Shown: positions 1-32,600 of the stretch, piece after piece
How positions within the stretch are numbered: the first letter of the stretch is position 1
How the letters are laid out: every line of letters begins with the position of its first letter
From: a virus
Virus record (IMG/VR): IMGVR_UViG_3300037502_001966
Location: 1 to 32,600 of that record
DNA length: 32,600 bases
Reading direction: 5' to 3' (one strand)
Program-made: the position numbers and the translations under genes
Notes under the pieces: generated by a model
Databases searched by the model: none
Told to the model about the DNA's origin: nothing
The model's input: only the letters and a program-made list of their open reading frames with translations

Positions 1-127
1 GGCGAGGAGTTGCTCTTTCTTTTCTTTTTCGTAGCGGTTTCGTAGCGCAACAACAACTGCTTCGCCGACTTTGTTTACATTGTTCAGCATTTCTTCGTTG
101 GCTTTTTTTTGCGCTTCCGCTAAGTCT
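1..127. repeat. Terminal direct repeat, left copy (circular overlap)
   Basis: These 127 bases are identical to 32474-32600, including the run of eight T. The tape-measure reading frame continues through the join without a stop. The simplest reading is a circular assembly whose ends overlap, giving a unique genome of 32,473 bp. A real short terminal redundancy cannot be excluded, but the copy lies inside the tape-measure coding sequence, which is an unlikely place for a physical end. Confidence 0.95.
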
Positions 128-2157
128 TCCGCGGCTTTTTTCGAGTCTTCCATGGATTTTTTTTGTTCACGTTGACCCTCGGAAGATTTTTTTGTTGACG
201 AGGAAACTTGATCAGTTGAATTTTTTAAAGCATCAAGAGAAGTCTTCATCATATCGCTGTACGGTTTGGTCTGTTTTTTTGCATCGCCGAGCGAAACTAC
301 TTCTTTTTTTGCGACGGAAGTTGCTTTAGTTAGTTCCGCCGCACTGTTGCCCACGTCGGCAAATTGGATTTTTAGTGCCGCGGAATCGCGCTTTGCTTTT
401 TCTGCGTCTAGTAGAGTCGATATTCCTTGACGTGCTAAACTAATTTTTTCAGAAAAGTTAGGTATCCATGATGTAAGTTTTTCTAAACCTATAAGTATAA
501 TATCAATGCCTTTAAATATAATCGTTTTTAAGTAAGATAAACCTTGCTGAAAGCCATATATAAGAGCGTTAACTATATTTGAAACGGAAGTTTTAGCGGC
601 ATTATATATAGTGCTGAAAACAGTAACGAATATTAGTTTTAAATTATCCCAGACATTTGTCCAATTTTTTGAAAAAATACCTGTGAGGAAGTTCATTATA
701 TCAATATATGCCTTTTTAAAATGCCCCGCGTGTGCAACCACAACGTCAGTGATCACTTTAAAAATTGGCGCAAAAGTTTTTGATAAAAATGAAAAAATTG
801 GCTTTAGTATATTTTGGTGCAAGTGTGCAAATGCGTTTGCAATGGCGGAAACCTGCGTTACAAAAACCTGTGCTAAAAACTTACCTAAAGGCACTAATGC
901 TTGATTCCATAAAAAACTTAAAAAAGCACTCAAAGCTTTAATCGTTGGTGATAACACATTCGATAAATAATTGCCCAATGGTATAAATGCTTTGTTCCAT
1001 AAATCTTTTATTGCTGATCCTATTGGCACAATAATATTTTTCCACAGCGACATCATCACGGTTGCAATCGCTGAAAAAATTCCTTCGACAATTCCGCGAA
1101 AGCTTTGGTTAGTTTTGTAAAAATATATTGTGCCCGCAACGAGCGCGCCGATTGCGGTTATGGCGATGCCGATAGGGTTAGCGACAAGAAATGTTAATGC
1201 CGCGCCTAAAGCTTTTATTGCCGTTGCCGATGCAAGAATTCCGCTTTTAAGCATCGGCAAAACGGCGATGACTCCGCCGATGGCTAGTGCTACAGGCCCA
1301 AGCGCGGCGGCGACTAGAGCGCAAACAACTACAATTTTTTTCATCTCTGGCGTAGTTTCTTGTAAAGACTTTAAAAAGTCATTAACCTTTGTTATTATTG
1401 CCGTGAATGTTGGTAGTAGCACCTGCCCAAAAAGAACGCCAAGTTCTTTCAGCGTTTCGCCGAAGATCCTCATTTGTGCAGCTGCCTCTGCGTTGTTTCG
1501 CTCAAAGTCGCCCTGCGCATTTTTAGTCGCATCCAACAAAAACGCGTACCGTAAATTAACCTTTTCCGCTTGAGTCATGCTCTCGACGCTTTTATTTATT
1601 CCGTTAGCTAAAGCGAAAAACTTCAGATTGGTTTCTGTCATTACATAACCAAGAGTAGACAACGATTCCGTCTCTCCCGTAAAAACGCCTTTTAAAGCGC
1701 CCATCGCCTGCTCAATGGAAACGTTTTTCATGCTAGCGATGTCAGCACCGAGTTGTGTCATTGTCATTGACATTTCAGCGGCATCATCTCGAGTCAACCC
1801 CATCGATGTACCCATGTCGCCAAATAACGCCGCGGAATCAAGAGCGGTGAGTCCTGCCATTCCCATTTTTTCAATTGAGGTCTTACTCCATGCGAGTACA
1901 TTTTTTGCGCTTTCTCCAAATGCAACATTTACTTTGTTAACTGCTTCATTCATGTCGCTAGCCAACTTAATCGATGCCCCACCTGCTAGGGCAATTGGAA
2001 GCGTCAGCGCGGTCGTAAGCGTCGTACCGACTGATGTCATTTTTTCGCCGAAGCTCGCCAGCTTACCCTGCACAGCGTCGAATCCTTTTGTTAACTCGTC
2101 AAAGTTAGATGATATCTTGACAAATAATTCTGACAGCAAACTATTCACCACCTTCAT
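1..2157 (-). CDS. Tail tape measure protein, N-terminal 719 residues (continues at 32473)
   Basis: This is the N-terminal part of the protein that sets tail length and is threaded through the tail tube. Translation starts at the ATG at 2157, which overlaps the end of the tail chaperone frame by 17 bases. That ATG is preceded by little Shine-Dalgarno sequence, so coupling to the upstream frame is likely. The frame stays open to base 1, exactly 719 codons, and resumes in phase at 32473, giving 1098 residues in all. The first ~200 residues resemble the TP901-type tape measure core: Gly/Ala/Met-rich helices, then a segment mentioning FGDMGTSMGL and LGYVMTETNLKFFA. A hydrophobic, membrane-like stretch lies at about residues 275-345, as is usual in tape measures that cross the host membrane at injection. 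Identity is secure from position, length and composition. Confidence 0.93.
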   Translation of the reverse strand, partial: MKVVNSLLSELFVKISSNFDELTKGFDAVQGKLASFGEKMTSVGTTLTTALTLPIALAGGASIKLASDMNEAVNKVNVAFGESAKNVLAWSKTSIEKMGMAGLTALDSAALFGDMGTSMGLTRDDAAEMSMTMTQLGADIASMKNVSIEQAMGALKGVFTGETESLSTLGYVMTETNLKFFALANGINKSVESMTQAEKVNLRYAFLLDATKNAQGDFERNNAEAAAQMRIFGETLKELGVLFGQVLLPTFTAIITKVNDFLKSLQETTPEMKKIVVVCALVAAALGPVALAIGGVIAVLPMLKSGILASATAIKALGAALTFLVANPIGIAITAIGALVAGTIYFYKTNQSFRGIVEGIFSAIATVMMSLWKNIIVPIGSAIKDLWNKAFIPLGNYLSNVLSPTIKALSAFLSFLWNQALVPLGKFLAQVFVTQVSAIANAFAHLHQNILKPIFSFLSKTFAPIFKVITDVVVAHAGHFKKAYIDIMNFLTGIFSKNWTNVWDNLKLIFVTVFSTIYNAAKTSVSNIVNALIYGFQQGLSYLKTIIFKGIDIILIGLEKLTSWIPNFSEKISLARQGISTLLDAEKAKRDSAALKIQFADVGNSAAELTKATSVAKKEVVSLGDAKKQTKPYSDMMKTSLDALKNSTDQVSSSTKKSSEGQREQKKSMEDSKKAAEDLAEAQKKANEEMLNNVNKVGEAVVVALRNRYEKEKKEQLLA

Positions 2158-2760
2158 ATGACGCTGTAAATGCTTCTAAGAATCTTAACTGCTCCTGCCA
2201 CGATTGCTTCTTTTTTGGTTCGCGCGGCATGAAGTCTTCTACTTTATATGGTAAACCTTTCGTTCTGTTGGCGTTGGCGATGACACAACATATAAGAGCC
2301 GAGTTGTATTGTTCGCGTTTTATTTTACGCTTAAAAGATTCATGTAAATAATAGTACTCTTTATATAGCAATCGCCACGCATCATTTGGGGCGATGTGCA
2401 TCTCGGCGACACACATCGCCCACAACTCAATGACGCGTGGCGCGGTTAGTTTTTTGTGTTAACTTCATTTTGCGACTCTGGCACATCGACCGAGTCTCCT
2501 ATGACTTTTGTCAACACTGTAGATATGTCACCTAAATTTTTAACCGTGATAAACTTTCCGACCTCTTCTGCAGAGAGAGTTGGATCTCCGTGCAGGAGGC
2601 ACGACCACAGCAGTGCGCGGATGTCTGTGGCTTTTATACCTGCATCACTATCGCCCACCGCAAACGCGCTCTTGCCCGTCAGCGACTCGTATGCGCACAT
2701 GGCGTTAAGGTCGTAGCGCAATTCACGTTCTTTGTCCAGATTGATAGTATACTTTTTCAT
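2141..2760 (-). CDS. Tail assembly chaperone, -1 frameshift product (gpGT-like)
   Basis: This is the predicted long product, about 206 residues. Ribosomes read 104 codons, slip back one base on A AAA AAC at 2449-2455, and continue from the CTA at 2449 for 102 more codons to the TAG at 2141. The T part has no convincing independent start: its first candidate is a TTG at 2425 without a Shine-Dalgarno. The -1 frame is open exactly from the heptamer. The T domain (for example the segment HIAPNDAWRLLYKEYYYLHE) resembles C-terminal extensions of tail chaperones. In lambda and many Gram-positive siphophages the G:GT ratio is fixed by such a shift. The frame and heptamer are seen directly; the shift itself is inferred from family knowledge. 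Confidence 0.85.
2446..2760 (-). CDS. Tail assembly chaperone, short form (gpG-like)
   Basis: This 104-residue protein lies between the major tail protein and the tape measure, the position of the lambda gpG-type chaperone that keeps the tape measure soluble and directs tube polymerisation onto it. The ATG at 2760 has a good GAGGTG Shine-Dalgarno five bases upstream. The sequence is helical and includes the segment YDLNAMCAYESLTGK, the kind of N-terminal motif seen in these small tail proteins. Its last codons contain the in-frame heptamer A AAA AAC directly before TAA, so most ribosomes should terminate here and a fraction should shift to make the longer product. No catalytic role is expected. 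Confidence 0.85.
   Translation of the reverse strand: MKKYTINLDKERELRYDLNAMCAYESLTGKSAFAVGDSDAGIKATDIRALLWSCLLHGDPTLSAEEVGKFITVKNLGDISTVLTKVIGDSVDVPESQNEVNTKN
2449..2455 (-). promoter_or_regulatory. Programmed -1 frameshift heptamer A AAA AAC (tail chaperone)
   Basis: The heptamer is in the correct phase (codons ACA AAA AAC) and the zero-frame stop TAA follows at once. Four or five bases downstream lies a small GC stem, CGCG-CCA-CGCG, and about 30 bases downstream a GGCGA...TCGCC hairpin; either could stimulate slippage. The heptamer is of the kind well documented for bacterial and phage -1 shifts. Confidence 0.85.
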
Positions 2761-2772
2761 ATTTTCACCTCA

Positions 2773-3174
2773 TTAAATTTGACCCAGTGTCGGTCGTCCA
2801 GAAACTTTAAACGTTGCGCTAAACGGGATCACTCCATCGACTGGGGCTTCCATGCCAAACGCCGTAGCTAATACCGTTGCGGTAAATCTTGTTACGCTAG
2901 GGGAGGTTGGATAGTCGATAGTAACCGTTTGCGCACTTGACGTTTCGAGCGCAACGATTGTGGCGGATGCCGATGCCGTCGTAAAATTCCCCTCCACCGA
3001 GATCTCGCCACCGTCGCGCAAGCCTTTGATAAATTCCCTGTATTGTCCAGCGGATGAATGAGTTGTTACGTCAATCGTTTCTGCCGATAAATTTGGAGCG
3101 GAAATACTTGTGATTTCACTAATCGTCGTTGAGCCAATTTTAAAAATAGCGCCATTTGCAAATGTTCCTGCCAT
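2773..3174 (-). CDS. Major tail (tube) protein
   Basis: This is a 133-residue protein rich in Ser, Thr, Ala and Val and predicted to be nearly all beta. It is of the type that polymerises into the siphophage tail tube (TP901-1/lambda gpV N-domain family). It opens with GAIFKIGSTTISEITSISAP, typical of this family, where the N-terminal strands describe what the tube is made of and a conserved TIDVTTHSS follows. The ATG at 3174 has a perfect AAGGAGG site eight bases upstream. It lies just before the tail chaperone, the canonical position. It has no Ig-like C-terminal domain, so the tail surface is probably smooth. Confidence 0.88.
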   Translation of the reverse strand: MAGTFANGAIFKIGSTTISEITSISAPNLSAETIDVTTHSSAGQYREFIKGLRDGGEISVEGNFTTASASATIVALETSSAQTVTIDYPTSPSVTRFTATVLATAFGMEAPVDGVIPFSATFKVSGRPTLGQI

Positions 3175-3201
3175 TAAATATTCCTCCTTTTAATAAGAAA
3201 G

Positions 3202-3600
3202 CTAGTGACATATGATATCGTAGTTGGCATTGATGATGCGCTTGTCAGCATCCCGCTCTGTGGAGGAGTACGTATAGTAACATTGTACCATATTAAACCC
3301 ATCAATACCAAATGACTTTAAATTTATTGCGGTGTTAGCTAATTCAAGTATTTCCTTTGATAGTTTATACCCTCCACGACCTGTATCGGTAAATATTCGC
3401 AACTCTAATGTTACTATATAACCCTTTGAGTTATTAAGCCTGTTGCTAGTCGTTTCGGTCATGCTGCCGATGGTCACATATGGATACGGGGAATTTGTAG
3501 GGGGTTCATCATATAGGGCGTTGGATATTTTAGCCATAAACGATGAAGATGAAGCAAGAGCGTTGTAGATGCTTTTTTGCACCGCCCACATCGCTGTCAA
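3202..3600 (-). CDS. Tail completion protein (gp17/DUF3168 type)
   Basis: This 132-residue protein matches the minor tail or tail-terminator family (SPP1 gp17-like, DUF3168). Landmarks are an N-terminal helix with AVQKSIYNAL, then YDEPPTNSPYPYVTIGSMTE, and a later strand with VTLELRIFTDTGRGGYKLSKE. These proteins cap the head-proximal end of the tail tube and mate with the head completion proteins. The start is unclear: a TTG at 3600 immediately after the upstream TAG, with a GGGGTGGAG-like site, or the ATG at 3591. The placement between gp10-like and major tail protein is canonical. Confidence 0.82.
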   Translation of the reverse strand: MTAMWAVQKSIYNALASSSSFMAKISNALYDEPPTNSPYPYVTIGSMTETTSNRLNNSKGYIVTLELRIFTDTGRGGYKLSKEILELANTAINLKSFGIDGFNMVQCYYTYSSTERDADKRIINANYDIICH

Positions 3601-4068
3601 CTACTCCACCCCCCGTATGCGCTTAAGTTCAATAATCATCTTCGGCACAGCCTGCATATATGCTTTGCGCAAAAAATGCCTGCCGTAGCCTTTCGGCTTT
3701 TTCTGACCACCGCTCGTGCGCCTTGAATTCGGACCACCACCACCGCGCTCGTGGATCTTTTCAGCATATTCAACATTTGTGCCGACAAATATTTGTCCTT
3801 TTTTGGCGCGTACTGTTTTTAGCATGCCATCAAAACTATTCCCGTTTCTGTCGGTGTAGTTAAACGTGTCAACATTTTCAGTCATTGTATTGATGCTGGC
3901 ACGTAGCCTGCCGCTATCGACAGGAACATTTCTCTTTGCTACTGTCTCGATCTCCGCTTTACTCATGGCATAAAGTGTGTCGTATATTTCATGTTGTAAA
4001 TCTTTGTTGAGTTTTTTTAATTCATTGGATAACTTATTATTGTTCTTAATTATTATCCGCACACTCAT
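3601..4068 (-). CDS. HK97 gp10-family head-tail/tail protein
   Basis: This 155-residue protein belongs to the HK97 gp10 family, small proteins that act at the head-tail junction or tail end. Diagnostic features are the central VPVDSGRLRASI motif, the VGTNVEYAEKIHERGG segment, and a basic Gly-rich loop before the C-terminal HFLRKAY. The ATG at 4068 overlaps the previous stop as ATGA, so the gene is translationally coupled to the head-closure gene. It stands in the standard order between head closure and DUF3168 proteins. Confidence 0.87.
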   Translation of the reverse strand: MSVRIIIKNNNKLSNELKKLNKDLQHEIYDTLYAMSKAEIETVAKRNVPVDSGRLRASINTMTENVDTFNYTDRNGNSFDGMLKTVRAKKGQIFVGTNVEYAEKIHERGGGGPNSRRTSGGQKKPKGYGRHFLRKAYMQAVPKMIIELKRIRGVE

Positions 4069-4373
4069 GCGTCCTCACTCGCTTTGATAGTCATCATCGA
4101 CCCGCGTTGACTCTCATCGATAACTGATTCAATGCGCAAAACTTTATTCTTGTACACTATTCTTTGAGTGTTATTAATCGGTTGCTTTCTAACGCGAATA
4201 GTATATTTGTTTACTTGTTGCGCCTTGTCGTATCGCTCGTCAAGATCGGATGACACATGCACATTTGCCCATATCGTTGACGTTGTCGTCCACGACTCTA
4301 TAAATGTACCGCCGCCGCTTGCTGTTGTTGATAATGATTGTAGCGAGATATTGCTCCTGAGGTTTGTTAACAT
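4065..4373 (-). CDS. Head closure / head-tail adaptor protein
   Basis: This 102-residue all-beta protein of the phage head-tail joining family (SPP1 gp16-like) plugs the connector after packaging. It has the typical order: an N-terminal strand with SLSTTASGGGTFIESW, then TIWANVHVSS, a variable loop, and YTIRVRKQPINNTQRIVYKNKVLRIESV. The start ATG at 4373 overlaps the preceding TGA by one base, and GAGGTG lies seven bases upstream. Assignment rests on these motifs and on position. Confidence 0.83.
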   Translation of the reverse strand: MLTNLRSNISLQSLSTTASGGGTFIESWTTTSTIWANVHVSSDLDERYDKAQQVNKYTIRVRKQPINNTQRIVYKNKVLRIESVIDESQRGSMMTIKASEDA

Positions 4374-4996
4374 CAGAAAACACCTCTTGCACTTGAGTTA
4401 TAATTAACAATGTTTCCTATTAACCCTTTTAACGTATCGTAGCTTATAGAGAACCCTTGCTCGGTCCATTGTGTAGCATACTCTTGCCTGCACTCGTATA
4501 GGTATGCCGCCACCCGAAATATAGCCGTCTTAATGCTTAACGGTGTTGTTGATGGCGTTGTATCCGCCACGAGTCCAGCGGTATATGTGATCACATACCC
4601 ATCGCCGTCGCGCCCTTGCTCAAAAAAGTTATTGACGTTAAAAAATTCATCCGCCGCGTGTCTATACGTTGTTGCACTTTGCGTCACATATGCAGATTCA
4701 AAATTCTGTGCATAAACTATTGACGTAACACTACTGACTGGCGACCTCATTGCGGGGATGCTTGTCACTCCGCCCGTCTGTCGCTGTATCACTGATCGTC
4801 GATGCAGCCGAATGCCCATATACCCCTCAACAATTTGTGTCGCTGCATGAGTAATTTGAGATATGAGTGTCGGATTCTCATCTACACTATCATCAATCTT
4901 TGCATAGCGTTTAAATTCAATGTCATTAATTGGGTGATATATCGGATCTGACTCCGACACCGTTACATACTGCGGTACAGCATAGTCTGTGAGCAT
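4373..4996 (-). CDS. Head-tail connector protein (gp6-like)
   Basis: This 207-residue protein is likely the adaptor ring placed beneath the portal (HK97 gp6 / phiE125 gp8-like). The N-terminal half is helical (FKRYAKIDDSVDENPTLISQ, then AATQIVEGYMGIRL), the usual pattern of helix, acidic loop, helix. A Ser/Thr-rich beta insertion follows, and then a C-terminal helix with FRVAAYLYECRQEYATQW. The start at 4996 has GGAGG seven bases upstream, located at the 3' end of the glycosyltransferase gene before it. It resumes the conserved morphogenesis order interrupted by the two glycosyltransferases. Confidence 0.8.
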   Translation of the reverse strand: MLTDYAVPQYVTVSESDPIYHPINDIEFKRYAKIDDSVDENPTLISQITHAATQIVEGYMGIRLHRRSVIQRQTGGVTSIPAMRSPVSSVTSIVYAQNFESAYVTQSATTYRHAADEFFNVNNFFEQGRDGDGYVITYTAGLVADTTPSTTPLSIKTAIFRVAAYLYECRQEYATQWTEQGFSISYDTLKGLIGNIVNYNSSARGVF

Positions 4997-5000
4997 GTGC

Positions 5001-5762
5001 TCACCTCCCTTGCTTTATAACCTTTGTTATATATGTTGATTGCTCTTTACGTAACGAATCTTCGTACTCCACAAGATCCTCGTGCCTGTATAAATGTTTA
5101 GCAGGATGATGAGTGTCCATATATATATTATACCCCGCGCATTGTGCTCGTATACAAAAGGCTCGGTCTTCCCACGTGCTCCACGACACGTTTGGGATGG
5201 AAGTGTACGTAACGCCGCTCTCAATAACGCTTCTGTGTATTAATATACAAGCCCCTGTATAACCTACCTTGTAAACAGATGGAGTGCGCCACTGATCCCA
5301 CTCTCCAGTATATTCATATCCATAGTGGTCGTACATCCATGCGTTCGGCATCTCGGGCTCTTGCGGTGTCCACCGTGTCCAAAATACCTCGGATATAATA
5401 TGCTTTCTATGATTAATTAATGTCACCAAAGTTTTAGGATGTAGAATTATATCGCTATCAACCAAAAAGAAATAGTCGTACTTTTCTGTCAATGCTTTAT
5501 GCAATAAATAGTTTTTCATGTTTACAACATCTTGTAAATTCTTAGCGCCCCAATGATGGGTAGAATCTTTGCGATAAGAAGTGTTGTTTGTATAATCTTC
5601 GTACTCGTGTGCCTGCAGTAGATCTTTCAACCCGCTAGAGTTATGCAGTATAAAGAATTTATCTACTTCGTATTCGTGTTCAAGAGAATTTAATGATGCC
5701 AAATAATGCTCAAAAACACGCACATCTTGATGCACTGGTGCTCCGATGAGTATACGGGTCAT
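5001..5762 (-). CDS. Glycosyltransferase-like protein, GT-A fold (second of pair)
   Basis: This 253-residue protein resembles GT-A (family 2-like) glycosyltransferases. It opens with MTRILIGAPVHQDVRVFEHY, the sugar-nucleotide binding strand and helix. A DXD-type motif (DSD, residues 102-104) follows the hydrophobic strand YDYFFLV, and would hold the divalent metal and nucleotide sugar. A later segment with GYTGACILIHRSV and WEDRAFCIRAQCAGY supplies the likely acceptor-side acidic residues (WED). Its ATG overlaps the stop of the first glycosyltransferase as ATGA. It is inserted between capsid and connector genes, so it probably modifies a virion protein or host surface glycan. Substrate cannot be told from sequence. 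Both enzymes appear full length. Confidence 0.75.
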   Translation of the reverse strand: MTRILIGAPVHQDVRVFEHYLASLNSLEHEYEVDKFFILHNSSGLKDLLQAHEYEDYTNNTSYRKDSTHHWGAKNLQDVVNMKNYLLHKALTEKYDYFFLVDSDIILHPKTLVTLINHRKHIISEVFWTRWTPQEPEMPNAWMYDHYGYEYTGEWDQWRTPSVYKVGYTGACILIHRSVIESGVTYTSIPNVSWSTWEDRAFCIRAQCAGYNIYMDTHHPAKHLYRHEDLVEYEDSLRKEQSTYITKVIKQGR

Positions 5763-6415
5763 GATGAATCGCCATCTTTTTTATTAGCATTATCAACTTC
5801 TTTTTTGTACTCTTCGTAAAAGTCTTGCTCGAATACTTCTTTATGCGCTAAATGACCAAACTGCAAGGTTGTGTCGCAAAACATTTTAACACCTGCGTTT
5901 TTTAATTTGTTACAGAAAGTCAGATCCTCCCCCACGTGAGGGAGTGGAAAAAAGTAAGGGGCGTTAATCTTCTCAAATGCTGATCGCTTTATTAATGCAC
6001 ACGCCAATCCTGCTCCTTCGATGGGCAACAGACCTTCGCCGTATCCCACTGGCGTTTCTAGGTAAGGAGGTTGATTGCTTCCTTCGTCAATATTTACCTT
6101 TGTATAAAAACAAGGCTGATAAGGCTTTACGCGCTTAAAAGCTTTTGCGGTCACGAATTCTTTATCGTGTTTAACTAAAAATTCAATGCTTTGCGGATGG
6201 AAGGTCATATCGCTGTCGATAAACATTAAGTACTCGCAATCGCTTTTTAAAAATTCGCTTGCTATATATTCTCTGGCATCATATACTAGCGAGCTTGATA
6301 TCATGGAGAATTCAAGTAATATATTCGTCCTGCGATTCGTCATGCGCATAAATGATTCAAAAACTTTAAATTCGATTGGTCGATGGATTGGCACTCCTAC
6401 CATGACTTTTGTCAT
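5759..6415 (-). CDS. Glycosyltransferase-like protein, GT-A fold (first of pair)
   Basis: This is a 218-residue GT-A-type glycosyltransferase. It begins MTKVMVGVPIHRPIEFKVFE, matching the opening of its downstream partner, so the two look like diverged paralogues. The metal-binding DSD is at residues 67-69 after EYLMFI. A GEDLTFCNKLKNAGVKMFCD stretch holds the likely catalytic acidic residue. The ATG at 6415 is preferred to an upstream GTG at 6424 because AGGGG lies eight bases before it. It follows its own promoter-like sequence and a long inverted repeat at 6452-6509. Likely a moron cassette for decorating the virion; the acceptor is unknown. Confidence 0.75.
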   Translation of the reverse strand: MTKVMVGVPIHRPIEFKVFESFMRMTNRRTNILLEFSMISSSLVYDAREYIASEFLKSDCEYLMFIDSDMTFHPQSIEFLVKHDKEFVTAKAFKRVKPYQPCFYTKVNIDEGSNQPPYLETPVGYGEGLLPIEGAGLACALIKRSAFEKINAPYFFPLPHVGEDLTFCNKLKNAGVKMFCDTTLQFGHLAHKEVFEQDFYEEYKKEVDNANKKDGDSS

Positions 6416-6442
6416 GAATAACACCCCTAATATGTTATTCCC

Positions 6443-6470
6443 TTTATAATATACGGCATGGAAACGTCAA
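6443..6470 (-). promoter_or_regulatory. Promoter candidate for the glycosyltransferase pair
   Basis: TTGACG (6465-6470) and TATAAA (6443-6448) are separated by 16 bases, close to a sigma-A consensus, about 30 bases before the first glycosyltransferase start. The -35 and spacer lie partly inside the left arm of an inverted repeat. It lacks the TGTC box found in the early promoters, so it probably answers to a different control. Confidence 0.55.
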
Positions 6471-6509
6471 GGGGTACGCTTGTCGCTTGCGCAAGCTATC
6501 CATGCCGTA
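6452..6509. repeat. Inverted repeat with inner palindrome upstream of glycosyltransferases
   Basis: Perfect 11-base arms, TACGGCATGGA at 6452-6462 and its complement at 6499-6509, enclose a 36-base loop. The loop contains a 12-base perfect palindrome, GCTTGCGCAAGC (6485-6496). There is no T run after either arm, so it is not a standard terminator. It may be an operator, an mRNA structure, or the scar of the insertion that brought the glycosyltransferases. Confidence 0.7.
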
Positions 6510-6520
6510 AAGCTGTAATG

Positions 6521-6907
6521 TTATCCTAGATATCTATCTCCGTCACGAGCAACCACTGCGCAAACGCCTGATGCAGTATCGGCTTTTTGGACATAAACGC
6601 CTAAATAGCGTTTCCCTTCGCTCAATTCACTTTCAACAACGTCAATAGTTAGAAACCTTGATGCTGTTTGTGATGATCCAGTAACTTCTTTAAGTTTTGT
6701 AGCGACTGCACCAGCCCATGTAGGCTCTGTGGATTCCCAAATGCTCACCGTGATAACGCCCGCGGTAGTGGCAACGCCTTGCGATACTACTGCAAGATAT
6801 TCGCTAAAGTCACGCATGTCGACGAGTTCGGATGATGAGATCGCAACCGTTGATGCAGTAGCGACAATTGCTGACGTTAAAGATACTTTTTCAGTAATTT
6901 TTTCCAC
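6521..6907 (-). CDS. Small beta-rich virion-associated protein, unknown role
   Basis: This 128-residue protein is rich in Val, Ala, Ser and Thr with alternating strand-like segments such as GVITVSIWESTEPTWAG and KRYLGVYVQKADTASGVCAV. It lies 28 bases after the major capsid gene, where decoration proteins or head fibres are often found, so a capsid-surface role is plausible but not shown. The start is the GTG at 6907, with GGAG eight bases upstream. It has no signal peptide, membrane segment or cysteine motif. I do not recognise the family. Confidence 0.7.
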   Translation of the reverse strand: MEKITEKVSLTSAIVATASTVAISSSELVDMRDFSEYLAVVSQGVATTAGVITVSIWESTEPTWAGAVATKLKEVTGSSQTASRFLTIDVVESELSEGKRYLGVYVQKADTASGVCAVVARDGDRYLG

Positions 6908-6935
6908 TTTTCATGCTCCTTTCAATTGTTGATTA

Positions 6936-8162
6936 TTAAGCACCAAAGTTTCCGAGTGTAACAAACGGCGAGATTGTCGACCCGCCTGCGCGCGGTGTGA
7001 TCGCAGAGTCAAGCCACGGCTGTCCATCGACACGTTGCACGAATCTCCACGCTTTTTCATCATATTTAAACTTAACGTGCATAGACTCTTCAATTGTTAA
7101 CCGTTGGCGATCTCCGATCACATAGTACCGCATGTCTGCGAGCGTTACGTCGCCACGCGTGCCCAATGCAGGCACTTTTTCTGATACAATGACTGGTACG
7201 CCGTATATTGAAGATGGTAAAGCACCAGCTATGTTACCATTAAAGCCCGGCAATAATATATAGTTATTACCTTCATCTTTTAGCTTGTAAATACTTGGCA
7301 ACACTGATTGATTGATAATCCACACAGGCGTTCCGCCGCGGCGGTAGAAACGCGCAAGCATCGCAATGAGGTCGGCGGTCTGTACCGATCCAGTTGCGGT
7401 GCGTCCAACGGTGACCGTTGCAGGGGCATTAATGATGCCGAGCGGTTTATTAACGCCGTTACCTGTTAAGAATGCTGAATCTTCCTCAAACGCAATCGTC
7501 TGACTGAACACATCGGATAGTACTTGACCCATGGAAATAATAGCGTCATTGTTTAATTCATCGGACGATTCTACGTATCCAATAAGCTTTTTAGCTTCTA
7601 AAGTAATTTGCTTGAATTTAGGATTGCTCTCTGTCTTCTCTTGCCCTTCGCCCTGCCAGTAAGCACTCACTCCACCAAAAAGGCTGCCAGACGCGTTGCT
7701 CGCCATATTAATGGCAGGAATTTTTAATATAGGGGAATTAAGATTGATCACTCGCGCGCCATTGCCGCGCACAACCGTTTCCTCTAGCTGAACGCGCAGT
7801 ACCTCTCGCGAAAACTCTTCGGGTACTAAATAACCGCCGAGATCGCCAGTACCCTCCACTAAATTTTTACGTGTAAAAGCCTTTAACTCGGCATCGCCTG
7901 TGCGCGCTTTTACCAAAAATTCACCGAACGAATATTTTGGTGCATCAACATTTGCCGACTTTTGTGCAGTCGCCTGCATTTGTGACAACTTCGTGTCAAC
8001 GGAATCTTGAAACTTGGAAAACATAGTTTCTAGATCTTTTTGATCTGCGTTTCGTTGGTCTAGCATATCTAAAAATTTAACTTCTAAACTTTTTAGGTCT
8101 TCTTTGCTCACGCCCTGCGTGATCGCGTCTGCGATAGCTTTTTGCACTTCGTTAATGCTCAT
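6936..8162 (-). CDS. Major capsid protein, HK97 fold
   Basis: This 408-residue precursor forms the icosahedral shell. The first ~75 residues are a charged helical delta domain (EVQKAIADAITQGVSKEDLK, then LDMLDQRNADQKDLETMFSK) that acts as built-in scaffold and is expected to be cut off by the neighbouring protease. The HK97-fold body begins near DLGGYLVPEEFSREVLRVQL. It then shows typical segments IPAINMASNASG, GQEKTESNPKFKQITLEAKK, FEEDSAFLTGNGVNKPLGII, YGVPVIVSEKVP and VIGDRQRLTIEES. The start ATG at 8162 overlaps the protease stop as TAATG with AAAGGTGG upstream. No separate scaffold gene is present, as expected for this type. Confidence 0.95.
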   Translation of the reverse strand: MSINEVQKAIADAITQGVSKEDLKSLEVKFLDMLDQRNADQKDLETMFSKFQDSVDTKLSQMQATAQKSANVDAPKYSFGEFLVKARTGDAELKAFTRKNLVEGTGDLGGYLVPEEFSREVLRVQLEETVVRGNGARVINLNSPILKIPAINMASNASGSLFGGVSAYWQGEGQEKTESNPKFKQITLEAKKLIGYVESSDELNNDAIISMGQVLSDVFSQTIAFEEDSAFLTGNGVNKPLGIINAPATVTVGRTATGSVQTADLIAMLARFYRRGGTPVWIINQSVLPSIYKLKDEGNNYILLPGFNGNIAGALPSSIYGVPVIVSEKVPALGTRGDVTLADMRYYVIGDRQRLTIEESMHVKFKYDEKAWRFVQRVDGQPWLDSAITPRAGGSTISPFVTLGNFGA

Positions 8163-8770
8163 TATAGTTTACCACCTTTCAGTCTTTCGATAATTTTGTA
8201 TATCTCGGTCGGCTCGATATGATCGCGCATAGTGTCGCGTGACGGCTCGGCGCGTTTGAGTGACTGTATATACGATAACGCTTTTCCAATTGTATCATTA
8301 TCTGTTGATTGTAGCAATGATTTGATCTGTAAAATTTTAGCTTGGTCATTCGCCGCAAAAGTTACTGGCGAAAACTCCCACAACTTGACTTCTTTTATCA
8401 ATCTAAATCGTTTATTGCCAACAGGTTTATAGTCGCTCTTGACAATATCGAACCCTATTGACATTTCCGTTACTACGCCATCGCGTATAAGTGTCATAGC
8501 CTTTTTGCCTGCGTCCGTCGCGGATATTTTAGCCTTAACGTATAAGCCGTTTTCGTCCTCCGCCATCACTTCGGGGATGCCTATGGGCTCTGTGGGGTCG
8601 TGTTGCCATAATACTTTAATGCGATTAACATTTTCTTTGATCGTTTTGGAAAACGCGCCTTTTTCTATTATATCCCCATAACTATCAATGTTGTTAAAAA
8701 AAGATGCGTATCCTTCAAACTTTGCGTCATCGATAGATTTTGTTTCAAACTTAACTGCTTTATAATTCAT
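8162..8770 (-). CDS. HK97-family prohead protease
   Basis: This 202-residue serine protease processes the capsid delta domain and then itself during maturation. The beta-barrel core starts with FEGYASFFNNIDSYGDIIEK. The likely catalytic pair is His57 in LWQHDPTEPIG and Ser104 in VTEMSIGFD, the standard spacing in the family, followed by the LWEFSPVTFAAN strand. The Lys/Glu-rich C-terminal tail after residue ~150 is probably a self-cleaved scaffold tail. Its ATG overlaps the previous stop (TAATG) with a GGAGGAG site, and it overlaps the capsid gene, so the two are translated together. Confidence 0.93.
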   Translation of the reverse strand: MNYKAVKFETKSIDDAKFEGYASFFNNIDSYGDIIEKGAFSKTIKENVNRIKVLWQHDPTEPIGIPEVMAEDENGLYVKAKISATDAGKKAMTLIRDGVVTEMSIGFDIVKSDYKPVGNKRFRLIKEVKLWEFSPVTFAANDQAKILQIKSLLQSTDNDTIGKALSYIQSLKRAEPSRDTMRDHIEPTEIYKIIERLKGGKL

Positions 8771-9396
8771 TATTCATCTCCTCCATATCGTTTTTTTATT
8801 TCTTCATTAACTAGTTTTTTCATTGCATCAATACCAATACTGCCAACAAGATGCCATTTTATTTGAGCAATTATACCTTTAATGCGGTTGTTTTCGTAGT
8901 GTCTGGCGCTCCACGCCTCTCGTAGTCGTATAGCCTCTATCTGTCGTGGTGTCAGGTCGTCCGCGGATACATCGCCTGTGCGGATGTCGTATAAGTGTCT
9001 ATATTGTTCGTTGCCTAAAATATTACCACCAAGATTCCACACTTTTGGGTAATTCTCTTTTACGCGCTCCGCAAACTCAATGGGAAATAAATCATATTTA
9101 CTATTTTGTAAACTAATTGTTTCGTCGTCTCCGCGCTGCGGAAAGTTAGTTGCCTTTGCAATGCGCTCAATAATCACACTGATATATTCATCATCAATAT
9201 CTTCTTCTTCTTCGTCATCTTTTTCGTCATCATCTTCTTCTGTGTCGTCATCGTCGTCTTTGTGCTCCCATTGCACTTGACAAACCGCATACCTTTGCCC
9301 CAACTTGCTAAACTCCTGTACCATGGATTCGTCGACCATACATCGTTCTATAAATTGTTCATGTTCTTCATCTTTTACTGGTCTTGGTATTGGCAT
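8770..9396 (-). CDS. Head-module protein with hyper-acidic linker, unknown function
   Basis: This ~208-residue protein sits between the MuF-type minor head gene and the prohead protease. The start is set at the ATG at 9396, seven bases after GGGGAGG; the ATG at 9399, overlapping the previous TAA, is an alternative. From about residue 45 to 70 nearly every residue is Asp or Glu (DDDDDTEEDDDEKDDEEEED), between a short N-terminal domain and a helical C-terminal domain that includes WSARHYENNRIKGIIAQIKW. The acidic run may be a flexible tether or a charge mimic of nucleic acid inside the head. I do not recognise the family; position suggests a head assembly or internal head protein. No catalytic motif is evident. 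Confidence 0.75.
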   Translation of the reverse strand: MPIPRPVKDEEHEQFIERCMVDESMVQEFSKLGQRYAVCQVQWEHKDDDDDTEEDDDEKDDEEEEDIDDEYISVIIERIAKATNFPQRGDDETISLQNSKYDLFPIEFAERVKENYPKVWNLGGNILGNEQYRHLYDIRTGDVSADDLTPRQIEAIRLREAWSARHYENNRIKGIIAQIKWHLVGSIGIDAMKKLVNEEIKKRYGGDE

Positions 9397-9398
9397 CA

Positions 9399-10064
9399 TT
9401 AAGCCTCCCCGTCTGCGTACTCGTATCCTATAGTGCACCTGCAGTTGATCGACTGACTCGGCGGTAGTGACTGATCGCTTGGATATCGGGCGCGGAATCC
9501 TGCTACCGAGAAACTTTCATCTAGATTAATAGCTGGGTGGCTTAACATATTGCGATGTGAATCTCTTACATCGTCGTCGAGGGTCGGAATCCATATTTTT
9601 TTTAGTTTAGCAGATACTTGCTTCGCACCACTAAGCGATCCGTAATTTGACGCTCCCACGACCTCTGTGCGCGCAATAGTTCGCGACCTATTTGGTATAA
9701 TGTGTTCAAGGTATAAGTTATCAATCTTTTCCATCATTACAAGTATACTCGCACCCTCTGCGAGCGACTCGGACACAATCGCTTTGATGGCATTGCGCGT
9801 AGTTTCTGTGATTAATGACACTTTTTCAGCTGTTGTGTTGTCAATATAGCTTAATATTTCTTCCGTCCTAGCGTCATAGCTTTTTATGTTTGATGGCAAT
9901 AATGATTTACGTTTTCTGTTTATATCATCAAATACTTTTTTTCCGAATGTTTCTATTATTTCGGTATAGAAACCTTTAAACAGGGAAATAAAACTGTCGT
10001 AGTCGTCATTTATTGTGTTTAATATTTCGTTGTTCACATTGTCACTAGAGAAACTTGTGTCCAT
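9399..10064 (-). CDS. Minor head protein, MuF / SPP1 gp7-like (conventional start)
   Basis: The 221 residues from the ATG at 10064 contain the complete MuF core: RTIARTEVVGASNYGSLSGA, then KIWIPTLDDDVRDSHRNM and the C-terminal PSQSINCRCTIGYE with its Cys-Arg-Cys. Such proteins sit at the portal, enter the head in a few copies and may leave with DNA. The ATG has no Shine-Dalgarno and lies 44 bases after the portal stop, unlike nearly every other gene here. The same frame stays open another 39 codons upstream into the portal gene with no ATG, GTG or TTG. That fits production as a portal fusion by slippage rather than from this start. SPP1 gp7 is longer, which also hints at a missing N-terminus. 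Confidence 0.85.
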   Translation of the reverse strand: MDTSFSSDNVNNEILNTINDDYDSFISLFKGFYTEIIETFGKKVFDDINRKRKSLLPSNIKSYDARTEEILSYIDNTTAEKVSLITETTRNAIKAIVSESLAEGASILVMMEKIDNLYLEHIIPNRSRTIARTEVVGASNYGSLSGAKQVSAKLKKIWIPTLDDDVRDSHRNMLSHPAINLDESFSVAGFRARYPSDQSLPPSQSINCRCTIGYEYADGEA

Positions 10065-11404
10065 TATCTTTTTACGCTGTTTACCAAAAGCTGCTTGTAT
10101 TTTTTGGTTTACGTCATTATAAAACTTTGCTCGCTCTCGCTCAACGCGTTGGAATAGTTTTTTTTTACCTCTAAACCGTCATGGTTGTTTGTTGTTTCTA
10201 GATTCAAACTTTTTTGTTGTATATCCGATGTGTCGATAGATATTTGCATGTCTGTGATAAATATATCTCCATCGGTCGTTTCGTCGTACTCTAGGGCAAA
10301 TCGAGCTTCGTTTCGTTTTATCAGTCCACTTTTCCATAGGTTTATTGTTCGTGTCGCTAAAGAGTCTTGACCCTCACGCAGCGCTGATATACCACTGATG
10401 TCGTAAGCCAAGACCAGCGAGTCGCCATACCTTGGTAGCAGATCGCTTGACAATTTATCTTTAATGTGTTCAAGATATCGCGGTATTACTGTGTTTTCCC
10501 AAAAACTTTTAACGGCTTCACTAAAGTTTGAATACGTTTGTCCGTCGGGATCACCCACGAGTTGGGATGGCACGCCAAAAGCGGAACATATTTCAGTTCG
10601 GTTAACCTTTCTCTGTGCTAAAAAGTCCATATCAACGGATGATAGTCCGAGTTGTTGATATTGCGCGCGATCCGCGTTGAGGACGAGTGGCACGCGTGCG
10701 TTCTTTGACCCTCCATACCTTTTGCGCCATTCATCACGTAGGTTGTCAATTAATTCTGGCGATGGATTGATTACGCTAAGCATTCCTGCTGGCACGCCTG
10801 CGTTTTGCAAAGTCGCTTTGTTCCAATCGACAGCTTCGTTTTCCGTGTCAATGGTTCGGGACAAGGCTTTTATTGGTGACAATCCTTCGTATATATCATC
10901 AGGGTTGTTAAACTTTGACCACAATATTTCTTCTTTTTGGTAATATATTGGTTTGTGCATTTCATACTTAAACCCACTAACAAACCCTTCCTTGCTAGGG
11001 ATTGGCTTGGTGTAGTGGGGGTATAACGGCACGATCTCTCGCGGTGCTGTGGGATTTATATACTCTGCAAAAAATTTACCTTCAATCGCTAAATATGTCG
11101 CCCATAAATCAATGAAATCCCTGCCGCTCATAAAGCTATTGGCTTTAACATTTAACATGTCAAGTATTGGGTGTTGCTCTACTTCGATTAGCCTTCCTGC
11201 GCGCCCTCGTCTGTATAACAGCCACGGCACGGATGATACCGATGATGAGATCTGCATCACACACGAGTATACCCAGACGACTTTGCTGTGTGCTTCTGTG
11301 ATGTACTGTCTATCTTTCTGCGTTGACCAGTAAGGCTGATTATAATTTCCGTCGGCAACAAACTGGTATTTCTGTTTTTTTACGAATCGATCCCAAAACT
11401 TCAC
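9399..11404 (-). CDS. Predicted portal-MuF fusion made by -1 slippage
   Basis: Reading the portal frame to A AAA AAC (10157-10163) and slipping back one base continues at the CTA at 10157. The ribosome then reads 252 codons without a stop through to the MuF end at 9399, for a product of about 668 residues. The extra junction peptide begins LFQRVERERAKFYNDVNQKI and looks like an ordinary amphipathic helix rather than out-of-frame noise. Portal proteins fused to MuF domains are known in other phages, so the product makes structural sense: a few fused subunits in the portal ring would dock minor protein at the vertex. Alternatives are RNA polymerase slippage on A9, or a one-base assembly error that splits a normal fused gene. 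Confidence 0.5.
10109..11404 (-). CDS. Portal protein, HK97 type
   Basis: This 431-residue protein should form the dodecameric portal through which DNA is packaged. It shows the HK97-family order: an N-terminal wing with VVWVYSCVMQISSSVSSVPW, then EVEQHPILDMLNVKANSFMS, the clip region, and the stem/crown region with LAQRKVNRTEICSAFGVPSQ and LVGDPDGQTYSNFSEAVKSF. The GTG start at 11404 has GGAGG ten bases upstream. It is 18 bases after the large terminase, as expected. The last 16 residues after the A9 tract form a separate zero-frame tail; the -1 frame at that point leads into the MuF gene. Confidence 0.93.
   Translation of the reverse strand: MKFWDRFVKKQKYQFVADGNYNQPYWSTQKDRQYITEAHSKVVWVYSCVMQISSSVSSVPWLLYRRGRAGRLIEVEQHPILDMLNVKANSFMSGRDFIDLWATYLAIEGKFFAEYINPTAPREIVPLYPHYTKPIPSKEGFVSGFKYEMHKPIYYQKEEILWSKFNNPDDIYEGLSPIKALSRTIDTENEAVDWNKATLQNAGVPAGMLSVINPSPELIDNLRDEWRKRYGGSKNARVPLVLNADRAQYQQLGLSSVDMDFLAQRKVNRTEICSAFGVPSQLVGDPDGQTYSNFSEAVKSFWENTVIPRYLEHIKDKLSSDLLPRYGDSLVLAYDISGISALREGQDSLATRTINLWKSGLIKRNEARFALEYDETTDGDIFITDMQISIDTSDIQQKSLNLETTNNHDGLEVKKNYSNALSESEQSFIMT
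10157..10166 (-). promoter_or_regulatory. Slippery A9-C tract with A AAA AAC heptamer at the portal end
   Basis: On the coding strand nine A and then C are read in the portal frame as GTA AAA AAA AAC, so the heptamer A AAA AAC (10157-10163) is in phase. An AGAGG sequence lies three bases before the tract. A 10-base palindrome, CAACGCGTTG, starts six bases after the heptamer and could contribute structure. A9 tracts are also known to cause RNA polymerase slippage, so the mechanism could be transcriptional. Confidence 0.6.
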
Positions 11405-11422
11405 GCCGTAAACACCTCCACG

Positions 11423-12640
11423 TCAAAAGTATATCGCTTGTTCTTGCACAAAACATTCTTCAAGCGCATATCTCATTGCATCAATTAAATGGTTATCTTT
11501 ATCGCGCGGTTTATTTATATATAAACCATTTTTGTCTGTTAAATATTGATACAATTGAATTTCTCGCAGGAAGTTTTTGCATGATGGGTGTATGATAATT
11601 TCATTCCTACGTATAAAGTCAATGCCAAAAGTTATTGAGTCCTTACCTTTTTTAGCGCCCTTCGCTCTTATCCCCATCAATTGTAAGTCGCGTATACTTT
11701 TTGGCTCGGCGCTATCGCAAGTAATATATTCGTTGTTTATTATATCTTTTAACCTTTGAGCAACAATATCATTTGTCATCTCAAGTTCTTCAAACTCATT
11801 TATCACATATATTTTTTTGCGCATACGGTCATAGTGCAGGCGCACAAAAGCGCATGGATCAGATGCAAAGCCGAAATCCAAGCCATTATAAAATGTATCG
11901 AATATTGATGGATCGAATTGTTCAACTTTGTAATTGTTGAATATGTTTTTGCCTAATATGCCCCAATTGCCTAAAGTATAAACGTTATAGAAATATGAAT
12001 CCTTTTCATTTTCCATGTTGCTGATATCTTGCTGCGTTAAAAATTGATTGTCTTTGTATGTTGTTTTAAGTATTAATATATTATCGTCTTTATATATTGG
12101 AGGTGTGAAGTCTGAAAAAAACTCTTTGTATAGCCAATGGGTTTGGTAAATGGGGTTAAACGATAATATAAGCCTCTTTTGTAATTCACTTCTTCCTCTT
12201 AACCTTTTTCGCAATTGCTGAACGTCCTCGTATTCGCACTCTGTGGATTCTTCGATCCATATGTCAGTCAGTACACCTTGTTGAGGTGTAATAGACTTAA
12301 CTTTTTCTACGTCGTCTAGTCCAGCGGACAGGATCTGTGAGCCGTTGAAGCAGGTGAACGACGATTCCGTTTTGTTTATGGTGAATAAATTTTGCATGTT
12401 TAAATTCTTGATAGCTTTTTGTAATTCGTTAAATAAAGACTTTCTAATAGTTCTTGCTGTTTTTCTGCATATAAGATAATTGCGCTTATTGTTTACTACG
12501 TCAATGATGGCGCGTTGAGCCAAAAAATAGCTTTTTCCGCTCGAAGACCCTCCAAAAAAGATCTGTATGGGTGTATCATCATGTAAGTATTTTAAATATA
12601 CTTTGTTGAACATTTTACTAGTTAAACGATACTCAATCAT
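11423..12640 (-). CDS. terL: Terminase large subunit
   Basis: This ~405-residue packaging motor and nuclease is of the PBSX/SPP1 type (Terminase_3). The N-terminal ATPase has Walker A GGSSSGKS near residues 31-38, preceded by IQIFF, and Walker B IWIEES followed by TECEYEDVQQLRKRLRG. The C-terminal RNase-H-like nuclease has the metal Asp in NGLDFGFASDPCAFV, a second acidic site in CDSAEPKS, and DNHLIDAMRYALE as the third. The protein is full length with no intein. Two adjacent ATGs (12643, 12640) overlap the small subunit gene; the second has better spacing to GAGGA. The family suits either headful or cos packaging, and I cannot tell which. Confidence 0.95.
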   Translation of the reverse strand: MIEYRLTSKMFNKVYLKYLHDDTPIQIFFGGSSSGKSYFLAQRAIIDVVNNKRNYLICRKTARTIRKSLFNELQKAIKNLNMQNLFTINKTESSFTCFNGSQILSAGLDDVEKVKSITPQQGVLTDIWIEESTECEYEDVQQLRKRLRGRSELQKRLILSFNPIYQTHWLYKEFFSDFTPPIYKDDNILILKTTYKDNQFLTQQDISNMENEKDSYFYNVYTLGNWGILGKNIFNNYKVEQFDPSIFDTFYNGLDFGFASDPCAFVRLHYDRMRKKIYVINEFEELEMTNDIVAQRLKDIINNEYITCDSAEPKSIRDLQLMGIRAKGAKKGKDSITFGIDFIRRNEIIIHPSCKNFLREIQLYQYLTDKNGLYINKPRDKDNHLIDAMRYALEECFVQEQAIYF

Positions 12641-13019
12641 CATATTCCTCTACACTTACTTTAATCACTTTATCATTATCTGTGCTTACCTCTTGCTTAT
12701 CCGCTTGCCCGAGCCAGTTTTTACCTAGCCATATTAGCAAAGCCGTATTACCTTTTAGTGCCTCTTGGTATTGTTTGCGGCGTAAAGAAACTTTGCCGAA
12801 TCCCTTGTTTTGCTTGAAATATTCCGAAAAACTTTTGCCACAATTTTCAAAAATTCTTGTACTTAACGTTTCTTCGTCGATATCAAACCATGCGCATATT
12901 TCCTCCTGCGTTGCTTGGATATGGCAAAGTTTCTTGAGTTCCTCGAAGTCAATTTCTTTGCGTGGTCTGCCTTCTCCTTGACGCGGCGGGCGCTTGTAAA
13001 CTTTTGGCTTGTCTTCCAT
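12633..13019 (-). CDS. terS: Terminase small subunit (likely)
   Basis: This 128-residue basic protein precedes and overlaps the large subunit gene by about ten bases. An N-terminal basic arm (KVYKRPPRQGEGRPRKE) leads into a helix-turn-helix-like segment, KLCHIQATQEEICAWFDIDE, suited to binding the packaging site. The C-terminal part (KQYQEALKGNTALLIWLGKN) is the usual small-terminase tail region that contacts the motor. It is the first gene of the late block. The Shine-Dalgarno AAGGTGG is weakly spaced, 13 bases from the ATG at 13019. Identity comes from position plus the helix-turn-helix. Confidence 0.85.
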   Translation of the reverse strand: MEDKPKVYKRPPRQGEGRPRKEIDFEELKKLCHIQATQEEICAWFDIDEETLSTRIFENCGKSFSEYFKQNKGFGKVSLRRKQYQEALKGNTALLIWLGKNWLGQADKQEVSTDNDKVIKVSVEEYDD

Positions 13020-13078
13020 TTTTTTTATTTCACCACCTTAAACAGATATAATGTACCTATGATATTATACATACTAAA

Positions 13079-13103
13079 ATAGTACCACAGTTAGTGGTAC
13101 TAT
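13079..13103 (-). promoter_or_regulatory. Hairpin in the leader of the late operon
   Basis: A perfect 10-bp stem, ATAGTACCAC with its complement around a five-base loop, is followed on the minus strand by a short TTTAG. The U run is weak, so it is either a leaky attenuator or an operator-like or mRNA-stabilising stem. It lies between the late promoter candidate and the terminase start, 60 bases ahead of the gene. Confidence 0.55.
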
Positions 13104-13134
13104 GCAATCGATTAAATATTTTTACACCGCTACC

Positions 13135-13162
13135 GTTATACTACAGTTATATAATGTGTCAA
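13135..13162 (-). promoter_or_regulatory. Late promoter candidate upstream of terminase
   Basis: TTGACA (13157-13162) and TATAAC (13135-13140) are separated by 16 bases, just after the last early gene. The TGTC box and GATATGATATGAT core of the early promoters are absent, which would allow separate timing. The 13020-13168 gap contains this promoter and the hairpin but no gene. Confidence 0.5.
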
Positions 13163-13168
13163 CAATTT

Positions 13169-13603
13169 TTATGTTGCAACTTTTGCTTTGTTTTCCAGCG
13201 CGCGTCTTGTGTGACTCATTACTTTCGCGTACGCATTGTTGATCGCATCAACAATAGCTAACTGATACTCCGATTGGTCGCGCCAATAGATATCAACGTC
13301 GTCCTCGTTATACAATGTACTCGCGCACGTGCCCCAGCCAGTGTAGCTGTATGACTCCCCGTTGTCGTAGTCTACTCGCGCTTCGACCGTAATGTCCAAC
13401 TCCCCTACGTACGACACCTCTATTTCAGCGCCTCGGAAACGCGCGGTGTACTCCAAAATGTCGCACCGTATCTCGTGATCATAGTCAGCCCAACCTCTGT
13501 ATGGGTCGCTGTCTCCTACAATGTAGACCTTTCCTTTTGGTGTTACGATTACATCCTCGTCCGAAAAGTCCAACTCTACCCCATAGATAACTTTTTTCAT
13601 CAT
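13169..13603 (-). CDS. Acidic early protein, unknown function
   Basis: This protein of about 144 residues starts at the paired ATGs at 13603/13600, with GAGGAGG five to eight bases upstream. A longer frame reaching 13678 would run through the promoter and is rejected. It is rich in Asp, Glu and Tyr with strand-like segments such as DVIVTPKGKVYIVGDSDPYR and ELDITVEARVDYDNGESYSY. The C-terminal ~25 residues are basic and helical (YAKVMSHTRRALENKAKV). No family is recognised. It has its own early-type promoter and is the last early gene before the late block. Small acidic early proteins often act on host targets, but that is only a guess here. Confidence 0.75.
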   Translation of the reverse strand: MMKKVIYGVELDFSDEDVIVTPKGKVYIVGDSDPYRGWADYDHEIRCDILEYTARFRGAEIEVSYVGELDITVEARVDYDNGESYSYTGWGTCASTLYNEDDVDIYWRDQSEYQLAIVDAINNAYAKVMSHTRRALENKAKVAT

Positions 13604-13649
13604 CAACGCCTCCTCTTTGTGTGTGACCGTGTGTCGATCACCTATATAT

Positions 13650-13678
13650 ACTATATCATATGACACTGGCGTGATCAA
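13650..13678 (-). promoter_or_regulatory. Early promoter P5 (variant)
   Basis: TTGATC (13673-13678), 17 bases, then TATAGT (13650-13655). The spacer retains GTGTCATATGA, so it belongs to the early promoter family, but both hexamers are weaker. It drives the acidic protein at 13169-13603. Confidence 0.65.
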
Positions 13679-13711
13679 GTGGTATAGTCATAGTAACAAA
13701 AGTTTATTTTT

Positions 13712-15052
13712 TTACACTGCTACCGCTTGTAAACCCAATTTAGCTTTCACGGCATTGAGAATATCGGATTGTGTCGCGTCTTTGCTGGTCAGAGCCTGTA
13801 TGACATCCTCATCTACTGTGCCGTCTGCGATAATGTGATGTACGATCACCGTGTCTGTCTGACCTTGACGATGCAAGCGCGCATTGGCTTGCTGGTATAG
13901 CTCTAGTGACCATGTCAAGCCAAACCATACGATGATGTGCCCGCCACTTTGCAGGTTGAGCCCATGACCGCATGACGCAGGGTGAGCGAGGGCGATCTTG
14001 ATCTTTCCCGCGTTCCAATCCTCTATATCTTTTTCGCCATCAAGTTTTTTGGCATCTGGGAATCGCTCCATAATGCGATCCGCATCATGCTTAAAGCTGT
14101 AAAATACTAGCAATGTTTGCTCGCTGTGGAGTTCGGCGATCTCGTCCAACGCGTCAAGTTTAGCGTCATGAATCACTTTTACTCCGTCCTCCGTGTAGAT
14201 CGCGCCGTTTGCGACTTGCAACGCCTTGATCGCCATCGCTGTATCGATGTCATCTCCCACTGACCGCGCGTCTCTGACGATGTCGCGCAATGCGGTGTGC
14301 GCTTTTTTGTCTAGTTGCACTGATATGCGATTGTCGATGCGATCTCCAAGCAAGTTGTAGTCACTAGCGCGCATGGATACGACACTGGGGGCAATGGCGC
14401 GTGTGATGTCTTCTTTTGCATTTTTGCGAGGCGACCATTGATGGAATCTTCCTTCCGTAAAATATTTATGCCTGAATGTCCACTCGTTTTTGCCTAGAGT
14501 CTTGCCATTATCGATGAGATACATTTGCGACCATAGATCTAGTAGTCCGTTGCTTGCAGGCGTTCCAGTGAGCCCATAAAAGCGTTTAATTTTATGCCGT
14601 ACGCTTTTCAGTGCCTTAAATCTTTGTGACTTTGAACACTTGAAGCTACTAAGTTCATCGACCACTAGCGTGTCAAAATCCCATTCCATTTTATTTGATT
14701 CATAAAATTGTACAAGCCATTTAATGTTTTCGCGGTTAATTACGTAAAGATCCGCTTTTTGAGATAACGCCTTTTCGCGCTGCGATGAAGATCCTAAAAT
14801 TTTAGATACTAAAAGATGCTCGGTGTGAGTCCATTTCTGCGCTTCTTGCGCCCATGTACACTGTGCTACGCGCAACGGGGCGATGATCAATACTTTCTGC
14901 ACTTGTTTAGTGTCGATAAGTTTAACTAGCGCCGATAATGTCGTGACCGTTTTGCCAAGACCCATCTCAAGGAAAAGACCTAACTCTGTGTTTTTTTCGA
15001 TCAACTCTTGCGCGTGCAACTGATAATCGTGCGGTGCGAATTTTTTTGCCAT
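13712..15052 (-). CDS. SNF2-family DNA helicase/translocase
   Basis: This 446-residue superfamily 2 ATPase is of the phage SNF2 type. Near the N-terminus it has the Q-motif-like HDYQLHAQE and Walker A LEMGLGKT (residues ~28-36). VLIIAPLRVAQCTW is motif Ia, LVVDELSSFK is the DEXX box, and YGLTGTPASNGLLDLWSQMY is motif III. The C-terminal RecA domain carries LLVFYSFKHDADRI, ALAHPASCGHGLNLQ and QANARLHRQGQTDTV (motif VI with the Arg finger). Start at the ATG at 15052, ten bases after GGAG; an upstream TTG at 15061 sits on the Shine-Dalgarno. Family members lie in phage replication modules and are thought to remodel protein-DNA or replication-fork structures. Behind its own early promoter. Confidence 0.92.
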   Translation of the reverse strand: MAKKFAPHDYQLHAQELIEKNTELGLFLEMGLGKTVTTLSALVKLIDTKQVQKVLIIAPLRVAQCTWAQEAQKWTHTEHLLVSKILGSSSQREKALSQKADLYVINRENIKWLVQFYESNKMEWDFDTLVVDELSSFKCSKSQRFKALKSVRHKIKRFYGLTGTPASNGLLDLWSQMYLIDNGKTLGKNEWTFRHKYFTEGRFHQWSPRKNAKEDITRAIAPSVVSMRASDYNLLGDRIDNRISVQLDKKAHTALRDIVRDARSVGDDIDTAMAIKALQVANGAIYTEDGVKVIHDAKLDALDEIAELHSEQTLLVFYSFKHDADRIMERFPDAKKLDGEKDIEDWNAGKIKIALAHPASCGHGLNLQSGGHIIVWFGLTWSLELYQQANARLHRQGQTDTVIVHHIIADGTVDEDVIQALTSKDATQSDILNAVKAKLGLQAVAV

Positions 15053-15095
15053 GTGAATCAATCTCCTTTTTTTATCAACTCTTGTCTATATATAG

Positions 15096-15124
15096 ATCAT
15101 ATCATATCGGACAATGATTGTCAA
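15096..15124 (-). promoter_or_regulatory. Early promoter P3 with operator dyad
   Basis: TTGACA (15119-15124), a 17-base spacer, then TATGAT (15096-15101): a near-perfect sigma-A promoter for the SNF2 gene. The sequence GACAATCATTGTC, a perfect 13-base dyad with a one-base centre, overlaps the -35 and spacer. The -10 lies within tandem ATATG repeats. Confidence 0.8.
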
Positions 15125-15142
15125 CACCTTCTTTAAAAATTT

Positions 15143-15430
15143 TTGTTCCGTTTATGTTCCAGTCGTGTTCCAATGGCGTTCCAATAGTACAAGTGTTTAA
15201 ATTCCAGTATATATAAGGCTTTTCAAACTTAAGAATAGACGTGTTCCAGTTGTTCCAATAAATTCCCTATATAGCTGGAAATATATAATATATATTCTAT
15301 ACTATTTATACTATTCTACTGGAACAGTGGAACAGTATATATAATATATAGATAATATAAGGATTTTCAACATTTAACCTAGTGGAACATTCACTGGAAC
15401 AGTACTGGAACACTGGAACAGTAAAGGTGC
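15143..15430. repeat. Iteron element IR-L, inverted copy of 25005-25277
   Basis: This non-coding stretch holds 12 GTTCC/GGAAC boxes. GTTCC begins at 15145, 15156, 15167, 15178, 15243 and 15252; GGAAC at 15321, 15329, 15384, 15396, 15407 and 15415. The first four are exactly 11 bp apart, one helical turn. Several boxes extend to ACTG-GAA-CAGT, itself a dyad (for example 15318-15328). Between the arrays lie AT-rich runs and two copies of a TGAAAAGCCTTATAT-like block. The reverse complement aligns end to end with 25005-25277, with 72 identical bases (15206-15277 against 25153-25224). It lies between the primase terminator and the SNF2 promoter, so neither operon should read through it. Iterons plus AT-rich DNA suggest an origin or protein-binding array. 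Confidence 0.9.
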
Positions 15431-15436
15431 TGAAAC

Positions 15437-15462
15437 AAAAAAAGAGCCTTTTTTGGCTCTTT
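15437..15462 (-). terminator. Rho-independent terminator after the primase gene
   Basis: Eight-bp perfect stem AAAGAGCC / GGCTCTTT with an A6 loop and more T after it on the minus strand, 13 bases beyond the primase stop. It ends the main early transcript just before iteron element IR-L. The plus strand could also terminate weakly here. Confidence 0.88.
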
Positions 15463-15474
15463 CTCCCAGCGCAC

Positions 15475-17859
15475 TCACACACACGAAAAGCCGTTGACGT
15501 GCCCGTACTCTGCTCCGATGCGCTTTTTTGCGTTTTTCCATCCTAAAAATTTAAGACTATTACGTATTTCTATCGCCCGATCTTTCGGCGGCGTGATGCT
15601 TAACTCGCAAAAGCATTCGCGCCATATCTCTATTACCGAGATAAACTGTCGTTTGTGCAGGTGATCTGGCTGTGGCGACCTCATACGCCGTACCCGATCA
15701 TCCACTGACAGCATGTACCAGTGATCCGAGATCGGACGGCTCAAAAACTCCTTAATAACAGAAACGAGTTCAGGCTCGGCTGTATGTGCACTTTGTGTTT
15801 CGCGCGCCACCGTGTCAAGATCTTGCGGCAAGTACAGCGGCTCTCCCGCTCGATAGTAGCTTACAGCCTCTGCCCATATCTGACCCACGGTGTAGTCGTC
15901 GAGGTCAAAAACGCTTTTCGCGCTTTTTTCGCCGCAAGCAATTGGCAAAAAACGTCTATTGCCCGTAGGATCGGACAGAAACGAAAAGTCATTAGTGGTA
16001 GCAATAAAAATATTTTGCCTTGGGAAGTCCATTTCGCGCCTTGCGTACTTAGGTCTGTATCTGTCGACCTGTTTACTCAAAAACATTTTAACTACATTTA
16101 TCCTCGCGCGCTCTTTTGCACTCATTTCGGCAATCTCCACGATCCACGTACCGCGCAACGCCATCATTGCAGGCTCACCCTCAAGGCTGACCAGACTATC
16201 ACTATACCAAGATCTCCCAAGCTTGCGCAAAAAAGTAGACTTGCCAATGCCTTGCGCACCGAGCAGCGACACAACGGAGTCGTACTTGCACCCTGCGTCA
16301 TACGCCCTTGCAACCCCTGCGCATAGCATTTTACGCGTCACCGCTCTAGTATACGGAGTGTCGCACGCGCCGAGATAGTCGATCAACGCTGTATCAACTC
16401 TTTTTACGCCATCCCAGTTTAATGCCGATAAATAATCTTGTATTGGGTGATATTTTATTTCGCTGACTATTTTTTCCACCGCGATATCGAGCTTCTCCCG
16501 ACAATAAACACTATATATACGCTCTATATACCCCGCAAGAAGCTTATCGTCTGCGTCCGTCCATGATAGGCTGTGACGATCCCATGGCAACGACTTTTTG
16601 CCATAAATTGATTGATCAAATGAATTATATACAATATTGCCTTTCAAGTTCGGGTCATTTTTTAGTATTAAGTAAAAATTCTCAACACTCTTAACTATTG
16701 CGCCCGTTTTACCGTCGCGAGCTAGATCGTGTATCCAAGACAGGTCACTACTAGAGGTGTCCGATGTCGCCGCCTCTTCGGCGCGCATGACGAGCGGGTC
16801 AGACTCACATAGCAGTGCCATGCGTGCAGTACTGGCTCGATGATGTACAGGCGCGGTATAGTCATCATCGGATCCGTATAAGTGCGTGCGCACAAGGTCA
16901 TAAGCGTTGACCGCATGTCCTGTGCCTACAGGATCGCTAGCATGGTGGCTGTAACATAGATTCGCATCATTAAATACATACAACCCACCTGCGGTTGATC
17001 CATCAATGTACGTATACCGATCACCACTACTACCGTGCGGTGTATATATGTGCGGTAAAAACTTTTCTATCGCCTCATGAATTGTGTACGCTCTGCAAAA
17101 TTGACCTATTAAACCACTTTTGTTTTCAGGACCAACATTTTGTACGGCGGAAGTTTTTTCGCGTGTTTTTTGCTTGATAATATCGTTTGTTTTACCCTTT
17201 ACACCACTAGTCATCAATATGCTTTGATACTCGCGCAAATAATCATCGGCGCATAAAAAGTTGCCGTCATAAAATTTTACGAAATATTCCCCGTCAATGC
17301 TGCATGATGGAAAGTACATTAACCTTTCATACTCAAAAGTTTTTGTATCAAAAAATTCCGCACCTATTTTATGCGCTAAATATCTAGCGACGATATTATA
17401 CTCGCCCTTGCTCACGGGTCGGTCCACGGGCACGATGATACGGTATCGCCCACTAGATCGCATATGCTTGCGAGTCGTATGCACGATGGCACATACACCA
17501 TGCAGTCGCTCACTCACCAGACTCATGATATCCACGCCGCCTGCATGGTCAACGTCAAGTGTAACGATCTGCCGATCCACTACCGCTCCGACTTGCCTTA
17601 CGCCTCCTGTGCATACTCCCCCGACATATCCACCAACGTCTTTCAACTCATCCTGCTTTTCTTTTGGCATGGTTAAATATTCCGCTACAGTTTCAGGCGT
17701 ACGCGTTGGCTCTGAAAAACGTTTACAAAATCCTTCCCACGTGTCGCGTTCGTTGATCCAATAAGTTGTTCGCCGCGCAAAGTTTTTGCCGCTATGTGCG
17801 AAACTGATCAAGGCTTTTATGCCCTGATCAGTTCCTTTCGTGCTAATAATATTTTCCAT
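15475..17859 (-). CDS. Primase / VapE-type replicative helicase
   Basis: This 794-residue two-part replication protein has an N-terminal primase-polymerase-like domain, with catalytic acids in LDVDHAGG (Asp102, Asp104) and the strand RYRIIVPVDRPVS near 138-150. From about residue 450 comes the virulence-associated-E helicase domain (NWDGVKRVDT, SLLGAQGIGKST), with Walker A at 534-542. WIVEIAE at 572-578 is Walker B-like, ATTND at ~620-624 is sensor 1 and NRRF at 634-637 an Arg finger. It probably opens the origin, unwinds and primes DNA for the host polymerase, since no phage polymerase is seen. Start at the ATG at 17859 with GGAGG six bases upstream. The stop is followed by a strong terminator and iteron element IR-L. 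Confidence 0.92.
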   Translation of the reverse strand: MENIISTKGTDQGIKALISFAHSGKNFARRTTYWINERDTWEGFCKRFSEPTRTPETVAEYLTMPKEKQDELKDVGGYVGGVCTGGVRQVGAVVDRQIVTLDVDHAGGVDIMSLVSERLHGVCAIVHTTRKHMRSSGRYRIIVPVDRPVSKGEYNIVARYLAHKIGAEFFDTKTFEYERLMYFPSCSIDGEYFVKFYDGNFLCADDYLREYQSILMTSGVKGKTNDIIKQKTREKTSAVQNVGPENKSGLIGQFCRAYTIHEAIEKFLPHIYTPHGSSGDRYTYIDGSTAGGLYVFNDANLCYSHHASDPVGTGHAVNAYDLVRTHLYGSDDDYTAPVHHRASTARMALLCESDPLVMRAEEAATSDTSSSDLSWIHDLARDGKTGAIVKSVENFYLILKNDPNLKGNIVYNSFDQSIYGKKSLPWDRHSLSWTDADDKLLAGYIERIYSVYCREKLDIAVEKIVSEIKYHPIQDYLSALNWDGVKRVDTALIDYLGACDTPYTRAVTRKMLCAGVARAYDAGCKYDSVVSLLGAQGIGKSTFLRKLGRSWYSDSLVSLEGEPAMMALRGTWIVEIAEMSAKERARINVVKMFLSKQVDRYRPKYARREMDFPRQNIFIATTNDFSFLSDPTGNRRFLPIACGEKSAKSVFDLDDYTVGQIWAEAVSYYRAGEPLYLPQDLDTVARETQSAHTAEPELVSVIKEFLSRPISDHWYMLSVDDRVRRMRSPQPDHLHKRQFISVIEIWRECFCELSITPPKDRAIEIRNSLKFLGWKNAKKRIGAEYGHVNGFSCV

Positions 17860-17869
17860 TGTGTACCTC

Positions 17870-18106
17870 CTAGAATACTAGCATATGCTCGCATACTCCG
17901 AGATCTTTCGCCTGCGAAATTATTTGTTGTTTTAACTCTTCAAAAGTACCGCATTCATCTGTCCATATCCAATCCCCGTTTTTGTCGTAGTACCCAAAAG
18001 GTGTTGGATCGGCTTCGGCGTATAAAATGTGCATTTCATCTTGCACAAAAACTCTCACCATCATAGCATCAGTCGATCCATTCCCGAAATAACTTACTTT
18101 TTCCAC
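17870..18106 (-). CDS. Small early protein, unknown function
   Basis: About 78 residues from the GTG at 18106, chosen because GGAG lies eight bases upstream; a GTG at 18115 is too close to that site. The protein is acidic and aromatic, with strands such as MVRVFVQDEMHILYAEADPT and GYYDKNGDWIWTDECGTF, then a C-terminal helix. It has its own early-type promoter and a hairpin leader, and ends ten bases before the primase start, so it may be the first cistron of a primase transcript. No family is recognised. Candidates include a replication accessory or a host-directed protein. Confidence 0.7.
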   Translation of the reverse strand: MEKVSYFGNGSTDAMMVRVFVQDEMHILYAEADPTPFGYYDKNGDWIWTDECGTFEELKQQIISQAKDLGVCEHMLVF

Positions 18107-18130
18107 TTTTACCACTCCATTTTTTGTATT

Positions 18131-18151
18131 CGGTAAGGCATTCCCTTACCG
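18131..18151 (-). promoter_or_regulatory. Leader hairpin downstream of early promoter P4
   Basis: Perfect 8-bp stem CGGTAAGG / CCTTACCG with a five-base loop. It starts close to the expected transcription start of P4 and lies 24 bases ahead of the start codon. It is not followed by T, so it is not a terminator; mRNA stabilisation or a regulator site is likelier. Confidence 0.6.
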
Positions 18152-18158
18152 TGATACT

Positions 18159-18187
18159 ATCATATCATATATGACAGACCAATGCAA
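18159..18187 (-). promoter_or_regulatory. Early promoter P4
   Basis: TTGCAT (18182-18187), 17 bases, TATGAT (18159-18164). The spacer holds CTGTCATATATGA, so the TGTC box and -10 surround match the other early promoters while the -35 is weaker. It would drive the small protein and probably the primase. Confidence 0.7.
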
Positions 18188-18218
18188 GTGGTTATACAAC
18201 TTTTTTTGAATTTTTTTT

Positions 18219-18416
18219 TTAGCTATTTAGTTTGTTAAATTTTAGCGTTTCGTGTTGATCGATTGCGTTGCTCAAAAGATGAGTAATTGCTTGCGTTTTC
18301 GTTACGTAGTGCAAATCATCCTTAATGCTGTCAATCTTTTTTAACATATTCTCCGACACCACGACAGAGATCCTCGTGCGTGTCCGTCCGCTTTTTACAT
18401 GCTTAGGCTCATTCAT
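18219..18416 (-). CDS. Ribbon-helix-helix DNA-binding protein
   Basis: This is a 65-residue CopG/Arc-like protein. The N-terminal strand TRTRISVVVSENMLKKIDSI, a helix ending at about residue 36, then TKTQAITHLLSNAIDQH gives the ribbon-helix-helix order; such proteins bind DNA as dimers through the strand. The ATG at 18416 has GGAGG eight bases upstream. It is the only clear sequence-specific regulator encoded by the phage, so it is the leading candidate to bind the TGTC-containing early promoters or the GGAAC iterons. That link is an inference. Confidence 0.8.
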   Translation of the reverse strand: MNEPKHVKSGRTRTRISVVVSENMLKKIDSIKDDLHYVTKTQAITHLLSNAIDQHETLKFNKLNS

Positions 18417-18419
18417 TTT

Positions 18420-18818
18420 TTATTCCTCCAATTTATATATTGTTAGTTCTAGACGTGGATTTTTTTTGTCGATAAAAAAGTTATTCACCCTTGGTAAACA
18501 GTAGTAGTCATTACTATATACGCCGCCATCCTCTAGTACATCGCATAATAACTTTAAGCAATTATTCGTATCGCGAATCCTTTTATCCTTAAAATAAAAC
18601 GTCATTTCGACCACTGTTTTCGCCGACAATGTTTCCCAACCTTGAATATAAACCTCATTTATGATTTTTTCAGTGGCATCCTCACACCACGCACGAGCAG
18701 ACGGGCGCATGAATCGCCCATAACTTTTGGATCGCGTTATATAAGCTGAGTTAACACTTGGCGGTATTGACAGTGTTATATACAATGTTTTATTTTGCAT
18801 CGTCTTGAGCCACTGCAT
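18420..18818 (-). CDS. RusA-like Holliday junction resolvase
   Basis: Up to 132 residues. The N-terminal IPPSVNSAY and the RDTNNCLKLLCDVLEDGGVY segment are diagnostic of the RusA family, whose paired Asp residues bind Mg and cut branched DNA as a dimer. Here Asp residues occur in RDTNN and in LCDVLEDGG. It probably resolves recombination intermediates and branched replication products before packaging. Start could be the ATG at 18818, inside DUF3310, or the ATG at 18800; neither has a good Shine-Dalgarno, so coupling to the upstream gene is likely. It overlaps DUF3310 by up to 29 bases. Confidence 0.87.
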   Translation of the reverse strand: MQWLKTMQNKTLYITLSIPPSVNSAYITRSKSYGRFMRPSARAWCEDATEKIINEVYIQGWETLSAKTVVEMTFYFKDKRIRDTNNCLKLLCDVLEDGGVYSNDYYCLPRVNNFFIDKKNPRLELTIYKLEE

Positions 18819-19002
18819 CGCGGTACATGCCTAAGTAATCAATCGCTTTATTTATATCATCAATCTTCGATCCCTTATGCTCGTGACGGCATAAATATTT
18901 TATGACGTTTCCTATTAAAAAGCCTTTGTACTGCTCTCTGGACAATTTAGCCTTAATAATATTTAGTGTTTCTAATCCGCCGACTTTATAGTACTCGCTC
19001 AT
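18790..19002 (-). CDS. DUF3310 protein (nucleotide-metabolism-associated)
   Basis: This 70-residue protein contains YKGFLIGNVIKYLCRHEHKG, then KAIDYLGMY, the DUF3310 signature found across phages, often beside nucleotide metabolism genes. The start is placed at the ATG at 19002, which overlaps the RNR stop as ATGA. A longer frame from 19029 is possible but less natural, and GGAGG upstream is shared with the RNR tail. Placement directly after the ribonucleotide reductase supports a nucleotide-related role; the exact activity is not established. Confidence 0.82.
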   Translation of the reverse strand: MSEYYKVGGLETLNIIKAKLSREQYKGFLIGNVIKYLCRHEHKGSKIDDINKAIDYLGMYRDAVAQDDAK

Positions 19003-21143
19003 CGTATTGGACACGCTCCTCCCTCGCATGATTCGTTGCCTACGTCAATAATTCCTTTGTCGTACTTTTGCAATAGTTTTGCATCAAATTTTTTCATTGA
19101 CGATTTCAATAATTCATATTCTTCTTTGCTACATTCTTCATACGGCGCGAGCGGGTACGTACCGCCATCATCTGCCAAAAATGATATGCCGATGTAATCA
19201 TTCCACATATTAAGTAATTGATTAGGCAAGTCAACCCATTCACTTGGTTTAACATGTATCGTGTTGGATGTGTTATGATCTGTGTATTTCTCTTGAAACA
19301 TCTTATATATATATAATTGTTCTTTTGCATCAACATTCTTTTTATGCCGTTGCGCGGGCGAATTTACGGGGAAGTCGATCACAAGAGTTGTCGCAGACTC
19401 CATCTCTTGCCCAACCTCTGGGTGCACGCGCCACCCCAAATCAAGAGCCATGCGCGCCAGCGGATCGTGCGAATTGATGCGTATGCGCCGTATAAAATAT
19501 TCGCTATGCGAAAAGTGGATACCGCTAGACACCCCTCCTGCCACTATAGACAGTGTTCCTTCTGGCTTGACTGTCGTAACAAGCAAGGGTCTGTTAACAC
19601 CAAGAAATGTCGCATAGTCACTTGCTGTGTCGTTTGCAGTATTTCTTAGCATCAATAATATATCTTGCAACTCATGCCAGTTGTATCCTGCGTCCTGCAC
19701 ACCTGTGATACTACACCCTAGCAATCTATCGCGTTGTTGAATTTTATCCCAATGGGGGAGTTCCAGTTGCGCGAGCGTCATTCGCAGCCCTGCTCGTGCG
19801 GACAAACTTTGCGCGAGTTTTAACTCTTCCAAGTTTTCCCAATCGGCTGATAAATTTATTGTGGTTAAGTTACAAACGCCGTAGCTGTCTAGCAATATTT
19901 CTGCGCACGGATTAAGACCTTTGACATTAGGTCTGCGCTTTTCTGCCGCTGCTAGGTTTATAAACCCCGGCTCTCCCTCTAGTTTCATGATCAAACATAA
20001 TAACTCCATCACATTTTCGCTCGGTTTATCATTAAATGCAATAGAGTTATTACTCATGCGCCGATGATGCAAGTGCGTTTTGCACATTGGATCAACGAGT
20101 AATGCGTCTACGACCTTGTGGTCAACGCCTCTGATCGTGTTCATTTTATCTTTGATTTTCTTTAGCAAACTTAACCCTTCATCGCCCCAGATACCGTTGA
20201 TTCCGAATTTTGCAAAAATGCTTTCCCAGTCGTCCGAGTCGCACAAAAATATTTCTGCAGTCCGCCTAACCCCTCCGCACACTACGTTGTTGCCGATGAG
20301 ATTGCCGATGTCTAGAACATGTACAGGTCTTACTTGCCCATCAATCGGCTTAATAGTCGTTGTATCTAACTCTCCACGCAACATACTTTCAATGCCTTTA
20401 AACATCTGCATTAATGGCTCGTGCCCGCTCGCTGTTCCGCCGAAGGTCAGCAAGCGCTCCCCTTTTGGGCGAATATTGTCGTAAATGATATTAAGTGTTT
20501 TTACTTTTCCCTCTATTAAAATGTTGATAAAGCTGTTGAATGATTGTACCCATCCTTCTTTACTATCGCCGACAATTATTGTTGCAAAATTTTCACTTTG
20601 CTCTGTCGAACCTTCGACTCCGTTTTCGCCGATAAATTTATAATCTTTGTGTATAATATTTTCGGGCAAAAACAATTTATGCAACTTTGACGCGTTTTGT
20701 TTAGTACATTTAAATCCTACGCCAGTTCCAATTAGCAATAAATAAAACAAGTCACCTAAATCTTTCCAACTCTTTACGTCAACAAATGCACAATTGAAGT
20801 TTGACATAGGGTACTTTGCGCCTGCTTCAGTACCTCCTATCCATAGTGTTCTGCCGCTTAAAAATTGTTTGAGGTTAAACATGTTGTCGAATAATAATTC
20901 CGCCTCCTTCTTTAAATCGTTAAGACTTTCTGCTTTCTCGATACCTTTGTTGCTAAAATGTCTATATTCTAAACTAATGTTATACTCAACGGCTCTCGCG
21001 CATGTCTCCTTCCACGTTTCACGGCGACCCAAATTACTTAACCATCTTGAATATGTGCGGTAGTAAACAAACTCGCCAATCTCGGTCATATGCTCGGGAG
21101 CATCATTGTATTTGCTTAAAAATTCATCTGATAAAAATTTCAT
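18999..21143 (-). CDS. nrdJ: Adenosylcobalamin-dependent ribonucleoside-triphosphate reductase (class II)
   Basis: This 714-residue monomeric class II RNR makes dNTPs from NTPs using B12, so the host must supply or import cobalamin. Residues match the Lactobacillus leichmannii enzyme: Cys118 in NFNCAF and Cys424 in YGVCNLTTIN are the reducing pair, and Cys413 in LNPCAEI is the radical site. Cys706 and Cys711 in the C-terminal ESCEGGACP shuttle electrons from thioredoxin, with the same five-residue spacing. It also has VKPEGTLSIVAGGVSSGIHF near the C-terminal barrel. The start at 21143 has GAGGAG ten bases upstream. It needs no oxygen and no second subunit. All catalytic Cys residues are present. 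Confidence 0.95.
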   Translation of the reverse strand: MKFLSDEFLSKYNDAPEHMTEIGEFVYYRTYSRWLSNLGRRETWKETCARAVEYNISLEYRHFSNKGIEKAESLNDLKKEAELLFDNMFNLKQFLSGRTLWIGGTEAGAKYPMSNFNCAFVDVKSWKDLGDLFYLLLIGTGVGFKCTKQNASKLHKLFLPENIIHKDYKFIGENGVEGSTEQSENFATIIVGDSKEGWVQSFNSFINILIEGKVKTLNIIYDNIRPKGERLLTFGGTASGHEPLMQMFKGIESMLRGELDTTTIKPIDGQVRPVHVLDIGNLIGNNVVCGGVRRTAEIFLCDSDDWESIFAKFGINGIWGDEGLSLLKKIKDKMNTIRGVDHKVVDALLVDPMCKTHLHHRRMSNNSIAFNDKPSENVMELLCLIMKLEGEPGFINLAAAEKRRPNVKGLNPCAEILLDSYGVCNLTTINLSADWENLEELKLAQSLSARAGLRMTLAQLELPHWDKIQQRDRLLGCSITGVQDAGYNWHELQDILLMLRNTANDTASDYATFLGVNRPLLVTTVKPEGTLSIVAGGVSSGIHFSHSEYFIRRIRINSHDPLARMALDLGWRVHPEVGQEMESATTLVIDFPVNSPAQRHKKNVDAKEQLYIYKMFQEKYTDHNTSNTIHVKPSEWVDLPNQLLNMWNDYIGISFLADDGGTYPLAPYEECSKEEYELLKSSMKKFDAKLLQKYDKGIIDVGNESCEGGACPIR

Positions 21144-21167
21144 TGGTAATTATCTCCTCTTTTTTTA

Positions 21168-21863
21168 TTACTCCCACATACTTTTAGTTTTGCCGTAATC
21201 GCCGATAATCTTATCAATAATGCGCGTTCCTTCCTCCGTTTTTTTGAGTTTGCGATATGCGTGCATCCAATCGGTTGCGGTATGCCCAAAAAATTCTTCC
21301 GCAACACTCCACAATTCGGAGTCAAACTCTTTGCACAAGTTAAACATTTCAACAACCGCAGCCCTTGTCGCCCCTTGCGCCCCCTTGCTCCACAACCGTT
21401 GCGGGAATACTGCTTGAATTAATGTCGCAAAATTAAACTGTAGCACGAATTCGTTCATATGCGCGCCACATGGCATCGCAGATCGCGCAACTTGCGGAGA
21501 CTCTGTTTCTGCCAATGAACGGTATAATTTATAAGCGGCATTCACTGCATCATGCACCGTGTCAGGGTATTTCATCTTGTCAAGCGGTAGAGAGTACCCG
21601 TCACTCACTTTTGCGCGATTTCCGCACGCCACACGCATGTTACGAGTGGTATATGTCGTTAAATGGTCGTACACTTCCTTTGTAACCCCATTAAACATAA
21701 ACTCCACAAACTCTCCGCGAAAGATCTCTAGTGTATGCCCCATGCGCAATATGCTTAGTGGTCTGCGAACATTGTCGTGGTCTTTTTTGCCTAAATAAAT
21801 CGCCGCATTGCGCGCTAAATTTAAACGCTTTGGATCTGTGTATCGCACAATATCAATCATCAT
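21168..21863 (-). CDS. thyX: ThyX-like flavin-dependent thymidylate synthase, divergent
   Basis: About 231 residues. Order and spacing match ThyX: a GHTLEIFRGEFVEFMF strand-helix, then TTRNMRVACGNRAKVSDGY where the RHR-x-x-S-x-N-E-x-S-x-R-Y motif should be. The C-terminal SPQVARSAMPCGAHMNEFVL and GAQGATRAAVVEM parts match ThyX PREVARIVLP-like and AQWEIRE-like regions. Only part of the ThyX motif survives, so binding of flavin or dUMP may be altered or the alignment may shift. If active it would make dTMP from dUMP, fitting the adjacent RNR. Start is taken at the ATG at 21863, since an upstream ATG at 21875 sits on the Shine-Dalgarno. It overlaps the preceding gene by 11 bases. Confidence 0.7.
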   Translation of the reverse strand: MMIDIVRYTDPKRLNLARNAAIYLGKKDHDNVRRPLSILRMGHTLEIFRGEFVEFMFNGVTKEVYDHLTTYTTRNMRVACGNRAKVSDGYSLPLDKMKYPDTVHDAVNAAYKLYRSLAETESPQVARSAMPCGAHMNEFVLQFNFATLIQAVFPQRLWSKGAQGATRAAVVEMFNLCKEFDSELWSVAEEFFGHTATDWMHAYRKLKKTEEGTRIIDKIIGDYGKTKSMWE

Positions 21864-22326
21864 AATCAATTCCATTTCCTTTTAACTTTCTTTGCGTTTC
21901 GCCTATGCTTTTAATAACTTGCATCATCAAGTTTTTTTCTGCTTCACTCACTTTTTTAGGGTCGAACGTTGCGATCTCGTCCGAGAAATCTTCTGACAAC
22001 TCGCACGTTTCGCCGATCAAATTGTTTATATCAACAATCATTTTTTGAATCTCTTCGTTTTTTTGCATGATGGCATCTGCGAGGTCAATCGCCGATCTCC
22101 TAGGGTATCGAGCTATAATGTCTTTTTGATCGACAACTATTTCTTCGTTAGCCAAGGAATCTGCAATAATCTTGTTCGCGTCATGAATAAATACCTTATC
22201 TTTTACAAGTTTCGCAAACTCTATGATCTCGTTTTGATCCATGACTTTCTCGCGCCCGTCAGGCAACGACACGCAACCGAGTTTTATTCTATGGTTATAA
22301 CTAACTCTATACATTTTTTCTTTCAT
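21853..22326 (-). CDS. Helical early protein, unknown function
   Basis: About 157 residues from the ATG at 22326, with GGAG nine bases upstream. An upstream TTG at 22350 would place the N-terminus in the Shine-Dalgarno and is unlikely. It is charged and mostly helical, with segments DQNEIIEFAKLVKDKVFIHD and AIDLADAIMQKNEEIQKMI, and resembles no family I know. It lies between the ssDNA-binding-like protein and ThyX-like gene and directly after a C15/G15 tract, so its expression may depend on that leader. A replication accessory role is only a contextual guess. Confidence 0.7.
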   Translation of the reverse strand: MKEKMYRVSYNHRIKLGCVSLPDGREKVMDQNEIIEFAKLVKDKVFIHDANKIIADSLANEEIVVDQKDIIARYPRRSAIDLADAIMQKNEEIQKMIVDINNLIGETCELSEDFSDEIATFDPKKVSEAEKNLMMQVIKSIGETQRKLKGNGIDYDD

Positions 22327-22341
22327 TTCATTTCTCTCCTT

Positions 22342-22391
22342 TTTCGCCAACCCCCCCCCCCCCCCATCACTAGGAGGGGAATGGCTTTTTG
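22342..22391 (-). promoter_or_regulatory. Leader hairpin with a G15 homopolymer
   Basis: On the coding strand GCCA, TTCCCCTCC, a short loop, fifteen G (22351-22365 as C on plus) and TTGGC can fold into one stem whose CCCC arm can slide along the G run. It lies between the DUF2815 stop and the Shine-Dalgarno of the next gene. Its sequence resembles the 22979-22997 hairpin, including the following ATTC and A-rich flank. Confidence 0.6.
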
Positions 22392-22397
22392 TTTATC

Positions 22398-22946
22398 TTA
22401 CAAAAAATCGTCTTCGTCAATTGGTTTTGGTTTTGGCTTGGCGATATCCCCGAAGTCGCTCAACACGCTTGATCCGCCTCCGTCAAGTCGCTCTCCATCT
22501 TGTAATTTTATCAGTCCGTTCAATCCGCACGCAACCCCGTGCCGAATCTTATTATACGAGTACCCATAAAGATTAACACTTACAGCCCCATAGCATCCAG
22601 AGTATATCACGTCTGGGTTTGTAATGTGCTCGTGATCTGCATCAACCACAAGAGGCTTTTTTTTGCTTGATGCGTTGAAAAAGTAATTACCTGCATAAAC
22701 TGGATCGCCCTCACGCTCGGCATCACCATCGCGCAAACAACTCTGAAAACCGTTCGGCTTTTTACCACCGAATACATCGTCGATCTCTTTTTTGATAGCG
22801 GCGCGCATTTTTTCAATGTTTTCGGTATCAGTTTTCGGAAATAAAATTGACACGCTGTACTTAGGCTCTGACCCATTAAATCCTTTAGGCTCTAAAACAG
22901 TTACGTAGCTAAAACGAACATTTTTTAAAACTACTTTTGTCGACAT
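22398..22946 (-). CDS. DUF2815 protein, ssDNA-binding-like
   Basis: This 182-residue protein starts KVVLKNVRFSYVTVLEPKGF, with a later KYSVSILFPKTDTENIEKM and a middle YAGNYFFNASSKKKPLVVD, the DUF2815 pattern. DUF2815 proteins have an OB-like fold related to phage ssDNA-binding proteins (T7 gp2.5 type). The Pro/Lys-rich linker and acidic C-terminal tail ending DEDDFL are characteristic of ssDNA-binding proteins, where the tail recruits partners. The start at 22946 has AAGGGG 11 bases upstream, a weak site. It follows DUF2800, the usual pairing in Clostridia and Bacillota phages. Confidence 0.85.
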   Translation of the reverse strand: MSTKVVLKNVRFSYVTVLEPKGFNGSEPKYSVSILFPKTDTENIEKMRAAIKKEIDDVFGGKKPNGFQSCLRDGDAEREGDPVYAGNYFFNASSKKKPLVVDADHEHITNPDVIYSGCYGAVSVNLYGYSYNKIRHGVACGLNGLIKLQDGERLDGGGSSVLSDFGDIAKPKPKPIDEDDFL

Positions 22947-22978
22947 TTTTTAAGCATCCCCTTTTTTTGTTTTGTCCA

Positions 22979-22997
22979 CCCCTCTATGACAGAGGGG
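22979..22997. promoter_or_regulatory. Hairpin CCCCTCT-N5-AGAGGGG upstream of DUF2815
   Basis: Perfect 7-bp stem with a five-base loop, about 30 bases before the DUF2815 start. No T run follows on either strand at once, so it is not a terminator; the AGAGGGG arm could mask or mimic a Shine-Dalgarno. It matches the layout of the G15 hairpin upstream of the next gene. Confidence 0.6.
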
Positions 22998-23014
22998 CGA
23001 ATGCGTTTTTTGCT

Positions 23015-23062
23015 ACCGACTTACCGACTTACCGACTTACCGACTTACCGACTTACCGCCTT
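23015..23062. repeat. 8-bp tandem repeat, ACCGACTT x 6
   Basis: Five perfect copies of ACCGACTT (23015-23054) and a sixth with one change (23055-23062). On the transcribed strand this reads as AAGTCGGT repeats. It overlaps the stop of the 23053-23139 micro-ORF and lies between it and the DUF2815 leader hairpin. Confidence 0.92.
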
Positions 23063-23139
23063 GTGGTCATCCAAGACCACCGATCCGCTCTGCTAACAAG
23101 GGCATACAACGCCTTTGCGATCAACTGCTTGATCATCAT
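23053..23139 (-). CDS. Micro-ORF of 27-28 residues after promoter P2
   Basis: ATG at 23139 or 23136, with GGAGG five or eight bases upstream, one of the best Shine-Dalgarno sites here, 20 bases below P2. The peptide runs MMIKQLIAKALYALVSRADR with a Trp-rich, basic end and looks amphipathic. Its stop lies in the first 8-bp repeat. It may be a leader peptide controlling DUF2815 downstream or a short functional peptide. No homologue is recognised and conservation is unknown. Confidence 0.5.
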   Translation of the reverse strand: MMIKQLIAKALYALVSRADRWSWMTTRR

Positions 23140-23159
23140 CACCACCTCCTTATAGTTAT

Positions 23160-23188
23160 ATCATATCATATCCGACAATGTGTGTCAA
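23160..23188 (-). promoter_or_regulatory. Early promoter P2 with operator
   Basis: TTGACA (23183-23188), 17 bases, TATGAT (23160-23165). Within it GACA-N5-TGTC forms a dyad over the -35 and spacer, and GATATGATATGAT holds the -10. It sits after the DUF2800 stop and drives the micro-ORF and DUF2815 onward. Confidence 0.8.
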
Positions 23189-23208
23189 TGCCTTTTCTAA
23201 ACTTTTTT

Positions 23209-24360
23209 TCACCCCTGTATTTCCCATGGTTCGAGTGCGTCGCGTTTATCGCTTGTTCGCGCGATAGTAGGCTTGCCGTCTGACTTTTTTATATACTTGC
23301 CTAATACTTTAGAGAATGTATCTTTTCCGATGCTCCTTTCTAATTCCGCAGGAGTTTTGAGAGTTAAAATATCAACGTCAATACCTTCTTCCTGTAGTGC
23401 TGTGTTTATCGTTGTTATGTCGGCGATAAAGGATCTTGACCCTCTTCCCTGTACGAGTTTATACCCATCGATTGCCGTTCCTTTTTTCATCGTTTTCAAC
23501 GCAAAGTCCTTAACTTCTTCGCACCAACTTTTTATATCGTCAACCACTTCGAGCAGTTTTGCAATCTCTTTTACGTCCATTTTTTCGACCTCCACGTCTT
23601 TATAGTTATCAAATGTTTCTACTGCTAATTGTTTGTATAATGGACAAATTGGTTTAGCAGTACAGTACTTGCAGTGATCGCCTTTTGCGCAATCAGACGA
23701 CGATGGTGTTTTGCCTATCTGAGCCATAATGAGTAGATCGTAGCACCGTTCCGCCCGTGGAGCGAGATCGTTTTTGGCAAAGCGCAGTAGATCGCTTGGT
23801 GTTGTGATCCATGTCCTATACGACTCAAGTCGCGGCTGTGCGATATGCAGTGTCACGGTATCGATATCAACAAGGCCGATCATATATCCTAAAGCATCTA
23901 AAACACCCAAAGCGTATATCATTAATTGCACGTTGTTTTCTACCTCAACTGGTATATAACCAGTTTTATAGTCAACTACATGTAATTCTTTAGACTTTCG
24001 ATCATACATCCAGTAATCTACTGTGCCAGTGCATCCACGTATCCATCTGCCGAGCGTGACTACATCCTCTACTCCGTAACGTACCTCGTTTTTCGGTTGT
24101 AAAGATGCGATATAATTCGCGTACTTAACCGCTAGTAATTCCGACTCGCTTTTTTGTTCAACCTTATAATCTTTAATTGTGAGAATCTTTTCTGCGACCT
24201 CGTGCGACTCTGTGCCTTGTAGCGCTTGCGGCGATGCGGTCTCTGATACACCAGATGATCGCACCATCGACTCCAATGCCGCGCTTGCAGGGCATGCCAT
24301 CCACCTGTGCGCCTTAGATGCCCCGAGTGCGCTGTGCTGACGGCTTTTATGGTCAATCAT
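23209..24360 (-). CDS. DUF2800 protein, PD-(D/E)XK nuclease-like with Fe-S cysteines
   Basis: This 383-residue protein starts with the DUF2800 hallmark ALGASKAHRWMACPASAAL. It then has ELHVVDYKTGY, the Asp...x-Lys-type nuclease core of the RecB/Cas4 fold. Three closely spaced Cys in HCKYCTAKPICPLYK, with another in SSDCAKGD, resemble the Cas4-type iron-sulfur site. Such proteins accompany DUF2815 in phage replication modules and are thought to be exonuclease or recombination factors. Start at the ATG at 24360, eight bases after AAGGGGGT and directly after the upstream stop. The C-terminal ~90 residues (after DGYKLVQGRGSRSF) contain helices of unknown use. Activity is inferred from fold only. 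Confidence 0.87.
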   Translation of the reverse strand: MIDHKSRQHSALGASKAHRWMACPASAALESMVRSSGVSETASPQALQGTESHEVAEKILTIKDYKVEQKSESELLAVKYANYIASLQPKNEVRYGVEDVVTLGRWIRGCTGTVDYWMYDRKSKELHVVDYKTGYIPVEVENNVQLMIYALGVLDALGYMIGLVDIDTVTLHIAQPRLESYRTWITTPSDLLRFAKNDLAPRAERCYDLLIMAQIGKTPSSSDCAKGDHCKYCTAKPICPLYKQLAVETFDNYKDVEVEKMDVKEIAKLLEVVDDIKSWCEEVKDFALKTMKKGTAIDGYKLVQGRGSRSFIADITTINTALQEEGIDVDILTLKTPAELERSIGKDTFSKVLGKYIKKSDGKPTIARTSDKRDALEPWEIQG

Positions 24361-24361
24361 G

Positions 24362-24769
24362 TCAATTTACCCCCTTAATCAATCTGTTGAGCACCGCGTG
24401 CGCTAGTGCATAATCAGACTCTTTCAAGTCGTCAATCTTTGTACAGTTAAAAATACATGTCATTGCGTCTGCTACTCTTTTTTTTCCTACTGCGGAAACT
24501 GCTGTTAGACACATCGTCGATACAGACTGTTTATTGATCGCGGTGTCTGGGATGTAGTCAGAGACATCCTCGCCGATAGCGTCAATAAACTGCTTAACTC
24601 CTACTAAAACTTGGTGTATCGAGTTCACCGATTCTGTCACTTGTGACCTAGCTGTCGCGCGCTGTGAGGGGTCTTTTAGTACGTCAATTACTTTTTCGCA
24701 CTCTGGCATTGCTCTTTTGACCAAAAAAGTATTAACCTCATACAAAACTCGAGATGCCAACGATTGCAC
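24362..24769 (-). CDS. Early protein, unknown function
   Basis: This 135-residue protein starts at the GTG at 24769, nine bases after GAGGAGG that lies within the end of the preceding gene, so translation is probably coupled. Helical throughout, with segments VTESVNSIHQVLVGVKQFID and STMCLTAVSAVGKKRVADAM. I recognise no family and no catalytic motif. As the second early gene it probably acts in takeover or prepares replication, but this is position-based. It overlaps the small membrane protein gene. Confidence 0.7.
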   Translation of the reverse strand: MQSLASRVLYEVNTFLVKRAMPECEKVIDVLKDPSQRATARSQVTESVNSIHQVLVGVKQFIDAIGEDVSDYIPDTAINKQSVSTMCLTAVSAVGKKRVADAMTCIFNCTKIDDLKESDYALAHAVLNRLIKGVN

Positions 24770-24929
24770 TACTCATCACCTCCTCGTGTAATAACTTAAT
24801 CGCGCAAATGAACGCCAAAGCGACAAAGGCAATAATCGATGCAATCATGAGCATCGCCATGGCAACGATTAACGGAGCAAATACATCCACGATCTTCGAT
24901 ATCATGTCTTTTCTGCGGCTATAATACAT
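24738..24929 (-). CDS. Small membrane protein, first early gene
   Basis: This 63-residue protein has one long or two short hydrophobic helices at about residues 16-45 (FAPLIVAMAMLMIASIIAFV onward), a positively charged N-terminal end (SRRKD) and a short C-terminal tail. The charge pattern suggests an inner-membrane protein with its N-terminus inside. The ATG at 24929 has GGAGG nine bases upstream and lies ~30 bases below P1. The earliest phage genes often block superinfection or host functions at the membrane. No family is recognised. Confidence 0.72.
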   Translation of the reverse strand: MYYSRRKDMISKIVDVFAPLIVAMAMLMIASIIAFVALAFICAIKLLHEEVMSSAIVGISSFV

Positions 24930-24958
24930 ATATAATCACCTCCCTCTTATATAAGTAC

Positions 24959-24987
24959 ATCATATCATATCGGACAATGCGTGTCAA
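24959..24987 (-). promoter_or_regulatory. Early promoter P1 with operator
   Basis: TTGACA (24982-24987), 17 bases, TATGAT (24959-24964). Its spacer carries GACA-N5-TGTC and a GATATGATATGAT core as in P2 and P3. It opens the early operon next to iteron element IR-R. Confidence 0.8.
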
Positions 24988-25004
24988 CAACTTATTTCAA
25001 CTTT

Positions 25005-25277
25005 TTTTATGTTCCAGTGTTCCAGTCGTGTTCCAGTTGGTGTTCCACTAGGTTTAAGATTGAAAAGCCTTATATTATCTATATATTATATATACTGTTC
25101 CAGTGTTCCAGTAGAATAGTATAAATAGTATAGATATATTATTATAATATTTCAGCTATATAGGGAATTTATTGGAACAACTGGAACACGTCTATTCTTA
25201 AGTTTGAAAAGCCTTATATATACTAAAGTTTAAACACTTGTGCTATTGGAACGTCATTGGAACACGACTGGAACAAA
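25005..25277. repeat. Iteron element IR-R, inverted copy of 15143-15430
   Basis: Non-coding, with 11 boxes: GTTCC begins at 25011, 25019, 25030, 25042, 25097 and 25105, and GGAAC at 25174, 25183, 25248, 25259 and 25270. Box spacings (8, 11, 12; 8; 9; 11, 11) mirror those of IR-L read in reverse. Two TTGAAAAGCCTTATAT-like blocks sit in direct orientation, and between the central boxes is an AT-rich core of TATA-rich DNA. The differences are scattered substitutions and small indels, so the two copies are old or under shared constraint. The element lies between the lysis terminator and promoter P1, away from readthrough. The 24930-25316 gap contains only this element, P1 and the terminator. Confidence 0.9.
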
Positions 25278-25309
25278 AAAAGCCCACCAACGATAATCGT
25301 TAGCAGGCT
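25275..25309 (-). terminator. Rho-independent terminator after the amidase (late operon end)
   Basis: 13-bp stem on the minus strand (arms 25281-25293 and 25297-25309) with a TTA loop followed by seven T. Three of its pairs are G-U, and these become mismatches on the plus strand, so it is strong only in the direction of the late transcript. It ends the lysis module just before IR-R. Confidence 0.9.
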
Positions 25310-25316
25310 TTTTTTA

Positions 25317-25904
25317 TTATTTTAATTTTAGCTTTAATTTATATACATCTATTAGCGATTCTGCGATGCACTTAGCAACTAGTTTACGATACGACTCGCT
25401 CCGTAGCAACAACACCTCTTCTCTTGAGGTCATGAATCCTGCCTCTATAAGGATCGTAGGGCATTTGCAGGCATTGAGGACAAAAAGGTCGTTGCGTTGC
25501 TTAACTCCGCGATCCCTCAACTTTGTAGCGGCCACAAGTCGCCGCTGCACATTTAGCGCCAGCGCAAGCGACTCGCGGTAGCGCTCTGTCGCCGGAGGGT
25601 CGTCATCGATCAATGTTTCAATACCTTTCGCCGTTGACCATTCATTACCCGAAGCATTGGCATGGATAGACACGCATACATCGGCTTTTAAATCGTTTAC
25701 CTTCTTGCATCTATCGCGTAAAGGAACATCTGAATCTTTGTTATCAGTCCGAAATGTACTGCAATTGTATAACGATAAAATACGTTGCAATTCATTAGCT
25801 ACTGCAGAGTTAAATGTATATTCCCTTAACAGTCCGTCTGGTGATCGCTTTCCCGCAGTGGCTGGGCCGTGCCCCGCGTCAATCGCTATGATCATCGTCA
25901 TCAT
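25317..25904 (-). CDS. N-acetylmuramoyl-L-alanine amidase (endolysin), Amidase_3
   Basis: This 195-residue single-domain endolysin is expected to cut the amide between muramic acid and the stem peptide at the end of infection. Zinc ligands and catalytic Glu are present: His12 in AIDAGHG, Glu28 in LREYTFN, His81 in VSIHANA, and Glu154 in ILIEAGFM. It has no cell-wall binding domain or signal peptide, so it needs a holin to cross the membrane. The last residues (KLKLKLK) form a short basic tail. The first ATG overlaps the preceding stop region; the fourth codon is also ATG. It is followed by a strong terminator, making it the final late gene. Confidence 0.94.
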   Translation of the reverse strand: MMTMIIAIDAGHGPATAGKRSPDGLLREYTFNSAVANELQRILSLYNCSTFRTDNKDSDVPLRDRCKKVNDLKADVCVSIHANASGNEWSTAKGIETLIDDDPPATERYRESLALALNVQRRLVAATKLRDRGVKQRNDLFVLNACKCPTILIEAGFMTSREEVLLLRSESYRKLVAKCIAESLIDVYKLKLKLK

Positions 25905-26169
25905 CCCCCCAGTCCTCGATCATGCCGTTGCGCTCGTTTTTTTTTGCTTTTTTTTCAATTTCTTCCAAAAGGGTTTGAAAATCGCGGAATGAGAAATCTT
26001 TAGTTTCTTTAATACCTAACTGTCTTTCAATTCTGTTTAGCGATCTTTTCATTCTGTAAACAATATTGTCCATTCTTAGGCAAGCCGCTAGCGCAAAAAG
26101 CGCAAGAGCTGCAGCCAAAAAAGCCAGTGCCTCAAACTGTGGGGTCGAGTCATACATCACTTTTATCAT
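25879..26169 (-). CDS. Small single-span membrane protein of the lysis module
   Basis: This is a 96-residue protein with one hydrophobic helix (FLAAALALFALAACL, about residues 17-32), then a charged helical region (IVYRMKRSLNRIERQLGIKE, EEIEKKAKKNERN) and an Asp-rich end (DWGDDDDDH). It lies between holin and endolysin and overlaps both. Such proteins can be a second holin, a pinholin, an antiholin or a spanin-like factor; Gram-positive phages do not need a spanin. The start could be the first ATG at 26169 or the ATG at 26157. Confidence 0.72.
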   Translation of the reverse strand: MIKVMYDSTPQFEALAFLAAALALFALAACLRMDNIVYRMKRSLNRIERQLGIKETKDFSFRDFQTLLEEIEKKAKKNERNGMIEDWGDDDDDHSD

Positions 26170-26599
26170 TTTTTTTCATTTTTTCATGATTGCCAAAAAC
26201 TTCCAACGCTTTCTGCAAAACTTGCGGCACTGGAAGTCCTAAGTTTTTGTAATTTTCCATTAAACTTATGGATTCATTCGCGATAAAAAACGCAATTACC
26301 CCACTACAAATAACGGTCGTTTGCAGGTATAAATCGATCTGATAGGCAAAAGCCACCATCCCAAGTATCGCTACTTTTTTAATTACACCAAAATGCGCTT
26401 TTGACGACGATAATTTTTTGTTAATTATAGCAAGTAAAACTCCAGTTAAATAATCAAGGATCATTGCGTATATTAAAATTAAATGGAGTTGTGTAAACTC
26501 GCCAAAAAGCGCTGCGCTCATTGCCGCTAAAATGGACACGATTGCGCTCACCCCCACTCTTCTGTGCAACGTTTTTTTGTCAATTGCGATTGAGTCCAA
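26150..26599 (-). CDS. Holin, toxin-secretion/phage-lysis type
   Basis: This 149-residue protein has three or more hydrophobic helices: VSAIVSILAAMSAALF, LILIYAMILDYLTGVLLAII and VICSGVIAFFIANESISL. LIYAMILDYLTG is the conserved core of the phage_holin_4 (Cph1/TcdE) family, and the family often ends with ESISLMEN followed by a soluble segment LPVPQVLQKALEVF. The TTG at 26599 has GGAGG seven bases upstream. It would release the amidase at a timed moment. The overlap of its end with the next small protein suggests coupled expression. Confidence 0.88.
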   Translation of the reverse strand: MDSIAIDKKTLHRRVGVSAIVSILAAMSAALFGEFTQLHLILIYAMILDYLTGVLLAIINKKLSSSKAHFGVIKKVAILGMVAFAYQIDLYLQTTVICSGVIAFFIANESISLMENYKNLGLPVPQVLQKALEVFGNHEKMKKNDKSDV

Positions 26600-26638
26600 G
26601 ATCTCCCCTCCTCTATACTCTATATGCCGAAAATTCAG

Positions 26639-26770
26639 TTACGTTAATTGCTCTCCTGTAATCGACTCGTACTGCTCTTTTGTGATTACACCTTTTGCAA
26701 CGGCTTTCGCCACCATAGCTTTATTCCACAAACCTTTTTCGTAATAAGATTTAATTGTTTCAAAGTTCAT
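26639..26770 (-). CDS. XkdX family small protein
   Basis: 43 residues, MNFETIKSYYEKGLWNKAM followed by a VAKGVIT/EQYESITGE pattern that is the XkdX hallmark (helix, Gly-x-Ile-Thr, then Tyr-x-x-Ile-Thr-Gly-Glu). It is found at the tail-to-lysis boundary of many Bacillota phages. AAGGAGG lies about eight bases before the ATG. The role is unknown. Confidence 0.88.
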   Translation of the reverse strand: MNFETIKSYYEKGLWNKAMVAKAVAKGVITKEQYESITGEQLT

Positions 26771-26786
26771 TGTTTATTCCTCCTTA

Positions 26787-27125
26787 TTAATTATCTTGCA
26801 ACATAATCATATAGTCTAGCCGTGCCACAATCGCTTCGCTGGCTAAAACTTCGGCGGATGGCTCTGGCGGCGGCGGCGGGGCGTTGAGGATATCCTCAAT
26901 GGCTTTAATCGCTTTGACGGGATCAGACTCCGTAATTCCGTAGTTAGTTTTTAATATCGCTAAGTTATCGAAGCTATTAAGTACGCCACCCGTCTCTGTG
27001 ATGACGACCGTAGTCGCTGGATTCTCTGCCCATCCCCATTTTGCAAAAACGTCTTGAGGTGTTAGCTTTCCGCCCACTGGAGGGTACAAGTTTGTTTTTT
27101 TATCCCAGATAGTATATTTGATCAT
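26787..27125 (-). CDS. Tail-end hypothetical protein, possible fibre-associated
   Basis: 112 residues, starting with an N-terminal domain (MIKYTIWDKKTNLYPPVGGK, then DVFAKWGWAEN) and ending after a Pro-rich hinge (APPPPPEPS) with a C-terminal helix. It stands between the Kelch-like protein and XkdX, where SPbeta/PBSX-type phages carry short tail-fibre assembly or accessory genes. It begins one base after the previous stop with only a weak Shine-Dalgarno, so it is probably co-translated. I recognise no certain family. Confidence 0.7.
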   Translation of the reverse strand: MIKYTIWDKKTNLYPPVGGKLTPQDVFAKWGWAENPATTVVITETGGVLNSFDNLAILKTNYGITESDPVKAIKAIEDILNAPPPPPEPSAEVLASEAIVARLDYMIMLQDN

Positions 27126-27126
27126 T

Positions 27127-28311
27127 TTAAATCGTCACCGATCCTTTTTTGTATTTTATATAACCCGTAGTTGGTGTTACGAAATTTAATGTAGTTTGCG
27201 ATCCGACAGTTGTTTCTGTTGTCGCTGGCGAGAATTGATATTTCGATCCAACTGGAATTGTGATCGGCGGCGAAAGCAAAGCATATGCGTTGACAACGGA
27301 GCTTGATACACCTGAAGAATTTAACCCACCACCAAAAAGCGCATAATTCCCTACGGTCGTTGCGCTTAATTGCCTTATTGCCAAACTAAGTTCAGCAGGT
27401 GTTGTACGCACTAAACTGGTATCATATGCATCGACAGTTGATCTATATGCCCCATCAAACCCACCGCCAAAAAGAGCATAGTTTCCAACGCTTGTAGCGG
27501 TTAAAATATATCGCGCAACGCTTAACGCCGTAGGTGTTGTACGTACTAAACTTGTATCGTAAGCATCAACAACCGCACTGTTAACACTACCACTACCAAA
27601 CCCGCCACCAAAAAGGGCATAATTTCCGACTTTTGTTGCTGCAAAACGACTTCGCGCAACGCTTAACGCCGTAGGTGTTGTACGCACTAAACTGGTGTCG
27701 TACGCATCAACTGCTGCGCTTGCACTTCCTGTATCGCCGCCACCAAAAAGGGCATAATTCCCAACGCTTGTGGCGGCTAGAAATTCACGCGCAACGCTTA
27801 ACGCCGTAGGTGTTGTACGAACTAAACTGGTGTCGTAAGCATCGACTACTGCACTTACACTGCCTGTAGTACCGCCGCCAAAAAGAGCATAATTCCCAAC
27901 GTTTGTCGCTGCTAAGTATTGCCGCCCTACACTTAACGCCGTAGGTGTTGTACGCACTAAACTAGTATCATAGGCATCGACTACTGCACTGTAAACACCA
28001 CCACCAAACCCGCCGCCAAAAAGGGCATAGTTCCCAACCTTCGCTGCTGATAACCCAAACCTCGCAACACTTAACGCCGTAGGTGTTGTACGTACTAAAC
28101 TTGTGTCGTACGCATCGACCACAGCGCTGCTAACACCACTAGACAAACCGCCGCCAAAAAGGGCGTAATTTCCAACGCTTGTGGCAGCATTTCTTTCTTG
28201 TGAAACGCTTAGTGCTGTTGGATTTGGCGATGTCCTTACTAGCGTGCCAGTGGAAAGAGTGTAGTCAACTCTCGTCAATCCACCGCCGATATTTGTTCTC
28301 CCGCTACCCAT
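27127..28311 (-). CDS. Kelch-like seven-repeat beta-propeller, probable receptor-binding protein
   Basis: This 394-residue protein is built of seven VGNYALFGGG units, 45-47 residues apart. Each is followed by VDAYDTSLVRTTPTALSVAR, the Kelch-type pattern of a Gly-Gly turn and repeated Tyr/Asp/Val. The N-terminal TLSTGTLVRTSPNPTALSV supplies an extra strand set that can close the ring with the last unit, so one seven-bladed propeller is likely. The C-terminal region (ITIPVGSKYQFSP onward) looks like a small beta domain for attachment. ATG at 28311 with GGAGG six bases upstream. It lies among tail-tip genes, so it is expected to bind a surface sugar or protein. The loops between GGG and VDAYD vary most. 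Confidence 0.85.
   Translation of the reverse strand: MGSGRTNIGGGLTRVDYTLSTGTLVRTSPNPTALSVSQERNAATSVGNYALFGGGLSSGVSSAVVDAYDTSLVRTTPTALSVARFGLSAAKVGNYALFGGGFGGGVYSAVVDAYDTSLVRTTPTALSVGRQYLAATNVGNYALFGGGTTGSVSAVVDAYDTSLVRTTPTALSVAREFLAATSVGNYALFGGGDTGSASAAVDAYDTSLVRTTPTALSVARSRFAATKVGNYALFGGGFGSGSVNSAVVDAYDTSLVRTTPTALSVARYILTATSVGNYALFGGGFDGAYRSTVDAYDTSLVRTTPAELSLAIRQLSATTVGNYALFGGGLNSSGVSSSVVNAYALLSPPITIPVGSKYQFSPATTETTVGSQTTLNFVTPTTGYIKYKKGSVTI
27341..28172 (-). repeat. Coding tandem repeats of the propeller, 135-141 bp x 7
   Basis: The codons for VGNYALFGGG recur starting (plus-strand core gcataa or close variants) at 27341, 27476, 27617, 27752, 27887, 28025 and 28163, spacings 135, 141, 135, 135, 138 and 138. 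Middle copies are almost identical in DNA (the VRTTPTALSV part especially), which would allow recombination to change blade number or shuffle loops. Size differences fall in multiples of three, all in frame. Confidence 0.9.
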
Positions 28312-28323
28312 GATTCACCTCCT

Positions 28324-29400
28324 TTATGGCGCTGTGTTTTTATACGGATGTCCAGAAGGCAAGTCGCCCTGTAGACCCCATTTCCACGCGAGGTATCCTT
28401 CGATCTGTTGCCGCACAACGTTGGTGTTGTAGTTGGCAATAACTATAATTTCTTGCAACGTCATTGCGCCAAAGTTCCCGTCGTTTACACGATATTTGCC
28501 AATATCCACGGCGGTAGCAGCGGTCGGAAATGTACTTGTAACAGTCGAAGTAACTTGGGTGTTTCCGTTGTAATAGAGTGCGTGATTAGAATTTGTTACA
28601 CTTTCTGCTGTTAAAACTGTATATGGCTTTGTAGTCATGTTCACCACGCCACCAGTTATCGCGAGGCCCGATGCTCCGTAATTCCATTTGTCAAGATCCA
28701 TGATAAGTCCGCGACGACCCTCGGTAGACTCGGTGTTAGACGTGATAATTCCGCCATAATCGTAATCATTAATGCGAGCGACGGCGGCAATAAGCACTGG
28801 GGCTTGCAATGAATTTAAAAACGCTTCGTTGATTCTTAAAAAGTCACTTGTCCCGTCGAAAACAAGCCTATTCGGCTCATAACTTGGTCGAGCCGATGCC
28901 GTAGCTTGAGACGCGTGTCGGTTGTTTCCACTTTTGTCGCGCCACTCGCTTACGCCACCTGACACAAGCGTAAGTGTATTGAGGTCTGCGGCGTCTAGCC
29001 ACAGGGTCGTTGTAAGTGTTGCGGGAACATTCGTTGTTTGAATTGTTTTGACAACGATGTAATCAAAAAACAACGTTTCGCTTGGCGCGTTGTCTGCATA
29101 AAGCGTTATACCGCCGTCGTACGTCGTTGCGTATCCGACGTTTGCATTTTGCGCAGCAGCGAAAGACTGTGGGATAAAAAGTACTTCCGCTCGCATCGTC
29201 GATGTCACACCTGCAATCGTTACGTTCTTTTTCGCCGCAAAACCTGCATCGGTCGTGGCTGTCCAGCTTGCAGTTGTGACCGAAGTTTGACCCGTAATGG
29301 TTGTTGCAAGATCTATACCCGACTCAATTTTATTTAGGTTATTCGCGCTGACAGCAGGAGCAGACCCATTCACCCATGCTGTTTTGGTGTATATTGGCAC
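28324..29400 (-). CDS. Tail fibre/tip protein with LamG-like lectin domain
   Basis: 358 residues in two parts. The N-terminal part starts IYTKTAWVNGSAPAVSANNL, a phrase common at the start of phage tail fibres and appendages. The C-terminal part from about residue 130 is a concanavalin/LamG-like jelly roll: TLWLDAADLNTLTLVSGGVS, EWRDKSGNNRHASQ, RLVFDGTSDFL and the closing EGYLAWKWGLQ...LPSGHPYK. Such domains bind carbohydrate and suggest host-surface recognition. GTG start at 29400, seven bases after AAGGGGG. It is followed by the Kelch-like propeller, so the tip carries two candidate binding modules. Confidence 0.85.
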   Translation of the reverse strand: MPIYTKTAWVNGSAPAVSANNLNKIESGIDLATTITGQTSVTTASWTATTDAGFAAKKNVTIAGVTSTMRAEVLFIPQSFAAAQNANVGYATTYDGGITLYADNAPSETLFFDYIVVKTIQTTNVPATLTTTLWLDAADLNTLTLVSGGVSEWRDKSGNNRHASQATASARPSYEPNRLVFDGTSDFLRINEAFLNSLQAPVLIAAVARINDYDYGGIITSNTESTEGRRGLIMDLDKWNYGASGLAITGGVVNMTTKPYTVLTAESVTNSNHALYYNGNTQVTSTVTSTFPTAATAVDIGKYRVNDGNFGAMTLQEIIVIANYNTNVVRQQIEGYLAWKWGLQGDLPSGHPYKNTAP

Positions 29401-29406
29401 AAAGCG

Positions 29407-29853
29407 TCACCCCCTTTGTATCGTATCGCGCCTAACGATCTGAATTGATTCAAGATTTGTTTTGTTACGCGAATATAATACCCTCGATATCATTATACCA
29501 CTATTTGCTGTTGTTGTCGCCGTGCTTCCTGCAAAAATTCCAATTTCGCGTATGTTTGCGACTGCTTCCGTTTCAAGGATCACTGCTGTTTTTTCTAGTT
29601 GCCCCGTAGCGGGCTTTGTTGACGTGATAAATGATGTCCTAAAAATTTCCGCGCCCAGTTGCGTTTGTGTTGTACTAGGGGTCGTTGCGGATGTGCCAAC
29701 AGCGAGATAACGTATTTCTGTTGATGCGAGCTCTCCGTTGAGTGCGTTGCGCACCATGTCCAACCCAGCATCGGTGATGAGATTGTCGATGACAAAGCGC
29801 TCGTCATCTGCAATGATTTCATACTGTCCGAGCCACCCTCTTTTGTCTTCCAC
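29407..29853 (-). CDS. Baseplate/tail-fibre linker protein
   Basis: About 148 residues from the GTG at 29853, chosen because GGAGG lies seven bases upstream; a longer frame to 29982 overlaps the previous gene and has no site. The C-terminal part (IREIGIFAG, ISRVLYSRNK, SIQIVRRDTIQ) resembles conserved ends of Gram-positive phage tail-fibre/baseplate proteins. The middle is Thr-rich and beta-like (RYLAVGTSATTPSTTQTQLG). Probably connects the tail hub to the fibre proteins that follow. Family assignment is tentative. Confidence 0.75.
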   Translation of the reverse strand: MEDKRGWLGQYEIIADDERFVIDNLITDAGLDMVRNALNGELASTEIRYLAVGTSATTPSTTQTQLGAEIFRTSFITSTKPATGQLEKTAVILETEAVANIREIGIFAGSTATTTANSGIMISRVLYSRNKTNLESIQIVRRDTIQRG

Positions 29854-29894
29854 TTCGCCACCTCCATAGCTTTTTTGTAGTCTTGTAGTCTGGA

Positions 29895-31334
29895 TCAGCA
29901 AGGCATGAAAGAGTCGGACGGGAAAAGCGTATCCGATGGCACGACACAAGCGAAAACGGTCTGCGTTACCATCTCTGCCCACCCTTCCGACTCCGATGTA
30001 GCGGTGAGAATGACTAACAACTCATTTTCCCTGATGCTTGCTTTCAGGTCTTGTTTCAGTAAATCGTTGTAAAACTTCTGCCATCCTCCGAGCGGGTCAC
30101 CGTCGATGGCGTGAACCGTGTACACGAGCCGCCCTGCTCCATCAAGTTCTGAGATTGTAACCTTGTCGATGAGGAAGTCCGTGGAGCTTATGTTGTATTC
30201 GGGGAGCGTTATGGTTTGTAACTGCCCCGCAGCGAGCCCTGCTGTGTACGTATCGTATGTGATCTGCCGTGCCACTTTGGTATATTTTTCCAACTTGCCT
30301 GTCGCGATTGAGATCGCCTCACCACGAGATACGATGGATGTGTCGACATCGATACGCTCGTATACGCCAGTATTACCCTCTAGCGCTGCACGGTTTGCGA
30401 TAGCAACGACATCCTCTGACACAACGGCGAGGGAGATCAACCCTTTGTAGGTTACTTGTATCACGTCCGTTGTCGACAAAACGGTTTGAGTCGTCTCTTG
30501 TACAATACTGTTTTTCCCCACATCGTAGTAATACTTTTTATTTTTATCTACACCGTTTATACCTATGTCCGCGGACGCTATTTCAACACTATTTATAAAT
30601 ATTCTAGGTTTATCCGATATCGGAAATCTCGTGATAAAAACTCGTGACACGCCGTCAGGGTTAGGCGTTGGCTTCTCCAGTGCAATCTCATCCGTCTGTA
30701 TCTGCCCGCCACGGATGTACTGGCGATTGCGATACTGTGAGCGATCTTGTCTGACCTGCACGTTGTTTACACTTGACATAGTAGTGATCCCAAAAGGGGC
30801 GGTAAAAAAGCTACGAGGGGTAAAATAAAATTTCTTGTCATAATCAATATACCAGTTAAACCCAGTGATATCGCATAACTCATTTAGCGCATCTGATACC
30901 GTGCCGACGCGCGGGAAAGACGCTTTGTCAAGCGTTACTGACGTAGTAGAGATATTGCCAAGTGTTATACCATCGGGTACAAGATACGTAGTGTATAGGT
31001 CGTTAACTATTGTATGGACGGCGGTGTTTGTGTATGTCTTTGCAACGAGATATCGATCTGCAATTTGGTGATTGTCGACACACTCTATATCATAGTACCA
31101 TGCGTTTTTAGCTAGTGGCACATGCTTTTTTGGGTACAATAAAAACCCTGCGAATATTAATGTTGCAAAGTCATCGTATATCTGTATCTGTTGCCCATCC
31201 TGTAAATCCATTGTCATGGACACGTCTACAAGTTGTAGACGCGCCATTGAACGCTCATTAATTGTATCCTCGATCTCCAGCGATCCCAAGCGAAAACGAT
31301 TTGTGCGGTCGACTCCTGATATGATGATCTGCAT
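29895..31334 (-). CDS. Tail hub/baseplate protein (gp27-like)
   Basis: This 479-residue protein lies directly after the tape measure. N-terminal beta domain: MQIIISGVDRTNRFRLGSLE, MTMDLQDGQQIQIYDDFATL and IFAGFLLYPKKHVPL are typical of hub proteins that cap the tail tube. The middle contains SDALNELCDITGFNWYIDYD and TPRSFFTAPFGI, as found in gp27/gpJ-N-like tail hubs. The C-terminal part (TGLAAGQLQTITLPEYNISS and VTISELDGAGRLVYTVHAID) is a further beta domain and the last 40 residues are Ser-rich. The ATG at 31334 overlaps the tape-measure TGA as TGATG, with GGGAG nine bases upstream. No distal tail protein (Dit) is separately visible, so this protein probably makes the tip ring. Confidence 0.8.
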   Translation of the reverse strand: MQIIISGVDRTNRFRLGSLEIEDTINERSMARLQLVDVSMTMDLQDGQQIQIYDDFATLIFAGFLLYPKKHVPLAKNAWYYDIECVDNHQIADRYLVAKTYTNTAVHTIVNDLYTTYLVPDGITLGNISTTSVTLDKASFPRVGTVSDALNELCDITGFNWYIDYDKKFYFTPRSFFTAPFGITTMSSVNNVQVRQDRSQYRNRQYIRGGQIQTDEIALEKPTPNPDGVSRVFITRFPISDKPRIFINSVEIASADIGINGVDKNKKYYYDVGKNSIVQETTQTVLSTTDVIQVTYKGLISLAVVSEDVVAIANRAALEGNTGVYERIDVDTSIVSRGEAISIATGKLEKYTKVARQITYDTYTAGLAAGQLQTITLPEYNISSTDFLIDKVTISELDGAGRLVYTVHAIDGDPLGGWQKFYNDLLKQDLKASIRENELLVILTATSESEGWAEMVTQTVFACVVPSDTLFPSDSFMPC

Positions 31335-32600
31335 CAGTATGCACTCCCTACACGCGCTCTAATCGAGTCGACCATAATGGGTGCGACTGCGGAACTGATT
31401 TTTTTGCCATCCAAAAAAATGTTCGGTGTCGGCGCGGGTTGTTTTGCGGATGACGACACTCCCGACGGAGTCTTTGTCGACGGCGGTGTCGGCGCTGGCG
31501 GCGTCGGTATTTTAGGCGGAGTAAGCGTCACTCCCATCTGCTGCGCTTGCTGCTGCGCCCAAGATTGCTGACCTTTATTTCCACTAGACATCAGATCAGA
31601 TAAGTACTTTCGCTGATTCTCCAATTTATTTAACTGGTCAATTTGTGCCATAACTTCGTTAATTGCTTGCTGTATCGCTGGCTTTTTACTGTTAATGCCG
31701 TTAATTAGGCTTTGCCCAAAAGATTCTCCAGCCGACTGCCACCCCGAATTGTACGTGTTGAGTAGTTCTATAATTTCACTCTGATTCTTTGATGTCATAA
31801 GTTTTTGAGCTTCTGAAAAAAGAGCATCTTGCTGTAGTAATCGTTCGTACTTGTCGTTAATCAATTTTTCTTCTGTGGCATGATGCTCCTCAATTAACTT
31901 GATTAAATTCTCTTGATTCTGCTTTGCGTTCTCGTAGCTGGAGATCGCAATCTCGGCTTTTATTTCCGCAAGGCTTTCTTCGTCTTTTATTTGTCGCGCA
32001 GTTTCTTCTTCGTCGATTTTTTTACGATCCTCCGCCTTTTTTCGCAGGTCTTCGATTTCCATTCGGATCTGCTCGATCCTGATCCGCCGACCCTCTAAAA
32101 GCACTTCGCGCGTTCGTTTTGCCATTTCCTCGTCGAGTTCTTTTTGTATTTTTAACTTTTCTTCGGCGCTTTCGGCGCTCGCGAGTTGTTTGTCGAGTTC
32201 CGCCATACGTGCATTGTACGCTTGCTCCTCCATCGCTTTTTCTTCTGAACGAGTTGAATTATTTATTGCATCAATCTCTGCCTCAAGGCGATCCACTTGC
32301 TCGCGAGTTGTCGCGTCAAGCACTTCAAAGCGAATTTTTTGTTCATTAAGTAAAGTTTTTATTTTTTCGGAAGATTGCGATTTTATTCTTCGCAACTCGT
32401 CGCGATGGCTGTCATCAAGGATTTTTAAGTAATCGCGCGAATTTTTAATATCAATAGTTTTTTTGCTTTCACCGGCGAGGAGTTGCTCTTTCTTTTCTTT
32501 TTCGTAGCGGTTTCGTAGCGCAACAACAACTGCTTCGCCGACTTTGTTTACATTGTTCAGCATTTCTTCGTTGGCTTTTTTTTGCGCTTCCGCTAAGTCT
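31334..32600 (-). CDS. Tail tape measure protein, C-terminal part (joins to 1-2157)
   Basis: This is the continuation of the tape measure across the circle join; residues 720-1098 are encoded from 32473 to 31334. An apparent start at 32563 is internal and lies inside the duplicated 127 bases. Residues ~740-920 are a long, highly charged Glu/Lys/Arg helical region that looks like a coiled coil. It is followed by a Gln-rich part and a Pro-rich stretch (PPKIPTPPAPTPP) at about residues 1020-1050. The total length of 1098 residues is moderate for a siphophage tail. I see no lytic transglycosylase or peptidase domain. The stop overlaps the ATG of the next tail gene as TGATG, which indicates translational coupling. 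Confidence 0.93.
   Translation of the reverse strand, partial: DLAEAQKKANEEMLNNVNKVGEAVVVALRNRYEKEKKEQLLAGESKKTIDIKNSRDYLKILDDSHRDELRRIKSQSSEKIKTLLNEQKIRFEVLDATTREQVDRLEAEIDAINNSTRSEEKAMEEQAYNARMAELDKQLASAESAEEKLKIQKELDEEMAKRTREVLLEGRRIRIEQIRMEIEDLRKKAEDRKKIDEEETARQIKDEESLAEIKAEIAISSYENAKQNQENLIKLIEEHHATEEKLINDKYERLLQQDALFSEAQKLMTSKNQSEIIELLNTYNSGWQSAGESFGQSLINGINSKKPAIQQAINEVMAQIDQLNKLENQRKYLSDLMSSGNKGQQSWAQQQAQQMGVTLTPPKIPTPPAPTPPSTKTPSGVSSSAKQPAPTPNIFLDGKKISSAVAPIMVDSIRARVGSAY
32474..32600. repeat. Terminal direct repeat, right copy (circular overlap)
   Basis: Exact copy of bases 1-127. Any gene content here duplicates that at the start of the window, so these bases should be counted once. 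The minus-strand tape-measure frame enters here from position 1 of the window and continues downward to 31334. Confidence 0.95.

What the first reader, a model, noticed from the sequence alone, without database searches (positions are those of the whole stretch)
10020..10200. Portal and MuF genes appear joined by a -1 slippage site: a predicted portal-MuF fusion
The portal frame reads GTA AAA AAA AAC, containing in-phase A AAA AAC in an A9 run. The -1 frame from that point is open for 31 codons to the MuF ATG and all the way to the MuF end, with no ATG, GTG or TTG before 10064. The ATG at 10064 lacks a Shine-Dalgarno and sits 44 bases after the portal stop, unlike almost every other junction here, where genes overlap or have GGAGG. 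The out-of-frame junction peptide (ERAKFYNDVNQKIQAAF) looks like real amphipathic protein, and the same heptamer works in the tail chaperone. The predicted product is ~668 residues. I know no described phage that makes portal-MuF by programmed slippage, though single-frame fusions are known. Weak points: the 39-codon open stretch could arise by chance at about one in seven, and an A9/A10 assembly error would give the same picture.
Basis: partly seen in the sequence, partly recalled or inferred. Interest (0 to 1): 0.88.

Follow-up and report, generated by a model that had tools for sequence, protein, structure and literature searches.

The report
Slippage-made portal–MuF fusion in phages
In this phage and its relatives the ring protein through which DNA enters the head is predicted to be made in two lengths, because reading of its gene sometimes slips at a run of nine A's and so adds a second head protein (MuF); the slippery run is kept across many related phages, even ones where the two genes are already joined.

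Summary
On the minus strand the portal gene (11404-10109) contains GTA AAA AAA AAC (A9, 10166-10158). The -1 frame from there is open through MuF with no start codon before 10064. Assembly error is rejected: 17 of 17 distinct junctions from about 20 metagenomes have A9C in the same phase, MuF in -1 and no usable early start. The -1 peptide is under purifying selection (nonsynonymous/synonymous ratio 0.22-0.29, against 1.46 in the zero frame). It aligns with single-frame portal-MuF proteins (phages GBK2, Silence) and models as the first helix of MuF (pLDDT 95-98), which a start at 10064 would delete.

Further split lineages slip on T7, T9 or another A9. The slippery junction is conserved in both polarities, much as in dnaX.

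I conclude that portal and portal-MuF come from one cistron by slippage. Ribosomal -1 slippage is somewhat favoured; RNA-polymerase slippage on A9/T9 is not excluded. No protein data exist. I found no description of it in the open-access papers searched.

The parts
10109..11404 (-). portal gene, zero frame (GTG start, 431 aa, 49 kDa); HK97/GTA-type portal; residues 386-431 predicted disordered
   Evidence: PF04860 E 5.7e-65; Foldseek to GTA 6toa E 8e-20 and HK97 8cez E 4e-19
10157..10168 (-). slippery site GTA AAA AAA AAC; A9 run 10166-10158; in-phase heptamers A AAA AAA (10166-10160) and A AAA AAC (10163-10157)
   Evidence: conserved in 17/17 distinct relatives, with the wobble A kept after Gly, Ala or Val codons
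10109..10156 (-). dual-coded stretch: zero-frame tail YSNALSESEQSFIMT* and -1 frame LFQRVERERAKFYNDV
   Evidence: nonsynonymous/synonymous ratio 0.29 in -1 and 1.46 in zero frame; four-fold site identity 0.72-0.82 against 0.41 in the rest of the portal
10065..10108 (-). -1-frame-only segment between the portal stop and ATG 10064; codes for the second half of MuF helix 1 (NQKIQAAFGKQRKKI)
   Evidence: ratio 0.22; helix 2-36, pLDDT 91-98
9399..10064 (-). rest of the MuF (SPP1 gp7-like) domain, read in the -1 frame; ATG 10064 is an internal Met, not a conserved start
   Evidence: PF04233 E 1.6e-9; phrog_2468 E 4.5e-43; phrog_2662 portal family, positions 472-710
8770..9399 (-). next gene, about 210 aa, no family found; likely start ATG 9399 behind GGGGAGG, an ordinary SD-led start for contrast
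2446..2760 (-). tail chaperone (gpG-like, phrog_2115) with A AAA AAC (only A6) giving a -1 extension over 2425-2141; internal comparison case

Best explanation
The portal cistron yields two proteins: a 431-aa portal by normal reading, and a 668-aa portal-MuF fusion when reading slips by -1 at the A9C site in the disordered linker after the portal core. MuF has no start of its own and can be made only as this fusion. Inferred, not shown: the two forms co-assemble in the dodecameric portal ring, so that a few subunits carry a MuF domain into the head interior, matching the low copy number of free-standing MuF (SPP1 gp7, one to two per capsid). Across the family the selected feature is the slippery junction itself. 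Where the frames are joined, the same slip would make the short portal from a fused gene. Who slips: ribosomal -1 about 55%, RNA polymerase about 35%, both about 10%.
For: Site and frame conserved in 17/17 distinct junctions from about 20 metagenomes; slip-to-stop distance 58 nt with no indel in the 16 sequences measured. No MuF start near the junction: in most relatives the first ATG/GTG/TTG of the -1 frame lies 40 or more codons past the slip, inside MuF. -1 frame ratio 0.29 and 0.22, against 1.46 and 1.16 in the zero frame; four-fold sites frozen in the overlap. Linker homologous to single-frame fusions GBK2 and Silence and to PHROG 2662, a 717-position portal family ending in MuF. AlphaFold2: -1 peptide is MuF helix 1, residues 2-36, pLDDT 91-98. 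A/T runs of 9 or more are about 119 times denser at the junction than elsewhere in the same loci (38 against 7). The run is retained through changes of base, length and polarity: 33-row A-run clade (support 100), 11-row T-run clade (86). For the ribosome: run in slippery phase in 15/19 lineages (p 6e-5, lineages partly related); four T7 lineages, all in phase; the same phage has A AAA AAC with only A6 in its tail chaperone. MuF copy number: PMC5576092, PMC6316719.
Against: No protein, RNA or ribosome-profiling data. No conserved downstream structure and no Shine-Dalgarno-like stimulator at the usual distance, which weakens the ribosomal form. A AAA AAC is a weak site on E. coli ribosomes compared with A AAA AAG (PMC5009743). 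A9-A10 and T9-T10 suit RNA-polymerase slippage, and the wobble A or T before the run is kept although one heptamer would do without it. In the fused lineages the off-frame stops come quickly but not faster than background (Fisher p 0.07), so the reverse-polarity half rests on retention of the run alone. Sequences within a clade are not independent.
Confidence: 0.88

Rival explanations
1. RNA-polymerase (transcriptional) slippage: part of the portal mRNA carries ten instead of nine A's, and ordinary translation of it gives the fusion, as on nine T's in Thermus thermophilus dnaX.
For: Run exactly A9 in the window's clade and A10 in its sister, with the wobble A kept across Gly/Ala/Val/Leu/Ile codons; A and T runs interchange; no ribosomal stimulator seen; precedent in PMC5009743.
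Against: Four T7 lineages (L056, L060, L144, L231), generally too short for it, all in slippery phase; phase bias 11/15 even among runs of 9 or more (p 0.002); in L009, L043 and L137/L161 only the -1 frame, not +1, reaches a stop soon.
Confidence: 0.35
2. MuF is an ordinary separate gene started at ATG 10064, perhaps by re-initiation after the portal stop.
For: An in-frame ATG exists in the window 44 nt after the stop; true separate portal/MuF pairs with SD-led overlapping starts exist in distant relatives (L199, L213, L254).
Against: No SD; ATG absent in all close relatives; would delete MuF helix 1; the upstream -1 peptide is under purifying selection.
Confidence: 0.05
3. Sequencing or assembly error: the true run is A10 and the gene is a plain fusion.
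For: Homopolymers are error-prone; the sister clade is A10 and fused.
Against: A9 in all 17 distinct junctions from about 20 assemblies; zero-frame stop conserved at the same place through TAA, TAG and TGA; the neighbouring A10 clade is read as A10, so run length is not being lost systematically.
Confidence: 0.02
4. Phase variation: replication slippage in the run switches individual phages between fused and split forms.
For: Polarity has changed between lineages through changes of run length or phase.
Against: No A8 or A10 among the 17 split junctions, no A9 among the 11 A10-clade sequences, and identical junctions recur across metagenomes.
Confidence: 0.04

Closest known systems
Single-frame portal-MuF proteins (PHROG 2662; Geobacillus phage GBK2, Bacillus phage Silence)
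   Same: Same two domains in the same order, homologous linker helix, HK97-type portal; GBK2 and Silence also carry T9 at the junction
   Different: There the fusion is the zero-frame product; here it needs a -1 slip and the zero frame gives the short portal
dnaX tau/gamma (E. coli ribosomal -1; reversed in a few bacteria; T. thermophilus transcriptional slippage on nine T's)
   Same: One gene, two lengths, slippery run between N-terminal and C-terminal domains; polarity and mechanism interchange between homologues (PMC5009743)
   Different: Unrelated protein; here a phage structural ring protein; no stimulatory SD or stem-loop found
Tail assembly chaperone G/GT frameshift of tailed phages
   Same: -1 slip near the 3' end of a structural gene at A AAA AAC; present in this same phage and described with AAAAAAC in phiCbK
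   Different: Different genes; the portal site is an A9 run, not A6
Frameshifted capsid and tail-tube proteins (phage A2 major head protein; SPP1 gp17.1*)
   Same: Programmed slip gives a low-abundance C-terminally extended virion subunit (PMC5009743 reference 145; SPP1 3:1 ratio)
   Different: Those extend coat or tail-tube subunits, not the portal, and do not attach a separate head protein such as MuF
SPP1 gp6 (portal) and gp7 (MuF)
   Same: MuF bound to the portal, low copy number inside the head
   Different: Two separate genes; association is non-covalent

Membership tests
Programmed -1 ribosomal frameshifting (X XXY YYZ class) | slippery heptamer in the zero-frame phase | tested here: met
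   A AAA AAA and A AAA AAC in phase; 17/17 relatives
Programmed -1 ribosomal frameshifting (X XXY YYZ class) | conserved -1 ORF without its own start, under protein-level selection | tested here: met
Programmed -1 ribosomal frameshifting (X XXY YYZ class) | stimulatory downstream structure or upstream Shine-Dalgarno (common, not universal) | tested here: not met
   z-scores near zero in most sequences, no conserved SD; pseudoknots not searched for
Programmed -1 ribosomal frameshifting (X XXY YYZ class) | trans-frame protein made from unslipped mRNA | not testable with these tools
   needs protein and RNA data
Programmed transcriptional slippage | A or T run of about nine or more at the frame junction | tested here: met
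   A9 in the window's clade, A10/T9/T10 elsewhere; four lineages have only T7
Programmed transcriptional slippage | mRNAs with inserted or deleted bases at the run | not testable with these tools
   no RNA reads available
HK97-type phage portal | portal domain and fold | tested here: met
   PF04860 E 5.7e-65; Foldseek GTA and HK97 portals E about 1e-19
MuF (SPP1 gp7-like) head proteins | MuF domain next to the portal gene | tested here: met
   PF04233 E 1.6e-9; PHROG 2468 E 4.5e-43
Contingency (phase-variable) locus | run length varies among near-identical copies | tested here: not met
   all 17 distinct junctions A9; assembled contigs only, no reads

The most novel reading that the evidence does not exclude
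A family-wide, polarity-switching recoding module sets how many subunits of the portal ring carry a covalent MuF domain. In lineages where MuF also carries an effector (L018 and L019, papain-fold glutamine deamidase domain), the slip would also set how many effector copies are tethered to the ring for delivery into the next host cell.
Probability: 0.5. Interest if true: 0.85.

Novelty: new variant of a known kind. Interest (0 to 1): 0.78.

Why it matters
Portal rings are normally treated as twelve identical subunits. This predicts mixed rings in a broad group of phages, and gives a genetic explanation for the low copy number of MuF. The conserved run in both fused and split genes says that the ratio of the two forms, not just the presence of MuF, is under selection, which can be tested in cultured phages such as GBK2 and Silence. 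It also warns annotators: the split form looks like two genes with a missing start, and the fused form hides a second product.

Tried and rejected
A single-sequence scan of viral contigs with MuF found no relative; alignments were needed. A downstream stem or an upstream SD stimulator: not found. The hypothesis that off-frame stops in fused lineages come earlier than chance: not significant (p 0.07 for -1 and +1). Search of bacterial genomes (GTDB contigs; 399 genomes of the class of Domibacillus) for a cultured host carrying the split form: none found; the portal-MuF copies read there were fused or without a slippery run. Distant phages with portal and MuF-like genes (L174-L177): no slippery run in the three examined. 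L230, L255 and similar split loci: ordinary start codons available, not counted as slip lineages; L211 (no early start, no convincing heptamer) left undecided. Foldseek of the MuF model against PDB gave no significant match. The portal-core ratio printed is invalid because of indels between sequences and is not used. Papers searched for a described portal-MuF slip: none found.

Full report
What is in the sequence. The structural genes lie on the minus strand. The portal ORF runs 11404-10109; it matches PF04860 at E 5.7e-65 and its model matches solved GTA and HK97 portals (Foldseek E about 1e-19). Codons 413-416 are GTA AAA AAA AAC, an A9 run at 10166-10158 holding two in-phase slippery heptamers, A AAA AAA and A AAA AAC. 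The zero frame ends 16 codons later (TAA at 10111-10109). The -1 frame reads from the run to the end of MuF (PF04233 E 1.6e-9) and holds no ATG, GTG or TTG before ATG 10064. That ATG has no Shine-Dalgarno, whereas the next gene has GGGGAGG before ATG 9399. The fusion would be 668 aa, 76.3 kDa.

Not an error, not chance. Viral-contig scans gave 17 distinct junctions in the window's clade, from about 20 metagenomes. All 17 have A9C in the same phase, MuF in -1, and a zero-frame stop at the same place realised as TAA, TAG or TGA (distance 58 nt in the 16 measured). The ATG of the window is not conserved; its place is held by K, E or N, and in most relatives the first possible start of the -1 frame lies 40 or more codons past the slip, inside MuF. 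In the window itself, of about 60 in-phase slippery heptamers, only those of the portal and of the tail chaperone open a -1 frame of about 100 codons or more.

The -1 peptide is protein. Over 16 sequences the ratio of nonsynonymous to synonymous differences per site (Nei-Gojobori counts, uncorrected) is 0.29 in the -1 frame where the frames overlap and 0.22 between the portal stop and the ATG position; for the zero frame it is 1.46 and 1.16. Four-fold degenerate portal sites are 41% identical between representatives over most of the gene and 72-82% in the overlap. The peptide aligns with the linker of single-frame portal-MuF proteins of phages GBK2 and Silence, and PHROG 2662 is a 717-position portal family whose last 240 positions match MuF. 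AlphaFold2 with 44 sequences makes residues 2-36 one confident helix (block pLDDT 91-98) of the MuF fold (mean 94.2); a start at 10064, residue 35, would remove it. The zero-frame portal tail, residues 386-431, is mostly of low confidence and probably disordered, so the slip falls in a flexible linker.

A wider pattern. Reading the junction in all retrieved portal-MuF pairs gave the main new result. Other split lineages slip on different runs: L055 AAT TTT TTT TTA (T9), L060 CGT TTT TTT (T7), L231 GAT TTT TTT (T7), L136 GCT AAA AAA AAA (A9), and perhaps L180 (C CCT TTT TAG). Many single-frame fusions carry a run at the same place: A10 in the sister clade of the window (L034 to L046 group, L118, L133, L135), A9 in L043, L047, L112, L198, L243, A10 in L050, T9 in GBK2, Silence, L063, L137, L161, T10 in L052 and L054, T7 in L056 and L144-L150. 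In the quick maximum-likelihood tree, a 33-row clade (support 100) all has A runs and includes 16 split and 17 fused members; an 11-row clade (support 86) all has T runs with two split members nested among fused ones; more distant fused relatives mostly have none (the careful search was not finished and long branches are present). A/T runs of nine or more are about 119-fold denser at the junction than elsewhere in the same loci (38 in 12.8 kb against 7 in 282 kb; these loci were chosen for having a run, so the figure describes how local the runs are rather than testing it). The codon before the run changes its amino acid (Gly, Ala, Val, Leu, Ile; Asn, Ser, Asp, His, Arg before T runs) while its third base usually stays part of the run. 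In the fused lineages a -1 slip meets a stop within 0-11 codons, giving a short portal; this is no faster than background, so that half of the argument rests on the run alone.

Who slips. For the ribosome: the run is in slippery phase in 15 of 19 lineages (p 6e-5 against one third; lineages partly related), T7 is too short for usual polymerase slippage (general knowledge), and the same phage relies on A AAA AAC with only six A's in its tail chaperone. For RNA polymerase: the length of nine or ten is kept exactly, A and T interchange, and there is no stimulator. dnaX shows that homologous genes can use either route and either polarity (PMC5009743). I put ribosome 55%, polymerase 35%, both 10%.

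Likely function (inferred). [quoted passage not shown] A slip at a few to some tens of percent would place a few MuF domains per twelve-subunit ring, covalently fixed at the C-terminal side, which in HK97-type portals faces the head interior (general knowledge). In relatives L018 and L019 MuF continues into a papain-fold glutamine deamidase domain (PF15644, E 2.6e-16 and 3.4e-12), as in MuF polymorphic toxins (PMC5576092), so there the slip would also meter an effector.

Novelty. The searched open-access papers describe frameshifts in tail chaperones, coat and tail-tube proteins and dnaX, but none in a portal or portal-MuF pair. Subscription papers were not searchable, so absence is not proof. 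I call it a new variant of a known kind.

Noticed in passing
L018:1675-3105 and L019:1426-2886 (+): MuF of two close relatives continues into a papain-fold glutamine deamidase (Gln_amidase) domain; other relatives (L002, L005, L024) have long C-terminal extensions with no recognised effector domain; the window's MuF has none.
   Followed up: partly
window 2446-2760 and 2141-2425 (-): Tail chaperone pair with A AAA AAC one codon before the stop and a 102-codon -1 extension: a classic G/GT arrangement.
   Followed up: yes
L034-L046 group, L118, L133, L135: A stretch of about 190 aa of unknown kind lies between the portal core and MuF in single-frame fusions of the sister clade, mostly after the A10 run.
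   Followed up: no
window 15475-17859 (-): In-phase A AAA AAG 16 codons before the stop of the large (794 aa) gene opens a -1 tail of 49 codons; not checked in relatives.
   Followed up: no
window 5001-6424 (-): Two overlapping genes that look glycosyltransferase-like by eye (not searched) sit between the major capsid and head-completion genes.
   Followed up: no
window 27127-28311 (-): Seven or so repeats of about 48 aa (SVGNYALFGGG...VDAYDTSLVRTTPTALSVAR), perhaps a kelch-like beta-propeller tail protein (not searched).
   Followed up: no
L180 junction: Split portal/MuF with C CCT TTT followed at once by TAG and no early MuF start: possibly a non-homopolymer slip site of the same kind.
   Followed up: partly

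Follow-up and report, generated by a model that had tools for sequence, protein, structure and literature searches.

We identified an element at positions 15143–15425 of the window, the 32,600-nt stretch analysed here, that is very probably a start site of phage DNA replication, one recognised by the phage's VapE helicase. A second, inverted copy lies at 25006–25279. Judged by comparative sequence and structure evidence, both elements are likely to be replication origins of the SaPI/PICI type that VapE recognises, arranged as an inverted pair around the replication module. This kind of origin is already known from SaPIs, PICIs, and P4; the novelty here is that a full tailed phage carries it as an inverted pair. 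The first-pass annotation had read the left element as a replication origin, and comparison supports this reading through the arrays found 3' of vapE, the SaPI Rep domain match, and the conservation of the element. The window is a circular phage contig with a 127-bp end repeat (virus record G000). Its genes include those for terminase, portal, capsid, tape measure, and holin, as in a tailed phage, and every identified gene is on the minus strand.

Architecture of the two elements

The features of the two elements are as follows.

15143–15425, unstranded: left candidate origin element immediately past the 3' end of vapE, with 12 AYTGGAACA boxes (two opposed sets of 6) enclosing AT-rich DNA
15211–15225, minus: TGAAAAGCCTTATAT block between box groups of the left element, read from the sequence
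15258–15318, unstranded: AT-rich centre of the left element, where 40-bp windows reach 88% A+T, candidate site of melting
15355–15369, minus: TGAAAATCCTTATAT block, second copy in direct orientation, left element, read from the sequence
25006–25279, unstranded: right candidate origin element, inverted copy of the left element, 11 boxes, ~90% identity
25061–25075, plus: TGAAAAGCCTTATAT block of the right element
25111–25172, unstranded: AT-rich centre of the right element, likewise reaching 88% A+T
25205–25219, plus: TGAAAAGCCTTATAT block, second copy, right element

Counted box by box, the left element contains the 12 GTTCC/GGAAC boxes described in the first-pass annotation. Six GTTCC boxes (15145, 15156, 15167, 15178, 15243, and 15252) are followed by six GGAAC boxes in the opposite orientation (15321, 15329, 15384, 15396, 15407, and 15415), and these positions bear out the large dyad. 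The 11-bp spacing reported for the first four boxes is exact. The two repeat blocks noticed inside the element are also real, with the form ATATAAGG(C/A)TTTTCA, and are direct repeats of each other. In both elements, TGAAAA(G/T)CCTTATAT blocks separate the box groups, and strings like the TGAAAAGCCTTATAT block, AAA(G/A/T)CCTTATA, are present in several other VapE-locus arrays. The gap is non-coding, as had been claimed, apart from short chance ORFs of 54–58 aa. The expansion of boxes to the dyad ACTG-N3-CAGT holds for 4 of the 23 boxes in the two elements; it is incidental and not a general feature.

The consensus over the same 23 boxes is A-Y-T-GGAAC-A, a directional motif with A at −3 in every box. 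The window contains 22 copies of TGGAACA where 4.0 would be expected; none of 100 shuffles reached 22, and 20 of the copies belong to the left element and its inverted counterpart. The bare 5-mer GGAAC is not over-represented (47 genome-wide versus 47.3 expected), so the clustering is what matters. The ten box spacings of the right element equal those of the left when each is counted from its module-proximal end (8, 11, 12, 55, 8, 69, 9, 65, 11, and 11). The inverted pair comprises 288 nt and brackets a 9.6-kb replication module. The left element lies 50 bp past the vapE stop, a 3' position that the right copy does not share. Neither element contains a DnaA box (TTWTNCACA), which sets both apart from RepA-type iteron plasmid origins. 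GC skew, which had been suggested as a check, gave no support, with no clear sign change at either element overall, at third positions, or at four-fold positions.

Flanking genes and the candidate initiator

The following features flank the elements.

13712–15052, minus: gene for a helicase of the SNF2 family, on the downstream side of the left element, from profile matches
15096–15124, minus: SNF2 gene promoter, TTGACA-17-TATGAT, directly beyond the left element, with spacer dyad GACA-N5-TGTC
15436–15460, minus: terminator-like hairpin after vapE, GAGCC-N6-GGCTC then a T run, found by eye and without an entry in the consensus scan, conserved in the related contig L006
15475–17859, minus: vapE, VapE-type primase-helicase gene, proposed initiator, from profile matches and predicted structure
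24959–24987, minus: early operon promoter of the same TTGACA-17-TATGAT type, directly beyond the right element
25276–25316, minus: terminator-like hairpin that follows the amidase/lysis genes and adjoins the right element, found by eye and without an entry in the consensus scan

The left element had been placed between a primase terminator and an SNF2 promoter. The promoter was recovered by the scan, and the hairpin that divides vapE from the element is a terminator-like structure by visual reading only. The origin-opening helicase originally named as its neighbour has to be replaced: the adjacent candidate initiator gene is vapE, which encodes a primase-helicase. SNF2 proteins are, to our knowledge, not typical origin-opening helicases. 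Three near-identical TTGACA-17-TATGAT promoters occur on the minus strand (15096–15124, 23160–23188, and 24959–24987). The spacer of each contains a GACA-N5-TGTC dyad, and a fourth ATCATATCATAT lies at 18159. These dyads are probably operators through which a phage regulator acts, the RHH protein being one possibility.

The Pfam matches of the window VapE are VapE-like_dom and DUF5906 only, and the protein also matches PHROG helicase and primase families. Its relation to SaPI1 PriRep1 (PDB 7PDS) is evident from both the profile comparison (E 7e-126) and Foldseek, where PriRep1 ranked first (E 1e-40). In the AlphaFold model, residues 690–794 form a predicted C-terminal winged helix, and this domain alone matched 7PDS with a Z of 14.1, the next row scoring 5.5. 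These matches identify a SaPI Rep homologue with a predicted winged-helix C-terminal domain. The C-terminal domains of SaPI Rep proteins are reported to recognise iterons directly downstream of rep (PMC7581432), and PICI origins are reported to consist of two iteron sets with an AT-rich region between them (PMC6092414). We propose that residues 690–794 of VapE may bind the AYTGGAACA boxes.

Box arrays at other VapE loci

VapE proteins, which owe their name to virulence, occur widely among phages and prophages, yet their role in the phage has rarely been tested. We drew 80 VapE loci from bacterial genomes by the VapE protein profile alone, which avoided a motif-based choice. The top 6-mer occurred at least six times in the 400 bp 3' of vapE in 45 of the 72 testable loci, in both orientations in 43 of these, compared with 2 of 544 controls located 3' of other long ORFs (Mann–Whitney p 5e-40). 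One of these two control regions is itself another array, 2 kb beyond vapE. Likewise, at least five G-N2-ACA/G-N3-AC boxes were found at 59 of 82 loci and in 16 of 2822 control windows. About one third of the VapE loci fall below the array threshold directly 3' of vapE, and in Bacteroidales phages the arrays lie kilobases away from the gene. In Croceibacter phage P2559Y, a GTAAAC array at 42701–43035 is about 11 kb from its vapE.

Scanning IMG/VR with ACTGGAACACTGGAACA returned true arrays and chance matches intermixed. Among IMG/VR contigs with TGGAACA clusters, a VapE-like or DUF5906 helicase gene was directly beside the array in L010, L029, L033, L044, L045, L047, L048, and L050. The pattern AAGGMTTTTCAAACTTAA, searched in IMG/VR, matched sequences without box arrays, apart from L006. 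A blastn search of the element against phage records yielded chance-level matches only (E 0.01 or worse), DUF2800 used as bait for full-length relatives gave distant matches only, and our literature search found no account of VapE-phage origins.

The box sequence varies among phages (GGAACA, GTCAAC, GGATAC, GTAAAC, GTATAC, GGCAAC, and others) and mostly conforms to G-N2-AC(A) or G-N3-AC; phiFL4A, for example, has GGATAC and StAB has GGAACA. Because the place of the array is constant while its box changes from phage to phage, we expect the box to be read by a phage-encoded protein that varies along with it. With N-terminal identity controlled for, identity in the VapE C-terminal region still tracked the sharing of boxes (partial Mantel r 0.136, p 0.001); the reverse test, with the N-terminal region tracking box sharing after C-terminal correction, gave p 0.27. 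This suggests co-variation of the VapE C-terminal region with the box, a small effect that is confounded by phylogeny. Per-column co-variation was not concentrated in the C-terminal domain, the best single column being in the AAA+ domain. A wing proline was associated with box type (Fisher p 0.009), again with phylogenetic confounding. The wing of the window VapE, RIGAEYGHVNGF, is unlike that of most GGAACA phages (RIP-IYGxQ). From these data, the location of the origin and the box that the C-terminal domain would read, mostly G-N2/3-AC, can be predicted for most VapE proteins. The post-vapE layout across phages and prophages points to a shared ancestry of phage and satellite replicons.

Conservation and age of the pair

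The VapE of L006 is 92% identical to that of the window, and this contig carries the same element at the same place with extra boxes at one end. Of 283 aligned sites, the left element and its L006 counterpart differ at 10 (96.5% identity), whereas divergence at four-fold sites is 29% for vapE and 21% for SNF2; synonymous positions nearby are thus far less conserved than the element. The L006 contig is incomplete and stops short of the right side, and a three-copy comparison was made with its left-position element. The odd copy was the window right element at 24 sites, L006 at 4, and the window left element at 1. With 24 such sites in the right copy and a combined 5 in the other two, the duplication preceded the divergence of the window from L006.

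Relation to known replication systems

The SaPI/PICI origins, known here from published work and 7PDS, resemble the left element in several respects. The array lies directly 3' of the gene for a VapE/Rep-type self-loading helicase, two oppositely oriented iteron sets (6 + 6 boxes here) surround an AT-rich centre, and the initiator has a winged-helix C-terminal domain homologous to that of PriRep1. Unlike those origins, the present one is found in a complete tailed phage, twice, inverted around the replication module, and with the box AYTGGAACA. The window was also considered as a PICI, a helper-dependent satellite, and this was rejected on its terminase-to-holin gene set; only the origin type is common to both.

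In the P4 annotation (NC_001609), two iteron-bearing cis sites similarly lie on either side of the initiator operon. P4 crr is directly 3' of the alpha gene past a terminator, and the left element occupies this crr/SaPI-ori position; P4 ori is upstream of the leftward alpha operon, and the right element is correspondingly upstream of the initiator operon. The G-N3-AC grammar also accommodates the P4 type 1 box, GGTGAACA, which is not the AYTGGAACA box of the window. P4 ori and crr also differ from each other, whereas the two window elements are near-identical and inverted. Direct sequence comparison of P4 alpha with the window VapE gave no significant match. The Pfam set of alpha comprises a Zn-ribbon/Toprim primase, D5_N, Pox_D5, and DUF5906, of which VapE has only DUF5906. 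Membership in the P4 ori/crr system was thus rejected, VapE having neither the alpha-type initiator domains nor the P4 box; with no sequence kinship detectable between alpha and VapE, the likeness is one of design. The origin-binding domain of alpha was not among the structural matches of VapE, an absence that is no evidence in itself. At 12551–12674 of L136 (Peptococcaceae bacterium UBA5356), a post-vapE array has the box GTGAACA, whose core is common to the P4 type 1 repeat.

SPP1, a virulent phage, likewise has one initiator and two origin sites, oriL and oriR. Its initiator is not a VapE helicase but the replisome organiser G38P, which works with a separate helicase (PMC5615212). The ori of Streptococcus thermophilus phage Sfi21 (the PER element), given as 302 bp in the description cited in PMC6356513, would by that description be a similar non-coding element of about 300 bp that serves as an origin within a replication module. 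In dairy streptococci, supplying origin DNA in multicopy is an established means of countering phages (PER, PMC6356513).

Proposed mechanism and alternative explanations

We infer binding, melting, origin firing, and a replication role for both copies, either as two origins or as an ori with a crr-like helper. The VapE C-terminal winged helix would bind the AYTGGAACA boxes, with one VapE multimer assembling per set of same-orientation boxes. The AT-rich DNA between the sets would then melt, and two helicases would load head-to-head and start bidirectional replication. The near-identity of the two elements suggests that they may be two complete origins. Alternatively, by analogy with P4 alpha at ori and crr, they could together form a bipartite replicator in which VapE is required at both sites, a reading we advance tentatively. 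If true, twin-origin layouts would be a recurrent, unrecognised design in VapE phages. The twin copies offer a clean system for asking why a phage retains two origins.

Two arrays flank the replication genes in the Phocaeicola/OM05-12 phages BV57P1, BV200P1, and BD166P1, where the second copy is diverged and in direct orientation. In Bacteroides phage BT12 (L169), GGATAG arrays at 20456–20855 and 37706–38094 lie on either side of the replication module. That these four Bacteroidales phages, as well as P4, keep two arrays around their replication genes argues against the left element being the only origin and the right copy a non-essential duplicate or a decoy that titrates VapE. Despite a duplication older than the divergence from L006, the right copy has furthermore kept its spacings and is still 90% identical. 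A sole left origin would agree with the sufficiency of one array in phiFL4A, Fontainebleau, and StAB, and with the other 51 strong-array VapE loci, where no second matching box cluster within ~10 kb was confirmed; two extra clusters in L138 are in apparently coding sequence. On balance, we consider it rather unlikely.

Transcription control, with VapE or another phage protein activating or repressing from upstream of the two early promoters, is quite improbable as the function of the arrays. Both elements are directly upstream of near-identical TTGACA-17-TATGAT promoters, with the nearest box ~25–28 bp from the −35, and VapE bound there could autoregulate. However, the third promoter copy (23188–23160) has no boxes, the post-vapE place defines the array at other VapE loci, and an operator would not need as many as 11 or 12 boxes and an AT-rich core; the promoters' own GACA-N5-TGTC dyads are more plausible operators. 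Since both elements abut promoters, transcription control in addition to the origin role is possible.

RHH proteins can bind arrays of short boxes, and an RHH-like repressor gene (18219–18416, a weak PHROG match) is present in the early operon; its product had been named as a candidate box binder. Nevertheless, centromere-like partition sites of the omega/ParG type bound by this protein are very improbable. No ParA-type match was found among the early-region ORFs scanned against Pfam. Although most of the 80 VapE loci have arrays, no RHH homologue was detected in any of them, and this protein is an unlikely reader of the boxes. It is equally far-fetched that the inverted pair, which brackets exactly the replication module, is a recombination substrate for flipping or amplifying it: the ~90% identity is imperfect, no recombinase was identified, the arrays of the Phocaeicola phages are in direct orientation, and the inverted form was not observed.

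Additional features of the window

A protein encoded at 27127–28311 consists of about seven repeats of 135–141 nt and has no Pfam match. A tandem octamer, TACCGACT, is present in about six copies at 23014–23061, where a gap separates the SSB-like gene from DUF2800. An int-alpA RNA (Rfam RF02996) was detected on the minus strand at 6441–6506, with 45.4 bits, above the gathering score.

Follow-up and report, generated by a model that had tools for sequence, protein, structure and literature searches.

An inverted pair of iteron elements in a phage encoding a VapE-family primase-helicase, with a predicted replication origin directly 3' of vapE

The P4 alpha protein is a primase-helicase initiator that binds repeats in two separate cis regions, ori1 and crr. 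The alpha protein and an ori site termed ccr have also been mentioned in PMC6092414. In SaPIs and PICIs, the origin is located 3' of rep and is composed of two iteron sets flanking AT-rich DNA, and the origin iterons are recognised by the C-terminal domain of the SaPI Rep protein (PMC6092414, PMC7581432); this layout has been called "shared by ... no other known bacterial replicon" (PMC6092414). Bacteriophage SPP1 carries two iteron/AT-rich origins, oriL and oriR, which lie approximately 13 kb apart and are bound by one initiator, and it has been proposed that the theta-to-sigma switch of SPP1 occurs when initiator-bound oriR blocks a replication fork and an exonuclease, an annealing protein and a resolvase act (PMC6316719).

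The DNA analysed here, referred to as the window, is the 32,600-nt IMG/VR record IMGVR_UViG_3300037502_001966. A repeat search and blastn revealed an identical 127-bp repeat at both ends of the record, which is consistent with the 32.47-kb circle as which the window was treated. All recognised genes of the window are carried on the minus strand, and portal, capsid, protease and TerL genes are present, as in a phage gene set. In contrast to SaPIs and PICIs, which are satellites lacking capsid genes, the window has its own, indicating a phage that uses this replicon type rather than a PICI. No DNA similarity between the window and named phages or plasmids was found.

A repeat search identified two inverted arms of 288 nt (15151-15438 and 24992-25279) that are 89% complementary without gaps and separated by 9553 nt, and blastn aligned them at 92% over 274 nt. 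The initial annotation had described a full-length inverted match between a left and a right element, with 72 identical bases and mirrored box spacings, and all three observations were reproduced: the 72 bases (15206-15277 and 25153-25224) match exactly and are the longest exact stretch shared by the arms, and the right spacings (8, 11, 12, 55, 8, 68, 9, 65, 11 and 11) read as the left series (11, 11, 65, 9, 68, 8, 55, 12, 11 and 8) reversed. A chance origin of the pair is excluded, and mis-assembly is unlikely because the longest exact inverted stretch is shorter than the 127-bp overlap. The pair had also been said to bracket the whole early module, and this needs correction, since the SNF2 helicase gene falls outside it (Table 1).

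Table 1. Coordinates of the two elements and of neighbouring features in the window
Feature	Position	Strand	Basis or remark
SNF2/DEAD helicase, outside bracketed segment	13712..15061	-	Pfam
Sigma70 promoter TTGACA-N17-TATGAT, by left element	15096..15124	-	drives SNF2 helicase gene
Left element, predicted VapE origin	15143..15421	.	12 GTTCC/GGAAC boxes, 4-2 / AT-rich centre / 2-4
Terminator-like hairpin and T run after vapE, by left element	15433..15460	-	sequence
VapE-family primase-helicase, predicted initiator	15475..17859	-	Pfam PF05272, E 2e-73
RusA Holliday-junction resolvase	18420..18818	-	
Gp2.5-like ssDNA-binding/annealing protein	22398..22946	-	
Third promoter copy, without element	23160..23188	-	sequence
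Exonuclease (phrog_69)	23209..24360	-	
Sigma70 promoter, by right element	24959..24987	-	drives early operon
Right element, inverted second copy	25005..25277	.	11 boxes and AT-rich centre
Terminator-like hairpin and T run after endolysin gene, by right element	25276..25316	-	sequence

Each element taken alone is a dyad, in which inward-facing box sets (4-2 and 2-4) surround an AT-rich centre (15258-15318, 82% AT, on the left; 25113-25172, 83% AT, on the right); inverting an element therefore changes the box layout little. The box consensus is GTTCCA(G/A)T in both elements, and 22 of the 28 occurrences of GTTCCA in the circle lie within them. The left element has the two iteron sets around AT-rich DNA by which a SaPI/PICI-type origin is recognised, and it lies directly 3' of vapE, whose end is at 15475. 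VapE is homologous to PDB 7pds, with a profile match (E 1e-130) that spans positions 350-782 and thus comprises the helicase and the C-terminal domain; this entry, titled 'Similar to D. nodosus vapE', is presumably SaPI1 Rep. The window thus resembles the SaPI/PICI system in its homologous helicase, in an origin-like element directly 3' of the initiator gene and in iteron sets on either side of AT-rich DNA, but differs in its iteron sequence and in the second, inverted copy approximately 10 kb away. The iterons of P4 differ as well, and P4 has one origin and an accessory region.

The position of the left element was compared with 80 VapE loci from IMG/VR that were picked by protein and not by box, and an array was called when at least five copies of one 7-mer, counted de novo, were present within 400 bp 3' of vapE. 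Arrays were found in 60 of the 80 loci before redundancy removal, and in 35 of 58 non-redundant loci versus 22 of 2900 control windows. Among named phages, the intergenic space 3' of vapE is likewise filled by an array in Enterococcus phiFL4A, Acutalibacter Fontainebleau, Paenibacillus Rae2Bee1, Corynebacterium StAB and Staphylococcus 2638A, and the StAB box (GGAACA) is the same as that of the window. The SaPI/PICI rep-ori layout is therefore widespread in phages: an arrangement held to be peculiar to PICIs (PMC6092414) is found again 3' of vapE in the majority of VapE phages and prophages sampled, which provides a concrete candidate origin for a large, little-studied group, the phages with VapE primase-helicases. 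When the box doublet of the window was scanned across IMG/VR, unrelated contigs were recovered, and VapE, DUF5906 or primase domains were present in most of the proteins tested beside the box clusters. A genome scan with the dyad pattern gave two matches, both of which were unrelated and were set aside, and a literature search by box sequence returned no relevant match.

The iterons vary across the family (GGAAACA, GTTTACA, GGATACA, TGGAACA and others, mostly of the GnnnACA kind), and adjacent iterons are mostly 8-9 or 12-13 bp apart, compared with 8, 9, 11 and 12 bp in the window. The iteron also varies with the C-terminal domain of VapE: with helicase identity held constant, iteron similarity tracks C-terminal similarity (partial r 0.18, Mantel p 0.0055, n=46), and the converse test, helicase given C-terminal, gave 0.07 (n=46). 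The relationship between iteron and C-terminal domain is weak, and phylogeny is a partial confounder. From sequence comparison, the C-terminal domain (approximately residues 694-794) is predicted to bind the GTTCCAGT boxes. Seven VapE loci (L141, L144, L149, L156, L159, L162 and L163) have no array 3' of vapE and an array approximately 4-8 kb away, which suggests that VapE can act on distant origins. Another record (G022/L124) combines a GGATACA array at the 3' end of vapE with an array of a different iteron, GTCAACA (nine copies), approximately 10 kb upstream. Eleven CGGAACA boxes lie within an annotated ORF of Bacteroides phage BC679P5 (L250, near 21211), away from vapE, and this ORF may be an origin that was wrongly annotated as a gene.

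The left element was compared with its counterpart in one close relative (L034), whose contig stops before the region of the right copy; a search for a relative spanning the right copy found none. The left elements of the two are 98.9% identical, while the flanking DNA is 88% identical, and the right element is 90.9% identical to both. If rates were equal, these values place the duplication before the split from the relative, and the right copy therefore appears to be an old one. Among aligned columns, 0 of 75 box columns vary versus 25 of 190 spacer columns (p 2.5e-4), which is the pattern of conserved boxes and drifting spacers for which the initial annotation had proposed to look. Since no box column varies while the spacers do, the boxes of the right copy are probably maintained by selection; AT-rich spacers that drift faster than GC-containing boxes may exaggerate this conservation.

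The reading that we favour, with a probability of about 0.62, is that VapE binds both elements, that the left element is the origin, and that the right element is a further site for the initiator, acting as a second origin or as a fork block like that of SPP1. The left copy is read as the origin because of its standard place 3' of vapE and its SaPI-type anatomy, and the directly observed components of the model are this anatomy, the family-wide position and the conservation. The C-terminal domain of VapE would bind the iterons of both elements; at the left origin, the AT-rich stretch flanked by inward-facing box sets would melt, helicase rings would load and forks would leave. The right copy, at the late/early junction approximately 10 kb away, would be an inverted duplicate that has stayed functional as a further site for the initiator, its orientation being of little expected consequence given the dyad layout, and would act most likely as a second origin or, by analogy with SPP1, as a site where bound initiator arrests forks. 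A stalled fork could then, with the phage exonuclease, annealing protein and RusA, shift replication from theta to concatemer formation. As in SPP1, the window has two iteron and AT-rich elements, 9.6 kb apart and so somewhat closer than those of SPP1, and genes for an exonuclease, an annealing protein and a resolvase in its early region. However, SPP1 uses gp38, the loader gp39 and the DnaB-type gp40, whereas the window has VapE and its elements are inverted; no match to a gp38/gp39/gp40-type initiator set was found among the window ORFs scanned. Twin origins, as proposed in the initial annotation, are thus the best supported of the options that it listed: the left element has the position and anatomy of the VapE/SaPI type and the right one keeps every box, while what the right copy does is deduced from these features. 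Such a twin copy opens the long-standing question of the purpose of a second phage origin to direct test in a setting where a single protein is the initiator. The GC skew of 4-fold sites, which is confounded by gene class, does not step at the right element; it does step at the left element, but in the direction contrary to that of a simple bidirectional origin located there.

The rarity of a second copy was counted against this model. In approximately 44 other VapE records, whole or near-whole and many possibly incomplete, the same iteron formed another complete array in three (G019/L107, G034/L147 and G039/L158), 13-24 kb from the vapE array and in direct orientation in all three; one lies in a lysogeny region, one beside a probable lysis gene and one among structural genes. 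Second clusters in two other records were rejected: the one in G066 is a repetitive tract resembling coding sequence, and the one in G002 consists of dispersed boxes that show no similarity to the main array of that record. The layout had been put forward as one not recognised from a described phage; this stands for the inverted orientation, which was seen only in the window among the VapE records checked, but not for the twin arrangement itself, given the two iteron origins of SPP1 (PMC6316719) and the three records above.

The right copy may instead be regulatory, with the left element still the origin, a reading that we hold to be possible but distinctly less probable, in which bound VapE would repress or activate the early promoter, or the boxes would titrate or handcuff the initiator, for copy-number or early-late control. 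The vapE-containing operon is driven by the early promoter, approximately 25 bp upstream of which the right boxes stop, and the left element adjoins a promoter of the same type, which is conserved in the close relative (as TTGAAA). At both elements the promoter lies approximately 20-25 bp beyond the boxes and in the same orientation; as the elements are inverted relative to their promoters, proximity rather than orientation is suggested to matter. However, an operator need not keep a full dyad with an 83% AT centre, and boxes are absent from the third near-identical promoter. All three promoters are near-identical to one another, and a GACA-N5-TGTC-like palindrome overlaps the -35 element of each; this palindrome is a possible operator for a small repressor-like protein encoded at 18219-18416.

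A duplicated origin that is neutral or in decay would fit the rarity of twin arrays, the 9% divergence of the right copy and its 11 boxes versus 13 in the close relative, but is unlikely in view of the 0 changed box columns against 25 changed spacer columns and of a duplication that, at equal rates, is apparently older than the split from that relative. We also consider it doubtful that the inverted orientation makes the pair a matched set, in which the elements would start or stop forks in opposite directions around the circle, and recombination-dependent replication between the arms would flip the self-contained early block into two genome isomers and drive concatemers.

Recombination between the arms that inverts the 9.6-kb early segment, as isomers or as a switch, is very unlikely to be what the pair is for, even though there is a perfect inverted stretch of 72 bp, the segment has its own promoter and terminator and so could work in either orientation, and SPP1invmir is viable with an inverted replication segment (PMC6316719). 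The arms are not homogenised, and the site-specific inversion suggested earlier finds no backing: no integrase or invertase was recognised with Pfam among the ORFs scanned, several small ones of which have no match, and gene order and orientation are unchanged in the close relative. A centromere or packaging landmark, also suggested earlier, is least credible and unsupported, for although a 65-aa protein encoded in the window has a match to a family of phage transcriptional repressors, and short direct repeats can be targets of small DNA-binding proteins like this one, no ParA was recognised among the scanned ORFs (several small ones lack a family match), the arrays accompany VapE across records, and nothing links them to terminase.

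No DNA polymerase was recognised in the window, and several of the VapE phages examined carry one just before vapE. A B12-type ribonucleotide reductase gene followed by a ThyX-like gene occupies 18999-21875, and two adjoining glycosyltransferase-like genes (Anp1/GT2) lie at 5001-6424 in the head-gene block. The ORF at 27127-28311 contains seven tandem repeats of 135-141 nt (27317-28226) with the motif VGNYALFGGG, and perhaps encodes a receptor-binding or beta-propeller-like tail protein.
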